Origin: Chloroflexota bacterium
Lineage (GTDB): Bacteria > Chloroflexota > Anaerolineae > J036 > Brachytrichaceae
NCBI GenBank assembly: GCA_025354985.1
Contig: JANXLU010000042.1
Span: 124,001-188,000 of the forward strand
Length of the DNA stretch: 64,000 nucleotides
Direction: 5' to 3'
In this document: positions 1 through 64,000 of the stretch, piece by piece
Layout: each line of letters begins with the position of its first letter
How positions within the stretch are numbered: position 1 is the first letter of the stretch
Notes under the pieces: generated by a model
Told to the model about the DNA's origin: nothing
The model's database searches: none
What the model saw: the letters and a program-made list of their open reading frames with translations, nothing else
Made by a program: the position numbers and the translations under genes

Positions 1-127
1 TTTCGCTCTTGAGCGAGGTCACGAATCCCCAGTAGAACGGGAACAATAGAAATAACAGGACCGCGCCTAACAGCAAATAGAAGGGCAGCGCCTTGAGCGC
101 CTTTCGGACGGCTGGATTTGTAGTCAT
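1..127 (-). CDS. Carbohydrate ABC transporter permease, MalG type (partial)
   Basis: Only the first 42 codons are inside the window; the gene runs off the left edge. The N-terminus has a short basic stretch and then one strongly hydrophobic segment (about residues 14-34) ending in PFYWGFVTSLK. This resembles the first membrane helix and following periplasmic turn of MalG/UgpE-type permeases. It starts one base after the stop of the MalF-type permease at 129-1058, so the two are almost certainly translationally coupled. The order binding protein, MalF, MalG is the usual one for family-1 sugar importers. The assignment rests on context plus a short piece of sequence. Confidence 0.8.
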   Translation of the reverse strand, partial: MTTNPAVRKALKALPFYLLLGAVLLFLLFPFYWGFVTSLKSE

Positions 128-128
128 G

Positions 129-1058
129 CTAGTCGTTTTGCTGCCGTCGGCGCACCATAATCAGGGACGCAACGATCAAGGCCGTCAATAGCGGGAACAT
201 GGTCATGGTCACCGCTGCTCCGAGCCCGATACGACCCGAACCAAAGGTTAACTGGTAGGAGAGCAAGGAGAACAGCGATGTTGCATCGTTTGGCCCCCCA
301 CGCGTCAGGAGGAAGGGAAGGTCGAAATCGCCAATCGTCCCAATGGTCGAAATTAGTACGACGACCATCACAATTGGTTGGATGATGGGAAACGTCACCC
401 TCCAGAAGGCTACCCAGGGCGACGCCCCATCAATCTTGGCGGCTTCCAAAATCTCGACTGAGACGCCCTGGATCGCGGCCAGGAACGTGATGCCAAAGAA
501 GGGCAGGCCACGCCAGATGTTGATCCCGATGAGCGACGCCATGGCAAATCGTTCGTCCCTCAGGAATGGAAGGTTTTCCGAGAAAATGTGCAGTTTCTCC
601 ACCAGAATGATATTTGCGACACTGAATCCCGGAGCCAGGATCCATTGCCAGATCATGGTGCTGAACACCGTGGGCATGATCCAGGGCAGGAGCATCAAGG
701 CCTTCACATAGCGCTGCCCGACGAAGGGACGGTTCAGGATTGAGGCCAGGCCCAGGCCCCCCAGGAACTTCAGGGCCAGGGCGAACACGGTATATACGAT
801 GGAATTGATGACCGTCCGCCCATAGGGACCATAGCTAAAGAGCTTTTGGAAATTCTCAAGACCGGTAAAGTTTGCAGGGCCGCCGGACTCCTTGTCCGTG
901 AAGCTGAGATACACGGCGTATACAAACGGATAGGCCATCATCACGATCAGGAAAATGAAGCCGGGGCTGAGCAGGATGGGTCCGAGGGTGCTTTCCCGGT
1001 AGAAGAGACGGGAAACAAATGCGCCGGTGGTTCGGTTTTGGGAACTTGGCGATGCCAT
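129..1058 (-). CDS. Sugar ABC transporter permease, MalF/UgpA type
   Basis: Inner-membrane subunit of a binding-protein-dependent sugar importer, 309 residues, usual for the family. Six hydrophobic segments are visible, the first at about 27-50. The EAA cytoplasmic loop that docks on the ATPase is clear near residues 202-227, with the core EAAKIDGASPWVAFWRVTFP. It follows the solute-binding gene (1143-2480) and precedes the partial MalG-type gene by one base. A perfect palindrome lies in the 84-base gap to the binding-protein gene and may lower permease expression relative to it. No ATPase gene is visible; such systems often share an MsiK-type ATPase encoded elsewhere. Substrate specificity cannot be read from the sequence. 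Confidence 0.93.
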   Translation of the reverse strand: MASPSSQNRTTGAFVSRLFYRESTLGPILLSPGFIFLIVMMAYPFVYAVYLSFTDKESGGPANFTGLENFQKLFSYGPYGRTVINSIVYTVFALALKFLGGLGLASILNRPFVGQRYVKALMLLPWIMPTVFSTMIWQWILAPGFSVANIILVEKLHIFSENLPFLRDERFAMASLIGINIWRGLPFFGITFLAAIQGVSVEILEAAKIDGASPWVAFWRVTFPIIQPIVMVVVLISTIGTIGDFDLPFLLTRGGPNDATSLFSLLSYQLTFGSGRIGLGAAVTMTMFPLLTALIVASLIMVRRRQQND

Positions 1059-1095
1059 AGGTGGAACTCAGGCGAGATCGCGGTGTCGATAAGAG

Positions 1096-1125
1096 TCAGG
1101 CATCCGGGCGCGCCCGGATGCCTGA
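1096..1125. repeat. Perfect 30-bp palindrome between binding-protein and permease genes
   Basis: The 15-base arm tcaggcatccgggcg is followed at once by its exact reverse complement, so the axis lies between 1110 and 1111. In the leftward transcript it folds into a very stable GC-rich hairpin just after the binding-protein gene and before the permease gene. There is no T-run on either side. Intercistronic hairpins here commonly protect the upstream message and reduce read-through, giving more binding protein than permease. The core GGCATCnnGGCG recurs in the palindrome inside glcF (36898-36936). Confidence 0.85.
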
Positions 1126-1142
1126 TCAACGCGGACTGCGGA

Positions 1143-2480
1143 TTAAGCCAGCACTTTTAGATCAGAGATGTCCTTCAACGCGCCATCCAGGGCCTTGCGG
1201 GGATCTCCGGAGGTTGCGGCTGCGGCGAACATCTTGCCCACCACGAGCTTTGTCTGCATCAGGCTCGACAACTTGCTCTGGTTCTTAAGGTTATAGCCGG
1301 CCGGCAGCGCCAGCTTGAACATTTCCTTGGCGATGGCGAGCTTTGGATCACTCGGCCAGATCGGCTCAGTCTCGTACTTCGGCAGCACCGGCAGGATGTA
1401 TCCCTGACCGGCCTGATAGAACTTGCTCAAATTCTTGATCGCAAAGAAATCCCGGATGTAGGCCTTTGCGGCATCCAAGTTGGCACCCGTGGTCTTATTC
1501 AGAATTCCCCACCAAGGCAGCGTGCATGCGCCGAAGCGGCCGGCCGGGCCCTTTGGCGGAACTGCATGGTTCATGCCCTCAGCGACAGCCGGGAAGTTTT
1601 TCTTGGCCGGAAGATAGATCGTGTTGACGTTGGCGGTCAGCGAGATCTTGCCCTGATTGAAGGCCGTGTTGTTCGCGCCGTCGTCGTAGGCGATTTCATC
1701 GGGGTCGCCGGCTTGCTTGTGGAATTTGATGAAGTAGTCGAGGGCGGCCAATGTTTCCTTGCTGTCCAAGGCAATTGAGCCGTCGGGGTTGAATTCCTTG
1801 CCACCAAACGCCCACAGCATGATGTAGGGGGCCGCGTTACCATCGCCGCCTGCTTTGTCGCCCATCGTCCAACCAAACGGGTGACCCGCGGCCTTGAGCT
1901 TGGTGCCCGCCACAAGCAGGTCATCGAAGTTGTCCGGAAATTTGTCGTAACCGGCTTCCTTGAACCAGTCCTGGCGGTAGTTCATAAACCAGTTGTGCTG
2001 CCCAAGAGGAACAGCGATCCAGCGGCTGCCGTCGTTGCACTGGAAGGTCCCGGCTGGTAGGTAACCGCCGCCTTCAGCGGACAGAGCCTCGGCCACGGTT
2101 GAAACATCGGCCAGGCTCTTGCCATACTGAGCCGGGGCATCGGCGAGCTGGATGATGTTGGCGCCCTGACCGGTCTCGATAGCGGTCTGAATCTTGGCGC
2201 CAAGGTTCGTTGACTCGCGCGTGAAGTTGATGGTCACACCGTTTTGTGTGCCCCAGTCCTTGGCAAACGCGTCGATGACCGGGTCAAGCTCGGGTAAGAA
2301 GCTCCACGCGCCACCCAGCCAGTTGATGGTCGCGCCCTTGAGGACAACCGGGCCGGAACTGCCGCCCGGCCCAGCGGCGGGTGCCGCACAGGCGGCCAAA
2401 GTGGTTGCGCCAGCGCCAATGGCCACCAGTCCTGCTGCTTTTAGTAGTTTTCGGCGAGACACACGTTTGGTTTGGTTCAT
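1143..2480 (-). CDS. Extracellular sugar-binding lipoprotein of ABC importer
   Basis: Solute-binding protein of family 1 (MalE-like), 445 residues, anchored outside the cytoplasmic membrane. The N-terminus has a twin-arginine-like motif SRRKLLK (residues 8-14), a hydrophobic stretch and a lipobox LAAC with Cys31. A short Ala/Pro/Gly linker follows. The mature part has the family's spacing of aromatic and Asp/Gly-rich stretches (for example residues near IMLWAFGGKEFNPDG). It is the first gene of the leftward operon. A Shine-Dalgarno AAGGAG sits about 8 bases before the ATG. A promoter with TTGACA and TAGACT lies 66-95 bases upstream inside a palindromic operator. The ligand is unknown. Confidence 0.93.
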   Translation of the reverse strand: MNQTKRVSRRKLLKAAGLVAIGAGATTLAACAAPAAGPGGSSGPVVLKGATINWLGGAWSFLPELDPVIDAFAKDWGTQNGVTINFTRESTNLGAKIQTAIETGQGANIIQLADAPAQYGKSLADVSTVAEALSAEGGGYLPAGTFQCNDGSRWIAVPLGQHNWFMNYRQDWFKEAGYDKFPDNFDDLLVAGTKLKAAGHPFGWTMGDKAGGDGNAAPYIMLWAFGGKEFNPDGSIALDSKETLAALDYFIKFHKQAGDPDEIAYDDGANNTAFNQGKISLTANVNTIYLPAKKNFPAVAEGMNHAVPPKGPAGRFGACTLPWWGILNKTTGANLDAAKAYIRDFFAIKNLSKFYQAGQGYILPVLPKYETEPIWPSDPKLAIAKEMFKLALPAGYNLKNQSKLSSLMQTKLVVGKMFAAAATSGDPRKALDGALKDISDLKVLA

Positions 2481-2546
2481 CTTGGACTCCTTTTGAATAG
2501 TTGCTGATCGTTACGAAGAAATCGTCTTTTCGACGAATTGAAACTC

Positions 2547-2575
2547 AGTCTATCAGAGTGCTTGTTAATTGTCAA
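2547..2575 (-). promoter_or_regulatory. Leftward promoter of the first ABC operon
   Basis: On the minus strand TTGACA (2575-2570) is followed after exactly 17 bases by TAGACT (2552-2547), a 6/6 and 4/6 match to the sigma-70 consensus. The -35 box is formed by the left arm of the 31-bp palindrome at 2562-2592. The predicted start of transcription leaves a leader of roughly 60 bases that carries the AAGGAG site of the binding-protein gene. Confidence 0.65.
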
Positions 2576-2592
2576 CAGTTGACAATTAACAA
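2562..2592. promoter_or_regulatory. Perfect 31-bp palindromic operator in divergent promoter region
   Basis: The 15-base arm ttgttaattgtcaac, a single central A (2577), then the exact reverse complement. It holds the -35 hexamers of both divergent promoters, so one bound dimer would block both. The inner part TTGTCAACAGTTGACAA resembles the TnGT...ACnA half-sites used by GntR/FCD regulators. The obvious candidate is the GntR-family gene at 5870-6571 in the rightward operon, but binding is inferred. Confidence 0.75.
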
Positions 2593-2607
2593 CTTGTCCC
2601 TTATAGT
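2579..2607 (+). promoter_or_regulatory. Rightward promoter of the dehydrogenase operon
   Basis: TTGACA (2579-2584), a 17-base spacer and TATAGT (2602-2607) form a near-consensus sigma-70 promoter. The ATG of the next gene is at 2618, only 10 bases after the -10 box, so the transcript would have a leader of about 3-5 bases and no room for a Shine-Dalgarno site. The -35 lies in the right arm of the palindrome. Confidence 0.75.
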
Positions 2608-2617
2608 GGCGACGTAA

Positions 2618-3592
2618 ATGGAAGCAGAACTTGATCTCGTCTTGCGACTGTACCGCACCATGGCCGCAATCCGGCTGACCGAAGAACGCCTTGCTCAGTC
2701 ACATCAAGCAGGCTTGGTTCATGGCGCCTGTCATACTTATGTTGGTGAAGAGGCGGTGGCAACCGGTGTTTGTGCACACCTGACCATGCGGGATAGCGTA
2801 TTTAGCACCCATCGTGGACATGGACACGCGCTGGCCAAGGGTGTGCCCATGGCCGAGGTGATGGCCGAACTTTACGGGCGGGAGTTGGGATGCTCGCAGG
2901 GTCGTGGCGGATCCATGCATCTGTTCAAACCCGAGGTCGGACTCATGGGCACCAGCGGCATCGTAGGACCGTGCATTTTGCAGGCCACCGGCGCAGGTTA
3001 TAGCAGCAAGCTGATGAAAACAGGTGCGGTTGGTGTGGCTTTCTTTGGCGATGGCGCCTCCAACAATGGCGCCTTTCACGAAGGTCTGAATCTCGCAGCG
3101 ATTTACAAGCTGCCGGTGTTGTTTGTGTGTGAGAACAACATGTATGCCACCGAGGTGCCCATGAGCTACGCGGCGGGCAACACGGACGTGTATATGCGGG
3201 CAGCCGGATACAACATTCCCGGCATCAAGGTCGATGGCAACAATGTCCTGGCGGTTTACGAGGCCGCCGGCACGGCAATAAAGCGCGCGCGCGCGGGCGA
3301 GGGGCCCACGCTGTTGGAATGCAAAACCTATCGCACCCGGGTGCATGCCGAGGGCATGAAGGAATCCGGCTATAGACCCATGGAGGAAATTGCGGCGTGG
3401 AAGGCGCGTGACCCGCTCAAGCTTTTGCGGGAACAGGCGATGCGGGATGAGATATGCGGCGATCCCGAATTTGACGAGGTGCACAGCAGTGTCGCCGGCC
3501 AGGTTGCAGCCGCTCATAAGCAAGCCGTGGAAAGCCCATACCCTGAAGGAAGGGATGCGCTGAGCCACGTTTACTACGAGGTGCAGGCATGA
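2618..3592 (+). CDS. TPP-dependent 2-oxoacid/acetoin dehydrogenase E1, alpha subunit
   Basis: Alpha subunit of a heterotetrameric thiamine-diphosphate E1 that decarboxylates a 2-oxo acid (or cleaves acetoin) and passes the acyl group to lipoyl-E2. It has 324 residues, typical of the PdhA/AcoA group. The TPP/Mg motif starts at GDG (144-146) and ends at ENN (172-174). The active-site stretch STHRGHGHALAKG is at about 63-75. It is the first gene of an operon followed by E1 beta (4-base overlap), E2, a GntR regulator and a hydroxyacid dehydrogenase. It is nearly leaderless. Length and lack of an E3 gene favour an acetoin-dehydrogenase-like or specialised complex rather than the main PDH, but the substrate is not proven. 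Confidence 0.93.
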   Translation: MEAELDLVLRLYRTMAAIRLTEERLAQSHQAGLVHGACHTYVGEEAVATGVCAHLTMRDSVFSTHRGHGHALAKGVPMAEVMAELYGRELGCSQGRGGSMHLFKPEVGLMGTSGIVGPCILQATGAGYSSKLMKTGAVGVAFFGDGASNNGAFHEGLNLAAIYKLPVLFVCENNMYATEVPMSYAAGNTDVYMRAAGYNIPGIKVDGNNVLAVYEAAGTAIKRARAGEGPTLLECKTYRTRVHAEGMKESGYRPMEEIAAWKARDPLKLLREQAMRDEICGDPEFDEVHSSVAGQVAAAHKQAVESPYPEGRDALSHVYYEVQA

Positions 3593-4566
3593 AAGAGTTG
3601 ACCTATACCGCCGCCGCGCGCGAGGCCCTCACCGAAGAAATGGCGCGTGATGCCACTATTTTTGTGATGGGCGAAGGGATCGGTAAGCGTGGCGGGAATT
3701 TCAACACCACCGCGGGTCTGTTCGACCTATACGGCGGCGTTCGGCTGTGCGACACACCAATTACCGAGCGTGGCTTTATTGGGCTTGCGGTTGGCGCAGC
3801 CATGACCGGCACGCGACCGGTGATCGATTTCATGTTTGTCGATTTCATCCTGGATGGCATGGGTGAAATCATGAATCAAATGGCCAAGATGCAATACATG
3901 AGCAGCGGCCGGCTCACGATGCCGGTGGTGTTGCGAGGATGCATCGGTATCGGTGGCGCTTCGGCCACTCACCATTCGGGAAATTATTACGCCATGTTTG
4001 CCAACGTGCCGGGCTTGCGTGTGGTGGTGCCCACAACCCCGGCCGATGCAAAGGGTTTGTTTAAGACTGCACTGCGCGGCTATGACCCGGTGTTGTTTCT
4101 TGAACATAAATCCCTGTTGAACACCAAGGGGCCGGTGCCCGAAGAGGATGTCGCGATTCCTTTTGGTGTTGCCCGGATCGCGCGCGAGGGGCACTCGGTC
4201 ACCGTCGTTGCGCTTACGGTGATGGTCAATCGCGTGTTGCAGGTGGCGGATACGTTGGAAAAGGAAGGCATCTCGGTTGAGGTGATCGATCCGCGCACCG
4301 TGTCTCCACTGGATACGGACACGATTTGTGCTTCGATCAAAAAGACTGGACGGGCGCTGGTTGTGGATGAGGCCTTTGCACCATGCGGCATCGGGGCGGA
4401 AATCGCCGCCCGGGTCATGGAGACGGCCTTTGATGAGTTGGATGCTCCGGTTCGACGCTTGAACGGTGCATTTGTACCCACGCCCTACAGCCCTCCGTTG
4501 GAGAGTGTCATCGTTCCGTCCAATGACGCGATTGCGACGGCCATCCGGGATCTGGTGCGGGAATAG
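3589..4566 (+). CDS. TPP-dependent 2-oxoacid/acetoin dehydrogenase E1, beta subunit
   Basis: Beta subunit (325 residues) that completes the E1 active site with the alpha subunit encoded immediately upstream; start and stop overlap as ATGA. The stretch DTPITERGFIGLAVGAA (about 55-71) has the conserved Glu60 that activates the TPP aminopyrimidine. The C-terminal transketolase half ends with the usual PTPYSPPLE stretch. It lies two bases before the E2 gene, consistent with stoichiometric production of the complex. Confidence 0.94.
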   Translation: MKELTYTAAAREALTEEMARDATIFVMGEGIGKRGGNFNTTAGLFDLYGGVRLCDTPITERGFIGLAVGAAMTGTRPVIDFMFVDFILDGMGEIMNQMAKMQYMSSGRLTMPVVLRGCIGIGGASATHHSGNYYAMFANVPGLRVVVPTTPADAKGLFKTALRGYDPVLFLEHKSLLNTKGPVPEEDVAIPFGVARIAREGHSVTVVALTVMVNRVLQVADTLEKEGISVEVIDPRTVSPLDTDTICASIKKTGRALVVDEAFAPCGIGAEIAARVMETAFDELDAPVRRLNGAFVPTPYSPPLESVIVPSNDAIATAIRDLVRE

Positions 4567-4568
4567 CC

Positions 4569-5843
4569 ATGGCCACTGAAATTGTCATGCCCAAGCTGGG
4601 TTGGACCATGGAAGAAGGCACCCTTGTCGAATGGAAAAAGCAGGATGGCGATCGCGTCTCCCCCGGCGAGATTTATATGCTTGTGGAGAGCGACAAATCG
4701 GTCAATGAAATCGAATCCTTCGAGGAAGGAATATTGCGCAAACTGCCCAACGGGCCAAACGTAGGCGAGACCGTAAAAGTGGGCACGGTGATTGGATACC
4801 TTCTCGCACCAGGCGAAAAGGCGCCGTTTGAAAAGGACGCGCCATCGGTGCAGACCTCATCCGCCGTGGCCAAGCCCGCATCGGCGGCGGCCCATGAAGC
4901 AGGTCATCAGTTGGCACCGGTGCTGCGTAACGGCCTGCCGCGGATCAGCCCACGTGCGCTTCGCGTTGCCCGTGAGCTGGGCGTGGATTGGAAATCGCTG
5001 ACCGGCAGTGGCACCAGCGCGCGCATCCTCGAGCGGGATGTTCGAAACGCCCACGCCAGACCTGCCGTGGCGCCGCAAGCCTTGGCCGGTCCCGTCTCAC
5101 AGCCAGCTGGCACGGCCCCGAAAGCTCCCGCGCTGACCATTGCTGCCGCGCCGGCCGTGGTGACGCCGCCGTCCGCCACCCGTCGGCTGATCGCTCAACG
5201 GTTGCAAACCAGCGCCCAGACCACCGCGGCGGTCACGCTTACTACTGAAATCGACGCCACAGAGCTCGTCAAGCTTCGTGAAGTGTTGAAAACGCGGACC
5301 GGGTACGTGGTTCCCGCCTACACCGATCTGTTTGCAAAAATCTGCGCCCTGTCCTTGCGCCTTCACCCTGCGATTAACGCATCCTGGACGGACGGCGGGA
5401 TCGTGGCTCGGGACGGTCAGGACATTGGCATAGCCGTACAAACCGACCGCGGGCTATTGGTTCCGGTGTTGCGGAGCCCGGCGACAAAATCAGTGGCGAC
5501 CGTCGCCACCGAGTCTGCCGCGCTCATCCAACAGGCCCGCGAAGGTACGCTGGGCGCCGGGGCCATGCAAGGTGCATCGGCTACCATTACCAATCTTGGC
5601 ATGTTTGGTGTGGATGGCTTCACCCCAATTGTGAATCTTCCCGAATCTGCCATCCTGGGTATGGGCCGGATAGTCCCCAAGGTCGTGGTGATTGACGAAG
5701 CGACTGAGAAGACGGCAATCCGCAAAATGATGGTACTAAGTTTGACCTTTGACCATCGATTGGTGGATGGTGCACCCGCGGCGCAGTTCCTGGCCACGAT
5801 TCGTGAGTACGCTGAGCAACCCTATCTTTGGCTGACCGGGTGA
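4569..5843 (+). CDS. Dihydrolipoamide acyltransferase E2 component
   Basis: E2 core of the 2-oxoacid dehydrogenase complex, 424 residues. It has one lipoyl domain (about 1-80, lipoylated Lys43 in ESDKS), an Ala/Pro-rich linker, a peripheral-subunit-binding domain (about 124-160, ISPRALRVARELGVD) and a catalytic acyltransferase domain (about 195-424). The active-site motif HRLVDG is at 396-401 with His396 and Asp400. The subunit-binding domain implies an E3 partner, yet no dihydrolipoamide dehydrogenase gene is in this window. The GTGA at its end could start the next gene. Confidence 0.93.
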   Translation: MATEIVMPKLGWTMEEGTLVEWKKQDGDRVSPGEIYMLVESDKSVNEIESFEEGILRKLPNGPNVGETVKVGTVIGYLLAPGEKAPFEKDAPSVQTSSAVAKPASAAAHEAGHQLAPVLRNGLPRISPRALRVARELGVDWKSLTGSGTSARILERDVRNAHARPAVAPQALAGPVSQPAGTAPKAPALTIAAAPAVVTPPSATRRLIAQRLQTSAQTTAAVTLTTEIDATELVKLREVLKTRTGYVVPAYTDLFAKICALSLRLHPAINASWTDGGIVARDGQDIGIAVQTDRGLLVPVLRSPATKSVATVATESAALIQQAREGTLGAGAMQGASATITNLGMFGVDGFTPIVNLPESAILGMGRIVPKVVVIDEATEKTAIRKMMVLSLTFDHRLVDGAPAAQFLATIREYAEQPYLWLTG

Positions 5844-5869
5844 CTCGGCGCTGGAACGTTGCCCAAATC

Positions 5870-6571
5870 ATGACCATTACCAACCAGTCACCACTTTCAC
5901 TGCTCAGCGCACCCCCAAAGCGCAGCTTGAGCGATGAAGTTGTCGACCGGTTGCGCGAAGCCATCATCAGCGGCGCCATGCCCCAGGGTGAACGTCTGCG
6001 TGAGGAGACGCTCGCGGAAACGCTGCAGGTAAGCCGTGGCCCGATTCGTGAGGCGCTGACCAAGCTTGAACGGGAGGGCTTGGTGTCGATCAGCCCGAAC
6101 CGCGGTGCCACGGTCGCACGTCTCTCACGCGAGGACCTGGATGAGGTTTACAGCCTGCGCTTTGCAATGGAGAGTCTCGCGGTGAGGCTTTCTGCAAAGA
6201 CTGGCGACGCGGCCTGTCTGGCCGAAATGGAGAGTTGCGTCCACAAAATGGGTGACGCGCTTGCCCATGGCGCGGATGCCATCCGCAAGACCGCCGAGTT
6301 GGATGTACGCTTTCACAAAAAACTGGTACAGTCCTGCGGTCATAAGCTATTGCTCCGGCATTGGACCGAACTGCGTCCCCAGATTCATTGGTTGCTGCTG
6401 AAACGCAATATCAGCGACCCTGATTTTCGCGACTATGCCGTCTCAACCCACTCCATTATTTTGAACGCCATCCGGGACCACGACGAGAGTCGCGCGTTGA
6501 CTGAATTGGATCAGCATCTCCGTGGCTCATACACACGCGTGGCCAGCAGTTATACAAAAACCAAACCATGA
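5870..6571 (+). CDS. GntR-family transcriptional regulator, FCD subfamily
   Basis: Probable ligand-responsive repressor of about 233 residues. A winged-helix GntR domain spans roughly residues 20-85 (LSDEVVDRLREAIISG, then the recognition helix around VSRGPIREALTKLER). An all-helical FCD ligand-binding domain follows, with metal- or acid-binding His/Asp residues in LDVRFHKKLVQ. These proteins usually sense the organic acid of the pathway they sit in. I chose the ATG at 5870; a GTG at 5840 overlapping the E2 stop would add ten residues. It overlaps the next gene by four bases. The operator at 2562-2592 is its likely site. Confidence 0.88.
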   Translation: MTITNQSPLSLLSAPPKRSLSDEVVDRLREAIISGAMPQGERLREETLAETLQVSRGPIREALTKLEREGLVSISPNRGATVARLSREDLDEVYSLRFAMESLAVRLSAKTGDAACLAEMESCVHKMGDALAHGADAIRKTAELDVRFHKKLVQSCGHKLLLRHWTELRPQIHWLLLKRNISDPDFRDYAVSTHSIILNAIRDHDESRALTELDQHLRGSYTRVASSYTKTKP

Positions 6572-7527
6572 AACCAACCATCCTGCTCGTATTTGGCGGT
6601 GATTCAGAGTGCGAACGCACCGTCCTCGCTCCGTTAGATCCTGAATTTATCCAGATGCCCGATTGTGATCATCCTGACGCGACGGCGGCATTGGCCAGGG
6701 CCGATGCACTCATTGTGGCGCTTCAACGCGTTGATGGCGCGCTTTTGGATCGCGCGCCCAATTGCAAGATTGTGAGCCGGTTGGGCGTTGGTTTTGACAC
6801 GATTGATATTCCGGCCGCCACCCAGCGTGGCGTGCAGGTGACCTACGTGCCCGATTATGGGGTGGACGAGGTGAGCGCCCAGGCCATTGCGCTGATCATG
6901 GCGTGCATGCGCGGCGTGGTGCAGCAGGCAAACGACACCCGTGCAGGCAAATGGAATGGGATCTCAGTGGCCCCGGTGAAGCGCCTGCGGGACTCCACCT
7001 GCGGTGTGGTCGGCTTTGGTCGCATCGGGCGTGAGACCGGTCTAAAGGCGCGCGGTCTCGGCTTTCGCGTGTTGGTATACGATCCATTGGTGGACCCGGC
7101 CAACATTCGCGCCGCGGGATGTGAGCCCGTGAGTTTTGAACAGCTCCTGGCTGAGAGTGACTATGTGACGCTCCATACTCCATTGAGCGAAGGCACGCGC
7201 CATCTCATCAATGCCAAAACGCTTCGATTGATGAAGCCAACCGCCTACCTGGTCAACACCGCGCGTGGTGGTCTGGTGGACGAAGCTGCACTGATTGAAG
7301 CCCTGGACGCGGGTGTGCTGAAGGGTGCCGGCATTGATGTGTTGCAGAAAGAGCCGCCGCCACCCGATCATCCATTCCTGCACCACCCAAAGATCATTGT
7401 GACACCACACTTTTCGTTTTACAGTGAGGAAGCGGTTCGTGAGCTGCACACCCGTGGTGCTGAAGAGGTTTTGCGCAAACTGACCGGACAGCCGCCGCGC
7501 TGCCCGCTCAACAAGGTTGGCGCTTGA
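6568..7527 (+). CDS. D-isomer-specific 2-hydroxyacid dehydrogenase
   Basis: NAD(P)-dependent oxidoreductase interconverting a D-2-hydroxy acid and a 2-oxo acid, 319 residues. The Rossmann motif GFGRIG is at 149-154. The catalytic triad is intact: Arg233 (NTARGG), Glu262 (KEP) and His281 (TPHFS). It is closest in style to the C-terminal-binding-protein/phosphoglycerate-dehydrogenase-like group. The ATGA overlap with the GntR gene puts it in the dehydrogenase operon, so it may supply the 2-oxo acid used by the E1/E2 complex. It is followed by a 137-base gap in which I find no clear terminator. Confidence 0.92.
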   Translation: MKPTILLVFGGDSECERTVLAPLDPEFIQMPDCDHPDATAALARADALIVALQRVDGALLDRAPNCKIVSRLGVGFDTIDIPAATQRGVQVTYVPDYGVDEVSAQAIALIMACMRGVVQQANDTRAGKWNGISVAPVKRLRDSTCGVVGFGRIGRETGLKARGLGFRVLVYDPLVDPANIRAAGCEPVSFEQLLAESDYVTLHTPLSEGTRHLINAKTLRLMKPTAYLVNTARGGLVDEAALIEALDAGVLKGAGIDVLQKEPPPPDHPFLHHPKIIVTPHFSFYSEEAVRELHTRGAEEVLRKLTGQPPRCPLNKVGA

Positions 7528-7664
7528 ATCAGTTGCCGGCGGAAATGCGCGACGCCTGTTATCAAATCTTACAAGGAGGTGTTCCACCCGACAAAAAAAT
7601 TTGAAGTTCCAGTTTATTCGTATTGAGTGTGTTTGTTCGTAAAAACAAGATTTAGGAGATTTCC

Positions 7665-9029
7665 ATGTCAGAAATATCAAAGAAAAAGATCACGCGCCGA
7701 AAACTGTTGCAGGTGTCCGCGATGGGTGCTGCCGGCGCCGCCCTTGCCGCCTGCGCGCCAGCCGCAGCGCCAACCTCGGCTCCTGCTGCTACCGCAGCCC
7801 CCGCAGCCGCCGCAACGGCCGTACCCACGGCGCCCGCCGTAAACACGGGTGCAAAACAAACCGTGCGCTATCTGTCGTGGTGGTTTGAGGAAGGCAACCG
7901 CGGCAAGACCTGGCTATCGCTTATCAAGGAATTTAACGACTCACAGAAAGATATTGAAGTCAAGGCCGAACAAATTCCGTTCGACCCCTACACGACCAAG
8001 ACCATCGTTGGTGCACAGGCCGGCAAGCTGGATGGCGACATTATCATGGCCACGCCCGAGCTTGCGCCCCGCCTGATTCGTTCAAACCTGCTGTATCCGC
8101 TTGATTCCGTCATCTCAACCAACAAGATCACAGATCTGAGCTCAGCTCACGATGCCATGCGCAAAGATGGCAAGCTCTATGGTCTGGACATGGTCACGGT
8201 TGCATTCGGCATCCTGTATAACAGCAAGCGCTATGCCGATGCCAAGATTACTCCGGCCAAGACTCCGGACGAGTGGATTGCAGTCAGCAAGGCGCTAACC
8301 GATCGTTCCAAACAGCAGTATGGCTTCTTCATGAATCACCTGGTGAGTGAGGCCGCCGACTTCTGGTTCCAACTGGAAGAGTGGTGCATGCCTTACGGTG
8401 GCGTGTGGGCCAAGGGTAAAACCCCGCTTCTTACCTCAGATCCCATCATCAAGGGTCTGAAGCTGTTCAAGCAGATGTACGACGCCGCGATTCCGCAGGG
8501 CACGGATGGCCCAACTGGTGCCCGACTGTTCCAGACCGGAGCCGTCGCCCAGGGTCTGTTTGTCTCTGCCGCGGTCGGGTCATTCAAGCCGGGTGCGCCA
8601 GACTTGTATCCGCTGCTGCGCAGCGCCCCGATTCCATGGGCGAGCAACACATCCATTGCGCGCATTCACCCGATGATGATTAGCGCACAGTCTCCTGTGA
8701 AGGATGCCGCGCTGCAGTTCATGACCTGGGTCTATAAGCCTGATACTTATCGGCGAATGGTCGAGGGCTGTGAAGATGTAATCTTTGCGCAGCCATCGGC
8801 GGCGCGCAAGGAATATCTTGATAACCTGGCCTGGCTAAAGCCTGGATATGATGGTGTGAAATACATTACCCCGGTTGATGTGGTGGGCGATTTCGTCTAC
8901 AACTTCCAAGAACTGGGGCAAATCGTGATCACCAACTTCTCCAGCGTGCTGACGGCGGGCAAGTCGGTTGAAGAAGCCATGGCGACCGCGCAAAAACAGG
9001 CTGAAGAGCTTGCTTCGCGCATAACCTAA
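7665..9029 (+). CDS. Extracellular sugar-binding lipoprotein of second ABC importer
   Basis: Second family-1 solute-binding protein of the island, 454 residues. A twin-arginine-like TRRKLLQ (residues 10-16), hydrophobic core and lipobox LAAC (Cys30) precede an Ala/Pro/Thr linker of about 30 residues that is typical of Chloroflexota lipoproteins. The mature region begins near QTVRYLSWWFEEGN. A Shine-Dalgarno AGGAG stands about 8 bases before the ATG. It is followed by a stem-loop and two permease genes. It is only distantly similar to the protein at 1143-2480, so the two importers probably take different ligands. Confidence 0.92.
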   Translation: MSEISKKKITRRKLLQVSAMGAAGAALAACAPAAAPTSAPAATAAPAAAATAVPTAPAVNTGAKQTVRYLSWWFEEGNRGKTWLSLIKEFNDSQKDIEVKAEQIPFDPYTTKTIVGAQAGKLDGDIIMATPELAPRLIRSNLLYPLDSVISTNKITDLSSAHDAMRKDGKLYGLDMVTVAFGILYNSKRYADAKITPAKTPDEWIAVSKALTDRSKQQYGFFMNHLVSEAADFWFQLEEWCMPYGGVWAKGKTPLLTSDPIIKGLKLFKQMYDAAIPQGTDGPTGARLFQTGAVAQGLFVSAAVGSFKPGAPDLYPLLRSAPIPWASNTSIARIHPMMISAQSPVKDAALQFMTWVYKPDTYRRMVEGCEDVIFAQPSAARKEYLDNLAWLKPGYDGVKYITPVDVVGDFVYNFQELGQIVITNFSSVLTAGKSVEEAMATAQKQAEELASRIT

Positions 9030-9035
9030 CAGGGC

Positions 9036-9081
9036 ATGGCACGACGCGGCTGGTGGCGTTTCGCCAGCCGCGTTGTGCCAT
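9036..9081 (+). other. Intercistronic stem-loop between binding-protein and permease genes
   Basis: Starting seven bases after the binding-protein stop, the left arm atggcacgacgcggctgg pairs with the right arm ending at 9081 with one G-U and a two-base bulge; the loop is a few bases around gcgtttcgc. It is about 20 bp long and GC-rich, with no following T-run. It occupies the same place as the palindrome in the first ABC operon and probably stabilises the upstream message while damping permease expression. The ATG at 9036 is its base, not a start codon. Confidence 0.8.
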
Positions 9082-9131
9082 TCACCATGCGTGACGGAAT
9101 GGGAGCCGCCGCCGCACGCGGGCCTTTGTTT

Positions 9132-10046
9132 ATGACGAAGTCAGGACCGATTTCAAGGATGAAGCAGCGAAGAACTCATTTTTTACCCTATTTGCTGGCA
9201 TTGCCTATCATCCTGTACGAGACCATATTTCTTGTCTCCCCTATCGCGCAGGGTATATACGGCAGCTTTACGAATATTCAGCTTGCATCCAACCGTCCAA
9301 CGATTTGGGTTGGGCTGGCCAACTACGCGCGTATGTTTGCGGATGCCGAATTTTGGAGCTCATTGCGCGTTACCGCGACGTTTACCGTGCTGGTGATTGT
9401 GGTTGCGCTTGGAGCTGGGCTGTTAACCGCACTATTGTTCAACCGGCCATTTCGGTTTCGACCACTCGCCCGGGCACTGCTGATGATTCCCTGGGCGTTT
9501 CCGGAGGTCCCGGTGACCATGATTTTCATCTGGATACTAAACCCGCAGTTCGGGGTTGTGAACGTATTGGCACGGATGATTCCGGGTGTTACGGATAACC
9601 CGCAGTGGTTGCAAGTACCCGAGCTGGCCATGGCGTGGGTGGTGCTCATCGCCTCGTGGAAGGCATTCCCGTTCTACAGTCTGGTCATTCTTGCGGCCCT
9701 GCAAAGCGTGTCGCAGGAGTTGTACGACGCCGCAAAGGTTGACGGTGCAAACACGCTTCAGCTTTTTCAAAATATCACGCTGCCCGGCATTGCCACCACC
9801 CTTGAGCTGCTCGTGGTGCTCGCGTCAATCTTCTCGTTCAAACAGTTTTCAATTGTGTTTTTGATGACTGGCGGCGGTCCGGTGGGAGCGACCGAGACCA
9901 TTGTGATGCGTATATACAATGCCGCGTTTCGCTTTTATGACTATTCATATGCGGCGGCGATGGGCGTTGCAGGTTTCTTGATCTCGCTCACCATTGCCAT
10001 CATCTTTATTACCGTGCAAGCCCGCCGCGCCAGGGAGTTCGCCTGA
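9132..10046 (+). CDS. Sugar ABC transporter permease, MalF type
   Basis: Inner-membrane permease, about 304 residues from the chosen start. Six hydrophobic segments can be followed, the first containing FLPYLLALPIILYETIFLV. The EAA-like loop reads YDAAKVDGANTLQLFQNITLP in the last third. The frame stays open back to 9036, but that region is the stem-loop, so I take the ATG at 9132; the ATG at 9159 is also possible. It ends one base before the next permease, with a Shine-Dalgarno AGGGAG for that gene inside its last codons. Confidence 0.9.
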   Translation: MTKSGPISRMKQRRTHFLPYLLALPIILYETIFLVSPIAQGIYGSFTNIQLASNRPTIWVGLANYARMFADAEFWSSLRVTATFTVLVIVVALGAGLLTALLFNRPFRFRPLARALLMIPWAFPEVPVTMIFIWILNPQFGVVNVLARMIPGVTDNPQWLQVPELAMAWVVLIASWKAFPFYSLVILAALQSVSQELYDAAKVDGANTLQLFQNITLPGIATTLELLVVLASIFSFKQFSIVFLMTGGGPVGATETIVMRIYNAAFRFYDYSYAAAMGVAGFLISLTIAIIFITVQARRAREFA

Positions 10047-10047
10047 A

Positions 10048-10917
10048 ATGACGTCGACTGTTTCCACTCAGCTTGTTCGTTACACGCGCGCCCGCGACAC
10101 GGTGGGAAGAACATTGTTGTATATCGCAATTATCGCGGTTACGCTTGTAACAATTTTCCCTATCTATTGGATGCTGGTGTCCACGCTCCAGCCAAACAGT
10201 TATACCCTCCACTATCCGCCACCGTTTTTCCCGCAAGAGATCCGTTTCGCCCAGTTTGGCGAGCTTTTTGCCGGTCATCCGGTGGCAAACTGGTTAAAGA
10301 ATTCGTTTCTGATCGCGTTAATGTCCATGCTTTTGTGCACTGCATTAACGGTTGTTGGAGCGTACACGCTATCCAGTCTGCGCTGGCGGGGCCGCTCGGC
10401 ATTCGGTTTGTTTCTCCTCGTGACACAAATGCTGCCCGAGGTATTGGTGCTGATTCCACTGTACATCATGTACAGCCGGCTTGACCTGCTGAATCAATTG
10501 CCAACGCTTTCGGTGGTTGACGCGGCATTTGCGCTGCCCATTTGCATCTGGATCTTGAAAGGGGTGTTTGATTCCGTGCCGCCCGAAGTGCTGGACGCCG
10601 CGCTTGTCGACGGCTGCTCCGAATTAAGCACGGCTTGGCGGATTGTCCTGCCGCTATCCACGCCGGGTTTGGTGGCGGTGGCGGTGGTTGCGTTTTTTGC
10701 CGGTTGGAACGAGTACTTATATGCCAGCATCCTGCTGGGCTCGACTGAGTTGATGCCGGCCTCGGTTGGTTTGACCACCTTGAAGGGTCTGTCCGGCGTT
10801 CAAGTCGAGCAATACATGGCCGCAGGTATGGTGTTTTCGATTCTGCCAGTTGTGTTTTACCTGTCGATGCAGCGCTATATTATTTCCGGCCTTACCGCGG
10901 GAGCGGTGAAGGGTTAG
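10048..10917 (+). CDS. Sugar ABC transporter permease, MalG type
   Basis: Second permease of the transporter, 289 residues, with six membrane segments; the first is around IAIIAVTLVTIFPIYWMLVSTL. The EAA motif reads LDAALVDGCSELSTAWRIVLP (about 193-213). The start at 10048 is set by the AGGGAG site ten bases upstream and a one-base gap to the preceding permease. No ATPase gene is nearby. After an 80-base gap the genes continue in the same direction with a dehydrogenase. Confidence 0.92.
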   Translation: MTSTVSTQLVRYTRARDTVGRTLLYIAIIAVTLVTIFPIYWMLVSTLQPNSYTLHYPPPFFPQEIRFAQFGELFAGHPVANWLKNSFLIALMSMLLCTALTVVGAYTLSSLRWRGRSAFGLFLLVTQMLPEVLVLIPLYIMYSRLDLLNQLPTLSVVDAAFALPICIWILKGVFDSVPPEVLDAALVDGCSELSTAWRIVLPLSTPGLVAVAVVAFFAGWNEYLYASILLGSTELMPASVGLTTLKGLSGVQVEQYMAAGMVFSILPVVFYLSMQRYIISGLTAGAVKG

Positions 10918-10997
10918 CATGCTTGGTTCGCGAATCAGACGGATGGTATTCAATGGAAGCGCTCGCGTGCGCGTAGCACCACGTGAGGGTAACAACA

Positions 10998-11804
10998 ATG
11001 CAGCCTCAATTGTTTGATCTTGCGGGCCGGGTGGCCGTGGTGACCGGAGGCGCATCGGGAATCGCCCAAGCCATCGCCCTCGGCTTTGCCGGCCAGGGCG
11101 CCGACGTGGCCGTTGCCGATATCAATGACGCCGGCGTGGCCGTGACCTGCGCCCAGATCACGGCGCTCGGCCGCCGAGCCGTGCCCGCCCATTGCGACAT
11201 CAGCAAGGCGGAGGATGTGGCGGCGCTGTTTGCGAAGGTGGATGAGACCTTTGGGCGGGTCGACATCCTGCTCAATGCCCCGTATATCGGGGCGAAGAAG
11301 AAGCCCGAGGATCTGTCGCTCGAAGACTGGAACCGCGTTTTGACGGTTTGCCTGACAGGCTATTTTCTGTGCAGCCAGGCCGCCGGTCGTAGGATGATCA
11401 AGCAGGGTGGCGGCGGCAGCATTATCAACATCAGCTCGATCGCCGGCAGTCTTGCCCTCGGACGGGGCAACCTGCCCTACAGTGTGGCCAAGGGTGGGAT
11501 CAACCAGATGACCCGCGAGCTGGCGACCGAGTGGGCGCGCTACGGTATCCGGGTCAACGCCATCCAGCCCTCCCAGACGCGCTCGCCCTCCGTGCGCAAA
11601 TGGCTGGAAGATCCGTCCCTCGACCCGGCCTTCATCGCCCATTTGCTCAAGGGCATCCCCATGAACCGCCTGGGTGAGCCAGCAGACATGGTTGGCCCGG
11701 CTATCTTTCTCGCGTCGCCAGCCTCGGGCTTTGTGACCGGCGTATTGCTCCCGGTCGACGGCGGAAACTTGGCCATGAACGCTGGAGGCAGCCATCTGTG
11801 GTGA
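10998..11804 (+). CDS. SDR-family oxidoreductase
   Basis: Classical short-chain dehydrogenase/reductase, 268 residues. The cofactor motif TGGASGI is at 16-22, catalytic Ser at 146/147 (INISSIAG), Tyr161 and Lys165 (YSVAK). The usual NNAG after the fourth strand reads LNAPYIG here, a mild divergence. A GAGGG site about 8 bases upstream selects the ATG at 10998. The DNA looks richer in GC than the flanking permease genes by eye. It ends one base before the acetoacetate-decarboxylase-family gene. The alcohol substrate is unknown; a sugar or hydroxyacid is likely from context. Confidence 0.92.
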   Translation: MQPQLFDLAGRVAVVTGGASGIAQAIALGFAGQGADVAVADINDAGVAVTCAQITALGRRAVPAHCDISKAEDVAALFAKVDETFGRVDILLNAPYIGAKKKPEDLSLEDWNRVLTVCLTGYFLCSQAAGRRMIKQGGGGSIINISSIAGSLALGRGNLPYSVAKGGINQMTRELATEWARYGIRVNAIQPSQTRSPSVRKWLEDPSLDPAFIAHLLKGIPMNRLGEPADMVGPAIFLASPASGFVTGVLLPVDGGNLAMNAGGSHLW

Positions 11805-11805
11805 C

Positions 11806-12543
11806 ATGAACCTGCAGCAAACGTTCGAAACGCCGTTTGATAATCCGCTCGTACCGCGCTTTCCGATGCAGATGCGCAACACGGAAATCCTGACGGCCTT
11901 CTACCGAACGGACATTGACGCCTCGCGCCGTTTAGTGCCGCCGCCGCTTGAGGTGGTCAGCGATATCGTGTTGATTCATGTCTATCATATGAATGACTCG
12001 GACTTTTTTGGCAATTACTATGAGTCCGCAGTGCAGATTCCAGTGCGCATGCCGGGCACGGATACGGCGGGCGCATATTCTCCCTATTTATATCTGGGCA
12101 GCGACGGGGCGGTGGCGACTGGACGTGAAATTTACGGGCAGCCCAAGAAGGGCGGCGAACCATGGTTGGGCGTGCGCGATGACTTGTTCATTGGCACGGT
12201 CAAGCGCAATGGCATCGAGGTGATCAACCTGACCATGGCCTACAAGCAGACCCGCGCCGAGGCCGGGGAAATGACGGCCTACGGCGACTTCCGTACCAAC
12301 ATCAACCTGAAAGTGGTGCCCAACGTGGATGGCAGCGATGCAATACGTCAGCTCACGGCACGTACATTTGCCGATCTTCATGTTTACGAATGCTGGCGCG
12401 GCCCGGTTACGGTCGAACTTAGGCCCAACGCGCAGGCGCCGGTGTATCGCCTGCCCGTGCGCGAGATGCTGGACGGGTTCTATTGGCGGGCCGATTTTGT
12501 GCTGCCGTTTGGTCGCGTCATCCACGATTACCTGGCGAAATAG
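11806..12543 (+). CDS. Acetoacetate decarboxylase family protein
   Basis: A 245-residue member of the acetoacetate decarboxylase superfamily. The signature GREIYGQPKKGG contains Lys114 and Lys115, corresponding to the Schiff-base lysine and its neighbour that lowers its pKa. A Glu (Glu73, YYESAV) sits where the family has its active-site acid. So Schiff-base chemistry seems intact, but several family members are aldolase-dehydratases or hydrolyse other keto compounds rather than acetoacetate. It lies between two SDR genes (1-base and 9-base gaps), suggesting a dehydrogenation, C-C cleavage or decarboxylation, reduction sequence. The specific reaction is unknown. Confidence 0.88.
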   Translation: MNLQQTFETPFDNPLVPRFPMQMRNTEILTAFYRTDIDASRRLVPPPLEVVSDIVLIHVYHMNDSDFFGNYYESAVQIPVRMPGTDTAGAYSPYLYLGSDGAVATGREIYGQPKKGGEPWLGVRDDLFIGTVKRNGIEVINLTMAYKQTRAEAGEMTAYGDFRTNINLKVVPNVDGSDAIRQLTARTFADLHVYECWRGPVTVELRPNAQAPVYRLPVREMLDGFYWRADFVLPFGRVIHDYLAK

Positions 12544-12552
12544 GAGCAACCG

Positions 12553-13332
12553 ATGAACGAAATGGAGTTGAAGGACGGGGTCGCGGTCGTCACAGGTGGT
12601 GCCGGCGGCATTGGCGGGGCGGCCTGTCTCGCGTTTGCAAAGGCAGCTGCAAGGATCGTAGTGGTGGATATTGATGCAGAGGGAGCCGAACGAACTGCCT
12701 CCGAAATTCGCGCGATGGGAGGCCAGGCGATCGCGACGCGCGCGGATGTCAGCCAGTCTGCCGATGTTCAGGCGTATGTAAAACGCGCGCTGGACACTTT
12801 CGGGCGGATCGATTATTTCTTCAACAACGCCGGGACAGAGGGCCGGGTGGGACCTTTGGCTGAATATGACGAAGCTGTCTGGGATCGTGTGATTGGAGTG
12901 AACCTGAAGGGCATGTTTCTGGGCTTGCGCCATGTTCTGCCGGTGATGATTGCGCAGAAAAAAGGCGCGATTGTAAACACCTCTTCGGTGGCGGGAACGG
13001 TGGGCGCGCCCAACCTGTCGGCCTATTCGGCCAGCAAGCATGGTGTGCTCGGGCTTACACGCTCGGCCGCGGGCGAGGTCGGGAAACTGGGCATCCGAGT
13101 GAACGCAGTATGCCCCGGCCCAATCGAGACCCGCATGATCCGGTCGCTGGCCGGGATGTCCAACCCCGAGGACCCGGATTCTGTCAAGCGCTTTAATGTC
13201 GGGCGAAATCCAATGGGGCGTTATGGCGACCCCGCCGAAGTGGCTCGGGTGGTTGTGTTTTTGTGTTCAGATGCAGCGTCATACGTGAACGGGGCGGCAT
13301 GGGTAATTGACGGCGGGCGCGCGGCGATCTAG
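12553..13332 (+). CDS. SDR-family oxidoreductase
   Basis: Short-chain dehydrogenase/reductase of 259 residues with a complete set of motifs: TGGAGGIGG (about 14-22), NNAG (about 92-95), the catalytic Ser in NTSSVAG, YSASK, and the PGPIETRM loop. The end fits the common VNGAAWVIDGG pattern. An AGGAG-like site precedes the ATG. Its stop codon is embedded in the AGGAGG ribosome-binding site of the glycosidase gene that follows, so the two are coupled. It is a different SDR branch from the 10998-11804 enzyme. Confidence 0.93.
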   Translation: MNEMELKDGVAVVTGGAGGIGGAACLAFAKAAARIVVVDIDAEGAERTASEIRAMGGQAIATRADVSQSADVQAYVKRALDTFGRIDYFFNNAGTEGRVGPLAEYDEAVWDRVIGVNLKGMFLGLRHVLPVMIAQKKGAIVNTSSVAGTVGAPNLSAYSASKHGVLGLTRSAAGEVGKLGIRVNAVCPGPIETRMIRSLAGMSNPEDPDSVKRFNVGRNPMGRYGDPAEVARVVVFLCSDAASYVNGAAWVIDGGRAAI

Positions 13333-13340
13333 GAGGACCT

Positions 13341-16238
13341 ATCAATCAGACAATTCAGACCCTGAACGGCACGTGGCGACTCGCTGCCGACCCCGGCAAT
13401 GTTGGCCGTCAGGAGGGCTGGTGGCGCGCCCCGCGATTGGAAGCCGTCGACGCGCCCGTGCCGGGCATCATTCAACAGGTTCTACCCGGCCAACACGGTG
13501 TGTTCTGGTATTGGTATCGCTTTCAGGCCGACCCGGTCGGCAACGAAAGGTTGCGAGCCATCTTGCGTTTCGGCGCAATCGACTACCTTGGCGAGGTGTG
13601 GCTGAACGGCCATTACGCCGGCCTCTACGAGGGCGGCGAAACGCCCTTTGAGTTCGACGTTACCGGCGCGGTCCACTGGGATGGCGATAATCTTCTCGCC
13701 GTGCGGGTGCTCAACCCCACAAACACGCCCATCGATGGGTATGTCCTGGATGAGGTTCCGCACCGCAACAAGACCATCAAGGTGACCCCGGGCAGTGGCA
13801 CGAACACAGGCGGCATTATTTATCCGGTCACCCTGCGGGTCGTGCCTACCGTCCACATTCGCGATGTGTTCGCCCGGCCGGACATGCGCACTGGCCGGAT
13901 TGCGGTCACGGTCACGGCGTTCAACAGCGGGCGTGCGGCCACCCGGGGCACGGTCACATTCAGCGTCGGCCTGACCACGGACGGTGGCGATGCGCTTGCG
14001 ACGGAGACGATCGATGTTGAGTTTGCAAGCGGCGAATCCATCTGCGATGGCGTCCTCAGTGTCGGCAACCCGCGGCTGTGGAATCTTGACGATCCGTATC
14101 TATATCAACTGACGACCACGGCGCGGGAGAATGGTGCCACGGCGCATCAACACGCGTGTAGGATTGGTTTTCGCGAGCTGCGCGTCGCCGACGGTTATTT
14201 CCACCTCAACGGAAAACGCATCTTTCTTAAGAGCACCCATACCGGCAACCACCAGCCTATCGGGGCCTGCGTGCCGGTCATCCCCGACTTTGTCCGGCGC
14301 GACCTGATCTATGCCAAGGCATCGGGATTCAATATGGTCCGCTTCATCTCGGGCACGGGTTATGCCGAGCAGATGGATTTCTGCGATGAACTCGGGCTGA
14401 TGGTCTACGAGGAATGTCTGGCCGCTTGGAAGCTGGGCAATTCGCCCCGCATGGGCGAGCGTTTCGACCGCAACACCGGTGACATGATCCGCCGCGACCG
14501 CAACCACGCTTGCGTGACGATCTGGGGGCTGTTGAACGAAACCGACGACAGCCCGACCTACCGCCACGCCGAGGATTATCTGCCCAAGCTCCGCGCCCTC
14601 GACCCGACCCGACTCGTGCTCCTTAGCAGTGGTCGGTGGGACGAAAAACCAGGCGTCGGCTCGGTCAGCAACCCAGGCGGGACGGCTTGGGAACCGGTTT
14701 GGGGGGTGGAGGGCCCGAACGCGCCGGCGATACGGCATCGGGGGGCCTCCGACTGGACGTCTATGCCGCCCCCGGGCTACGTCGATCGGGCCGGCGACGC
14801 GCACGTCTATCCGCAGATGCCACTCAAGCCGGCAGCGATCGAATTCATGAAGCAGCTCGGAAGTGACACCAAGCCGGTGTTTCTGTCGGAATATGGAATC
14901 GGAAGCCTGCAAAACGTGATTTCGGAATGGCGGAATTGGGAGCAAACCGGCGCGTCCGCCCTCGAGGAAGGCGGATTCCTGCGCGATCAGGTCGAGGTCT
15001 TTCAAGCCGACTGGCGGCGGCTGGGTTTCGACGACGTGTATGCGTTCCCGGAGGACATGCTGCGTGAAAGTCAGCGCCTGCATTCCCGGCAGCGCGCGTT
15101 TGCATTTGACCTTATTCGGGCCAACCCTAACCTTGCAGGTTACAACTTGACCGGCATGCTTGACCATGCCCTGACCGGTGAGGGGCTTTGGACGTTTTTC
15201 CGGCAATGGAAGCCGGGGACCTTTGACGCGGTCTGGGAAGGCTGGGCGGCGCTGCGCTGGTGTCTATTGGCCGACCCCACTCACGCCTACGCCGGGCGCA
15301 AGATCACGCTCGAAGCCAGCCTGGCCAACGAAGGCGCGCTCAAACCCGGCGATTATCCGGCCCGTTTCCGACTGATCGGCCCTGCCGGCGTGGCGTGGGA
15401 GAAGGCTGCGATAGTGACGATCCCGGATCCGTCGCCTCTGGCCATCCCGGTTTTGCGCGAAACGGTCACCGTGGACGGTCCGGACGGTGCATATACCTTC
15501 GCGGCAAATCTGGAGCAGGGCGGCGCGCCGGCAGGTGGGCGGATGACCGTGCATCTCTCCAATCCCGCGAACCTTCCCCGCCTGGCTGGGGAAATTCTGT
15601 TGTGGGGGCTCGACGTCCGGTCCGAAGCCTGGCTTACAGCGCGGGGTTTGCGCTGCCGGCAATTCCGCCCTGACGTATTTGAACCGGTCGAGATGATTCT
15701 GGTCGGCTTGCCATCCGGTGCCGAACGCACACCCGAAGCCATGGCCGAGTTGACGCGGCGGCTGGAACAGGGCGCCACTGTGATCGCCCTGAATCATGCT
15801 TTGTTCGCCGATGGCCCGGACCCGACGGCGTATCTGCCTTTGGCACGGCGCGGCAAGGCCTACACCGTCACTGACTGGCTTTATCACAAGGAGTGTGTCG
15901 CGCGCCGCCATCCGGTATTTGACGGACTGCAGGGGCCGGGGATCATGGACTGGGATTACTACGGTTCGGTCATCCCCCACGATATCTACGAAGGGCTGGA
16001 CGCGCCCGATGAGATGATCGCGGCCTCGTTTGCAGTGGGCCACCACCGCTATCCAACCGGCTATGTATGGGGGCTGCTGATGGGCGCCTATCACGTCGGC
16101 GCCGGTTCTCTTGTCCTGAGCACGCTGCCCCTGCTCGAAAACCTGGACGCGCATGCTGCCGCCGACCGGCTGTTGGTCAATTTGATCCAATATGCGCAAA
16201 TGGGCCTGCGGGCGCCGCCAGCCAGCCCGCAAATCTAA
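13341..16238 (+). CDS. Glycoside hydrolase family 2 protein with C-terminal GATase-like domain
   Basis: Retaining beta-glycosidase (galactosidase, glucuronidase or mannosidase type), about 965 residues. The jelly-roll sugar-binding domain begins at TLNGTWRLAADPGN. An Ig-like domain follows, then a TIM barrel with acid/base Glu400 (GLLNETD) and nucleophile Glu517 (LSEYG). About 230 C-terminal residues look like a class-I amidotransferase-like fold without obvious catalytic residues. No signal peptide is seen, so it likely acts inside the cell. The conserved N-terminus needs a start at about 13341, where the codon is ATC four bases after AGGAGG; the first TTG (13437) would delete 32 conserved residues. 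Confidence 0.85.
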   Translation: MNQTIQTLNGTWRLAADPGNVGRQEGWWRAPRLEAVDAPVPGIIQQVLPGQHGVFWYWYRFQADPVGNERLRAILRFGAIDYLGEVWLNGHYAGLYEGGETPFEFDVTGAVHWDGDNLLAVRVLNPTNTPIDGYVLDEVPHRNKTIKVTPGSGTNTGGIIYPVTLRVVPTVHIRDVFARPDMRTGRIAVTVTAFNSGRAATRGTVTFSVGLTTDGGDALATETIDVEFASGESICDGVLSVGNPRLWNLDDPYLYQLTTTARENGATAHQHACRIGFRELRVADGYFHLNGKRIFLKSTHTGNHQPIGACVPVIPDFVRRDLIYAKASGFNMVRFISGTGYAEQMDFCDELGLMVYEECLAAWKLGNSPRMGERFDRNTGDMIRRDRNHACVTIWGLLNETDDSPTYRHAEDYLPKLRALDPTRLVLLSSGRWDEKPGVGSVSNPGGTAWEPVWGVEGPNAPAIRHRGASDWTSMPPPGYVDRAGDAHVYPQMPLKPAAIEFMKQLGSDTKPVFLSEYGIGSLQNVISEWRNWEQTGASALEEGGFLRDQVEVFQADWRRLGFDDVYAFPEDMLRESQRLHSRQRAFAFDLIRANPNLAGYNLTGMLDHALTGEGLWTFFRQWKPGTFDAVWEGWAALRWCLLADPTHAYAGRKITLEASLANEGALKPGDYPARFRLIGPAGVAWEKAAIVTIPDPSPLAIPVLRETVTVDGPDGAYTFAANLEQGGAPAGGRMTVHLSNPANLPRLAGEILLWGLDVRSEAWLTARGLRCRQFRPDVFEPVEMILVGLPSGAERTPEAMAELTRRLEQGATVIALNHALFADGPDPTAYLPLARRGKAYTVTDWLYHKECVARRHPVFDGLQGPGIMDWDYYGSVIPHDIYEGLDAPDEMIAASFAVGHHRYPTGYVWGLLMGAYHVGAGSLVLSTLPLLENLDAHAAADRLLVNLIQYAQMGLRAPPASPQI

Positions 16239-16244
16239 CAAGTT

Positions 16245-16595
16245 ATGACGATCTTCAGCCCAGACACCATCCGCGCCATTACGATCTTCGACGATATTCA
16301 TCGCCCCGATCCGGCGTTATGTGCGGCGCTTCAGCAGATCGGCACCGCTACTGCGGCCGGCGAGCTGTTAAACCTCGGGGTCACCCGCCCGCACATGGTC
16401 GGGCTCACGTCCTGGAAGCGGGGCAAGGCGATCGCTGGACCGGCGCTTACCCTGCAGTGCATGCCCAAGCGTCAGGATTTAACCGACAGCAAGGAATATG
16501 GCGAGCGCGGCATGTTCCATCACTACTACCCGCTCAGTGCCGAGGCAAACGTTGAATATGAGTCCTGGCGGACGAAGGCCAGGGGCCATTCCTAG
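16245..16595 (+). pseudogene. Truncated RraA-like aldolase (5' fragment)
   Basis: The 116 codons match the N-terminal half of RraA-like / 4-hydroxy-4-methyl-2-oxoglutarate aldolase-type proteins, with GKAIAGPALTLQCMPKRQDL as the recognisable stretch. Family members are 200-260 residues and carry the metal- and substrate-binding GGxxxD and RxxD motifs further on; these are absent. After NVEYESW the frame runs into WRTKARGHS and a stop. A stem-loop follows at 16601-16638. I see no 3' remainder downstream. It starts six bases after the glycosidase and is probably a decayed pathway gene. Confidence 0.75.
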
Positions 16596-16600
16596 AATCT

Positions 16601-16638
16601 GCGGAAGCACACTTCACGTTACGAGTGTGCGTTTCTGC
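16601..16638 (+). other. Stem-loop before the acid-sugar dehydratase gene
   Basis: The left arm gcggaagcacact and the right arm agtgtgcgtttctgc form a stem of about 13 pairs with one bulge and one G-U around a 10-base loop. No T-run follows. It sits between the truncated RraA-like gene and the ribosome-binding site of the next gene (GGAGGA at 16665-16670). It may mark the breakpoint of the deletion or act as an RNA processing or stability element. Confidence 0.6.
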
Positions 16639-16675
16639 AAGCTTATCGTGCGACGAGCGCAAACGGAGGACATAC

Positions 16676-17896
16676 ATGAGCATGAAAATTACGAGACTTG
16701 AAACGATTTGGCTCGATGATCAGCCCAACACGACCTGGGTGCGCATCCACACGGATGATGGTCTGGTCGGTTTGGGCGAAACCTTTTATGTTCCGCGCGC
16801 GATCAGCGCCATGGTGCATGATGTGTTTGCAAATCTGTTACTCGGCAAAAGCGCCTTTGACATCGAAAGCCTGTGGCAGAACATGTTCTACACCGTGAAT
16901 TTTTTCGGCTATGGAGGCAGCGAAACCCGGGCCATCAGCGCGGTGGATGTCGCACTTTGGGATTTGCTCGGCCAATACACAGGGCAGCCCATTTACAACC
17001 TCCTTGGCGGCAGGTGTCGCGACCGTATTTGGATCTACAACACCTGTGTTGGTCACGGCAAACATCAGGATTATCAGCGGTGGGCGACCGGGCACACCGG
17101 CGAACTTGCCGTTGAGTTGCTCGCCCAAGGTATCAAAGCGATGAAGATCTGGCCCTTTGACCAGTTTGGTGTGCCTTCGGGCGGTCCGCTCGGCACACGG
17201 GCGGGCGCGGGCGCGGTGGGTCCGGTTGGTTACCACCTGACCCACGATGACCTCAAGAAAGGCATCTCATACGTGGCGGATATTCGCAACACGGTCGGTG
17301 ACAAGATTGAAATCTGTATCGAGGGTCATGCGCGGTGGAGCCTGACCGAGGCGGTCAAAATCGCCCGCGCGCTTGAACCGTTTGACGTGATGTGGATGGA
17401 GGAGATGATTCCGCCGGACAACGTGGAGTCCTATGCCCGTCTTAAGCACGATACCAAGGTGCCGCTGTGCGTCAGCGAACGACTCATTTCCAAGTTTGGA
17501 TTTCGCGAAGTTATTGAAAAGAACGCCGCGGACATCATCATGCCGGATATGGCCTGGTGCGGTGGCTTGACCGAGACGCGCAAGATTTGTCACATGGCCG
17601 AGACCTACCTGCTGCCAATCACCAGCCACGACTGCATCGGGCCGGTGGCGTTATGGTCGGCGGCGCACCTCATGTTGCACATCCCAAATGCAAAGATCGT
17701 TGAAACAGTGCGCGCTTATTACGACGGCTGGTATGGCGAAGTCATGACCAAACCGGTGCCGATTCAAGATGGCATGATCTCGCTGTCCGAGGCCCCGGGT
17801 CTCGGTGTGGCGCTGCGCGAGGAGGTTCTCAAGCGCCCGGACGTGCACATGGAATTCTCGGACGAGAATCACCGGATCAACATGGCAAAGGGGTGA
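16676..17896 (+). CDS. Acid-sugar dehydratase, mandelate racemase/muconate lactonizing group
   Basis: Enolase-superfamily enzyme of 406 residues with an N-terminal capping domain (about 1-125) and a modified TIM barrel. Likely metal ligands are Glu216 (CIEGHAR), Glu242 (WMEEM) and Glu268 (VSERL). His218 lies two residues after the first ligand, and His318 (TSHDCIGP) is the second base, as in galactonate dehydratase and mannonate dehydratase-like enzymes. It probably removes water from an aldonic acid to give a 2-keto-3-deoxy acid. GGAGGA five bases upstream fixes the start. It lies in a run of sugar-catabolic genes, and the truncated RraA-like aldolase just upstream would be a natural next step. 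Confidence 0.9.
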   Translation: MSMKITRLETIWLDDQPNTTWVRIHTDDGLVGLGETFYVPRAISAMVHDVFANLLLGKSAFDIESLWQNMFYTVNFFGYGGSETRAISAVDVALWDLLGQYTGQPIYNLLGGRCRDRIWIYNTCVGHGKHQDYQRWATGHTGELAVELLAQGIKAMKIWPFDQFGVPSGGPLGTRAGAGAVGPVGYHLTHDDLKKGISYVADIRNTVGDKIEICIEGHARWSLTEAVKIARALEPFDVMWMEEMIPPDNVESYARLKHDTKVPLCVSERLISKFGFREVIEKNAADIIMPDMAWCGGLTETRKICHMAETYLLPITSHDCIGPVALWSAAHLMLHIPNAKIVETVRAYYDGWYGEVMTKPVPIQDGMISLSEAPGLGVALREEVLKRPDVHMEFSDENHRINMAKG

Positions 17897-17962
17897 TTGC
17901 ATGATGCACAATCTTGAATTGGCGGCAACCCGTACCAGCATGGGTCGGGAAATGGTTGGGCA

Positions 17963-18943
17963 ATGACAACGAAAAACCTTTTCCACATTCCCGGCACGGA
18001 CCTGAATGTATCCGGGCTGTGCTACGGGGTGATGCAGTTCAATGCGCGCGTTCGCGGCGCGGAAATGCACGAGTTGTATCGCATCTACCGCGCCGCGGGT
18101 GGAAACTTCTTCGACACGGCCCATGCCTACAATTTCTGGATGAAAACTGGCGGGCCGGGCGAGAGTGAGCGTGGCCTGGGTGAATGCTTGAAAGTGTTTG
18201 GCGACCGTGACCAGGTCGTGATCGCGACCAAGGGTGGTCACCCGGACTTCAGTCCGCAATATCCACGTCCGGATGACTATTTGTCACCCGCGAACATCAG
18301 CTCGGATGTCAATGACAGCCTTGAGCGTCTGGGTATCGGGACGATTGACATTTATTTGCTGCATCGCGACGATCCGCGCCGCACCGTGGCCTCGATCATG
18401 GACGCGCTCAATGACCAGTTGGAACGTGGGCGGGTGCGCTATCTCGGCGCCAGCAATTGGACGATCCCGAGGATCGCAGAGGCCAACGCCTACGCCGCGG
18501 CGCATGGTCTGAAAGGTTTCGTGATCGCCCAGCAGCAGTGGAGCCTGGCGGAATCAAACGATCCCTATCCACTCAACTTGCGTGGCCCGGACCCAACCTG
18601 TTACCGGCTGAACGACGCCGATGTGGCGTGGCACGCCAGCCATGGCTTTCCAGTGATGGCCTATACCGCGACGGCTTTCGGCTACTTTGGCGATAATCCC
18701 GGAAAGAACGCCCCGCATTACGAGAATGCCATCAGTCGCGGTCGGCGCGACCGGGCGGCCCAATTGGGTCGCGAGCTGGGCGGTTTCACGGCCAACCAGA
18801 TTGCCCTGGCGTATTTGCGTGCGCATCCCTTTCCGGCCTTCCCCATTCTCGGCACGATGCATCCAGAACATCTCGCCGATGCGATGGGCGCATTGGCAAT
18901 TTCCCTTACCGAGGCGCAGCGGATATGGCTGCGCAATGGCTGA
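17963..18943 (+). CDS. Aldo/keto reductase
   Basis: NADPH-dependent oxidoreductase of the aldo/keto reductase fold, 326 residues. The catalytic tetrad is complete: Asp51 and Tyr56 (FFDTAHAYN), Lys90 (ATKGG) and His134 (YLLHRDD). The cofactor-binding C-terminal part contains QIALAYLRAHPFPAFPILG. It follows the dehydratase after 66 bases that hold no obvious gene. The ribosome-binding site is weak (GGGAAA-like). In this setting it probably reduces or oxidises a sugar-derived carbonyl. Confidence 0.92.
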   Translation: MTTKNLFHIPGTDLNVSGLCYGVMQFNARVRGAEMHELYRIYRAAGGNFFDTAHAYNFWMKTGGPGESERGLGECLKVFGDRDQVVIATKGGHPDFSPQYPRPDDYLSPANISSDVNDSLERLGIGTIDIYLLHRDDPRRTVASIMDALNDQLERGRVRYLGASNWTIPRIAEANAYAAAHGLKGFVIAQQQWSLAESNDPYPLNLRGPDPTCYRLNDADVAWHASHGFPVMAYTATAFGYFGDNPGKNAPHYENAISRGRRDRAAQLGRELGGFTANQIALAYLRAHPFPAFPILGTMHPEHLADAMGALAISLTEAQRIWLRNG

Positions 18944-18965
18944 CTAGTTCACAAAAAGGAACCCT

Positions 18966-19811
18966 ATGACATCAACCCGATTAACTCCCCAACAGCTTGC
19001 ACAATTCGACACGTTTGGTTACCTTGGATTCCCGGGCTTGCTTGCGGATCGCGCTCAAGCAATCATCGATGCGTTTCACGCGGTGTGGGACGCCCACGGC
19101 GGCGGCCACAACGGCAAGCCCCACGATGGCACGGCCCGGTCCGTCGTGGTTCAGTTTCTGGATCAGAATGCCTATCTCAGCACGTTGCTGGATGATCCGC
19201 GCATTCACGATATCGCGGCCAGTATCCTTGGAGATGACTTCAACTACATGGGCAGCGATGGCAACTTTTACGTGGGTGACACCAAGTGGCACTCGGATGG
19301 CTATGGTGGCCGGGGCGGTCTGAAGCACATCAAGATCGCCTTCTACCTTGACCCACTCACCCACGCCACGGGCGCGTTGCGGGTAATACCCGGCAGCCAC
19401 CGGGTAGGTGAGCCATTTGCCGAAACACTTGAACACGATATCCGCAAGAGCGAGGAAAACTGGGGGATTGGCGGCAACCAGGTTCCCGCTGTCGCGCTTG
19501 AGACCGTCGCGGGTGACATCCTGGTATTCAACCATGACATTAAACACTCGGCATGGGGTGGTTCGACACATCGGCGCATGTTCACCATGAACTGCTGCCA
19601 GCGCTACCCGTCCGACAAAATCCATGACTTGCGGGATTACATTGCCGGCGGTTCGCGGTTCCTGATCGATCATGCGTTTGACAACACCATTGTGCGCACC
19701 GCCACCGCGGAGCGCATGGTGCATCTGGAACAGGTTCTTGCGAATGATGACCACCTCGCCGGCCTAAGCGCCAAGCGGCGGCAGGAGATGGCCGAGCCCG
19801 CGCGCGGCTAA
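18966..19811 (+). CDS. Phytanoyl-CoA dioxygenase family oxygenase (first of three)
   Basis: Fe(II)/2-oxoglutarate-dependent oxygenase of the PhyH family, 281 residues. The facial triad is intact: His109 and Asp111 (KWHSDGYGG) and distal His194 (DIKHSAWGG), with Arg203/204 (THRRMF) placed to bind 2-oxoglutarate. The middle has the family landmark GALRVIPGSHR. It follows the aldo/keto reductase by 22 bases with an AAAAGGA site. Bacterial PhyH proteins hydroxylate many small molecules, so the family name does not imply a phytanate substrate. Confidence 0.92.
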   Translation: MTSTRLTPQQLAQFDTFGYLGFPGLLADRAQAIIDAFHAVWDAHGGGHNGKPHDGTARSVVVQFLDQNAYLSTLLDDPRIHDIAASILGDDFNYMGSDGNFYVGDTKWHSDGYGGRGGLKHIKIAFYLDPLTHATGALRVIPGSHRVGEPFAETLEHDIRKSEENWGIGGNQVPAVALETVAGDILVFNHDIKHSAWGGSTHRRMFTMNCCQRYPSDKIHDLRDYIAGGSRFLIDHAFDNTIVRTATAERMVHLEQVLANDDHLAGLSAKRRQEMAEPARG

Positions 19812-19819
19812 CTCACATC

Positions 19820-20632
19820 ATGCACGACGTTGCACGTGAAATATCCGAAACCATCGTAAAGCCGGGCAGTGTGATGGCATGGTGGTTGAGTGGCACCGGC
19901 TTCGTGCTGAAGACCCCGGCGGGCACGCAGATCTACATTGACCCGTACTTCAGCAACTGCGTTTCCCAAATATTCGGGATTGAGCGCGCGGTGCCGCCAC
20001 CGGTCAGCGTCGCGGCGGCGCGCCCTGATCTAGTCATTGCCACCCACTGGCACGAAGATCATCTGGACCCCGAGGGGTTGCCGATTCTGGCAAGGCACAG
20101 CCAGACGCGGTTTCTGTGCCCACCCTCCTGTCGCTCGCGCTTGCTGGGTTGGCTCGTACCGGGTGATCGGGTAAGCGCCTTCACCGAGGGTGCCATCCAT
20201 CAGTTTCGGGATGTCAAAATTACCGCGCTTCCCGCCCGACATGTAACGGCCATCCAGGGCTGGGAAGTGCCGGACGCGATCGGTCTGATGATTGAAGTCG
20301 AGGGTCTGCGGATTTATCACACGGGCGACACCGAGTATGACCTGCGGCTGCGTTCGCTGGCCTTTGATCATGACAAGCCCATCGATGTCATGATGACGGT
20401 GATTAACGGGGCGGGTGGCAATATGAACGCACATGAAGCGGCGTTGCTGGCCTGGCACATTCGACCCAGGGTGGTGATTCCCATGCACCACATTTTGTGG
20501 AAGGATTTCACTGGTGGGGAACAAGCCACACTTGACCCCGTTCTGTTTTCCGACACGTATCAGCGGCTCGGAGGCGTGGCTCGGGTGCACGCGCTGAACG
20601 TGGGCGAGCGTATTGAATTGGTAAAGGAATAA
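19820..20632 (+). CDS. MBL-fold metal-dependent hydrolase, UlaG-like
   Basis: Metallo-beta-lactamase-fold hydrolase of 270 residues. The metal motif THWHEDHLD gives His76, His78, Asp80 and His81. Further ligands are likely in ALPARHV, YHTGDTEYD and IPMHHI. The overall layout, including WLSGTGFVLKTPAGTQIYIDP at the start, recalls L-ascorbate-6-phosphate lactonase (UlaG) relatives. In this island a lactone or sugar ester hydrolase would make sense. It sits between two PhyH genes with 8-base gaps on both sides. Confidence 0.9.
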   Translation: MHDVAREISETIVKPGSVMAWWLSGTGFVLKTPAGTQIYIDPYFSNCVSQIFGIERAVPPPVSVAAARPDLVIATHWHEDHLDPEGLPILARHSQTRFLCPPSCRSRLLGWLVPGDRVSAFTEGAIHQFRDVKITALPARHVTAIQGWEVPDAIGLMIEVEGLRIYHTGDTEYDLRLRSLAFDHDKPIDVMMTVINGAGGNMNAHEAALLAWHIRPRVVIPMHHILWKDFTGGEQATLDPVLFSDTYQRLGGVARVHALNVGERIELVKE

Positions 20633-20639
20633 CTGTCCA

Positions 20640-21464
20640 ATGAACGAAATCGAAAAGTATGAATTTGATCGACAGGGTTACCTCGTCATCAAGCAGGCAC
20701 TGACCAAGGCGCAGGTAGCATCCATGGCCGTTGCGATCGACGAACTGGAGGATCATGCGCTGACGCACATTAAGGCACCGCCGCGGAAAACGGCAGCGTG
20801 GGGACACAGCTACCACGCCGATGATGTCCTTGGATACCATGCCACCGGCGAACACGCAGACGGCAAGACGCTGATCGTCGAGGATTTTTGGAATGCCAGC
20901 CCGGCATTTGACGTGCTACTGGATCACCAACTCACCCTGGCTTATATACAGAGCATCATCCTTGGTCGGAGCACCATCAACAATTCGGAGATTCGAATTC
21001 GTTACACCAACAATGCCTCGGGCACACACATGGGCGGGCCGATTGATCACAAATATCGCTATGCCTTCACCGGCGGGAGGATTGATTGCATGATGGTTCG
21101 GATGGTGTATTTTGTGCATGATGTCGGACCGGAGCAGGGGCCGTTTTGCGTGGTGCCGGGCACGCACAAAACAAACTATCCCTCGCCATATGGCAGGAAC
21201 CCTGACGAGGAACCGGGCATGATAGGGCTGCCAGTGGAGGCGGGTGATGCCATCCTGTTCACCGAAAACCTGCGCCATGGCGGGTTGACCAACCGTTCGC
21301 CGCAAACGCGCAAGACCATACATGTGGGCTACGGCCCCTACTGGATGATGTCGCAAAATATCGCCACGATGGATGAGGAGCCGTACATCACTCAAGCCAC
21401 GCGCATGCGCCTGACGCTTGAGCAAAACAACGTGTTTCGGGCGTGGCCGGTGAAGGCCGTGTAG
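20640..21464 (+). CDS. Phytanoyl-CoA dioxygenase family protein with atypical HxG motif
   Basis: PhyH-family protein of 274 residues. The family landmark GPFCVVPGTHK is present, as are distal His213 (NLRHGG) and Arg224 (QTRKTIH). At the first metal position it reads THMGG (His130), so the usual HxD is HxG. Loss of this carboxylate is characteristic of iron/2-oxoglutarate halogenases, but a nearby Asp136 (PIDHK) could substitute, and some uncharacterised PhyH groups have this pattern. It starts eight bases after the MBL gene and continues the operon. Confidence 0.88.
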   Translation: MNEIEKYEFDRQGYLVIKQALTKAQVASMAVAIDELEDHALTHIKAPPRKTAAWGHSYHADDVLGYHATGEHADGKTLIVEDFWNASPAFDVLLDHQLTLAYIQSIILGRSTINNSEIRIRYTNNASGTHMGGPIDHKYRYAFTGGRIDCMMVRMVYFVHDVGPEQGPFCVVPGTHKTNYPSPYGRNPDEEPGMIGLPVEAGDAILFTENLRHGGLTNRSPQTRKTIHVGYGPYWMMSQNIATMDEEPYITQATRMRLTLEQNNVFRAWPVKAV

Positions 21465-21483
21465 ATCACTCGGGACCAACAAT

Positions 21484-22665
21484 ATGACAACCAAACCACA
21501 GTCAACAAACGAAGAACTTGCACGCGCGCAGGCTGAGGCGGCGGCGATCGGTTGCGATTTCATGCTGCTTTCCTCGTTGCATAACGTGACCTATGTGAGC
21601 GGCTTCGAAGTACCGGTGCCGGTTGGCGCGGGTGCGGAGACGGCCTATGGCGTATCCGTAGCGCTGTGCGCCGTGCGCGACGAAGGCAGCTGGCTGGTCG
21701 TGTCGGCGGCAAACGCAAGCGCAGCGCGGGCCCAATCGCGTTTGGGCGCACCCGCCGTGTTTGGCACATTTGACAGTTTCAACCCGCTGGATTCCCGACT
21801 GCAGTTTATCGAACAATCGCGCACCGCCTTGATACAGGCGGGTTTGCAACGTGCAACGGTGACGTTGGGCGTTGAGTCGCGCACGATGCCGTATGCGCTG
21901 GTCGAGTTGTTGGCGCGCGAGTTCCCCAATGCGCGACTGGTCAATGTGGAGGACGCGATACAGAGGGCCCGTTTGATTAAAACGGCGCGCGAGATCGGGC
22001 TCCTGCGGCACGCGGCGCAGATTGGTGACATCGGCCATCAGGCGCTCGCTGAATTGGTAAAGCAGGCGGGGCGCACCGAGTTTGAAATGTGGGCCGACCT
22101 CACCTCGCGCATGTTCAGTGCGGTTGGTCACGATATCCCGGTTTCCGGCGAGCTTGTCACCGGCCCGCGCACCACCACCGTGAACTATCCGGGCGGCCCG
22201 CGCAACCGCGTGACCGCGGTGGGCGACGCGGCGCTGATGGACATCAGCCAGCGGATTGACGGCTATTGGTCGGATGTGACCAACACCCACGTCATCGGTC
22301 GCGAGCCCAACGATCACGAGCGCAAATATGCGCGTGCCTCCCAAGCCGCCTTTGACGCCGCGACCGAAAATTTGCGCCCTGGTCGCCTGGCCTCCCAGGC
22401 ATGGGCGGCGGCTAATGACGCGTATCACAAGCACGGTTTGGAAATGCCCCATTACATGGGCCATCAGATCGGTGTGGTTGTCAATGAATTGCCACGCATC
22501 GTTCCGTATGACCATTCGGAGATTCATGCCGGAATGGTGTTTTCGCTCGAACCTGGATCCTATGAGGGCCCCGGCGGCACGTTTGGCGCGCGGTCCGAGA
22601 AGATGGTGCTGGTCACCGCGACCGGCCCGGAAGTGCTCTCGAATTTTGAATGGGGAATCACCTGA
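21484..22665 (+). CDS. M24-family metallopeptidase-fold protein (Xaa-Pro peptidase/creatinase type)
   Basis: Pita-bread-fold enzyme of 393 residues with a creatinase-like N-terminal domain and an M24 catalytic domain. The five metal ligands appear present: two Asp in DISQRIDGYWSDVTNTH, His in HYMGHQIGV, Glu in LEPGSY and Glu in RSEKMVLV. That favours a true metalloenzyme rather than creatinase, which lacks the metals. It lies 19 bases after a PhyH gene at the end of the long co-directional run. Cleavage of an amide or imido bond in the substrate is possible, but its role is unknown. Confidence 0.9.
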   Translation: MTTKPQSTNEELARAQAEAAAIGCDFMLLSSLHNVTYVSGFEVPVPVGAGAETAYGVSVALCAVRDEGSWLVVSAANASAARAQSRLGAPAVFGTFDSFNPLDSRLQFIEQSRTALIQAGLQRATVTLGVESRTMPYALVELLAREFPNARLVNVEDAIQRARLIKTAREIGLLRHAAQIGDIGHQALAELVKQAGRTEFEMWADLTSRMFSAVGHDIPVSGELVTGPRTTTVNYPGGPRNRVTAVGDAALMDISQRIDGYWSDVTNTHVIGREPNDHERKYARASQAAFDAATENLRPGRLASQAWAAANDAYHKHGLEMPHYMGHQIGVVVNELPRIVPYDHSEIHAGMVFSLEPGSYEGPGGTFGARSEKMVLVTATGPEVLSNFEWGIT

Positions 22666-22714
22666 ACGCTGTGCTAATCACTCTAAACAACGCTTTGAGC
22701 TTTTTCGGCCGTTA

Positions 22715-22743
22715 TTGCGATCTTGCCGTCCCAGCGTTATACT
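22715..22743 (+). promoter_or_regulatory. Candidate promoter for the third oxygenase gene
   Basis: TTGCGA (22715-22720) and TATACT (22738-22743) are separated by 17 bases in the 139-base gap before the gene at 22805. Each hexamer matches the sigma-70 consensus in four or five positions. This suggests that the third oxygenase gene is transcribed separately from the long run upstream. Confidence 0.5.
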
Positions 22744-22804
22744 TATTGTTTGACCGCAGGCCGGTGGGAAGACACGGTCAGCAACAAGCCAAGGAGCATC
22801 CGCG

Positions 22805-23773
22805 ATGAGCAAGATTACAACTGAAATGCGTGCCCAATTCGAGCAGGAAGGTTATCTCGTGGTCAATGACATCTTCACCGATGCCGATCTCAAGCCAATC
22901 GAACGCGACTATTCCGAAACCTTGGATCAATTGGCGCGCACCCTGTGCGCACAGCGTGTCATTTCAGATGTTCATGCCGATTTGCCATTTGGCAAGCGTC
23001 TGATTAAAATCTTGCAGGAAGGCAACGTCAACTGGGCGCAATATTTTGATATTTCGCTCCCTCAAACGCAGGTGCACCCCGATACCCCCATCCATACGAC
23101 TGCATCCGTATTTGACATGTTGCGCCATCCCGCGTTGTTGGATGTTGTGCAGCAGTTTATTGGCCCTGAAATCTACTCCAACCCGATCCAACATACGCGG
23201 ATCAAGCCGCCGGAAGCCATGGTGCCGGCCAGTGCACGCAACGGGCTGGTCGTCCGGGTGGGCTGGCACCAGGATCAGGGTGTGGCCACGCCCGAGCAAG
23301 ATGAGGTTCCGGTGCTGACGGTTTGGATCCCGATCACCGATGCCACGGTGGAAAATGGTTGCCTGGTGGTGGTTCCTGGCAGTCACAAGCACGAATTGGC
23401 TACCCATTGCCCCGGCACTGGTCCGGATGGCGGTCTGCAAATTCCGTCAAAGCAAATTGGTGGAAAGCCGGTGCCGGTGCCCATCAAACGGGGTGGCGCG
23501 TTGTTTATGCACCGGCTCACGAAGCATGCCTCATTGACAAATCATAGTGATGACATTCGTTGGAGCTTTGATTTGCGTTATCAACCCATCGGCATGCCGA
23601 CTGGTCGGCCAGCCTTTCCGGGTTTTGTAGCGCGCAGCCAGTTGCATCCGGAAACGGAACTGCATGACTGGCGTGACTGGACCACCTTGTGGCAGGATGC
23701 CCGAGCGACATTGTCCCTGGGGGCTGCGCCCGCATTCAACCGCTGGTCTAGCGACGCCGTTGCCTGCGCATGA
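22805..23773 (+). CDS. Phytanoyl-CoA dioxygenase family oxygenase (third of three)
   Basis: Fe(II)/2-oxoglutarate oxygenase of 322 residues. Ligands are His155 and Asp157 (GWHQDQG) and distal His241 (LTKHASL), with Arg252 (DIRWSF) for 2-oxoglutarate. The GCLVVVPGSHK landmark is present. It is a different subgroup from the other two oxygenases in this island. An AAGGAG site stands about nine bases before the ATG, and a promoter is likely at 22715-22743. It is followed by a stem-loop at 23820-23847, so it is probably a single-gene unit. Confidence 0.92.
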   Translation: MSKITTEMRAQFEQEGYLVVNDIFTDADLKPIERDYSETLDQLARTLCAQRVISDVHADLPFGKRLIKILQEGNVNWAQYFDISLPQTQVHPDTPIHTTASVFDMLRHPALLDVVQQFIGPEIYSNPIQHTRIKPPEAMVPASARNGLVVRVGWHQDQGVATPEQDEVPVLTVWIPITDATVENGCLVVVPGSHKHELATHCPGTGPDGGLQIPSKQIGGKPVPVPIKRGGALFMHRLTKHASLTNHSDDIRWSFDLRYQPIGMPTGRPAFPGFVARSQLHPETELHDWRDWTTLWQDARATLSLGAAPAFNRWSSDAVACA

Positions 23774-23819
23774 ACGCTTTGCTATTGGCCGCTCAATAGG
23801 CGCGATCATGTAGCGGAGG

Positions 23820-23847
23820 CATTGCCTTTCCAGGTCGAAAGGCAATG
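23820..23847. other. Stem-loop after the third oxygenase gene
   Basis: A perfect 11-bp stem (cattgcctttc and its reverse complement) encloses a 6-base loop. It lies 46 bases after the stop of the oxygenase gene and 20 bases before a TATAAT box. There is no T-run, so it may be an RNA end-stabilising or weak terminator structure rather than a classical intrinsic terminator. Confidence 0.6.
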
Positions 23848-23866
23848 TGACAAACCGTGTGCCGAC

Positions 23867-23872
23867 TATAAT
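23867..23872 (+). promoter_or_regulatory. -10 box TATAAT before the CDP-alcohol phosphatidyltransferase gene
   Basis: A perfect TATAAT ends 14 bases before the ATG at 23887, giving an expected leader of about 7 bases with no Shine-Dalgarno site. No good -35 is seen at 17 bases; GTGACA lies at 14. Confidence 0.6.
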
Positions 23873-23886
23873 TTTTGTCGCGCATT

Positions 23887-24474
23887 ATGGAACCGTACAT
23901 CAAGGCTCGCTCGGGGTTCATCGTTGATCCAATCGTCAAAGCATTTCGGGCGCTGCATATCTCACCGGATGCATTGACGATCACGGGATTTTTGCTAAAT
24001 TGTGTGGCCGGCGTGCTCATCGCATTTGGATTTGTGTGGCAGGGGGGCCTGGTGATGACCGCGCTGGCCATGCCACTGGACGGGCTGGACGGGCCGCTGG
24101 CGCGCAGCATCGGGGTAAAGAGCAAATGGGGTGCATTTTTAGACAGCACGCTGGATCGTTATGCCGAAGCGGCCATCCTGCTGGGGCTGGCTTGGAACTT
24201 CCTGGAGCACGGTCAAAACTGGCATGTGTTGGCCACGTTTGTGGCGCTGCTTGGCAGTCTGATGGTGAGCTATGCGCGGGCGCGCGCTGAGAGCATCGGA
24301 GTCAAGGGTGATGTGGGTTTATTTAGCCGTTTTGGGCGGTTTATCATTCTCGTGATTGGTCTGCTGCTTGCGGCCGTGTCACCACTGGCCCCGATCGTGA
24401 TGGTGTGGGCGCTGGCAATACTGAGCAACGTGACTGCAGTGCAACGCATGCTGCATGTTTCACGAAACACGTAA
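23887..24474 (+). CDS. CDP-alcohol phosphatidyltransferase family protein
   Basis: Integral membrane enzyme of about 195 residues that transfers a phosphatidyl group from CDP-diacylglycerol to an alcohol. The full signature D-x2-DG-x2-AR-x8-G-x3-D-x3-D is present from LDGLDGPLAR to FLDSTLD. Several hydrophobic segments surround it. By length it could be a phosphatidylinositol-phosphate-synthase or PgsA-like enzyme; which alcohol it uses is not clear. The start at 23887 is supported by the TATAAT box just upstream. A YciI-like gene follows after 29 bases. Confidence 0.9.
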   Translation: MEPYIKARSGFIVDPIVKAFRALHISPDALTITGFLLNCVAGVLIAFGFVWQGGLVMTALAMPLDGLDGPLARSIGVKSKWGAFLDSTLDRYAEAAILLGLAWNFLEHGQNWHVLATFVALLGSLMVSYARARAESIGVKGDVGLFSRFGRFIILVIGLLLAAVSPLAPIVMVWALAILSNVTAVQRMLHVSRNT

Positions 24475-24503
24475 GTGACCGATCACTCTCAAAGCCGGGA
24501 ACT

Positions 24504-24875
24504 ATGAATTCACCAAACATTACTGCGTTGCTCGCCGGTGTGCCCGACCCCACACAGGAACAAATGATGGAAATGCGCAAGGCGGCGGGCTCCTACACGG
24601 TTGTTTTGCTGCGAAAAGGGCCGGTGCCGCGGGACGACGAGGCACGCAATACCGAATTGCAATTTGCCCACCTGCAGCACCTGACCAAGCTGACGATGCT
24701 GGGAAAGCTGGCATTAAACGGCCCGGTGCTACACGATCACGATATCTTGGGGATCAGTATTTATGCCGCGGACCTGAATGAAGCACGGGCTCTTGCCGAG
24801 GCGGACCCAAAGGTGCAGGCCGGTTACTTGACCGTGGAAGCTATTCCGTGGATGTCGGTGCCCGGGATTCGCTAA
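24504..24875 (+). CDS. YciI-like (YCII-related) protein
   Basis: Small cytoplasmic protein of 123 residues with a ferredoxin-like YCII domain from about residue 45 onward. Landmarks are the His-containing LQFAHLQHLTKLTMLGKLAL, the GPV turn, and the C-terminal pattern in which AEADPKVQAGYLTVEAIPW closes the fold. Family members bind small ligands or act as minor lactonases/hydrolases, and the true role is mostly unknown. It converges with the dehydratase gene, with a single base between their stops. Confidence 0.85.
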   Translation: MNSPNITALLAGVPDPTQEQMMEMRKAAGSYTVVLLRKGPVPRDDEARNTELQFAHLQHLTKLTMLGKLALNGPVLHDHDILGISIYAADLNEARALAEADPKVQAGYLTVEAIPWMSVPGIR

Positions 24876-24876
24876 A

Positions 24877-25836
24877 TTACAAGAGCACGGATCGCACCGT
24901 CCGCATGCTCACATTGCCGCCGCAGATGATGATCACGACATTCTTTCCCCACCATTTGTTGGAGATGTTTAGAAACGCTGCAAGCGCCAGAGCGGCCGCT
25001 CCTTCGACCAACAGGTGATGCTTTTCCGCCATCAGGCGCATGGCGGATGCGATATCCGGTTCTTCGACGAGCGCGAATTCGTCCACAAAGCTGCGTACCA
25101 ATGGCAACGTAATGGCGCCGGGTTCGATGCCGCCTGCGGTTCCATCCGATAGCGTGGGCTCGGAAGGAATGTCGACGATGTGACCAGCCTTGACGCTGGC
25201 ATACATCACCTGGCTTGCGCTTGGCTGACAGGCATAAATATAGGGGGGATTCGTCCGCTTATGCGTTGCGGCGCCATTCAAATAGCCCGCCACGCCGCCG
25301 ATGAGCCCGCCGCCACCGGTGGCGACGAACACCGCATCGATTTGCTCCAACTGGCGGGAGAACTCCAGCGCACATGTGCCCTGACCGGCGATGATTGCCG
25401 GGTCGTTGTAAGGGGATATAAACGGCAGCTGGTTGTGTCGCGCATAGTCAATGGCATAAAGTTCGCTCTCGACACTATCCACCCCGTGCACACGGACCTC
25501 GGCGTTATATAGGTGCATGTTGTTCAGCTTGGCGGGGGACGCATTGGCCGGAACGTATACGATGCAATGCGCCCCCGTTGCGGTGCAGGCGCGGGCGACC
25601 GCCGCGCCATGGTTGCCGGTGCTTGCGGTGATTACCGTATGCGCCGGGCCCAGGCTTAGCATCTTGTGTATCGCGCCGCGAAATTTGAACGATCCGGTGT
25701 GCTGGATATTCTCGAGCTTTAGATAAACATTGACGCCCGTCTGCGCAGTAAGCACGCGAGAATATTCAAGCGGTGTTTCACGAACATGGGAACGAATCCG
25801 CTCATACGCACGAGACACCCCGGCATAAACGTCCAC
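24877..25836 (-). CDS. Threonine/serine dehydratase-like PLP enzyme
   Basis: Fold-type II PLP enzyme of 319 residues that deaminates Ser/Thr or a related hydroxy amino acid. The PLP lysine is Lys51 in GSFKFRGA. The phosphate-binding glycine loop reads ATGGGGLIGG (about residues 170-180). There is no C-terminal ACT domain, so it resembles catabolic TdcB-like, serine-racemase-like or EutB-like enzymes rather than feedback-regulated IlvA. It begins with GTG directly after the TAA of a small lipoprotein gene, which implies coupling. Confidence 0.9.
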   Translation of the reverse strand: MDVYAGVSRAYERIRSHVRETPLEYSRVLTAQTGVNVYLKLENIQHTGSFKFRGAIHKMLSLGPAHTVITASTGNHGAAVARACTATGAHCIVYVPANASPAKLNNMHLYNAEVRVHGVDSVESELYAIDYARHNQLPFISPYNDPAIIAGQGTCALEFSRQLEQIDAVFVATGGGGLIGGVAGYLNGAATHKRTNPPYIYACQPSASQVMYASVKAGHIVDIPSEPTLSDGTAGGIEPGAITLPLVRSFVDEFALVEEPDIASAMRLMAEKHHLLVEGAAALALAAFLNISNKWWGKNVVIIICGGNVSMRTVRSVLL

Positions 25837-26148
25837 TTAATTCCCCACCGACCCGAGACGATCGCCGCCGTTCGGGGCGGGTCGCGCCACGAGATTGCGG
25901 CAGTCTGGAAGACCCAGAGTTGCTGAAGGTTGCATCGTTAAGCCGGTTGCGGGTGTGGCCTGATCAACGGGCTTGGATCGAACGGTTGCAGCTGGTTCCA
26001 GCGCGACCGCTATTATTGACGAGATCGGGTTTGAAACCACGACGAGGGCCGGCGCTTGATCGGTGCCAGGTTGACGGCTGCAGGAAGCGAGCGCCACGGT
26101 GGCGAGGGCGCCGACACTGAGCGGACAAGCCCGCCGGATTGCATACAT
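25837..26148 (-). CDS. Small putative lipoprotein
   Basis: The 103-codon frame starts with a basic N-terminus, a hydrophobic stretch and the lipobox LASC (Cys about 23), then a low-complexity Ala/Pro/Ser/Val tail. No domain is recognised. A TATACT box ends 10 bases before the ATG, and the TAA abuts the GTG of the dehydratase. These two facts support a real gene serving as the promoter-proximal member of the pair. The tail is poorly distinctive, so a non-coding leader for the dehydratase remains possible. Confidence 0.45.
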   Translation of the reverse strand: MYAIRRACPLSVGALATVALASCSRQPGTDQAPALVVVSNPISSIIAVALEPAATVRSKPVDQATPATGLTMQPSATLGLPDCRNLVARPAPNGGDRLGSVGN

Positions 26149-26158
26149 AGCACGATAC

Positions 26159-26164
26159 AGTATA
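26159..26164 (-). promoter_or_regulatory. -10 box TATACT for the lipoprotein-dehydratase pair
   Basis: On the minus strand TATACT ends 10 bases before the ATG at 26148. The transcript would begin within a few bases of that start codon. Confidence 0.5.
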
Positions 26165-26244
26165 ACGATTTCTGCCAAAAACCGCCATGCCGTCGACGAT
26201 GATATTCGTGTGGTGCGGCTGCACCAAGATGCTTGGGATGTACA

Positions 26245-26285
26245 AGACACCGTCGACCGCGCTTCAAGCGCGGTCGACGGTGTCT
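26245..26285. repeat. Perfect 41-base inverted repeat downstream of aldo/keto reductase gene
   Basis: Two exact 20-base arms (the left begins agacaccgtcgaccgcg) flank a single central C at 26265. It lies 28 bases beyond the stop of the leftward aldo/keto reductase gene and about 80 bases upstream of the next leftward transcription start. It could end the reductase message, but there is no T-run on either strand. Confidence 0.85.
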
Positions 26286-26312
26286 GCACGCACGTACGGT
26301 CAGGAGTTCAAT

Positions 26313-27284
26313 CTACCAAGCGTAGGCTTCGGGGGCGGCGCCACCCGGGCCTGGGAAAATCTCATCGAGCTTCTTGAGGGACTCGACGCTGAGTTTGATG
26401 TCGACCGCGCGCATGCTGCCTGTAAGTTGATCGAGGGTGCGGGGCCCGATGATAGGTGCACTGACCACGGGATTGTGGAGCAACCAAGCCAGCGCTACGT
26501 CTGCGGGATCCTCACCCAGCTGGGCGCAGAATGCCTCATAGGCCTCAATCTTGGGCCGGTTCTTTTCAATTGCAGACTGCATGCCTTCGGCGGCGCGACG
26601 TCCGGCCGCTTGCTTCTTCAGCACGCCGCCCAACAGGCCACCACCCAGCGGGCTCCATGGGATAAGTCCCAACCCAAGATGCTGACAGGCCGGGATTACC
26701 TCGAGCTCAACCATGCGCGCATTCAAGTGATAAAGGCTCTGCTCGCAGACCAACCCCATGGAATGACGTGCTGCCGCCACGCCATTCGCGTGGGCGATAT
26801 GCCAGCCTGCAAAGTTGCTGCTGCCGACGTAGATCACCTTGCCTTCGCGCACGAGCTGATCCATCGCCTGCCAGATTTCCTCCCAAGGCGTGTTGCGATC
26901 AACATGATGCATCTGATACAGATCAATGTGATCGGTTTGCAGACGCTTGAGACTGGCTTCGCACGCACGGCGGATATGCAACGCGGAAAGTTTGGAACCA
27001 TTTGGCCACTCGGCCATCTTGCCAAAGACCTTGGTTGCAATAACCGTTTTCTCACGGCGTCCGCCACCCAGGGCAAACCAGCGACCGATTATTTGTTCGG
27101 TGACGCCTTCACCAAACACCCGGCCGTAACCGTTGGCGGTATCGAAAAAGTTCAGACCCAGCTCATGCGCCTTATCCATGATCGCGTGGCCATCGGGTTC
27201 GGTGGTGAATGGGCCAAAGTTCATAGTGCCAAGACAGAGCGGACTAACAAGGAGGCCGGTGCGGCCTAATTTTCGGTATTCCAT
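26313..27284 (-). CDS. Aldo/keto reductase
   Basis: NADPH-dependent aldo/keto reductase of 323 residues, of the YajO/Kv-beta-like branch. It starts with the family pattern MEYRKLGRTGLLVSPLCLGT. Asp48 and Tyr53 (FFDTANGYG), a Lys in VIATKVFG and a His in YQMHHVD make up the tetrad. A TACAAT box ends six bases before the ATG, so the message is probably leaderless. It is followed by a strong inverted repeat (26245-26285). The substrate is not evident. Confidence 0.93.
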   Translation of the reverse strand: MEYRKLGRTGLLVSPLCLGTMNFGPFTTEPDGHAIMDKAHELGLNFFDTANGYGRVFGEGVTEQIIGRWFALGGGRREKTVIATKVFGKMAEWPNGSKLSALHIRRACEASLKRLQTDHIDLYQMHHVDRNTPWEEIWQAMDQLVREGKVIYVGSSNFAGWHIAHANGVAAARHSMGLVCEQSLYHLNARMVELEVIPACQHLGLGLIPWSPLGGGLLGGVLKKQAAGRRAAEGMQSAIEKNRPKIEAYEAFCAQLGEDPADVALAWLLHNPVVSAPIIGPRTLDQLTGSMRAVDIKLSVESLKKLDEIFPGPGGAAPEAYAW

Positions 27285-27290
27285 GTCTGG

Positions 27291-27296
27291 ATTGTA
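27291..27296 (-). promoter_or_regulatory. -10 box TACAAT, leaderless start for aldo/keto reductase
   Basis: TACAAT on the minus strand, then six bases (ccagac), then ATG at 27284. Transcription should begin at or next to the A of ATG. Confidence 0.6.
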
Positions 27297-27308
27297 AGTC
27301 GGGCAAGG

Positions 27309-28223
27309 TTACGCCGAAACGTGCCCGGCAAAGTTTTGCAATACCTCGGCAGGCAGGCGGGCGGGTGATCCGCTTCGGAGGTTAATGAACGCCAACTGCG
27401 CTGTCATGTGTGCAATCTCGGCGCCGTCAGACATGCGGGCAATGCGAAAATGTCGATACGCACTGACGCGTCTTAGATCGCTGAGCCAGGCGGTGATCTC
27501 AAGCTCATCTCCCAGAACCGCAGATTGTAGGTATTCGATCCAGACCTGACGAAAGAGCGTGGCCCAACCCGCTGCGATGCTGCGCTCGGGCGGCCAGCCA
27601 AACATTGCGCTGGCGGCAAAGCCGGCCTCCTCGCAATAGTCGAGGTAAACCGCATTGTTTACGTGTTGCTGCTGATCGATATCAGCAAATATCACCTTCC
27701 TACGCATTGCGAACGGTCGGGTGGGCAAATCGGGTTGGAGGGGAGGTGGCGGTGGCGCATACGGCGCATCAAGCATCGCGCTGTTTTGCGCGCTCTGTTC
27801 GGCGTTCTCGATCGCGGTTGCCCCAAATCGCTGTTGCACTTCGACTGGCATTAAGACTGGGCGGTTGGCCGCGACGTCGACATAGACCCACTGGGTATGC
27901 GCCCGACACATAAGCTCGCCGGATTTTGCCGAGCGCATCTCATAGCGGCGGCGGGCCTGCACGCGGCGCAGCTCGTCCACCCAGGCGTTCACCACAACGG
28001 TATCGCCATAAAGAACCGGCTTCACAAACTCGAGGTAACTGCTGCGTATCACGAAAGCCCGGTTATTGGCTACATACCAGTCGTGCGGAAAGCCGGCAGC
28101 GGTGCTGGCCGCGAAGGCGGTTTCCTGCATATATCGCGCGTATACCGTGTTGTTTAGGTGCGCATACGCATCACATTCATAAAAACGGACCGGGAAGGAG
28201 CAGGTCGTGACCAATGGCGGCAT
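27309..28223 (-). CDS. Acyl-CoA thioesterase with two fused hotdog domains
   Basis: Thioesterase of 304 residues made of two 4-hydroxybenzoyl-CoA-thioesterase-like hotdog units (about 1-145 and 160-300) joined by a Pro-rich linker. Each unit retains the active-site helix motif: ECDAYAHLNNTVYARY in the first and DIDQQQHVNNAVYLDY in the second, with the catalytic Asp equivalent. The frame stays open upstream to 28538, but the ATG at 28223 is chosen because a TAACAT box ends seven bases before it and the hotdog begins right after. Single-domain family members form dimers; here one chain makes the pair. Confidence 0.88.
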   Translation of the reverse strand: MPPLVTTCSFPVRFYECDAYAHLNNTVYARYMQETAFAASTAAGFPHDWYVANNRAFVIRSSYLEFVKPVLYGDTVVVNAWVDELRRVQARRRYEMRSAKSGELMCRAHTQWVYVDVAANRPVLMPVEVQQRFGATAIENAEQSAQNSAMLDAPYAPPPPPLQPDLPTRPFAMRRKVIFADIDQQQHVNNAVYLDYCEEAGFAASAMFGWPPERSIAAGWATLFRQVWIEYLQSAVLGDELEITAWLSDLRRVSAYRHFRIARMSDGAEIAHMTAQLAFINLRSGSPARLPAEVLQNFAGHVSA

Positions 28224-28230
28224 CAGCCCG

Positions 28231-28236
28231 ATGTTA
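28231..28236 (-). promoter_or_regulatory. -10 box TAACAT, leaderless start for thioesterase
   Basis: TAACAT on the minus strand, then seven bases (cgggctg), then ATG at 28223. This fixes the start of the thioesterase well inside the longer open frame. Confidence 0.55.
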
Positions 28237-28312
28237 AAGCATGGATGCGCCACGGCATCAAGATCATGGCAGATTGGATGACCGCCTGGAAAGCCGACTT
28301 TGTTAACCCCTT

Positions 28313-28318
28313 TACAAT
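28313..28318 (+). promoter_or_regulatory. -10 box TACAAT, leaderless start for AlbA/HATPase gene
   Basis: TACAAT is followed by six bases and then GTG at 28325. No convincing -35 is seen at 16-18 bases. Confidence 0.55.
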
Positions 28319-28324
28319 AGCAGT

Positions 28325-29671
28325 GTGGTTTCATCCAATCCAAACCTGGTGCTGCTGCCACAACCCACGCCTCAGGAGATCGCCGACAAGCTGATCTCGC
28401 TTGCGAACCACGACGGTGGCACCATTGTGGCCGGCTATGACAAGCTGGGGCACTTGACGACGCGATTGTCGCCGGAAGAACTTGAAGCGCTGCTGCGGGA
28501 AGCCGTTGCTCTGACGTCGCCGCTGGTACCAGCGTCACTCGAGACTTCGGACAACGCTAAAGGCGGGCCCAGCCACATGATCGTGGTTTCGGCCAGCAAA
28601 GTCAGGCACCAATTGGCGAGTGAGGCGCGCGAAGTCTCACGCAGTACGCCGGTGCCAGAGTCGTATGAGGATCAGTCTGTTCCGGGCGCAACCCAAGCCG
28701 ACTTTGAGCCTACGATCGTCGAAGAATACTTTATCAAACGGGCGGCCCGCGAGCGCAAGCAGGCGGATGTCTTTGACCGCAGCGCGATTTTGCGCGAAAT
28801 AGGCGCGGTTAACTCCGCCGGTCAACCGACCGCGATGGGCATCCTGCTCTTCGGCAAGACGCCGGGGATGTTTATCAAGAGTAGCGGGGTGACGTTTGTC
28901 AAATATCCCGGAGTGGACATGCGCGCGGATGGCGGTGCGATGGGTTACAGCCGGCGCGAGGAAATAAGCGGGCCGCTGGCGCGGGTGGTCGAACGCACCT
29001 GGGACGTGGTCTTTGAGGAGATGCGTGTGGGCGCTGTGGTGAAGGGGCGCACGCGCGAAGACGTGCTGGAATATCCCGAGTTGGCCGTCCGCGAAGCCCT
29101 GGTCAACGCGATCAGTCATCGTGATTATGGGATAGCCGGGCGGCGCATAGAGATCCGCAAATTCAGCGACCGCCTCGAGATTATTTCACCGGGTGGGTTG
29201 GCGGGTTACATGACCCTGGAAAACCTGGTGGAGGAGCACTACTCGCGAAATCCTGGGATCGTGCACGGGTTGTATCAATGGGGTTACATCGAAGAGCTAG
29301 GGCTGGGGATTGACCGGATGATTGAGGAAATGCAAAGCGCCGGTCACCCGGATCCAAAATTTGATTCGACCTTCTATAGCTTCAAGGTAACGCTCAGCAA
29401 TTTCCATGATCGGCGCACAAATCAGCACTTTACGCCGGCGGCGAGCCTGGCGCCCACAAACGTGCAGTTGGCAAACGTCAGCGTAACCGAGCGCCAGGCG
29501 CGTGCCATGACTTATGTGCGGGATTATGGCCGAATAACAAACAGTGACTATGGCACCCTGTGCCCAAGCGTGAGCGCCGAAACGCTACGGAGCGATTTGG
29601 CCGACTTGGTGAGCAAAGGCGTGCTAATGCGCGTGGGCGAGAAGAAGGGCACGTACTACATCAGCAAGTAG
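28325..29671 (+). CDS. AlbA_2/HATPase-type putative transcriptional regulator
   Basis: Protein of 448 residues related to bacterial Schlafen AlbA_2 plus RecG-like HATPase proteins often annotated as ATP-binding regulators. The N-terminus (about 1-100) is a worn AlbA_2 region (ISLANHDGGTIVAGYD). The central HATPase_c_4-like part contains REALVNAISHRDY and SDRLEIISPGGL, followed by NPGIVHGLYQWGYIEELG. A C-terminal winged-helix-like segment (about 385-448) ends in VGEKKGTYYISK. No partner gene is adjacent. Start and promoter are supported by TACAAT six bases upstream of the GTG. Confidence 0.85.
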   Translation: MVSSNPNLVLLPQPTPQEIADKLISLANHDGGTIVAGYDKLGHLTTRLSPEELEALLREAVALTSPLVPASLETSDNAKGGPSHMIVVSASKVRHQLASEAREVSRSTPVPESYEDQSVPGATQADFEPTIVEEYFIKRAARERKQADVFDRSAILREIGAVNSAGQPTAMGILLFGKTPGMFIKSSGVTFVKYPGVDMRADGGAMGYSRREEISGPLARVVERTWDVVFEEMRVGAVVKGRTREDVLEYPELAVREALVNAISHRDYGIAGRRIEIRKFSDRLEIISPGGLAGYMTLENLVEEHYSRNPGIVHGLYQWGYIEELGLGIDRMIEEMQSAGHPDPKFDSTFYSFKVTLSNFHDRRTNQHFTPAASLAPTNVQLANVSVTERQARAMTYVRDYGRITNSDYGTLCPSVSAETLRSDLADLVSKGVLMRVGEKKGTYYISK

Positions 29672-29726
29672 CACCGGAAGTGCCTGCCAGGCGCGCCCTG
29701 ATTGAGACTACACGACCATACTTGCG

Positions 29727-30317
29727 TCACAACTTTGATTGTGTAAGGCGGGTCATCCAGGCCCAATTTTTGGGCGCGTCGACCGTGACTTCATCGTTTG
29801 GGCTGATGTCACCCGGAATTTCAACGCATGCGATCACCCCGCGCCTATGGTGCGCATGCTTGACAAAATTTTGGGCGATGCCGGTCGATGTTGGGTTATG
29901 CAATTGGACGGAATCGGCGGCGCTGCGGCACGGCCGATTCTCATTGATGACGACAAGAACCGCCCCGCTTGAAAACACCAGCCGCGTGGTGGGGAAGAGA
30001 AATGTCAGGTCCGGGATTCCGCGCACCATCACATTTGCGCCGATCCATTCCGGTTGCAAGACCGGGATGCCCAGCGCTTGTGCCGTTGCAGATAATTCCT
30101 CCTCACTGACAACCGTTAGCTGACGCTCGTTGCGCATCGGCGTGCCGCGAACATACCAGGGCACCCGGACTTCGGCAGGGCGCTGGTATCCGGCGTGCAG
30201 ATCACCCACCACACCCTCCCAATTAAGCGTGATCTTTGGATGGCGGGTTGTGATCAGGGAACCGGTTGTTTGGCCGATTGCGGTGGTGGCGACCAACGAG
30301 GAGCTTTCGTATGTCAT
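29727..30317 (-). CDS. MOSC-domain protein
   Basis: Protein of 196 residues with a MOSC (molybdenum cofactor sulfurase C-terminal) fold. Visible landmarks are the GDLHAGYQR loop near residue 38 and the ending PGDISPNDEV. Stand-alone bacterial MOSC proteins are thought to handle sulfur or Moco ligands or to reduce N-hydroxylated compounds; no redox partner or Moco gene is nearby. A CATAAT box lies eight bases before the ATG. It diverges from the leader of the BMP-type gene. Confidence 0.85.
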   Translation of the reverse strand: MTYESSSLVATTAIGQTTGSLITTRHPKITLNWEGVVGDLHAGYQRPAEVRVPWYVRGTPMRNERQLTVVSEEELSATAQALGIPVLQPEWIGANVMVRGIPDLTFLFPTTRLVFSSGAVLVVINENRPCRSAADSVQLHNPTSTGIAQNFVKHAHHRRGVIACVEIPGDISPNDEVTVDAPKNWAWMTRLTQSKL

Positions 30318-30325
30318 TGGTCGGG

Positions 30326-30331
30326 ATTATG
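30326..30331 (-). promoter_or_regulatory. -10 box CATAAT for the MOSC gene
   Basis: CATAAT on the minus strand (5/6 to consensus), then eight bases, then ATG at 30317. Probably a leaderless or one-base-leader transcript. Confidence 0.5.
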
Positions 30332-30384
30332 CACCTATATAGCCCCAGCCTCGAAAAACAATCTCTTAAGGTAAAATTCCTTCA

Positions 30385-30471
30385 CGTGTGTAAACACGGC
30401 AACGCACCTTGAGGCGCGGGTATTGGCATTGGACTGACCACAAGTAGTTTTGCCGCTACCCGCGTTTTTTT
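30385..30471 (+). ncRNA. Structured leader RNA with intrinsic terminator before the BMP gene
   Basis: A small hairpin (cgtgt, GUAA tetraloop, acacg) begins near 30385. Further on, CGCGGGTA (30415-30422) pairs with TACCCGCG (30457-30464), directly followed by seven T (30465-30471). Between these arms are GGCA/TGCC and TGG/CCA pairs, so the terminator arm is internally branched. No rightward gene ends here, so a terminator at this point must act on a transcript that starts in this gap. Possible promoter: TAAAAT at 30372-30377. A second hairpin, gtccc-tgaa-gggac, follows at 30477-30490. It may be an attenuator or riboswitch, or a small RNA; I do not recognise a known class. Confidence 0.55.
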
Positions 30472-30539
30472 ATGCGGTCCCTGAAGGGACAAGGCCGTGA
30501 CTGCACCAAGCCAAACCACCAACAGGAGAAGTCAAGAGA

Positions 30540-31886
30540 ATGAATACAAAGATCAACAAGATGCTGGTGACTGTCGCGTCCGTGAGCATTGTGCTTTCGG
30601 CGTGTGCAGCGCCAACTGCGGCTCCCACCGCGGTTCCAGCAACGAAGGCTCCCGCGCCAGCCGCTACCGCGGCACCTGCGGCTACTGCCGTTCCAGCGCC
30701 GACCCTCGCGCCAGCACCGACCCTCCCGCCGGCCGCGACGGCGGTCCCGGCCCCCACAACTGCACCCGCGGCAAAGAGCTTTCAGATTCCGGAAGTTAAA
30801 CCGGGCAAGTTCAATGTAGCAATGGTATTGCTCGGGCCCCATGATGACAGCGGCTGGAGCCAGGCCCATTACGAGGGCCTGCTGGATATCGAGAAGAGCG
30901 TGCCGGATTCCAGTGTCTCGTATATCGAATTTGTACCGGAAGGCGCGGATTCCGAGCAGGTATTCCGAAGCTTGGGACGCAAGGGCTTCAACCTGGTGTT
31001 TGGAACCTCGTTTGGTTATGGTGACCCGATGGAAACCGTTGCAGGAGAATTCCCCAAGACAATGTGGGTGCATTTAACCGGTTTTAAGACCAATGGTCAG
31101 AACTTTGGCAACCTGATGGGAGCCATGGAAGTGATGAAGTATTTGGGCGGCATGCTCACCGGCGCCCGACTGAAGAAAGACGGACAGACCAAGGCCGGTT
31201 ATCTTGCCACGTTCCCAATTCCAGAGGAACTTCGTCTCGGCAACGCCTTTGCGCTGGGAATGCGCAAGACCTGTGCAGCCTGCACGCTGGATGTGCGCTG
31301 GATCAACACCTGGCACGATCCGGTGATTGAGAAGGAAGCCGCAGCATCGTTGTTTGACGCCGGTGTGGGCGTGGTGTTTACCGGCGCAGACACGCCGGCC
31401 GCCGGCGATGTGGCCACTGATAAAGGTAACAAATGGGGATTGAACTACGACTGGTCGGGCAACTGCAAGAAGGCCCGCTGCCTGACCTCCATGTACTGGA
31501 ACTGGGGTCCGGTTTATAGCGACATTGCCAAGCAAGTTAAGGCCGGCACATACAAGCCGGGCTTCCAGTATTTTGACGCGGATGCGGGTGCCCTTGGCAT
31601 ATATGGATTGATGGCCGGTCAGGAGCCAACCCCGGGGATGAAGGATCTGCCAGAGGCCGACTTGAAGCTGATCAAAGACACGCTGGCGGCATCACTGGCG
31701 GGTAAATTCACCCGGTTTGACGTGTTCAAAGGGCCGATCAAAGACAACAAGGGCAACGTGGTCGTGCCGGAAGGCAAGGCTCTTGAGCAGTTGGATTTGG
31801 ATGGATTCAAGCAGTTTGGTTCACCATGCAAAACGTGCATGTTCTGGTGGGCCGAAGGCGTAAACGCCGAGCTGCCGAAGTTGTAA
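30540..31886 (+). CDS. BMP-family ABC transporter substrate-binding lipoprotein
   Basis: Lipoprotein of 448 residues related to Med/PnrA/BmpA, which bind nucleosides or similar ligands for an ABC importer. The lipobox is LSAC with Cys22, then about 60 residues of Ala/Pro/Thr linker. The binding domain starts near KFNVAMVLLGPHDDSGWSQA and contains the family pattern of PnrA-like proteins (FNLVFGTSFGYGDPM). AGGAG lies 14 bases before the ATG. The usual ATPase and permease genes are not adjacent. An intrinsic terminator follows directly, so it is monocistronic. Confidence 0.92.
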   Translation: MNTKINKMLVTVASVSIVLSACAAPTAAPTAVPATKAPAPAATAAPAATAVPAPTLAPAPTLPPAATAVPAPTTAPAAKSFQIPEVKPGKFNVAMVLLGPHDDSGWSQAHYEGLLDIEKSVPDSSVSYIEFVPEGADSEQVFRSLGRKGFNLVFGTSFGYGDPMETVAGEFPKTMWVHLTGFKTNGQNFGNLMGAMEVMKYLGGMLTGARLKKDGQTKAGYLATFPIPEELRLGNAFALGMRKTCAACTLDVRWINTWHDPVIEKEAAASLFDAGVGVVFTGADTPAAGDVATDKGNKWGLNYDWSGNCKKARCLTSMYWNWGPVYSDIAKQVKAGTYKPGFQYFDADAGALGIYGLMAGQEPTPGMKDLPEADLKLIKDTLAASLAGKFTRFDVFKGPIKDNKGNVVVPEGKALEQLDLDGFKQFGSPCKTCMFWWAEGVNAELPKL

Positions 31887-31906
31887 TAGCTCCGATTTGC
31901 AGTGAC

Positions 31907-31950
31907 AAAAAGAACCCACTCGGGATATTCCCTGAGCGGGTTCTTTTTTT
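31907..31950 (+). terminator. Intrinsic terminator after the BMP gene
   Basis: The arm aaaaagaacccactcggga and its near-perfect complement form a stem of about 16 bp with one mismatch around the loop tat, ending in a run of T (31944-31950). It lies 21 bases after the stop codon, and the A-run on the left could make it work in both directions. Confidence 0.9.
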
Positions 31951-31969
31951 GATTTAAGATTGTGTCGCC

Positions 31970-33346
31970 ATGAATTACGCTGCGTTCGACACTTATCTCA
32001 AAGAGAACCATGATCGGCTAATAGAAGACTACAAAGACTTTGTGCGCCAACCCAGCGTTGCCGCCACCGGTCAGGGGATGATTGAAATGGCCGCGATTGT
32101 TGCGCGCAGACTGGCAGGCTTGGGGTTTGATGTGAAGGTGGTGCCCACCGAGGGCAATTTTCCGCCGGTGGTGTGGGCCGAGCTTGGTGATGGGCCGCGA
32201 GAATTGCTAATTTATAACCACTATGACGTTCAACCTGCGGAACCATTTGACTTGTGGGAGAGTCCACCCTTTGAACCAACCATCCGCGACGGCAAGATGT
32301 TTGGGCGGGGTGTTTTGGATGACAAGGGTGAGCTGGTCGCGCGGATCCACGCCATTGAAGCCTGGCTCAAGACCCAGGGCCCGCTGCCCTTCAAAATCAA
32401 GTGGCTGATCGAGGGTGAGGAAGAAATCAGCAGCCCGCACTTGCATGCCTGGGTGGAGCGACACACCGACTGGCTCCATAAACCAAATGGATCGCCGCTG
32501 GACGGGTGCATTTGGGAGTTTGGAGGCTACACCGAAAGCGGACGCAACAAGCTGACCTTTGGCGTCAAGGGAATCTGCTATGTCGAACTGCACGCCAAAA
32601 CGGTGGATCACGATCTGCACTCCTCTCTGGCGGCGATCGCTCCCAACGCGGCATGGCGTCTTGTTTGGGCATTGAGCACGCTGAAGGATCAGAGCGAACG
32701 GATACAGTTGGATGGCTACTATGACCACGTGCGCGCACCGACCCCCGCCGAAGAGGAGATATTGCGAGATCAGCCCTTTGAGGAAGCGGCGATGAAAGCC
32801 AAGTGGAAGGTGGATAGCTTTGTAACTGGTGTTACCGGCTATGACGCGGTCAAGCGGCTCTATTTTCAACCGACCTGCACCATCGCGGGTATTACAACGG
32901 GATGGCAAGGCACCGGTGCGAAGACGGTGATGCCCGCTCATGCGAGCGCAAAAATTGACTTCCGCCTGGTGCCAAACCTTACGCCCGAGATTGTTGTGGA
33001 CTCACTCCGCAGGCACTTGGACAAGCATGGATTTCAGGACATTGAGATCAAGTTACTGGGTGGATACCGCAGCGAGATCAGCGATGTGACCGCACCGATT
33101 GTGCAGGCCAGCAAAAACGCGGTGCGACGCGTTGAAGGTGTGGACCCGGAAATGGAGCTCCTTAGCCCCGGGAGCGGGCCGATGTATTCGCTTTCGTCGT
33201 TTATCGGTGGCGTTCCGGTGGTGTGTCTCGGCTTTGGCCACCCCGACGCGCGCATACACTCGCCAAACGAGCACATTCTGCTGGACTATTACTACAAAGG
33301 GATGCGCCACTTCGGCGTCTTTGTCGATGAGTTTGGAAAAATCTAG
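31970..33346 (+). CDS. M20-family metallopeptidase (dipeptidase)
   Basis: Zinc-dependent exopeptidase of 458 residues. Metal and catalytic residues are visible: His84 and catalytic Asp86 (YNHYDVQP), bridging Asp117 (GVLDDKG), and the Glu pair at 150-151 (IEGEEE). A dimerisation/lid domain occupies about 190-350. The C-terminal FGHPDARIHSPNEHI supplies the last His. The size and pattern resemble M20 dipeptidases of the carnosinase/CNDP type. A TAAGAT box lies nine bases before the ATG. The next gene begins within 58 bases in the same direction. Confidence 0.92.
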   Translation: MNYAAFDTYLKENHDRLIEDYKDFVRQPSVAATGQGMIEMAAIVARRLAGLGFDVKVVPTEGNFPPVVWAELGDGPRELLIYNHYDVQPAEPFDLWESPPFEPTIRDGKMFGRGVLDDKGELVARIHAIEAWLKTQGPLPFKIKWLIEGEEEISSPHLHAWVERHTDWLHKPNGSPLDGCIWEFGGYTESGRNKLTFGVKGICYVELHAKTVDHDLHSSLAAIAPNAAWRLVWALSTLKDQSERIQLDGYYDHVRAPTPAEEEILRDQPFEEAAMKAKWKVDSFVTGVTGYDAVKRLYFQPTCTIAGITTGWQGTGAKTVMPAHASAKIDFRLVPNLTPEIVVDSLRRHLDKHGFQDIEIKLLGGYRSEISDVTAPIVQASKNAVRRVEGVDPEMELLSPGSGPMYSLSSFIGGVPVVCLGFGHPDARIHSPNEHILLDYYYKGMRHFGVFVDEFGKI

Positions 33347-33403
33347 TGCGGGCCCGTGCAGAATACGTCTTGGGGCACCGATCATAGTGCGGTCGGCACT
33401 GTG

Positions 33404-34147
33404 ATGGAACCGCTGGACGCACTGTATTTGGAGCACGCCATTGCCAGCTATGACAAGAGTGTGTATCTGGACGCCATGCACGGAAAGCATTCGTGGGAGC
33501 TGCGTCTGGATCTTGGGACTTTGGCATTTGCAGGGCCACATGGTGTCCGCGAGGAATATGCAGTACAGTTTCTTGGTACCGCGAGCACATCCCGACGTAC
33601 GTGGTTGTGGGCCTGGGCGAACGAAGCCGTATTCCCACAAAAATCGGCGCTCGTTTGCGCACGTAAGCTGGCAGCTCTGGACAAGCACGGTCAATTGCCC
33701 GAACTGGCGCGCTCTGAAACAAACCTCATTCGATCGAAAAGCACGATTACATTCGACACAATGCTGGCCGCCGTGGCTAGTGGCATTTGTCGCGCGGGAG
33801 CGCATTTTCGAGCGCCCTATGATGACGGCGCTCTTTGGATGTTGATTAAAGACGCGCGATTCAAACGGCCTGTGCAGCGCCCCCTTGCCAGGATCGCTCG
33901 GATTGTGCCGCTGTATTTCGCAAAATATCAGGTTAATGACGCCCTGAGTGCATTTCTGAACTACATGAGCTTTTATAGGTTGCAACCCGTCGGCGAGGCG
34001 CATGATAAAGGGACACGTGTGACGGTGGCCCCACGCAGCGAACCAACCGCGTTCCAACTGGAGCAACACAAATTGGTGGCCGAGTTTGGCCGCGATCAAC
34101 AGTTTTTGCGAATCGACTGGTTGGGCCAGTCACTCAAGCATGATTAA
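33404..34147 (+). CDS. DUF6882-like protein
   Basis: Protein of about 247 residues without a known function. The stretch QFLGTASTSRRTWLWAWAN is the landmark that I associate with DUF6882 proteins. There are no membrane segments or signal peptide. The frame is open from a GTG at 33356, but MEPLDALYLEHA fits better as the N-terminus. It overlaps the NUDIX gene by eight bases (ATGATTAA), so the two are co-translated. Assignment to the DUF is from memory of the motif. Confidence 0.7.
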   Translation: MEPLDALYLEHAIASYDKSVYLDAMHGKHSWELRLDLGTLAFAGPHGVREEYAVQFLGTASTSRRTWLWAWANEAVFPQKSALVCARKLAALDKHGQLPELARSETNLIRSKSTITFDTMLAAVASGICRAGAHFRAPYDDGALWMLIKDARFKRPVQRPLARIARIVPLYFAKYQVNDALSAFLNYMSFYRLQPVGEAHDKGTRVTVAPRSEPTAFQLEQHKLVAEFGRDQQFLRIDWLGQSLKHD

Positions 34148-34706
34148 ACCCTGGCGCACCGTTGGCCAACGTTACGCGTTGCAAACCCCGTTTATGAATA
34201 TACGGCTTGACCGCTGCGAATTGGCGGATGGTCGAATGATCGATCCGTATTACGCTCTTGAGTTTCCCGGCGATTGGGCCAACGTCGTGGCCGTGACCTC
34301 TGACCACAAGGTTATTCTGACCCGGCAGTATCGACATGCGGCGGGTGTGGTGCTTCTGGAAACCGTCGGCGGCGGGATTGAACCGACAGATGCTTCGCCG
34401 GCAGCGGCGGCGCTACGCGAGCTGCGTGAGGAAACCGGATACATTTCAGAAGACGTTGAACAGGTGGGGCTGGTTTATCCAAACCCTGCACTGCAAAACA
34501 ATCGGATGTATTGCTTTCTGGCGCGCAATTGTCACTACGCCGGTGGAATGCAACTTGATGCCGAAGAAGAACTTGAGGTGGTTTTAAAACCGCTGAACGA
34601 GGTCATCGAATTGTTGCATGGCGGTGGCTTTGGCCAGGCGCTGCACTGTGCGGCGCTGTTTTTTGCGCTGGCGCGGCTTCAATCGCGCGACGGGACCAAC
34701 CCCTGA
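34140..34706 (+). CDS. NUDIX hydrolase
   Basis: Hydrolase of 188 residues acting on a nucleoside diphosphate linked to another group, probably ADP-ribose-pyrophosphatase-like. The Nudix helix core RELREETGY is at about 99-107, preceded by ETVGGGIEP. The upstream Glu of the G-x5-E-x7-REUxEE pattern is Ala here (DASPAAAAL); this position varies in the family, and the metal-binding REUxEE is intact. The start at 34140 overlaps the end of the DUF6882-like gene. Confidence 0.88.
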   Translation: MIKPWRTVGQRYALQTPFMNIRLDRCELADGRMIDPYYALEFPGDWANVVAVTSDHKVILTRQYRHAAGVVLLETVGGGIEPTDASPAAAALRELREETGYISEDVEQVGLVYPNPALQNNRMYCFLARNCHYAGGMQLDAEEELEVVLKPLNEVIELLHGGGFGQALHCAALFFALARLQSRDGTNP

Positions 34707-34753
34707 TATGCTCAAGGCCGTAGAATAGATTTGTCGATTCTAGGAGCACCACT

Positions 34754-35431
34754 TTGAAAATTTCCTGGCTTGGTCACGCGGCGTTTCGCATCACATCGGG
34801 TAATGGCACATCGATCGTCACCGATCCGTATGAACCTGCCACATCCGGCTATGCGCCTTATCGGGAACCAGCAGATGTGGTGATCATCTCATCGGCCACG
34901 GACGATTTTCACAACAACACGCACCTAGTCCCAGGTAACCACGAGACAATCAACGCTCTTGACTTGGCTAGAACGGGTGAGCCCCTGACCACGCATGGCT
35001 TTACGGTTACGGCTATTGAGGCCATGGAGGCATTGAGCCACCGCGATTTCCATCCTGATCAGAACGGTATGGCTCGGTTGGTGATCGATGGTGTGAGCAT
35101 TGGCCACATGGGCGATATGGGCAACCCATTGACCGATTCGCACATTGCGTTTTTTGAGCATGTTGATGTCCTGTTGGCTCTTACGGGTGGATTTCCCACC
35201 ATCCCGATGCCTGATCTATTGACCGCGATTGGCCGGATTCAGCCAAAACTCGTGATTCCGATGCACTTTCGCACATTAACCTACAAGCCACGGAGCCAGT
35301 TCTGGATTGAGGAGTTCCTGCAGCATTTCCCAAAGGAGCAGGTTGACTTTGCGTGCGATCACGAGATTGAACTGACGCCTGCAAAACTGCCAACCAGCAC
35401 CCGAATCATGGTGCTGGACTACGCGCGCTAG
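34754..35431 (+). CDS. MBL-fold protein with degenerate metal motif
   Basis: Protein of 225 residues with the general plan of Lactamase_B_3/UlaG-like proteins: the opening MKISWLGHAAFRI, a central GHMGDMGNPL and the later IPMHFRTLTY. The diagnostic HxHxDH loop is replaced by ISSATDDFHNN, so at least two His ligands are lost. It may bind a single metal differently or be non-catalytic. The start is TTG with GGAG nine bases upstream; a TAGAAT box lies at 34721-34726. It is followed by a gap of 113 bases. Confidence 0.8.
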   Translation: MKISWLGHAAFRITSGNGTSIVTDPYEPATSGYAPYREPADVVIISSATDDFHNNTHLVPGNHETINALDLARTGEPLTTHGFTVTAIEAMEALSHRDFHPDQNGMARLVIDGVSIGHMGDMGNPLTDSHIAFFEHVDVLLALTGGFPTIPMPDLLTAIGRIQPKLVIPMHFRTLTYKPRSQFWIEEFLQHFPKEQVDFACDHEIELTPAKLPTSTRIMVLDYAR

Positions 35432-35544
35432 ACTCGGCGCGCTTTGACGTCGCTCAGACCAACGCATCATTGTTGCGATTCCGTCGAACAATTCCATGAT
35501 TTTGTTAATGGTCGGAGCGTAGTGTTTCCCCAGAGGCACTACAA

Positions 35545-35730
35545 ATGTGGCACAGAGGGCGATTTTGGGGGCGCGGATTTTATCCTCGCCGTGGATTGTG
35601 GGGACGGCGTTTTGGCTTTGGCTGGGGGCCGCGCTTCGGGATGGGTCTGGGTTGTGGCGGTATGGCGCTCATCGGGCTTCTGTTTCTTCTAATGGTGACA
35701 GTAGTGCCACATCTACGCTGGTTGCGCTGA
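35545..35730 (+). CDS. Small Arg/Gly/Trp-rich single-span membrane protein
   Basis: A 61-codon frame whose first 37 residues are almost only Arg, Gly, Trp, Phe, Tyr and Pro (for example WGRRFGFGWGPRFG), followed by one hydrophobic span of about 18 residues (MALIGLLFLLMVTVV) and a short basic tail. AGAGG lies about nine bases before the ATG. Two other frames are also open here, but only this one gives a coherent protein design. No family is recognised. Many genomes have small proteins of this composition of unknown role. Confidence 0.5.
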   Translation: MWHRGRFWGRGFYPRRGLWGRRFGFGWGPRFGMGLGCGGMALIGLLFLLMVTVVPHLRWLR

Positions 35731-35751
35731 GCCACTTTTGACTTTTGGGCG

Positions 35752-35757
35752 TATTAT
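35752..35757 (+). promoter_or_regulatory. -10 box TATTAT, leaderless start for secreted small protein
   Basis: TATTAT is followed by six bases and then ATG at 35764, the same arrangement seen at several other genes in this window. Confidence 0.5.
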
Positions 35758-35763
35758 TTCAGC

Positions 35764-36165
35764 ATGGTGCGCTCAAAAGCAATGCACGCGCTTCGCTTGA
35801 ACGCTGTGTGCGCGTTTATCGCGCTGTGGCTGGTCACGCCTTGGCCTGCGGCCGCGTGTTCGTGCATGTTGGATCGATCTCCTGCCCGGCTAAAGACGCT
35901 GTTTGAACGCCCAATGCTTCTGACCGCGCACGCCTCCGCTACCGGGAATTTATGGACAACCATGTGTGATCGAAACATGCCGATGGAGTTGGCCGGCCCG
36001 GAGTTGGCGGTGCTTGGCCCGGGTCAGCGCGTGAGTCTATGGTGGGTGTCTGCCCCAGCGCTTATCGGCGAGGCTGTACTCGCGGGCTTGGTGGCGCTCG
36101 GTGGTCTCAGTTTTTGGTTAAATCGCCGGGACACGCGCAAGGCCACCCACAACACCGGAGCATAA
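35764..36165 (+). CDS. Hypothetical exported/membrane protein with Cys motif
   Basis: Protein of 133 residues with an N-terminal signal sequence (hydrophobic about 13-30, ending AAACSC), an extracytoplasmic part of about 70 residues and a C-terminal membrane span (about 98-119) with a basic tail. The layout suggests a small protein with its middle outside the membrane. No domain is recognised. The CSC after the signal could be a lipobox variant (AAAC). It ends one base before the stop of glcF on the opposite strand. Confidence 0.7.
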   Translation: MVRSKAMHALRLNAVCAFIALWLVTPWPAAACSCMLDRSPARLKTLFERPMLLTAHASATGNLWTTMCDRNMPMELAGPELAVLGPGQRVSLWWVSAPALIGEAVLAGLVALGGLSFWLNRRDTRKATHNTGA

Positions 36166-36166
36166 G

Positions 36167-37564
36167 TTAAGCGTCCGTTTGACCGCGATAGCTTTCATCC
36201 AGCAGTTCAACGACGTACTTTACCTGCACATGTTTGCCGGCTTTGCGGAGTTCATTGGCCAGCTGCATGGCACAACCGGGGTTGCCGGTCGCAATGACGC
36301 TTGCACCTGTGGCAAGTGCGTTGGACACTTTTCTGGAGCCGAGTTGGCCGGCCATCTCAGGTTCGGTTAGGTTGTAAATTCCGGCGCTGCCACAGCACAT
36401 GGCGCTTTCCTGCATCTCAATAAGCTTCAACAGAGGTATCGATTTCAGGAGTTTGCGCGGCTGGGTCGTAATGCGCTGGGCATGCGCCATGTGGCAGGGT
36501 TCCTGATAGGTCACCACCAGTGGCAACGGCTTTAGATCGGCGGTGTTGAGCACAATGGCGGCAAGAAACTCATGAATATCGCGCACCTTGGCCACAAACT
36601 TCTCGGCGCGCGCATGCCACGCGGGATCGTCGCGCAGCATATGAGCATATTCCTTAAGCGTACTGCCGCAACCAGCCGCGTTGATGATGATCGCTTCAAA
36701 ATTATCCAGACCGGCTGCTTCCATCGCGGCAATGTTTTTCCGGGCAAGCTCGCGGCCACCGTCCATATCGCCGCCGTGCGTGTGCAACGCCCCACAGCAA
36801 CCCTGACCCCCAGGCAAAACCACGTCACAGCCATTTTTTTGCAATACTCGAATGGTGGCATCGTGAACGTGGGCAAAAACCGTTGACATAATGCAGCCCG
36901 GCATCAAGGCGACGCGTCGCGTCGCCTTGATGCCGGCGGATGCCGCAAACACCTGACCCGTCGGAACCGTAAACTGTTTGCTGATGGCTGGCAACATGGC
37001 CTCGGATTCCGCCATGCCAAAAAGTTTTATCAATCCGGTCTTTCGAGCAAATGTTTGCAAACCGATTTTCTGATAGATCTTCATGCCCCGTGAAAATGCG
37101 CGGAAAAGCCCCATATTCTTAAACAGCGCACCAAAGACAAATCTACGAATGAGACGCTCACCTATTGGTGTTTTAATTGCGGTCCGAACCTGGGTGGTCG
37201 GCGGCAGATTGGTCATCTCGTGTCCGCTATCACGAATACGTTGAATTTGGGCCCGGCTGGCCTCAAGAATGCCGCCATATTGGACGCCGCTGGGACACAC
37301 GGCCTCGCACGCACGGCAGTTTAGACACTGGCTCATTTGATCGACAAACACTCCGTCGTCCAGGCTCACCCGGCCTTCGGAAACACCCTTCATAAGATAG
37401 ATGCGACCGCGGGGCGAGGATAACTCGCTCCCGGTGATGCGATACGTCGGGCACGCAGGCAGGCATAAACCACAGTGAACACACGTATTGATCACGCCGC
37501 TATCCGGCACGTCAGCGCCGGAAAATCCGATAATGGGGATGTCGGTCAACTTAATTTCGCTCAT
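36167..37564 (-). CDS. glcF: Glycolate oxidase iron-sulfur subunit GlcF
   Basis: Iron-sulfur subunit of the glycolate dehydrogenase complex, 465 residues. Two 4Fe-4S ferredoxin motifs near the N-terminus (CVHCGLCLPACP at about 31-42 and CLNCRACEAVCP at about 81-92) are followed by two CCG domains, with MPGCI and QGCCGALH in the first and QEPCHM and ESAMCCGSAGIY in the second. It passes electrons from the flavoprotein subunits to the quinone pool. It is the last gene of the leftward operon, 34 bases after glcE. A perfect 39-bp inverted repeat lies inside the gene at 36898-36936, coding AGIKATRRVALMPG. Confidence 0.93.
   Translation of the reverse strand: MSEIKLTDIPIIGFSGADVPDSGVINTCVHCGLCLPACPTYRITGSELSSPRGRIYLMKGVSEGRVSLDDGVFVDQMSQCLNCRACEAVCPSGVQYGGILEASRAQIQRIRDSGHEMTNLPPTTQVRTAIKTPIGERLIRRFVFGALFKNMGLFRAFSRGMKIYQKIGLQTFARKTGLIKLFGMAESEAMLPAISKQFTVPTGQVFAASAGIKATRRVALMPGCIMSTVFAHVHDATIRVLQKNGCDVVLPGGQGCCGALHTHGGDMDGGRELARKNIAAMEAAGLDNFEAIIINAAGCGSTLKEYAHMLRDDPAWHARAEKFVAKVRDIHEFLAAIVLNTADLKPLPLVVTYQEPCHMAHAQRITTQPRKLLKSIPLLKLIEMQESAMCCGSAGIYNLTEPEMAGQLGSRKVSNALATGASVIATGNPGCAMQLANELRKAGKHVQVKYVVELLDESYRGQTDA
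36898..36936. repeat. Perfect 39-bp inverted repeat inside glcF
   Basis: The 19-base arm ccggcatcaaggcgacgcg, a single T (36917), then its exact reverse complement. It is entirely within coding sequence and in frame. It shares the pattern GGCATCnnGGCG with the intergenic palindrome at 1096-1125. Chance formation of such a long exact palindrome in a gene is very unlikely. Confidence 0.9.
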
Positions 37565-37598
37565 TTGGTTGCTGGGTTACGTGACGATGTTCGAGTTC

Positions 37599-38936
37599 CT
37601 AGACGACAAACCGTCCCGGATTAAGCACATTGTGTGGGTCAAACTCATGCTTTATTCGCTGCATCACTTCAAGCCCGGCAAGCTGATTGCCCCAAATCGG
37701 CACTTGTGAGCGCACGCCACGAGCGGCGGCCATCAAGGTGAGCCTCGGATGCAGTTGGGACAAATCCCGATGAAAAGCGATCAACGCATCGTGACCACCG
37801 CGAAGCCTGAGATATGCCACACCGTTGCCCGCCCGGGCATTGAACGAAAGTAAAACCTGGCGCAGCGTGGCAATGCGAATGCTTTCTGCAAGCAAACGTT
37901 GCAATTGACCGGGCAGACATGTAAGCTTTAACACCAGTCTGTCGAGTGGCTGGTCGGCAATTCTTGACAAATCATTGACGTATGCCCAATAGCTCTTATG
38001 GTCATCTCCACTGAGCACGGTAGATTCAAGCGCATGCGCCGCGTGCGCAAGTGTTGGCACATCTCGTATGTGGCGTTCCACGGCACCCGGTAAACCTTCG
38101 GCGCGAACCGCCACCTGAAACCTGGCGGGCGCCGCTTCGATCGCAGATTGGGTTGAGGCATCCCACTGGCGTGCAGCTCGTTCAACCACGAGTTCAACCG
38201 CTGCAGGAACAAGCTGGGTCTCATGCAAAGCATCGATCAAATGAAACGCATCGTCGAGCGTCGAGAACTCACAGCGGGCCGTGGCTTCGGCGCGGGGTCG
38301 CGGCACCAGCTTAAAGTTTGTGCTGGTCACAACGGCAAGCGTGCCGAGGCTGCCGTGATAAAGCTTGCCGAGATCATAACCACTTACGTTTTTGACGGTC
38401 ATGCCGCCACTTTTGGTAATCCGCCCGCTGGCTTCGACTACGCTGATGCCTATCAACATATCGCGCAATGTTCCCCACGAGAGTCTGCGGGGTCCATCAG
38501 CGCCCACTGCAAATGCCCCGCCAATGGTGCTGCGTTCTGGGAGCGGGACGTCCATGGGCAACATCTGTGCATTCGGCTTGAGTATTTCGTCCAGTTCGGC
38601 CCAGGTCATCCCAGCTTCCACCGAGATGGTCATGTCATCCGGGGTGTAATTCAGAACTCTGTTCAACCCACGTGTACATATCACCACGAAGTCACGCCCG
38701 TCAAGAATCAGCGCCTTGCCGAGTGCCTGATGGGTGCCGCCACCCCAGGGCACGACTGCACAATCATTTTTCACGGCGTTGCTAACCACTGCGCCAAGCT
38801 CAACCGCGGTAGCGGGATTTGCGACCTCAACCGGCGCATAGCCATGAATGGCATATTGAGTTATCTGTTGTGCACCAGCGTCAACCGTCATGGTTGCGTA
38901 TTGTGGCACAAGTTGGCCTAAACTGAATGGATGCAT
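37599..38936 (-). CDS. glcE: Glycolate oxidase FAD-binding subunit GlcE
   Basis: Flavin-binding subunit related to GlcD, 445 residues, longer than the roughly 350 of E. coli GlcE. A PCMH-type FAD domain covers about 40-215, with VVPWGGGTHQALGKAL, then GAFAVGADGPRRLSWG and VKNVSGYDLGKLYHGS, which are typical GlcE stretches. The C-terminal oxidase domain ends in HNVLNPGRFVV. It is preceded by a 198-base gap after glcD with no clear gene and followed by glcF after 34 bases. Confidence 0.92.
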   Translation of the reverse strand: MHPFSLGQLVPQYATMTVDAGAQQITQYAIHGYAPVEVANPATAVELGAVVSNAVKNDCAVVPWGGGTHQALGKALILDGRDFVVICTRGLNRVLNYTPDDMTISVEAGMTWAELDEILKPNAQMLPMDVPLPERSTIGGAFAVGADGPRRLSWGTLRDMLIGISVVEASGRITKSGGMTVKNVSGYDLGKLYHGSLGTLAVVTSTNFKLVPRPRAEATARCEFSTLDDAFHLIDALHETQLVPAAVELVVERAARQWDASTQSAIEAAPARFQVAVRAEGLPGAVERHIRDVPTLAHAAHALESTVLSGDDHKSYWAYVNDLSRIADQPLDRLVLKLTCLPGQLQRLLAESIRIATLRQVLLSFNARAGNGVAYLRLRGGHDALIAFHRDLSQLHPRLTLMAAARGVRSQVPIWGNQLAGLEVMQRIKHEFDPHNVLNPGRFVV

Positions 38937-39134
38937 CAGGCAGACATGGCCATTGGGATTGGTAAAACCCTGTTGATGGCTGATTACGTTAGCCGGGCGA
39001 CGGCGAGCGCCGACCGGAACGCGTTTCTGCGCGGATTTTTGCAGCGCAAGGCAGGGGAGTCACTTCAATAGTTCGGCCGCGACGTCAGCGACTTTGAAGG
39101 CAAGATTCACCGCATGCGCCAACCCGTAGTGATG

Positions 39135-40679
39135 CTATACCCAGCCACCGGCCGCCACAACTTTGTCGATCACCGAGTTGGCAGCCACGCCAGCGGTATG
39201 CTCATGTTCGCCATCCACGGCAAAACTCAGGCGCAGGGGTACGCCACCCGGCAAGCCAAATGCAGCGCGTCGATGAAGAACCAAATCGTGGGGTTGTTGC
39301 GAAGTTGGGAACGTCTTACCCGGATTAAACATGCCCGACGCATTAAAGGATTGATGGAGTGCCGCCATGGCCGCAAGATCATCGGTTGTGAACAGATCCG
39401 GCATGTACTCCTTTTTTTCCAGTCCAACGCCGTGCTCGCCACTAATGACTCCCCCTTGCTCAACGCACAGTTTCATGACCTCGTACGCGATCATGTGAGC
39501 GCGATGATCCTCGTCACCACGGGTCTTGTCATATAGAACCAAAGGATGCAGGTTTCCGTCGCCCGCGTGAAACACGTTTGCCACGGGCAGATCATATTTT
39601 TTACTGATCTTGACAACCTGATCAAGCAAAAATGGAAGTTTGGTTCTGGGCACAACGGTATCCACCAGATAATAGCTGCGGGCCAGACGGCCCATGGCGC
39701 CAAATGCATTTTTGCGGGCAGCCCACACGCGGGTTTGTTCTTCGGGTGTCTTTGCCGGGCGCACTTCCAGCGCACCTTTTTGCCTGCACAGCGCAACAAC
39801 CTCCGCCATCAAGTCATCGAGACCGTCATCAACGCCATCCACCTCGATGATCAGCGCCGCATAGGCGCTATCGGGCAGACCAAGTTTATACGCGTCGTTG
39901 ACGGCTTTTATTACAAGCTTATCCATCATTTCGAGCGCAGAGGGCAACAACCCACCGGCGATGATGGCACTTACGGTCTCAGCTGCGCTTACGATATCGG
40001 GATAAAGCGCCAGCACCACGCGAACACTTTCTGGCAGGCGCATGATCCGGAGCCAGGCCTCGGTAACCAACCCAAACGAACCGGCGCTACCGACCGTGAT
40101 GCCCGTCAGGTCGTATCCAATCGAATCCGGCGCACCATCGCCGGTCCATAGGACGGAACCATCCTCCAACACCATCTGCACACCCATGATGTGGCTGGCC
40201 GTGACCCCGTATTTCACACAATGTGGCCCGCCGCTGTTCATCCCGATATTGCCCCCTATGCTGCAGGCTTTTTGACTGCTTGGGTCCGGAGCAAAATAAT
40301 AGCCGTAAGCCCCCAAATACTGGGATAACTCAAAATTGATGACGCCAGGTTGCACGCGAACGCGGTTGTTGCGCGTGTCAACCTCCAGAATTTTGGTCAT
40401 ACGAGTGGTTGTTATGACCAACCCACCATTGATCGGTGTGCTGCCGCCACTGAGCCCGGTACCGCTGCCCCGGGCGATAACGGGCACACCGGCTGCACGT
40501 GCCAGTTTCACGGCCGCCACAATCTGCTCGGTGGTTTCGGGAATGATCACCACATCCGGCATGTGCGGTGTGATCACGCAACCATCGGCCTCATATAGCA
40601 TCAGGGCCGCCTTCTCCAACACCACGTATTGTTTGCCAACAAGAGATTGCAATGAGGAGATAAACGATTCCATGTTCAT
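39135..40679 (-). CDS. glcD: Glycolate oxidase catalytic FAD subunit GlcD
   Basis: Catalytic flavoprotein subunit that oxidises glycolate (or D-lactate-like hydroxyacids) to glyoxylate, 514 residues. The FAD-binding PCMH domain contains VIARGSGTGLSGGSTPINGG (about 70-89) and ACSIGGNIGMNSGG. The C-terminal domain carries the substrate- and metal-binding His residues in VFHAGDGNLHP and the ISGEHGVGLEK stretch. It lies 57 bases after the tartronate-semialdehyde-reductase-like gene and heads the glcDEF order typical of bacteria. Confidence 0.94.
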   Translation of the reverse strand: MNMESFISSLQSLVGKQYVVLEKAALMLYEADGCVITPHMPDVVIIPETTEQIVAAVKLARAAGVPVIARGSGTGLSGGSTPINGGLVITTTRMTKILEVDTRNNRVRVQPGVINFELSQYLGAYGYYFAPDPSSQKACSIGGNIGMNSGGPHCVKYGVTASHIMGVQMVLEDGSVLWTGDGAPDSIGYDLTGITVGSAGSFGLVTEAWLRIMRLPESVRVVLALYPDIVSAAETVSAIIAGGLLPSALEMMDKLVIKAVNDAYKLGLPDSAYAALIIEVDGVDDGLDDLMAEVVALCRQKGALEVRPAKTPEEQTRVWAARKNAFGAMGRLARSYYLVDTVVPRTKLPFLLDQVVKISKKYDLPVANVFHAGDGNLHPLVLYDKTRGDEDHRAHMIAYEVMKLCVEQGGVISGEHGVGLEKKEYMPDLFTTDDLAAMAALHQSFNASGMFNPGKTFPTSQQPHDLVLHRRAAFGLPGGVPLRLSFAVDGEHEHTAGVAANSVIDKVVAAGGWV

Positions 40680-40736
40680 TAGGCGCTGTATGACGTGACT
40701 CGCGTTTGATGGCCCGGCGAATGATCCAGTCCCGGG

Positions 40737-41651
40737 CTAACTCTTGCGCTTCTTACCGCTGGCGATGGTTATGTCGGCGGCATCCTGATAGAAACGTGCT
40801 ACCGCGGAATAATCCATCGCGGAACCGCCGTGGCCCTCGCTTAATTCAAACAATTGAAATGCCAGCCCCGTGAGCATCATGGGTACGCCAAGCTTGGCGG
40901 CGGTCTCAAGCACCACGCCAACATCCTTTTGCATCAGCTTGGTGGCGAAACCGGGCGTGTAATCGTCCTTGAGCATGCGATCCTTGATCCAATTCTCAAG
41001 CAGAAAATTTGCGCCCGTGGCTTTGAGAATCACCTCACGCATTTTCATGGCGTCCCCGCCCGCCTTGACCCCCATGGTAAAGGCTTCCGCCATACCGATC
41101 ATAAGGCTTGCAAGGATGGCCTGATTGACCAATTTGACCACTTCGCCAGAACCAACCTCGCCCATATGGGTGATTGATTTCCCCATGCCCTGCAGGACTG
41201 GCAATGCCTTTTCGAAGGCGGCAGCATCACCACCAACCATAAAGGTCAGCTCACCTGTCTTGGCACGCGCGGGCCCGCCGGACATTGGGCAGTCCATAAA
41301 GTCAATATCACGTAGTTTTAGCGCGGCGGCGATTCGCTGGCTTTCAGTCGGCGCAATCGTACTCGCGTCCAAGATCACGGTTCCAGGTCGAGCTCCCAAC
41401 ACAATGCCGTTTGGCCCCAGACACACTTCATCAACCTGTGGCGAATTGGGCACACAGGTAACGATCACATCGGACACTGCACCAACGTCGCGGGGGCTGG
41501 CGACAACATGGGCGCCCAATGCGCGCAGCCGCTCAACCGGCTCAAGATTTGTGTGCGGACAAATGGTAAGCTGAAATCCGTTGCGCAGCAGCGATGCAGC
41601 CATCGGCTCGCCGATGGTGCCGACACCTACAAATCCGACGTTTTTTGACAT
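40737..41651 (-). CDS. 2-hydroxy-3-oxopropionate (tartronate semialdehyde) reductase-like protein
   Basis: Beta-hydroxyacid dehydrogenase of 304 residues. The NAD(P)-binding motif GFVGVGTIGEPMA is at about 6-18, the substrate-binding motif DCPMSGGPARAKTGEL near 120, and the catalytic Lys in GSGEVVKLVNQ near 172. Directly upstream of glcDEF it fits the glycerate pathway: glycolate to glyoxylate, carboligation to tartronate semialdehyde, then reduction to glycerate; the carboligase is not in this window. A TACAAT box ends six bases before the ATG. 3-hydroxyisobutyrate dehydrogenase is an alternative name for the same family. Confidence 0.85.
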   Translation of the reverse strand: MSKNVGFVGVGTIGEPMAASLLRNGFQLTICPHTNLEPVERLRALGAHVVASPRDVGAVSDVIVTCVPNSPQVDEVCLGPNGIVLGARPGTVILDASTIAPTESQRIAAALKLRDIDFMDCPMSGGPARAKTGELTFMVGGDAAAFEKALPVLQGMGKSITHMGEVGSGEVVKLVNQAILASLMIGMAEAFTMGVKAGGDAMKMREVILKATGANFLLENWIKDRMLKDDYTPGFATKLMQKDVGVVLETAAKLGVPMMLTGLAFQLFELSEGHGGSAMDYSAVARFYQDAADITIASGKKRKS

Positions 41652-41657
41652 TCGGAA

Positions 41658-41663
41658 ATTGTA
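41658..41663 (-). promoter_or_regulatory. -10 box TACAAT, leaderless start of the glycolate operon
   Basis: TACAAT on the minus strand, then six bases (ttccga), then ATG at 41651. It lies just after the stop of the zinc-ribbon gene, giving the glycolate genes their own promoter. Confidence 0.6.
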
Positions 41664-41674
41664 GTGCAGAACTG

Positions 41675-42430
41675 TTATTCGAGTTCTTCGGGCTTGCCGG
41701 CCGGTTTAGCCGAACTTACCTTGTTCACAACGCCTTCGACGGCTCCGCCTAGTTTGTCAAGAATGCCCGTCAACCCATTTGTTCGTGTTGGGTTACCAAC
41801 CGGTGGCATAACCACTGTGCGAGGCGAGACCGGGTCCTGAATCAAGATGTCTGCAGGTTGAGCGACCGGTGCTGAAACCGGTCTGGCGGGTGGTACTTGG
41901 CGCACGGCGGGTTCTGGCAGTGTCGTTTGCCTGGGTGGTTGCGGCTTCGGTGCCGGCACTTGGGTCTGGCGGATGCTGGCCTTGGTAACGGTGGGGGCCT
42001 CTGGTCTCAGTCCATTTCCGCAATACGGGCACAAATCCCATGACAAATGCACAGCCTTGCCGCAATTTGGGCAGTCATTGCGCAGTTTGGTGTGGCAACT
42101 GGGACAAAACCTCATCTCGTCATCAACGCGGCGCGTGCAGCTTGGGCAAAACTCCTGGTGCTCAATGGCGCTCAGCAGGCTTTCTTCTTCCAGCGCACGA
42201 ACATATTGATCCTGAAGCGTCTCACGTGGTCGCAACATGAGATAGACCAATATCCCGGCGATAGGAATAAGTGCGACCATAACCGTCGCCAGAATCTGTA
42301 CCAGAATGTCGCGTGAACGAGATCGGATGTCGCGAAATGCCCATACGGTTAGACCGCCGAACAAAGCTGCGGCAATTGCGCCAACCACAGCCGAAGCGAT
42401 AATAATTATGTTGCTTAGGTTCTCAAGCAT
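41675..42430 (-). CDS. Zinc-ribbon membrane protein
   Basis: Protein of 251 residues. Two hydrophobic spans (about 8-30 and 43-65) are followed by a double zinc ribbon with four CxxC knuckles: CPSC, CPSC, CPNC and CPYC (about 97-140). A Pro/Thr/Val-rich disordered tail of about 110 residues completes it. Such proteins are probably membrane-anchored regulators or assembly factors; no specific function is known. Its TATAAT box overlaps the divergent radC -10 box. Confidence 0.8.
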   Translation of the reverse strand: MLENLSNIIIIASAVVGAIAAALFGGLTVWAFRDIRSRSRDILVQILATVMVALIPIAGILVYLMLRPRETLQDQYVRALEEESLLSAIEHQEFCPSCTRRVDDEMRFCPSCHTKLRNDCPNCGKAVHLSWDLCPYCGNGLRPEAPTVTKASIRQTQVPAPKPQPPRQTTLPEPAVRQVPPARPVSAPVAQPADILIQDPVSPRTVVMPPVGNPTRTNGLTGILDKLGGAVEGVVNKVSSAKPAGKPEELE

Positions 42431-42443
42431 GAAGCGTTAACGG

Positions 42444-42451
42444 ATTATACT
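42444..42451. promoter_or_regulatory. Overlapping divergent -10 boxes between zinc-ribbon gene and radC
   Basis: The 8 bases attatact contain TATAAT on the minus strand (42449-42444, 13 bases before ATG 42430) and TATACT on the plus strand (42446-42451, 7 bases before ATT 42459). Two polymerases could not occupy them at once, so the genes would be mutually exclusive in initiation. Confidence 0.55.
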
Positions 42452-42458
42452 GGTCGAC

Positions 42459-43166
42459 ATTAACGAGCCCCGACCCGAGTATCGCGTTTTAATTGCAGAT
42501 TTGCCTGAAGGGGAGCGCCCGCGGGAAAGACTGGCCCATATTGGGGCAAGCGGCATCAGCCAGCGCGAATTGCTGGCGATTATCCTCAGGACTGGTCCGC
42601 GCGGGGTCGGCGTGTTGGCCTTGGCAGACAACCTGCTGCAGCACTTTGGCGGTCTGAGTGGGTTGGCGCGCGCGGATGTGCGCGATCTACAGAATGTTCA
42701 TGGCATGGGTCAGGTGAAGGCGATTACGCTAAAGGCCGTGCTCGAACTGGGTAAACGCATGGCCTTTAGCGGACAGGAACTGCGCATGTTTGTCAAAACC
42801 CCGGCCGATGCCGCGCAAGTGCTGATGCTGGAGATGGGACTCGCCGAACAGGAAGAGGTGCGAACCCTCATGCTGGATACACGGAATAAAGTGCTGGGCA
42901 TACCGATGATTTACAAAGGCAGCCTGAACAGCGCAAGCATGCGCGTCGGTGAAGTGTTCAAGGACGCAATCCGCAGCAATTGTGCTTGCATCGTGGTGGC
43001 ACACAACCACCCGAGCGGCGACCCGACGCCAAGCGCAGAAGACATAAATGTGACACGCCAGCTGGTTAGCGCCGGCAAACTGTTGGATATCGAGGTACTC
43101 GACCACCTCGTCATTGCGCAGAACAAATACGTCAGCCTCAAGGAGCGCGGTCTTGGGTTTGAGTAG
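42459..43166 (+). CDS. radC: RadC-family JAB-domain protein
   Basis: Protein of about 235 residues with an N-terminal helix-hairpin-helix-like region ([17 protein letters not shown] and [14 protein letters not shown]) and a C-terminal MPN/JAB domain. The metal motif is complete: [17 protein letters not shown], with the HxHx7D spacing. Its cellular role is unsettled despite the DNA-repair name. The conserved stretch [20 protein letters not shown] begins upstream of the first TTG (42501), so the start is probably the ATT at 42459, seven bases after a TATACT box. It overlaps the next gene's start. Confidence 0.87.
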
Positions 43167-45126
43167 CCGTAGAAAGCACCTTCTTGCGTTCCTGATTATT
43201 GTGATGGCCTTTGGACTGCGTCTGATCCAGCTTGGGCAACAGAGTCTGTGGTTTGATGAGGGTTGGAGCTGGCACCTAGCACAGTTGCCACTTTCACAAA
43301 TGTTCGAAGAGACGGCTGGGGACCGCAGCCCGGTGCTCTATTACGCCCTCCTGCATGGATGGATCGGCGTTGCGGGTATGACGGAATTTGCGCTGCGCCT
43401 GCCCTCGGTACTGGCAGACGTTGTCACGGTATCCGTCCTTATCAAATTTGGACGCGCGTTAGCGCGACCTGGCCGGTCGGTGCTCGCCATGTTGGGGGCA
43501 CTACTGTGGACTTTCAACCCCATGGCAGTTTGGTATGCGCAAGAAACACGCATGTATGCGCTGCTGTGCACGCTGTGCACGGCAAGCATGTTTTGCTTGT
43601 GGCTTTGGATCAGGCGGCCAAATCGAGGCGCCCGCCCGCTCATTTTGTCCAGCGTTTTGATTGGTTTGGCGCTTCAGACTCATTATTACGCGGTATTTCT
43701 TCTGGTCGTCCAGGGACTGCTGGTGTTGATTCATACTGGGAACGGTTATCTGCGTCGCACGTTCAATTGGCGCATGGTGCTCCGTGACTATTGCATCGCG
43801 GGTATAAGTATTGTTGGTTCCACCCTGCCGTGGCTGGTCTATGCACGACAGGGGTTTTCATACAACGACGGATTTTTCTCGCCCGTTAATACCATTGATG
43901 GCCGAATACTGGAATGGTTTGAAGCGTTTCAAACTGGTGGACTGGTCATTCCACTTGCGTGGTGGTCCCTTGGTGGCCTGTTGTTTACTTTTGTAGCGAT
44001 GATCGTCAGACACGCACTCACGAGGAAATTGGCGTACCTGGCCACGCTCTTATGCGCTGGATTCGGCGCGGTTGTTGTGGCCGCGATATTCATCAGGTTA
44101 TTCTTCCCTTCCAGCTCCGTTTTTCACCCACGCTACCTGATATTCGCTACGCCACTCCTGCTACTTGCCCTGGTTGGAGCCCCTTCGGGACGCGTCGCGT
44201 TGGCAGCCGGCACCCAACCCGCCACCCGGGTCACGCAGCTGATGGTCTCACCCGCAATTACGGCCATCATATTAGCGGGCTTGTGGCTGCCGGCAATACT
44301 ATCCGAATATACAACCGCGGCTGTACAACGCGATGATACGCGGGCGGCGGTTCGGCACGTTGTCGATGGTTTGGCTTCCGGCGACGCCGTGTTAATGAGT
44401 CGGGATAATTTTGCAATTCGTTACTATTGGCAGCTTGAATCTCTGCGATTGCCCGGTTTGCCGCAATTGCGCGCGGCACCTTATGATTTGCACGGTGTTT
44501 TACGCAGTAATGAGACGGTGCTTCATGACCTAAACGCTGCGCCGATCCAACGGGTGCGCCTCATGCTTTGGCAGGATGATGTGGTGGATCCGCAGCGACT
44601 GGTTGAGAGCACACTTTGGAACAACGGCTATGAGTTGGGGCAAACCAGTTTTGGATCCATTACGTTGCCGCTTTACCGGGTTCGGCGCTGGCCCGTAGTA
44701 ACACCCGAGATTCAATCCGAACGCGCGCTGTTTGATGGTCAATTGGCGTTGACCGGCGTGTGGATACCCGATGTGGCTTTGCGTGGTCATGGGCTGGGGG
44801 TCATATTGCGCTGGCAACCACAGGCGCGATTGCCGCGCAGCTACAAGGTTTACGTTCATGTATTTGATGCGGCTGGCCGACCCGTCTTTCAACGCGACAA
44901 GGTTTCGCTCAATGCGCTCGTGCCCATGACACAGTGGAAGCCCGGGGAATCACTACAGGATCCCTTCTCCCTGCTCATCCCGGACCAGCTGCCAGTCGGC
45001 GATTACACGCTGCGGGTGGGTGTTTATGATCCGCAAGATAATGGTCGCCGACTAAACGTTGTGGGAGTCCACGCGCTGCCCGCTGGTGACGAGGTGGAAA
45101 TCGGCACTGTAAGGATTTCGGATTGA
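43153..45126 (+). CDS. Family-39-type membrane glycosyltransferase
   Basis: Polytopic membrane protein of about 657 residues related to ArnT/PMT-like glycosyltransferases (GT39/GT83) that use polyprenyl-phosphate sugars. After the first span the catalytic loop [10 protein letters not shown] provides the acidic Asp-Glu pair, followed by [13 protein letters not shown] and ALRLPSV, typical of the family. About 9-10 spans are visible up to residue 430. The last 220 residues form an extracytoplasmic domain. The TTG at 43153, seven bases after AGGAG, overlaps the radC stop and is the likely start. Confidence 0.87.
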
Positions 45127-46367
45127 CACACCTGATAAAGCGTACCCTTCTCGCGTCTGTAGTTGGGTTGCTATGGGCATTACCTGGCGCCGGATGGGGT
45201 CGTCCTGCGATGGCCCAATCGTTCAACAAGACGAATTGGGTGGCACAGATTAATCACGTCCGGTTGCAAAACGGCGGCATTCCCGTGGCGTATAGCTCAA
45301 TCCTGGAGCATGCGGCGCAACGCCAAACCGACGATATGGCCAGCCACCGTCGAGTACAAGAGGTCGGAACGGACGGTTCAGACACCGGCAAACGAACCGC
45401 AGATGCGGGCTTTGGTGCCTGGGCGGGTCGCCGCGTCGTCGCAGAGAGTCTCGTGGTGGCATCCCGGTTTGAAGACGCGTTGGACATCATCGTGGGCGAG
45501 CCCCAACAACTAAAACTATTACTCAGCCCACGCGTTCGCGAAGTTGGGATTGGCGCAACACAGATTGGAAACCAGATCTACTTTTCGATCTTGTTTGGCG
45601 CGCAACCAAACGTGTTGCCGCTCTTCTTGAATGATGGCGCCGCGGTAACTCAGGATACTTCAGTGGCTGTGCGCGTGTCACAGGAAGATATTTCACCAAA
45701 TAGCGATCCCGGTAACAGCACAATCGGAAAAGTGACGGACATGCGTTTGAGCACGAGGAGCGATTTTGTTGGCGCTGATTGGCAACCGTTTGAACGGCTG
45801 ATCGCCTTTTCACTGGAAAACACGCCCGGCATCCAGACTGTATACGCACAATTTCGTGATGCGTTGGGGCATGTTGCGGAGTCAAGCAGCAAAATCATGT
45901 TTGATCCAAACGCTATTGCTCCCACGCCGGAAGGGTTGGGGGCCCGCGTTGTAAATCCCGGTGCCGTGCCCGACGTCGGGAGTGCCAGCATAGAGTCCGA
46001 CACACTTTTGGCGCCCGGGCGCATCATTACCGATTCGGGAACGGCCATCCCGGTATTTGCAGTTCGTACCGTTCTTGCGCGGACGACGCCATCACGACCA
46101 ACTGCCGCCACACCAACGCCAACCGTGGCATCCGGTGCGACTGCAACGCCGTTCTACGTGGAAGCGACCGTTGCACCTGATGCTCCAGTGCCCACCCGAG
46201 TCGTACTACCAATGAACACAACGCCTTCAAGTACCAATGGCCCGCCTTCGGGTATTAATCCTTTGGACAGTTTGTTGGCGACGCCATTGCCATGGATTTT
46301 TGGAATTCAAGGCGCATTAGCCGTAGTTGGTCTCATCTTTTTCCTTAGGCTCAATCGACACGTTTAA
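45123..46367 (+). CDS. CAP-domain (SCP-like) secreted protein with C-terminal anchor
   Basis: Exported protein of 414 residues. The signal peptide ends near AMAQS (about 30). A CAP/SCP-like domain follows at about 35-165 (ILEHAAQRQTDDMA, then VAESLVVASRFEDAL and VGIGATQIGNQIYFSILFG). A beta-rich middle domain is followed by a Pro/Thr-rich spacer and one membrane span near the C-terminus (about 388-408). The active-site His residues of classical CAP proteins are only partly recognisable. The TTG start overlaps the stop of the glycosyltransferase gene. Confidence 0.82.
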   Translation: MTHLIKRTLLASVVGLLWALPGAGWGRPAMAQSFNKTNWVAQINHVRLQNGGIPVAYSSILEHAAQRQTDDMASHRRVQEVGTDGSDTGKRTADAGFGAWAGRRVVAESLVVASRFEDALDIIVGEPQQLKLLLSPRVREVGIGATQIGNQIYFSILFGAQPNVLPLFLNDGAAVTQDTSVAVRVSQEDISPNSDPGNSTIGKVTDMRLSTRSDFVGADWQPFERLIAFSLENTPGIQTVYAQFRDALGHVAESSSKIMFDPNAIAPTPEGLGARVVNPGAVPDVGSASIESDTLLAPGRIITDSGTAIPVFAVRTVLARTTPSRPTAATPTPTVASGATATPFYVEATVAPDAPVPTRVVLPMNTTPSSTNGPPSGINPLDSLLATPLPWIFGIQGALAVVGLIFFLRLNRHV

Positions 46368-46374
46368 CCACCAC

Positions 46375-47877
46375 ATGATTACAATTCTTGGTCTTGGCCC
46401 CGGTGATCCAAACCTACTGACGCGTGAAGCCTGGGGGGTGATTTCGCGCGCCAAACTCGTGTATGTGCGCACCCGCCGACACCCGACCGTGGCCGGGTTC
46501 CCCAAGCGCACGGTTGTGCGCAGCTTTGATCACTTGTACCGAAAGCATGCCGCCTTCGACGACGTTTACGCCGCGATTGTGACCGCCATTATGCGCGTGG
46601 CCCGCAAGGGCAATGTGGTGTATGCCGTGCCCGGGCACCCACTGTTTGGTGAAAAGACCACCTCGCTGCTGTTGGCCCAAGCCCGCCTTGAAGGCGTATC
46701 CACACGCGTTATTGGCGGTTTGAGCTATGTTGAGCCAACCCTCGAAGCGCTAACGGTTGCGGCCTTGGCTACTCCTGACATGCCTGTCATCGCCGACCCT
46801 ATGAACGGGTTGCAACTTTGCGATGCGCTGGATCTGGCGGTTGCGCATCATCCCGCGCTTGATCCGGATCGTCCCGTCATCATCGGACAAATCTACTCCC
46901 GCGCAGTCGCCAGCAACGTCAAGCTTACTTTGATGAACCAGTATGGCCCAAGGCACATGGTTTGCGTGGTTGGCGGCGAGAGGCGTGGCACGACCGGTGT
47001 CGGGTCCAGTGATGCGGTGCGGTGGCTGCCCCTGGCGGAACTTGACCACGGCGACTGGTTCGACCACCTGACCTCGCTGTATGTGACGGCATCAAGCGCA
47101 ATAAGCAGTTTTGCACGCCTGCAAGAAACGACCGCCCATCTGCGGGCGCCGGAGGGTTGCCCGTGGGACCAGGAGCAAACCCATGCCAGCCTGCGCAACA
47201 CATTGCTTGAAGAGGCATATGAAACACTGCAGACGATTGATCAGGACGATATGCCCGCACTAAAAGAAGAACTGGGCGACCTGCTTTTCAATATCGTACT
47301 CCAGGTGCAAATCGCCACAGAGGCCGAAGAGTTTCGCATGATCGACGTCATTGAGTCAATTGACGCCAAGCTAAAGCGCCGACACCCGCATGTATTCGGC
47401 GACGTCCATGTCGCGGATGCCGCCCAAGTGTTGATTAATTGGGAAACCATCAAGAAGTCCGAGCGCAAAAATAAAGGCGAGACACGCAAAGGCGCGCTGG
47501 ACGGGATTGCCCGCGCTCTGCCCGCGCTGGCTAAGGCTCAAAAGATGGGCGCGCGGGTCGAACGAAGCGGATTTAGATGGGACACGCCGGAGCAGCGGCT
47601 TGCCAAGGTGCGCGAGGAGTTGCAAGAAACGCTGGCCGCCCGTGATGAGCAGCAAAGGTTCGAAGAGTTGGGGGATTTGCTATTCACCCTCGCAGTGGTT
47701 GCCAATGGCTATCACGTGGATGCCGAAAGCGCATTACGCGCCGCCTGCGCCAAGTTTGCAAAACGCTTTAGCGTTGTTGAACGCCTGGTTGATGACCGCG
47801 GACAGGAGATGAAGACGATGACATCTTCCGCGTTGCTCGAGCTGTGGGCCGAGGCAAAGCAGCGTACGCGCGCATAA
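46375..47877 (+). CDS. mazG: Tetrapyrrole methylase-like/MazG fusion, nucleoside triphosphate pyrophosphohydrolase
   Basis: Protein of 500 residues with a YabN-like layout. The N-terminal SAM-dependent methylase-like domain (about 1-215) has ILGLGPGDPNLLTREA and YAVPGHPLFGEKT. Two MazG helical domains follow. The first (about 235-345) contains EGCPWDQEQTHASLRNTLLE, EEAYE and ELGDLLF; the second (about 375-470) contains GFRWDTPEQRL and ELGDLLFTLAVV. The EExxE and ExxD metal sites indicate hydrolysis of (d)NTPs to NMP and pyrophosphate. The start ATG at 46375 immediately follows the CAP gene. Confidence 0.93.
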   Translation: MITILGLGPGDPNLLTREAWGVISRAKLVYVRTRRHPTVAGFPKRTVVRSFDHLYRKHAAFDDVYAAIVTAIMRVARKGNVVYAVPGHPLFGEKTTSLLLAQARLEGVSTRVIGGLSYVEPTLEALTVAALATPDMPVIADPMNGLQLCDALDLAVAHHPALDPDRPVIIGQIYSRAVASNVKLTLMNQYGPRHMVCVVGGERRGTTGVGSSDAVRWLPLAELDHGDWFDHLTSLYVTASSAISSFARLQETTAHLRAPEGCPWDQEQTHASLRNTLLEEAYETLQTIDQDDMPALKEELGDLLFNIVLQVQIATEAEEFRMIDVIESIDAKLKRRHPHVFGDVHVADAAQVLINWETIKKSERKNKGETRKGALDGIARALPALAKAQKMGARVERSGFRWDTPEQRLAKVREELQETLAARDEQQRFEELGDLLFTLAVVANGYHVDAESALRAACAKFAKRFSVVERLVDDRGQEMKTMTSSALLELWAEAKQRTRA

Positions 47878-47888
47878 CACGCCGGGTC

Positions 47889-48839
47889 TTATACGACTGC
47901 CTGACGAAAGTAGCTCAGTGTCGTCTTCAAGCCATCTTCCAAACTCACCCTCGGCTCCCAGCCCAGGATCGTCCGCGCGCGGGTAATATCCGGACGACGA
48001 CGCTGAGGGTCGTCTGAAATGCGATCTGCAGCGGGCGTCACATGCACGATCTTGCTCTGACACTCTGAACCGGCGGCAACCAACACAGCCTCGGCAAACT
48101 CGGTCACGGTCATCTCGCGCGGATTGCCAATATTGACCGGGTTTACTTCATCGCTCCATAACAGGCGCAGCATGCCTTCAACCAAGTCGCTCACGTAGGT
48201 GAATGATCGCGTTGCCAGACCATCACCGTAGACGGTGAGCGGGGCATTTTGAACGGCCTGCTTGACGAAGTTTGGAACCACACGTCCGTCATCCAGCGCC
48301 ATGCGGGGTCCGTAGGTGTTAAAAATGCGAATGAGACGCGTACGCAAGCCATATTTGCGGTGATAAGCCATGGTCATGGCCTCTGCAAAGCGCTTGCTCT
48401 CGTCATAAACGCTGCGCACACCGATGCAATTGACATTTCCCCAATAGCTCTCGCGTTGCGGGTGCTCCAGGGGATCCCCATAGACCTCGCTTGTGCTGGC
48501 CTGCAAAAACCGGGCGTCATTTTTGAGTGCCACCTCAAGTGCATGGTGTATTCCATGCGAGCCAACCATGAGCGTTTCGATCGGATTGTCGAGATACCCA
48601 ACCGGACTGGCGGGCGACGCCAAATTCATAACGGCGTCAAACCCACCGGTTACCGCGAGGCCCTTGTTGATATCTTGTTCGCTAAGTTCGAACCGCTCAT
48701 TTGCCAGCAAGTGTGCCACGTTGCGCCGTGCGCCTGTAATAAAGTTGTCAACCGCGAGCACCGAATGACCCTCGCCGAGCAAGCGCTCACACAGATGGGA
48801 GCCAATAAAGCCGGCGCCGCCGGTTACCAGTATGCGCAT
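47889..48839 (-). CDS. NAD-dependent epimerase/dehydratase, UDP-glucuronate decarboxylase-like
   Basis: Extended SDR of 316 residues. The NAD motif GGAGFIGSH is at 7-15, the catalytic Tyr and Lys in [11 protein letters not shown] near 145, and [19 protein letters not shown] near 175-193, which is typical of UDP-glucuronate decarboxylase (UDP-xylose synthase). [19 protein letters not shown] follows. The frame is open to 48866, but MRILVTGG is the natural start and leaves a 7-base gap after the small upstream gene. It probably makes nucleotide-sugar precursors for envelope glycans. Confidence 0.9.
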
Positions 48840-48846
48840 CAATCCC

Positions 48847-49065
48847 TTACTTTGTCTTTGCTGCAATCGGTTTGCTGCCGATTTTTATCGCTTGAACCTG
48901 GACTTGATAACCCTTCTCGGCATCATCACCAAAGGAGACCTTTCCCGTGCCAAAGTATCCGGTGCTGCCGGTGCTGAAATTTTTTGGAGAAAGCAAAAGC
49001 ATTCCGACCTCATTGCCATCTACGATGAATTTAACGGTAATCGTTTTTTGTGGAGCATCCGCCAT
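48847..49065 (-). CDS. Conserved-looking small protein, 72 residues
   Basis: A compact, mostly beta-patterned protein ([43 protein letters not shown]) with no signal peptide or membrane span. No family is recognised. A TAACAT box ends six bases before the ATG, and the gene is seven bases upstream of the epimerase/dehydratase gene, so both share a transcript. A partner or regulator of the nucleotide-sugar enzyme is only a guess. Confidence 0.75.
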
Positions 49066-49071
49066 TGCGCA

Positions 49072-49077
49072 ATGTTA
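49072..49077 (-). promoter_or_regulatory. -10 box TAACAT, leaderless start of the small-protein/epimerase operon
   Basis: TAACAT on the minus strand, then six bases (tgcgca), then ATG at 49065. Confidence 0.55.
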
Positions 49078-49114
49078 CCAAACGCATGTGCAAAGCCAAT
49101 GATCGCGGTCGTCG

Positions 49115-50380
49115 TCAGACCGAAACTACCGTGCCGGAGCTCGTCGCGATCACCCACGCGCGTGCCTGGTCAAGCGCCGATTCAAATGCCATGGCGTTGC
49201 TGGTAGGCGCAGATCCCTGCGCAAGATCAGCGGAGCCGCCTCCCTTTGCGCCAGGGTCGGAAAAGGCGCCCAGCGAAAGCTTGAGCGCCGGGCGCACATC
49301 AACCGCCAAATTGGCGCTCCGGGCAAAGCAAAACTGGGCGCGATTATTTTCCAAACTGAGCGAACCCAGAATCGCGATAATTCCCGATGTTTCACACAGT
49401 GCCTTTGCAAGGGTGCGCAACTGAATCATGTCGTGGTTGGCAGGCGTGGCCAGGATCGTGCGAATTCCCGTATCCGCGTTTGCCGGTGTGCGTCCAATAA
49501 GCTGCGCAGCATCATGCCTCAAAAGCAGAGCCTGCGCCTCGGCCAGCTGTTTTTGCAACGATTTTGACTCATCGCGCATCTTGGAAACCTGCGTTTCCAG
49601 GTCCGATAAACCAACGTTTAATCCGGTGCCGAGGCGCCCGACAACGTCATTTAGCGCCCGATGATGCGCAAGCGCCCGAACACCGCAGCGGAACGTAACA
49701 CGCGTCTCATTGCCCTTTTTATCCGCCCGCTCGATTTTGATCTGCCCGATCTGACCCGCACTGCCAACGTGGGTGCCCCCACAAGCGCTAAAGTCAAAGC
49801 CGTCTATTTCGACAATACGGATAAGACCCGACACCTTGGGCGCCTTGCGCAACGGGATACCTGGCAAATCTGCATCACTTACCTCGTAAATCTTGAAAAG
49901 ACGATTGTCAAAGATACACTGATTGGCCGCATCCTCGGCAGCCTGCACGTGATCACGCGTGAGTGCCCCGGTACCCAGGTCCAAGGTGTTGTAGTCCGCG
50001 CTGATATGAACGGACAGCGTATCCAAACCACAAGCGCGAACAAATGCCGCGCTTAGTACATGCTGGCCGCTATGCTGCTGCATATGATCCCACCGACGCG
50101 GCCAAAAAACACTGCCGTGGACGGAGTCAGCCGGTTGCCACGGCACGGTGTCACGTGCGGTATCAAGGACGTGGATGATTTCGCCGTCATCGCGTTCCAC
50201 GACGTCCGTCACCGGATACTTTGCAATGATGCCCGTGTCATTGGGTTGGCCGCCTGCCGACGGATAAAACCCCGTTTGGTCGAGGATGACCGCGGGCTTG
50301 CCCTGATGCGTGGTCATTCCAACCACGCGGGCATCAAACGAGCGCTGAAATGAATTCGTGCGAAATAGTTTTGTCGCCAT
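49115..50380 (-). CDS. Alanyl-tRNA editing protein, AlaX type with DHHA1 domain
   Basis: Trans-editing hydrolase of 421 residues that clears misacylated Ser- or Gly-tRNA(Ala). It starts with the AlaRS editing-domain pattern LDQTGFYPSAGGQPNDTG. Zinc ligands are His103 and His107 (QQHSGQHVLS), Cys200 and His204 (SACGGTHVG). A coiled-coil-like segment (about 255-290) leads to a C-terminal DHHA1 domain with AKGGGSADLAQGSA. This is the long AlaX-L form. ATG 50380 is preferred over the ATG nine bases upstream. Confidence 0.9.
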   Translation of the reverse strand: MATKLFRTNSFQRSFDARVVGMTTHQGKPAVILDQTGFYPSAGGQPNDTGIIAKYPVTDVVERDDGEIIHVLDTARDTVPWQPADSVHGSVFWPRRWDHMQQHSGQHVLSAAFVRACGLDTLSVHISADYNTLDLGTGALTRDHVQAAEDAANQCIFDNRLFKIYEVSDADLPGIPLRKAPKVSGLIRIVEIDGFDFSACGGTHVGSAGQIGQIKIERADKKGNETRVTFRCGVRALAHHRALNDVVGRLGTGLNVGLSDLETQVSKMRDESKSLQKQLAEAQALLLRHDAAQLIGRTPANADTGIRTILATPANHDMIQLRTLAKALCETSGIIAILGSLSLENNRAQFCFARSANLAVDVRPALKLSLGAFSDPGAKGGGSADLAQGSAPTSNAMAFESALDQARAWVIATSSGTVVSV

Positions 50381-50439
50381 AGACGGCACGGTGCTATGCG
50401 TGATGAAGCAGCACGCACATTAACCCGGTTCCGCTCACA

Positions 50440-51504
50440 TTATTTGACGTTTACAAGAACATACATGGCAACGCCGCCATTCGCGCCAAGCCCGACCAAC
50501 CCACCATCAGACTTTTTGAGTTTCCACTCGCTCCTAAATGTGCCGATTGCATTGGGAGCGGTAAAGTCCACGGAAATATCCTTCACCTCACCTGGCTTGG
50601 CTGCTGGAAGAGACGTGGAATCACTCGCGCCAAGCTTGTCGCCACCCGAGAAGGCAAAGGTATCCACTGTGGTTCCGGGACCCCACGGACACGTGCCATC
50701 ATTGCGTAGACGCCATGTCTTGGTAAATTTGCTGCCTTGCGTCACTTTGGTATTGTCTGGGATGGATACATCCGCCACAAACCCGACCTTAACCGTGCAG
50801 TTCGCAACTGGTGCGCCACCCGCTGGCGGAACCGTCGCATTTTTGTTGACAACAATCTGGGCACTGAGCGGCAGCTCACCGTTCTTACCAACGCCAAAGC
50901 TTGCACCGTTGACCGCGGCGAACAACCACTCACTCTTATAGGTTCCTTCCTTGTCTGGCGCGAGCATGGGGATGGATACCTCGATAGTCTGGCCCGGCTG
51001 TATTGGTTCAGGAAAATCCACCGTGTTGACCTTGGCGAGTTTCTCGCCATCAACGGTGATCATGCCCTTGACATCGCTGCCTGCGCCCCATGCACAATTG
51101 CTGTCGTTGCGCACACGCCAGGTCTTGGTGAACTGCGCGCCCGGTGGAAATTGGGTGCCATCAGGCACGTTTACGTCCAGGACAAACGTCGCCTTAAAGA
51201 TGCACGGCTCGGCGGGCTTGCCGGGAATTGCCGTAGCCTTGGGGGCGGTGGTGGATGTGGTTGGCTTGGTGGCGGCAACGACGGAGGTCGCCGGATTTGG
51301 CAGCGTCGCAATGACCTTTGGGACGGCTTGGGTCGGCGATGCATCCGCGGCGGACCCGGTCGGCAGGGGTTGAACTGGGCGGGTTGGGATGGGGTCACCT
51401 GATGGGGTTGGTGTCGGTCTATTCAGCGGGATTAATGAACATGCAGACAGCATCACGCTGATAACGACGGGCACCCAGGTTGAAGTTAGCGAATTGGGTT
51501 TCAT
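50440..51504 (-). CDS. Lipoprotein with two NBR1-Ig-like domains
   Basis: Lipoprotein of 354 residues. The lipobox LSAC gives Cys22, followed by about 75 residues rich in Pro, Thr and Ala. Two NBR1-Ig-like domains follow (about 100-215 and 235-354), each with the landmark FTKTWRxRNDxxCxWG and the later EWxxxxxxG strand. Such tandem domains are common in surface proteins of Chloroflexota and probably mediate adhesion or stacking on other envelope proteins. It sits alone between the editing-protein gene and the cation transporter gene. Confidence 0.9.
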   Translation of the reverse strand: MKPNSLTSTWVPVVISVMLSACSLIPLNRPTPTPSGDPIPTRPVQPLPTGSAADASPTQAVPKVIATLPNPATSVVAATKPTTSTTAPKATAIPGKPAEPCIFKATFVLDVNVPDGTQFPPGAQFTKTWRVRNDSNCAWGAGSDVKGMITVDGEKLAKVNTVDFPEPIQPGQTIEVSIPMLAPDKEGTYKSEWLFAAVNGASFGVGKNGELPLSAQIVVNKNATVPPAGGAPVANCTVKVGFVADVSIPDNTKVTQGSKFTKTWRLRNDGTCPWGPGTTVDTFAFSGGDKLGASDSTSLPAAKPGEVKDISVDFTAPNAIGTFRSEWKLKKSDGGLVGLGANGGVAMYVLVNVK

Positions 51505-51563
51505 AATTAGTGGCGGAAAATTGAAGTTTAGCAGTCTTTAACGTATCAACATGCTGACCGACA

Positions 51564-52493
51564 TCACCGGTGATTTGCGACCACCTCCGACTGCACGCTG
51601 AAGGGATGGCAACCAGAACACTCGGCATCGCCGTTTTCCAGTTGCAAAGTGGCGTGCTCAATTCCAAAGTCATCGTGCAACGTACTGCAAACGTGAGATA
51701 GAAAGGCATCGTCGATGCGTGCTTCGGATTTGACAAGATGGACCGTCAACGCGGTTTCGGTTGTGCTCATCCCCCAAATATGCAGATCGTGCACGTTGTT
51801 CACTCCTGGCAGCGTGGCCAAATAGGATTCCACCTTATGTGCATCAACGCCGTCGGGCACACCATCGAGGGCAAGATTGGTCGCCTCGCGCAGCAGTCCC
51901 CAGGTGCCCACTGTGATGACGGCAACCAGCACAAGGCTCATGGCTGGATCCAACCACGACCAGCCGGTAAACCTAATCACGGTTGCAGCGATGACAACAC
52001 CAAGTGAAAGCACGGCATCACTGGCCATGTGCATAAAGGCGCCACGAATATTGAGATCCTCTTTCTGGCCGGACATAAACAGCCACGCAGTAAGACCATT
52101 TACCAGGATTCCGATTGCGGCCACCACCATAACGGTGAGGTCAGCTATTGGCGTTGGATTGGCAATCCGCTGAACAGCCTCCCACGCGATTCCGCCAACC
52201 GCGATCAACAACACCACTGCATTGACCAGTGCCGCCAAAATTGAGGTGCGGCGAAATCCATAGGTGCGGCGCATGGTTGGGTTTCGCCGCGCCAATACAC
52301 CGGCGCCCCAAGCAAGCAGCAAACCCAGAACGTCGCCCAGATTGTGCCAGGCATCGGCCACCAGAGCCAGAGAATGGGCAAGGTTCCCAAAAATCACGCC
52401 TACGACAACATAAGATATGTTAAGGGTGACCCCAATGGCAAAGGCCTTGCCGAAGTTGGTCGGGGCATGTTCATGGGTGTGACTGTGAGCCAT
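51564..52493 (-). CDS. Cation diffusion facilitator transporter (CzcD/ZitB-like)
   Basis: Proton/metal antiporter of 309 residues exporting Zn2+ or a similar divalent cation. The N-terminus is His-rich (MAHSHTHEHAP). Six spans follow. The transport site is formed by Asp47, His50 and Asp54 (ADAWHNLGD) and by FMHMASDAVLSLGV in span 5. The cytoplasmic C-terminal domain has the typical VHDLHIWGMS. It reads as a single gene with a TAAACT box 17 bases before its ATG. Confidence 0.93.
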   Translation of the reverse strand: MAHSHTHEHAPTNFGKAFAIGVTLNISYVVVGVIFGNLAHSLALVADAWHNLGDVLGLLLAWGAGVLARRNPTMRRTYGFRRTSILAALVNAVVLLIAVGGIAWEAVQRIANPTPIADLTVMVVAAIGILVNGLTAWLFMSGQKEDLNIRGAFMHMASDAVLSLGVVIAATVIRFTGWSWLDPAMSLVLVAVITVGTWGLLREATNLALDGVPDGVDAHKVESYLATLPGVNNVHDLHIWGMSTTETALTVHLVKSEARIDDAFLSHVCSTLHDDFGIEHATLQLENGDAECSGCHPFSVQSEVVANHR

Positions 52494-52583
52494 AACTGGT
52501 GGTAGGGGTCAGTTTATCAGGGCACTGGGAATTCCAACGGCATGCGACCCGGTACGCGCGTGCGCCACGCGATCTACCGGGCG

Positions 52584-55500
52584 CTATGCCACCGCCAGCT
52601 TTTTACGTCCTTTCTTTGCAACCAGTTCACCGTGGACGGCAGTGAGTACCGGCTGCAGAAAATGACCGGTGTATGAAGCCGGCACCTTGACGATATCTTC
52701 GGGCATGCCCTGGGCGACGATGGTACCGCCGCCATCTCCGCCTTCGGGACCCAAGTCGATGATCCAATCGGCCACCTTGATGATATCCAAATGGTGCTCG
52801 ATAACCACCACGCTGTTGCCATCATCAACCAATTTTCCGATCACCTCGATCAGGCGGTGAACGTCAGCCTGGTGCAGTCCCACCGAGGGCTCGTCCAACA
52901 CATAAATTGTGCGGCCGGTCGCACGTTTGCTCAACTCACGTGACAGCTTGACCCGCTGAGCCTCTCCACCGCTTAGGGTGGTGGCGGGTTGACCCAGCTT
53001 GACATAACCGAGCCCCACCTCAATCAATGTATCCAATTTACGTGCCAATGGCGGGATGTCCTTGAAGAACTCATGCGCCTCGCTGATGGTCATATCGAGC
53101 ACTTCCGCAATGCTCTTATGGCGAAATTTGACTTGGAGCGTTTCACGGTTAAAGCGCGAGCCTTTGCAAACGTCACACTGCACGTAGATGTCCGGCATAA
53201 ACTGCATTTGAATCTGCATCACACCTTGTCCCTCGCAGGTTTCGCAGCGCCCACCCTTTACATTGAATGAAAAACGTCCACTCTTATAGCCGCGAAGCTT
53301 GGATTCATTGAGCTCGGAAAATAGCTCGCGAAGCGGTGACCACAGACCGGTGTATGTGGCGGGGTTGCTGCGTGGCGTTCGGCCAATGGGCTGTTGATCA
53401 ATATTGATGATCTTGTCAAGCGCATCGATACCGGTTATGTCCTTTACATTGCCCGGGCGTTCCATGCTGCCATTCAGCTTGTTCGACAACGCCTTATACA
53501 AACACTCGACCACCAGGGAACTCTTGCCGCTGCCACTAACGCCCGTCACTACCACCAGTTTGCCCAGCGGGATATCGACGCTAACGTTTTTGAGATTATT
53601 CTCGGAGGCGTTGCGTATTGTTATTTTTTTGCCATTGCCCGCCCGTCGCGTCGCTGGAACCGGGATAAACTTGCGCCCGCTCAAATACTGACCCGTAATG
53701 GAGAGCTTATGCTTCATTAGATCAGGCACCGTGCCCGTGGCAATCACGTTGCCACCATGCTCGCCGGCCCCCAGACCCATGTCGATAATCCAATCGGATG
53801 CCTTCATGGTGTCGTCGTCGTGCTCAACAACCAGAACCGTGTTGCCCAGGTCGCGCATGTGTTTGAGCGTTGTAATCAGCCGCTGCTGATCGCGCTGATG
53901 CAACCCAATCGATGGCTCATCCAGCACATACAGCACCCCCATCAGCTGAGAGCCAACCTGAGTGGCCAGCCGTATGCGCTGGCTTTCACCGCCACTGAGC
54001 GTCATGGCCGCGCGCGAAAGGTTTAGGTAGTCCAATCCCACGTCGTTTAAGAAGCCCAGCCGTGCGCGAATTTCCTTGACGATTTGCCGTGCGATCTTTT
54101 GGTCCCGTGCACTCAGCTCCAGCTTGTGTGAAGGAGCCACATCCCGACCACGAGCCGGCGCGCCGTTCTTACGCTCGCCACGACCCTGCTCATCTTCCGC
54201 GATGCCAAGCGAATTCACCCAACCCAACGCCTGCAGTATGGACATACGACACACGTCATCAACATTTGTGTCGCCGATCCGGACAGCCAATACCCAGGGT
54301 TTCAAACGCTTGCCACCGCACGTCGGGCACGTGCGGTGGGTCATATATTCTTCCAGCTTCTCCTTTACAAAGTCGCTGTTGCTCTCTCGGTGACGGCGCA
54401 TTAGATTGTTCACGACACCGTCCCACGTGATGTCATATTGCCGGCTCTCGCCCATGCGGTTGGTGTAATGCATCCGAATGCGCTCTTCACCGCTGCCGTA
54501 CATGAGTTTTTTGCGCGCATCATCCGGTAGCTTGCTCCAGGCCACGTTCATGGCGACCTTGTGATGCTTGCACACGTTTGACAGCAACTGCGCGTAATAG
54601 CCTTCGTCATCGGAGCTGGTCATTGGCGCAATCGCGCCGTCATCGATCGTCAGCTCCGGGTTTGGCACGATCAAGGCCGGGTCAAACTCCATTTTGCTGC
54701 CCAGACCCTGGCACTCCGGGCAGGCGCCGTCTGGTGCGTTAAACGAAAAATGCCGGGGTTCAAGTTCGGGGTAGCTGATACCTGTTGCCGGGTCAACCCG
54801 CTTCTCACTAAACAGCAGATCGGCATTGCTTGACCGGGTGGCCATGCGGGTGGCGGGCGCCTTACCCTCGGATGGTCGCGCTGCGTCGGGCGCCGCGCCG
54901 GCGTCGGTCATGGCAATGACAAAGCCATCACCAAGTTTGAGCGCGGTTTCAATCGAGTCATTAAGACGCGTCATGAACTGGGTGTGTTCCTCGGTGCCGG
55001 CAGCAACAAGGACCAGGCGATCAATCACAATTTCGATGTTGTGAATCTTGTAGCGATCCAGTTCAAATTCATCGCCGATATCCTTGATCTCACCATCCAC
55101 TCGGACGCGTACAAAACCCTGCTTCTTGACATCATCAAACACGTTTTGATGGTGTCCTTTTTTCTCTCGAATGATTGGGGCCAGAATTTGAACGCGCGTT
55201 CCGGGTGGCAGGGCACTGATGTGGTCCACAATTTGTTCGGCGCTCTGCTGCTGCAACAACTGACCGGTGACCGGGCTGTATTGCACGCCAATGCGCGCAA
55301 ACATCAATCGCAAGTAGTCATATATCTCGGTAACTGTGCCAACCGTACTTCGGGGGTTATGGCTGGCCCCCTTCTGATCGATGCTGACGGCCGGGCTCAG
55401 TCCGTCGATGCTGTCAACATCCGGTTTGTCCATCTGTCCAAGAAACTGCCGGGCATATGCGCTGAGACTTTCTACATAGCGTCGTTGGCCCTCTGCGAAG

Positions 55501-55640
55501 ATGGTGTCAAACGCGAGTGAACTCTTGCCGGATCCGCTCAGCCCGGTGATGACCACCAGCTTGTCGCGCGGTATATCCACCGATACGTTCTTAAGGTTGT
55601 GAACACGTGCACCGCGCACGGAAATTTTGTCTTGAGACAT
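52584..55640 (-). CDS. uvrA: Excinuclease ABC subunit A
   Basis: DNA-damage recognition ATPase of nucleotide excision repair, 1018 residues against about 940 in most bacteria. Both ATPase modules are complete: Walker [13 protein letters not shown] (33-44) and [10 protein letters not shown], and two LSGGE signatures. The second zinc module is intact (CETCEGQG and CDVCKGSRF). The first module has lost its first Cys pair: where others read ACPxCG it has RVDPATG (281-287), while CPEC (307-310) remains. The CP-x-H stretch near residue 120 is also gone (YSPVTG). Two insertions (about 245-275 and after 480) explain the extra length. The start follows a TAAACT box by 13 bases. Confidence 0.95.
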
Positions 55641-55678
55641 GGGAATTTGGCCGAGTTTAGCACAAATGTTCTAGCGAC

Positions 55679-55709
55679 TTGTACTCCACTACATTCGGCT
55701 CTCTACAAT
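55679..55709 (+). promoter_or_regulatory. Promoter with leaderless start for ornithine-cyclodeaminase-family gene
   Basis: TACAAT (55704-55709) ends seven bases before the ATG at 55717. A possible -35 TTGTAC lies at 55679-55684 with a 19-base spacer. It shares the 76-base gap with the divergent uvrA promoter. Confidence 0.6.
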
Positions 55710-55716
55710 AGCGACC

Positions 55717-56670
55717 ATGCAACTTCCCTACTACACTGCAGACGATATTCGTGCAGCCCTGCCCATGACGCGCGCCATCGAAGTCATGCGCCAGGCGTTT
55801 GTTGCGCTGCACGCCGGTCAGGTCACCATGCCGGTGCGGCTTGGAATGCCCACACCGGACGGGCTTAGTTTGTTTATGCCGGCGCATATCGCGGCAGGCC
55901 CGGAACTGCGTGCGTCGCTGGGTCAAAAAGTGGTTCACATATTCACCGGTAATTCGGCGCGCGGCTTGCCAACGATTCACGCCTTGGTAACCCTGTTTAA
56001 GGCCGAAACCGGCGAGCCACGCGCACTCCTGGAAGGCACTTTTTTGACTGCTTTGCGAACTGGCGCGGTCACTGGGCTTGCCACCCAACTGTTGGCCAAT
56101 CCAAACGCACATAACCTTGCAATTTTTGGAGCGGGTGGTCAAGCCGCCCTTCAAATTGAGGCCGTATGTGCCGTGCGTGAGATACGCGAAGTGCGCATTG
56201 TCAGTCGTGGGCCGGGCGCGGCAACGCTCGCCAAACAGTTGCAGTCACGAGACCAGACCAGAGCCTACGTGTCCGCGACCGGTCTCGCCGAACAGACCGC
56301 GCAGTGGGCCGATGTCATCGTCACCAGCACCACCAGCAGTGAGCCCGTTCTATTTGGTAATTGGTTAAAACCCGGCACGCATATAAACGCGATTGGTGCG
56401 TATACACCAAGGATGCGGGAAGTTGACACCAACCTGCTCAACCGCGCACAGGTGTTTGTGGACAATCGAGATGCGGCACTTCATGAAGCCGGTGACTTAT
56501 TGATACCCATCGCGGCTGGTGAATGGCACGCCAAGCAGATCATAGCGGACTTGGGCGAGTTGGCATCGGGTGCCAGGAGTGTGGCCTATGATCCGACGTG
56601 CATAACGTTCTTTAAGTCGAATGGCTTGGCCGTGGAAGACATTGCAGCCGCCAGCGCAGTCGTTGGATAG
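55717..56670 (+). CDS. Ornithine cyclodeaminase/mu-crystallin family protein
   Basis: NAD(P)-dependent enzyme of 317 residues. The substrate-binding half has GQVTMPVRLGMP and the conserved Lys in SLGQKVVHIF. The Rossmann part starts with LAIFGAGGQAALQIEAV (about 128-144), and the GAYTPRMREVD segment near 227 is typical. Members include ornithine cyclodeaminase, alanine dehydrogenase and ketimine reductases; the specific reaction cannot be read here. It is a single gene with a leaderless promoter, and it abuts the stop of prmC on the other strand. Confidence 0.9.
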   Translation: MQLPYYTADDIRAALPMTRAIEVMRQAFVALHAGQVTMPVRLGMPTPDGLSLFMPAHIAAGPELRASLGQKVVHIFTGNSARGLPTIHALVTLFKAETGEPRALLEGTFLTALRTGAVTGLATQLLANPNAHNLAIFGAGGQAALQIEAVCAVREIREVRIVSRGPGAATLAKQLQSRDQTRAYVSATGLAEQTAQWADVIVTSTTSSEPVLFGNWLKPGTHINAIGAYTPRMREVDTNLLNRAQVFVDNRDAALHEAGDLLIPIAAGEWHAKQIIADLGELASGARSVAYDPTCITFFKSNGLAVEDIAAASAVVG

Positions 56671-57564
56671 CTAAAACTCGATTGCCAATACACGATCCAG
56701 ACCGGCCAGATCCTTGACGGTTCGGAGCACTGTATCGCTAAAAACGACACGAGCTGCCGCCAGGGCGGCGGACCCTTGTAAAGCGCCGTGTTCCAAATAC
56801 ACACCACGCAATCGGCCATTGCTACATCGCAGCTTTATTTGGCTCAGCAATGTTCGAATGAGTTCCAGTCCATCAGTTCCGCCACCGTCCAAGGCGACGT
56901 GAGGCTCATGGTTGACAATCTCAGTCTGCAACGCCGCTATCTCGGCGGGTGCGATATACGGTAAATTGGCGATCAGAATGGTTACTTGATCCAACACGAG
57001 CTGCTCAAGGTCTTCCAGAAGGTTTGACCGCACAAGAACAAGTCGATGCGCCACGCCTTGATTTGCTGCGTTCAGTTGGGCAACCTCCAGCGCATTCGCG
57101 CTGATGTCGGTTGCGAGCACGTTAACGTGAGGTAGCTCACGTGCAATGGCAATTATGGCCGCACCGGAGCCGGTGCCGATCTCGAGGATATGAATGGGTT
57201 GGCCCCCGGCCAAGCCCGCCAATCGAGCTGTCTTCTCGCAAACGAGCTCAACCAACAGCTCAGTCTCAGGGCGTGGAATAAGCACACGATCGTCTACAAA
57301 CAGATTCATGCCATAAAAAGCCCGCTGCCGGACGACGTAAGCCAGCGGCTCATGCGCCATAATTCGCGTGACATAGCCTTCCAGTTGCGCAATCTGCGAA
57401 GACATCAGTTCTTCTTCATCATGGGCCAGCACCCATTCCCGCGCCCTTCCCACGGTGTGCGCAACCAGGCTGCGGGCAAGCATATTGGGTTGATCAAGAC
57501 GAGCGGCATCAAATCGGCCAGCCACCTTGTGCAGACATTCACGGATGGTTGGCATGTCGGTCAC
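56671..57564 (-). CDS. prmC: Peptide chain release factor N5-glutamine methyltransferase
   Basis: SAM-dependent methyltransferase of 297 residues that modifies the GGQ glutamine of release factors. A helical N-terminal domain (about 1-85) precedes the Rossmann domain with ILEIGTGSGAAIIAIA (about 128-143). The catalytic NPPY motif reads NLPY (IANLPYIAP), a known substitution. The C-terminal EHGALQGSAA stretch fits the family. It starts with GTG 36 bases after prfA, and the prfA-prmC order is common. An ATG nine bases further in is an alternative start. Confidence 0.92.
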   Translation of the reverse strand: MTDMPTIRECLHKVAGRFDAARLDQPNMLARSLVAHTVGRAREWVLAHDEEELMSSQIAQLEGYVTRIMAHEPLAYVVRQRAFYGMNLFVDDRVLIPRPETELLVELVCEKTARLAGLAGGQPIHILEIGTGSGAAIIAIARELPHVNVLATDISANALEVAQLNAANQGVAHRLVLVRSNLLEDLEQLVLDQVTILIANLPYIAPAEIAALQTEIVNHEPHVALDGGGTDGLELIRTLLSQIKLRCSNGRLRGVYLEHGALQGSAALAAARVVFSDTVLRTVKDLAGLDRVLAIEF

Positions 57565-57599
57565 GCTCTGCGTACATCATTTACGATGAAGCGCCGGGA

Positions 57600-58667
57600 T
57601 CACGCCACGGCTTCGCCCAACTTGCGGGCCACGTCATCGGCGCCAAGCTCGGTGATAAATTCCTCGATGCCACCATCCATGACCGCAGTGATGCTAAATA
57701 TGCTCTTGCCGATACGGTGATCCGTCACGCGCCCCTGGGGAAAGTTATAGGTGCGAATCTTTTCATTTCGCTCGCCGCTACCCACCTGATCTTTGCGATT
57801 TTGCGAGAGCTCGGCGTCGCGCTTATTCTGCTCCATCTCATACAGCCGCGACCGAAGGATGCTCATGGCGCGCAACCGGTTTTGTCCCTGGCTGCGCTCA
57901 TCTTGCACAGCCACCACAATACCCGTGGGTTTGTGGGTAATTCGAACGGCGCTCTCGTTTTTCTGCACGTTTTGCCCACCGGCTCCGCGGGAACGGTGAG
58001 TGCCAATGTCAAGGTCGGTCAGTGGAATTTGAATATCCACTTCCTCGGCCTCGGGCAAAACTGCAACCGTCACGGTACTCGTGTGAATGCGCCCACTGGA
58101 TTCGGTCGCCGGCACCCGCTGCACGCGGTGCACCCCGCTTTCCCACTTGAGTTTGGAATAGGCGCCCTTGCCCTTGATTTCAAACACAACTTCCTTAAAC
58201 CCTCCAATTCCGCTTTCACTCTGATCAATCAATTCGTGCTTCCAGCGGCGATTCTCGGCATAGCGCGTATATAGGCGATAAAGCTCCGCGGCAAACAAAC
58301 CCGCCTCGTCACCACCTGCTCCGGCGCGAATTTCCACGATGACATTTTTGTCATCGCGTGGATCTTTGGGCACCAGCAACTGCTTGACCTGGCCGTCGAG
58401 TTCGATAATTGAGCTTTCCAACCCGGGTATTTCAGCTGTAGCCATTTCAGCCAGATCTGTGTCCGTGCCGGCTGCCATTTCCTTATTTTCAGCCAGATCT
58501 CGCATGGCCTTGTCGCGCTGATTGATGACTTCGACGATTTCCTTGAGTTCGTTGTGCTGCTTGGCAACCTCGGAATAGCGCGTGTAGTCATTGGCCAGAT
58601 CAGGATCGGCCATCTGACGGGTCAGGTCTTCGTAACGGTCTTTAATACTCGCGAGCTTCTCTTCCAT
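57600..58667 (-). CDS. prfA: Peptide chain release factor 1
   Basis: Release factor for UAA/UAG, 355 residues. The catalytic GGQ lies in RSRGAGGQNVQK. The stop-codon-reading motif reads RVPATESSGRIHTS, with PAT where E. coli RF1 has PVT. The ending has the usual VTDHRIG and the C-terminal helix. ATG 58667 is chosen; a TTG 12 bases upstream is possible. The substrate of the next gene's product (prmC) is this protein. Confidence 0.95.
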   Translation of the reverse strand: MEEKLASIKDRYEDLTRQMADPDLANDYTRYSEVAKQHNELKEIVEVINQRDKAMRDLAENKEMAAGTDTDLAEMATAEIPGLESSIIELDGQVKQLLVPKDPRDDKNVIVEIRAGAGGDEAGLFAAELYRLYTRYAENRRWKHELIDQSESGIGGFKEVVFEIKGKGAYSKLKWESGVHRVQRVPATESSGRIHTSTVTVAVLPEAEEVDIQIPLTDLDIGTHRSRGAGGQNVQKNESAVRITHKPTGIVVAVQDERSQGQNRLRAMSILRSRLYEMEQNKRDAELSQNRKDQVGSGERNEKIRTYNFPQGRVTDHRIGKSIFSITAVMDGGIEEFITELGADDVARKLGEAVA

Positions 58668-58856
58668 GGCGGCCAGCAATTGTACTTGTCATCGATTTGC
58701 CACATTCTTACGATCCGACCAAAGTCATGGTGGCCACGAAATGGGCGAATGTGACACATACGGCACCGCGCATGCTGCGGCGGTCACCCGCACGAACGAT
58801 GACCTTGCAGCGTTTCCAGTGCCGGGACAAACGGCATCGGCCTGGTGGTAAATTGC

Positions 58857-59996
58857 CTAAAACACCCGGAGTTCTTTAAAGCGCGATGTCAGCGGAATTC
58901 CGCCCTGTTCACCAACAACGATTATGTCTTCGACGCGGGCGCTAAATACATGAGGAAGCGTTATGCTGGGTTCAACCGTGAAACACATTCCCGGCTCCAT
59001 CACGGTTGTGTTGCCTTTGGTCAGAAAGGGCGGTTCGTGCACATCCATTCCAATTCCATGACCAAGACGATGACGAAAGCCCTCGCCATAACCGGCATCC
59101 GTTATTACTGCCCGTGCAATTGCGTCCGCCTGCTCACATGTGTTGCCCGACTTTAGGGCGGCGATGCCGGCCGCCTGAGAGGCATTAACCAGATCAAATA
59201 CGCGCCGATATTCCGTGGTCGGCGCTCCAAAAAATATCGCGCGGCCGTAGTCATAGCAATAGCCATCCAAGACCGAACCAAAGTCAAAGCAAATGGCAAC
59301 AGGAGGCAACAACGGCACCTGCATCATTTCTTCCGTATTGCCAAATGCAAACGGGAAATTTGGTCCCATGTTGTAAAAGGAGGTTTGGAACGATGGCGCA
59401 AAAGACCCCGCTTTCTTGAGCTGAAAATTCACCTCGGTAATCAGGTCGAGATTAGTCATGCCCGGTTTGATTTGAGCCAGCGTGGCCTCATATGCCACCT
59501 CTGTAATTGCGCCGGCTGCACGCAATATGGCAAGTTCCTCGGAATCCTTGATTAGGCGCAGCGGTCTCATAATCGCTGATGCGCTCAAAACGCGTGCACC
59601 GGGCAAGAGTGATTGAACATGCAACACGGTTTCGGCCCGCGCCCGATCCTCAATGGCAATCACGGCCGGCGTTTGAATGTGAAACGAACTCAAAACGTCA
59701 CGCACGAGCATTAATGGATCACCCGAATCCGGAAGCACACGCACGTCATGGGCGCCGTGAGATCCGTGAAATGCGGCTTGCATCCGCGGTAAGGTGAGAA
59801 CGGGCGAGCCCTCTGCAGGTATCCAACCGCCGGTCATCCAGTCACCCGGATACATGGTGTTGCCAAAGTTTTGCTCCTCCCTGCCGATACCGGTGATGTA
59901 GTGCAAGTTTGCCGAATAAGGCAGGAACATCATGTTGATGCCAAGATCGCGCATGCGAGACTGAACCTTTGAAAGTCGGGCCGAATAATCGATCAT
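58857..59996 (-). CDS. M24-family Xaa-Pro peptidase
   Basis: Metallopeptidase of 379 residues with a creatinase-like N-terminal domain (about 1-130) and an M24 domain. Metal ligands are two Asp in FDFGSVLDGYCYDYG, His in HRLGHGIGMD, Glu in CFTVEPSI and Glu in RVEDIIVVGE. A TATAGT box lies six bases before the ATG at 59996, which supports this start over the ATGs upstream. It precedes prfA by 189 bases; I find no gene in that gap. Confidence 0.92.
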   Translation of the reverse strand: MIDYSARLSKVQSRMRDLGINMMFLPYSANLHYITGIGREEQNFGNTMYPGDWMTGGWIPAEGSPVLTLPRMQAAFHGSHGAHDVRVLPDSGDPLMLVRDVLSSFHIQTPAVIAIEDRARAETVLHVQSLLPGARVLSASAIMRPLRLIKDSEELAILRAAGAITEVAYEATLAQIKPGMTNLDLITEVNFQLKKAGSFAPSFQTSFYNMGPNFPFAFGNTEEMMQVPLLPPVAICFDFGSVLDGYCYDYGRAIFFGAPTTEYRRVFDLVNASQAAGIAALKSGNTCEQADAIARAVITDAGYGEGFRHRLGHGIGMDVHEPPFLTKGNTTVMEPGMCFTVEPSITLPHVFSARVEDIIVVGEQGGIPLTSRFKELRVF

Positions 59997-60002
59997 GGGT
60001 AA

Positions 60003-60008
60003 ACTATA
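60003..60008 (-). promoter_or_regulatory. -10 box TATAGT, leaderless start for M24 peptidase
   Basis: TATAGT on the minus strand, then six bases (ttaccc), then ATG at 59996. It lies inside the longer open frame, so the upstream in-frame ATGs are not used by this transcript. Confidence 0.6.
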
Positions 60009-60047
60009 GCGTGTCATTTGCATCGGTACGCTGCAACTCTATTCAAA

Positions 60048-60881
60048 ATGTCCACGGATTTCAGTTTTGCCCACCTTTCCGATATTCACATGCGCCCGGA
60101 AGGCATGCTTTACAACACCATGGATGGCTATGAGCGTGCATCCCGTGTTGTGGACGCCGCCCTGACCGTGGAAACGCCCCTCGCGTTTATGTTGATCACC
60201 GGTGACAACATCGACGAGATCGAACCGGCCGCCAGTTACGCCCGACTTAAGCAACTGCTGGCACGGGTCAAGATACCCACCGCGTTTGCGTTGGGGAACC
60301 ATGACGTTCGGCGCGAGTTTCGGATCGCCTTTGAACACGAGCTCGGTTCGTTCCTTGCCATACCCGGCATTTCAGATTATCCGTGCCATGGCAAAACATT
60401 TGTCGGCACAAAGCGGATTCTTGTCCTTGACACGCTTGTGCCAAAATTTACCCACGGCTATTTGGATGATGGCCAATTGCAATGGCTCGCCACCGAGCTT
60501 GATCAGCACCATGATGGGCCGACAATACTCGCCTTGCATCATTGTCCGCTTCCCATACCAACCCGCCGGTTCGCCAAATATCAGCTTACAAACGCGGATG
60601 CCCTGGAGCGGGTGGTGCTAAATAGCCGGGTTAAGCCGATTGCCATGCTGTTTGGGCATATTCACTATTCCCATATCGGTCTATTTGGCGGAATCCCGTG
60701 CGTGAGTGCACCGGGGATCGCCATGGGAATCGCCCCGGATGCACTTCAGGGTTTGCGAATGACCGATGCGGCGGGGTTCAATCTTTGTCACGTTATCGAC
60801 GGGCGCTTTGTGGTGAACCCGGTTATTACTCAGGCGGAATCACGCACGGTTAAGTACGACATGGAAATGAGCTGGCAATAA
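60048..60881 (+). CDS. Metallophosphoesterase (CpdA-like)
   Basis: Calcineurin-like phosphoesterase of 277 residues. The five metal motifs are in order: Asp12 and His14 (LSDIH), GDN, GNHD, the paired His in LALHHCPLP and GHIHYSH. The size and pattern resemble the cyclic-nucleotide phosphodiesterases of the CpdA group, although the substrate is uncertain. ATG 60048 is chosen because the phosphoesterase core starts eight residues later. It diverges from the M24 gene across a 51-base gap. Confidence 0.9.
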   Translation: MSTDFSFAHLSDIHMRPEGMLYNTMDGYERASRVVDAALTVETPLAFMLITGDNIDEIEPAASYARLKQLLARVKIPTAFALGNHDVRREFRIAFEHELGSFLAIPGISDYPCHGKTFVGTKRILVLDTLVPKFTHGYLDDGQLQWLATELDQHHDGPTILALHHCPLPIPTRRFAKYQLTNADALERVVLNSRVKPIAMLFGHIHYSHIGLFGGIPCVSAPGIAMGIAPDALQGLRMTDAAGFNLCHVIDGRFVVNPVITQAESRTVKYDMEMSWQ

Positions 60882-60924
60882 TCTGCAAATGCCTGGGCGA
60901 AGTTCATCCAAGAGCAAAGTCATT

Positions 60925-62316
60925 ATGAAATACCTCCTTCTGGTCGCAACGCTCCTACTGGTCTGTGCCTGCACGCCAAGAGACGCCCCGCGCGCCGATG
61001 AGCGCCTACCGGATACACCACCCGTCGCGCCCACTACAGCAGCGTCAACGCTCACGCCAATTTCACTGCCCACCTCGGCCCCGGTAAACCCAACCGCCAC
61101 GCTGCTGGTCTCGACCCAAGTCCCGGCCACCAACGTCCCGCCCACATCCATCCCACCAACGGTCACACCAAAACCAACGGCCGTGCCCGCCATCAACCTG
61201 CGGTTGGTGGATTGGCGCAAGTATTTGACAACTGACAAGGCATTCAAGGTTGACACCACGCTTGAACATTTATCCCTGAACAAATGGCCATATATATCGG
61301 TCAACAATACTGAAAGTATGGGATTCGCCGTGCTTGGTGACGGCATAGCCTATGGCGATGTGTCGGGTGACGGCCACGAAGAAGCTCTTATTTCACTGTT
61401 CTCGGGAGGCACTGCGGGCAATCTGGCTGTGCTGTTGTTTGCACCGGGCCCGGATAAGCCCCAATTGGTTGCCACCATTCCCGGCTACAAAATTGGCGGA
61501 GTTATGGAAGCTGGGTTGCTCAAAATTTCGCAACCACAATATGCCGGGTTCGAACCAAATTGTTGCGCAAGCGGGCTGTCGTCGACCAACTACCAGCTGA
61601 CGGATGGCAAACTGGTTACTGTCAGCACGACGAGCGAAGGGTTTCCTGAAATGCGGGCACCGACGGTTGAAAAGTTTTATCAATTTTTGAACGATAAAAA
61701 GTATGCCGACGCCTGGCCCTTTCTGAGCCCGGGTTATCAAAAGCAGCAAACGTTTGAGACATGGAGAGCGGGTTATTCAGCCACAACCAGCGTAGAGGCA
61801 ACGGATATTCGTCAACGATCAAACGGAACCGTGAGCGTCCTGCTAAAAGCCGCCGAAGCAACGGGTAAGGGACAGGTCGCGCAAAAGTATCACGCGGTTT
61901 GGTCCCTGGTCTGGGATGCCAAAGTTGGACAGTGGCGTCTTGACACGGCAACCGTAAGCATCGTTACGGCAAAAATTGCGGGCAAGCTACAGTATCCCTC
62001 CAGTGGGATCCCAGCCCTGACTATCTTTGCAAAAAATACCGATACCGGGGATATTTTTACGAGCGAAACGGCAAGGAATCAGTCTGCGTGGTCAATAACG
62101 GTTCCGCCCGGGAACTACACGGTTTTTGCCTACCTGCTTGAATCACCCAATAGCACACTCGCCGGCGGCTACAGTGAATTTGTCAAATGCGGCCTAAAAG
62201 TGGGTTGCCCAAGCCACAAGTTAATTCCGATAAAGGCGGAATCCGGCAAAACGACATCCGGGATAGACGTCTCCGACTGGTACGCACCGGCCGGCGCGTT
62301 TCCGGCACGCCCGTAA
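60925..62316 (+). CDS. Lipoprotein of unknown function with Pro/Thr-rich linker
   Basis: Lipoprotein of 463 residues. The signal ends at a VCAC lipobox (MKYLLLVATLLLVCAC), followed by about 70 residues rich in Pro and Thr. The folded part has two visible regions. One contains GDGIAYGDVSGDGHEEALI, which looks like a calcium-binding repeat of the VCBS/FG-GAP type. The other is an NTF2-like or Ig-like C-terminal half (residues about 230-440). No family is assigned. It starts 43 bases after the phosphoesterase gene. Confidence 0.8.
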   Translation: MKYLLLVATLLLVCACTPRDAPRADERLPDTPPVAPTTAASTLTPISLPTSAPVNPTATLLVSTQVPATNVPPTSIPPTVTPKPTAVPAINLRLVDWRKYLTTDKAFKVDTTLEHLSLNKWPYISVNNTESMGFAVLGDGIAYGDVSGDGHEEALISLFSGGTAGNLAVLLFAPGPDKPQLVATIPGYKIGGVMEAGLLKISQPQYAGFEPNCCASGLSSTNYQLTDGKLVTVSTTSEGFPEMRAPTVEKFYQFLNDKKYADAWPFLSPGYQKQQTFETWRAGYSATTSVEATDIRQRSNGTVSVLLKAAEATGKGQVAQKYHAVWSLVWDAKVGQWRLDTATVSIVTAKIAGKLQYPSSGIPALTIFAKNTDTGDIFTSETARNQSAWSITVPPGNYTVFAYLLESPNSTLAGGYSEFVKCGLKVGCPSHKLIPIKAESGKTTSGIDVSDWYAPAGAFPARP

Positions 62317-62381
62317 GTTGACTGCGTCACACGCGCGGCCCTGATGGTTCGCAAATATGCTGATTCATCATTCAAAAATGT

Positions 62382-62387
62382 TAAACT
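62382..62387 (+). promoter_or_regulatory. -10 box TAAACT, leaderless start for penicillin-binding protein
   Basis: TAAACT is followed by six bases (gagacg) and then GTG at 62394. A weak -35 CTGATT lies 16 bases upstream. Confidence 0.55.
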
Positions 62388-62393
62388 GAGACG

Positions 62394-64000
62394 GTGAAAC
62401 CCGCGAATCTCATACGCATGCGCCAGAGGCGCCGCCACAGCGCCAAAAATAGCATCGGCAAGCGTATTTTTCAAGCGCTCACGGCCCTTGGTGCCATCGG
62501 ACTGGCTATCGCCATTGCAATCCCGGTCTCAGCCGCGGCGGGTGTGGTCGGAGTCTATAACTACTTCACACGCGACCTGCCGGACCCCACAAAGGTTCAA
62601 ACGGCGCGCGATGACTTTCAGACCACGCGTATATATGACCGAAAGGGCACGCTCCTGTATGAAGTCATTGATCCAACAGCGGGGGACCGCCAATGGGTGA
62701 CCTTTACCGATATTTCAAAATTTTTAGTATGCGCGACGGTGTCAAACGAAGACAAAACGTTTTACGAAAACCCGGGCTTTGACATCCGTGGCATCGCGCG
62801 CGCCTTCGTAAGCAACCTGCAGGGTGGCGCAACTCAGGGTGGAAGCTCGATCACCCAACAGTTGGTCAAGAACGTCATTATCCCCTCCGACGAGCGCGCG
62901 CGGCTGGATTACACACGTAAGATCAAGGAAGTGTTGCTGGCGCAGGAAATCACCCGGCGCTACTCCAAAAATCAAATCCTTGAGTGGTACATCAACACAA
63001 ACAACTACGGCAGCCTTGCCTACGGTATCGAGGCGGCTGCGCGCATTTATTTTGCGAAATCAGCGAGCGCGCTGACGCTTGCCGAAAGCGCCATGCTCGC
63101 GGCCATACCGCAATTCCCCACCCAAAATCCGTTTGACCGCCCGGTGGATGCCAAGGCACGACAGGAAACGATCCTGGATGGAATGTCGGCGCGTTTGACC
63201 GAGGGCGGCATACCGGGATGCAACATCACAGAAGAGCAAATCCAGCAGGCCAAAACAGAGAACATGCGCCTGGCCGCCCGCCAGCAGCGCTTAAACATAA
63301 AAAGCCCGCACTTTTCGCTGTATGCGCGTGACCGAGCCGTGGACTTGCTTGCCGATCACCTGAATATAGATCAGCAGCAAGCCTACAACCTGGTGTATCG
63401 CGGTGGGCTAAAAATAACGACCAGTGTTGACACGGTTTTGGAGGAGCAGATTCGCACAATTGTCAGTGATCAAGTCCTAAGCCTGCAACGATCCAATAAG
63501 AACGCAAACAATGGCGCCGCGGTCGTGCTCAAACCGGATACTGGGGAAATTCTGGCCATGGTGGGCAGTCGGGACTACAACAATGATGTCATTGACGGCA
63601 AGTTTAACGTGGCACTCGGGTTGCGCCAACCAGGATCAAGTTTCAAGCCCATTACGTATATCGAGTTGCTGCGCCAGGGGAATGCCTCGCCGGCGACACT
63701 GTTCTGGGATGTGCGCACACCGTTTCCATCCGGAGGTGATGTGCCCTACGCGCCTGAAAACTATGACCGCAAGTATCACGGACCCATTCGCATGCGCGTA
63801 GCCTTGGCGCGCAGTTACAACATCCCGGCCGTGGATGCGATGAACCGCGCCGGCGTCGGCAATGTCATCCGCACCGCCCATAAGCTGGGGATCACAGATC
63901 TGCGGCGCGGCACGGATTTCTACGGCTTGGCCCTGACCCTGGGGGGCGGCGAAGTCAAGTTGTTGGATATGGCCTATGTCTACAGCACGTTTGCGACCGG
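62394..64000 (+). CDS. Class A penicillin-binding protein (partial)
   Basis: Bifunctional peptidoglycan synthase; 535 codons are in the window and the gene continues to the right. A basic N-terminus and one membrane span (about 30-60) precede the transglycosylase domain with NEDKTFYENPGFDIRGIARA (Glu catalytic) and GGSSITQQLVKN. The transpeptidase domain has the SxxK nucleophile Ser415-Lys418 (GSSFKP) and SYN; the KTG box lies beyond the edge. The GTG start is supported by a TAAACT box six bases upstream and by the in-frame basic leader. Confidence 0.93.
   Translation, partial: MKPANLIRMRQRRRHSAKNSIGKRIFQALTALGAIGLAIAIAIPVSAAAGVVGVYNYFTRDLPDPTKVQTARDDFQTTRIYDRKGTLLYEVIDPTAGDRQWVTFTDISKFLVCATVSNEDKTFYENPGFDIRGIARAFVSNLQGGATQGGSSITQQLVKNVIIPSDERARLDYTRKIKEVLLAQEITRRYSKNQILEWYINTNNYGSLAYGIEAAARIYFAKSASALTLAESAMLAAIPQFPTQNPFDRPVDAKARQETILDGMSARLTEGGIPGCNITEEQIQQAKTENMRLAARQQRLNIKSPHFSLYARDRAVDLLADHLNIDQQQAYNLVYRGGLKITTSVDTVLEEQIRTIVSDQVLSLQRSNKNANNGAAVVLKPDTGEILAMVGSRDYNNDVIDGKFNVALGLRQPGSSFKPITYIELLRQGNASPATLFWDVRTPFPSGGDVPYAPENYDRKYHGPIRMRVALARSYNIPAVDAMNRAGVGNVIRTAHKLGITDLRRGTDFYGLALTLGGGEVKLLDMAYVYSTFAT

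Follow-up and report, generated by a model that had tools for sequence, protein, structure and literature searches.

A perfect 39-bp palindrome within a glcF-like gene of a Chloroflexota bacterium, probably produced by a template switch

Results

The DNA analysed here, called the window, is a stretch of 64,000 nucleotides (positions 124001-188000 of a 283-kb contig) from a Chloroflexota MAG of 4.19 Mb in 98 contigs. It contains an intact minus-strand gene for an iron-sulfur subunit (Table 1), whose predicted product matches the Pfam families CCG (2.7e-31) and Fer4_8 (2.2e-13) and has GlcF as its top NCBIfam match (1.2e-83). GlcD- and GlcE-like genes adjoin it in a glcDEF cluster. Because the GlcF match scores 281 bits and the curated cut-off of the equivalog NF008434 is 333, "GlcF-like" is the safe name for the predicted protein.

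The initial annotation described a perfect palindrome with 19-base arms and a single central base, lying in frame inside this otherwise normal gene, and the window sequence bears this out: the two arms are 100% complementary. The palindrome encodes residues 210-223, AGIKATRRVALMPG, as had been stated. It had also been placed just before a conserved CCG motif, which is correct in that it directly precedes C224, the first conserved Cys of the CCG domain, but the CCG signature itself lies ~32 residues further on.

Table 1 Features of the glcF-like locus, in window coordinates
Feature	Position	Strand	Remarks
glcF-like iron-sulfur subunit gene	36167..37564	-	Intact, 465 aa; Fer4 domain and two CCG cysteine-rich domains
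Perfect palindrome	36898..36936		39 bp; 19-nt arms, 1-nt centre at 36917
3' arm of the gene, putative source	36898..36916	-	Encodes RVALMPG; gap-free and conserved in homologue protein alignments
5' arm of the gene, putative product	36918..36936	-	Encodes AGIKATR; non-conserved; carries a net two-codon insertion
Second GATGCCG copy	36939..36945		Just outside the putatively converted arm; first copy at 36929-36935

Symmetry of this length in a gene was said to call for an explanation, and the null expectations agree. When the synonymous codons in 1.39 Mb of the genome's own coding DNA (crude gene calls) were shuffled five times, no arm of at least 14 nt arose at a spacer of 6 nt or less, and simple arithmetic at 57% GC predicts ~4e-5 palindromes genome-wide with arms of at least 19 nt and a spacer of 0-1. 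A history of stepwise point mutations or chance might be suggested by coding palindromes with 9-10-nt arms, which at spacers up to 6 are about as frequent as the null predicts, but is extremely improbable given these two figures, and a chance origin of the glcF palindrome is excluded. Within the window, palindromes with 8-11-nt arms are likewise about as common as expected under the null, and four outliers stand apart at 15, 15, 19 and 20 nt, with spacers of 0-1.

The three outliers other than glcF are perfect palindromes at 1096-1125, 2562-2592 and 26245-26285. The last is longer than that in glcF (20-nt arms, 1-nt spacer) and intergenic; it lies 28 nt past the 3' end of the minus-strand gene 26313-27284 and resembles a terminator, although it is not followed by a T-run. 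The palindrome at 1096-1125 (15-nt arms) is located 18 nt past the 3' end of a minus-strand gene, and that at 2562-2592 (15-nt arms; GTTGACAATTAAC) is operator-like and lies in a divergent promoter region. A terminator or operator role fits most of the intergenic perfect palindromes near gene ends, but not the one in the middle of glcF, and was rejected for the latter.

A wider count covered 1.74 Mb of the 4.19-Mb genome. Long perfect palindromes in this sample are mostly intergenic: some are terminator-like hairpins by gene ends, and others belong to a REP-like family, AACCCTCACAGGGCT-n3-AGCCCTGTGAGGGTT, which has at least 14 copies in the 1.74 Mb, often clustered (among others L049:10138-10170, L165:7102-7134 and L167:17685-17717). 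One perfect 56-bp palindrome with 28-nt arms and no spacer (L222:3739-3794) is positioned exactly between two convergent genes and overlaps the ends of both. The initial annotation had proposed a search for further intragenic palindromes, and the 1.39 Mb of coding DNA does contain them: besides glcF, three have arms of at least 14 nt and a spacer of at most 6 (arm/spacer 14/5, 14/0 and 15/3), and a fourth has a longer spacer (21/8). The 15/3 palindrome is a copy of the REP-like family at a doubtful gene start, and the 21/8 palindrome consists of a GC-rich repeat within a terminase-like gene. At L209:1131-2969, a gene that by eye resembles a terminase large subunit contains the in-frame repeat CCCTCTCCC...GGGAGAGGG (LTPNPSPGGRG...), apparently a dispersed repeat carried within coding sequence. 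The glcF palindrome is the longest near-spacerless one among the sampled genes. A GGCATC-type core seemed by eye to be shared among several of the genome's palindromes, but a genome search with the glcF site gave no relative and the idea was dropped.

Coding palindromes of this kind were also sought in other members of the class. The single-contig genome G021, from the same family, has a perfect 33-bp palindrome (16/1) in the gene L232:5727-6344, among 0.32 Mb of coding DNA; we take this gene to resemble one for a REP-associated transposase. In two other complete genomes of the class (0.17 and 0.15 Mb), no coding palindrome had an arm above 11 nt. Taken with the shuffled controls, these counts indicate that long coding palindromes are rare, non-random and not confined to this genome.

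Comparison with homologues separates the two arms. The gene's 3' arm (VALMPG before C224) corresponds to the first strand of the CCG domain and lines up gap-free with VALLSGC, VALFTGC and similar segments. The 5' arm (AGIKAT) falls in a variable linker that cannot be aligned, where relatives read GERKY or GPRRA instead. Thus the closest homologues have ...AEGERKY--TVALLSGC where this gene has ...ASAGIKATRRVALMPGC. The two extra residues are missing in 21 of 21 aligned homologues, and the distance from an invariant Pro to the Gly of GC is 30 residues here against 26-29 in these 21 (27-28 in the closest of them), so that the 5' arm segment shows a net gain of 6 nt with the frame kept. Among 81 homologous genes, no palindrome is comparable and the longest arm measures 13 nt; the check suggested in the initial annotation, that symmetry be conserved in glcF of relatives while codons vary, thus came out negative, and the symmetry is, as judged from these alignments, lineage-specific.

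These comparisons bear on whether a dispersed palindromic element, REP-like or resembling the rickettsial palindromic elements, was inserted into glcF. The genome's REP-like family and the in-frame repeat in its terminase gene lend this some plausibility, but multiple similar copies, by which such elements are known, were not found: at E <= 0.001, a search of the genome with the 39-mer returned only the site and the match to its own complement, no copy at comparable similarity was present in 297 other genomes of the class, and the viral contigs searched contained no exact match. Because the sequence is single-copy and only 6 nt were gained on balance, where ~39 would be expected, a mobile palindrome is excluded, and insertion of a dispersed element is highly improbable.

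An assembly artefact was among the three options of the initial annotation. Such an assembly or consensus error, in which a short inverted duplication was wrongly joined, might be expected in a draft genome. We consider it unlikely, since the site lies deep in its contig, the reading frame is exactly kept, the arms are much shorter than a read, sequence has been replaced and not duplicated, and the similar coding palindrome of G021 occurs in a single-contig assembly.

The initial annotation also offered a selected DNA or RNA structure. The hairpin in the mRNA is very stable (-37.2 kcal/mol alone; z -5.4 in a 99-nt context), and the palindrome lies near a domain boundary, as might suit a role in the mRNA (translational pausing, stability or internal attenuation), a DNA cruciform or a protein-binding site. 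However, in five relatives the homologous stretch of mRNA is no more stably folded than shuffled sequences (z -1.4 to +0.9), with no pairing kept across them as a conserved structured RNA would have, and the genome offers no second copy. Because no homologue retains the symmetry or the hairpin, selected structure is unsupported and appears quite unlikely. A combined scheme, in which template switching made a functional hairpin (for example, one that pauses translation between the ferredoxin and CCG domains) that was gained in glcF and then kept by selection, is very unlikely.

Discussion

The reading we favour, with a probability of roughly 80%, is a single lineage-specific, frame-preserving template-switch mutation in which an inverted copy of the neighbouring conserved segment took the place of a tolerant linker. 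The nascent strand, equivalent during this round of replication to the plus strand of the window, would first have copied 36898-36916 and then either folded back on itself at base 36917 or switched to the sister strand. The freshly copied 19 nt would have served as template for their own reverse complement, after which the nascent strand would have gone back to the original template, leaving the older linker codons replaced. An old arm next to a new arm, a small in-frame change in length, exact complementarity and a one-base loop are what such an event would predict. Here the two arms are exact reverse complements, the VALxxGC side is conserved and appears ancestral, the AGIKAT side with its two additional residues appears derived, and the 81 homologues lack the symmetry. 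The product would have survived because it is in frame and occupies a loop that joins the ferredoxin-like part to the first CCG domain; in the predicted structure (model numbering = ORF minus 1), the new residues are in coil ahead of the first strand of the cysteine-rich domain, just before strand 216-221, so that the change would be tolerated. The palindrome as such needs no function.

Additional indications come from two same-genus relatives. The putatively converted arm is closer to their right arm in reverse complement (p 0.01-0.02) than to their own left segment (p ~0.3), which weakly supports a template switch; in two further close relatives, L053 and L006, the arm shows no likeness to their inverted right arm. 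Other observations count against this reading. The closest homologues, only ~65-69% identical, are too distant for a reconstruction of the ancestral sequence or a direct reading of the event. The GATGCCG direct repeat beside the arm is unaccounted for in the simplest scheme, although its second copy is possibly, and post hoc, a trace of the seed or return point. Finally, the initial annotation had specifically suggested conversion of an imperfect palindrome. The switch itself is supported by one conserved and one lineage-specific arm, the added 6 nt and the absence of sharing, but no imperfect inverted repeat is enriched at the homologous site in relatives (median rank 0.42 among 76 genes, the closest 65-69% identical), and any imperfect precursor is hypothetical.

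Mutations of the template-switch type are known from bacteria, yeast and primates. In E. coli, mutation by switching between inverted repeats is well established (PMC7202029), and in yeast coding genes inverted repeats with arms of 7-16 nt are made perfect in this way (PMC8604942). The glcF palindrome resembles these quasipalindrome mutations (PMC8604942, PMC7202029) in being a perfect inverted repeat in coding sequence, one arm of which was apparently overwritten with the reverse complement of its partner, and in its clustered amino-acid changes with the frame kept. It differs in its net gain of 6 nt, in the lack of an imperfect precursor among its relatives and in its 19-nt arms, which exceed the range of the yeast survey (PMC8604942) and also tell against the template-switch reading. 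In RNA genes, template switching creates hairpins according to a four-point model (PMC8794818, PMC7954356), in which one event yields a perfect stem, a tiny loop and an indel relative to the ancestor; the glcF case is similar, except that the gene encodes a protein and nothing points to a structured RNA function. The mitochondrial genes of Nematomorpha also have perfect inverted repeats within functional protein-coding sequence (PMC6649704). Those palindromes are numerous, reach 284 bp and differ from the glcF case because both of their arms encode conserved residues, whereas glcF has one palindrome, of 39 bp, with a non-conserved 5' arm.

The glcF case is a long example of an already known kind of mutation and gives no pointer to a new system. 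Most likely, the event left two extra amino acids in a protein loop, and the palindrome carries no sign of a special function. It provides a clear natural example, from an uncultured bacterial phylum, of a multi-codon change together with an in-frame insertion that apparently arose in one template-switch event; in alignments, such events look like positive selection or independent indels.
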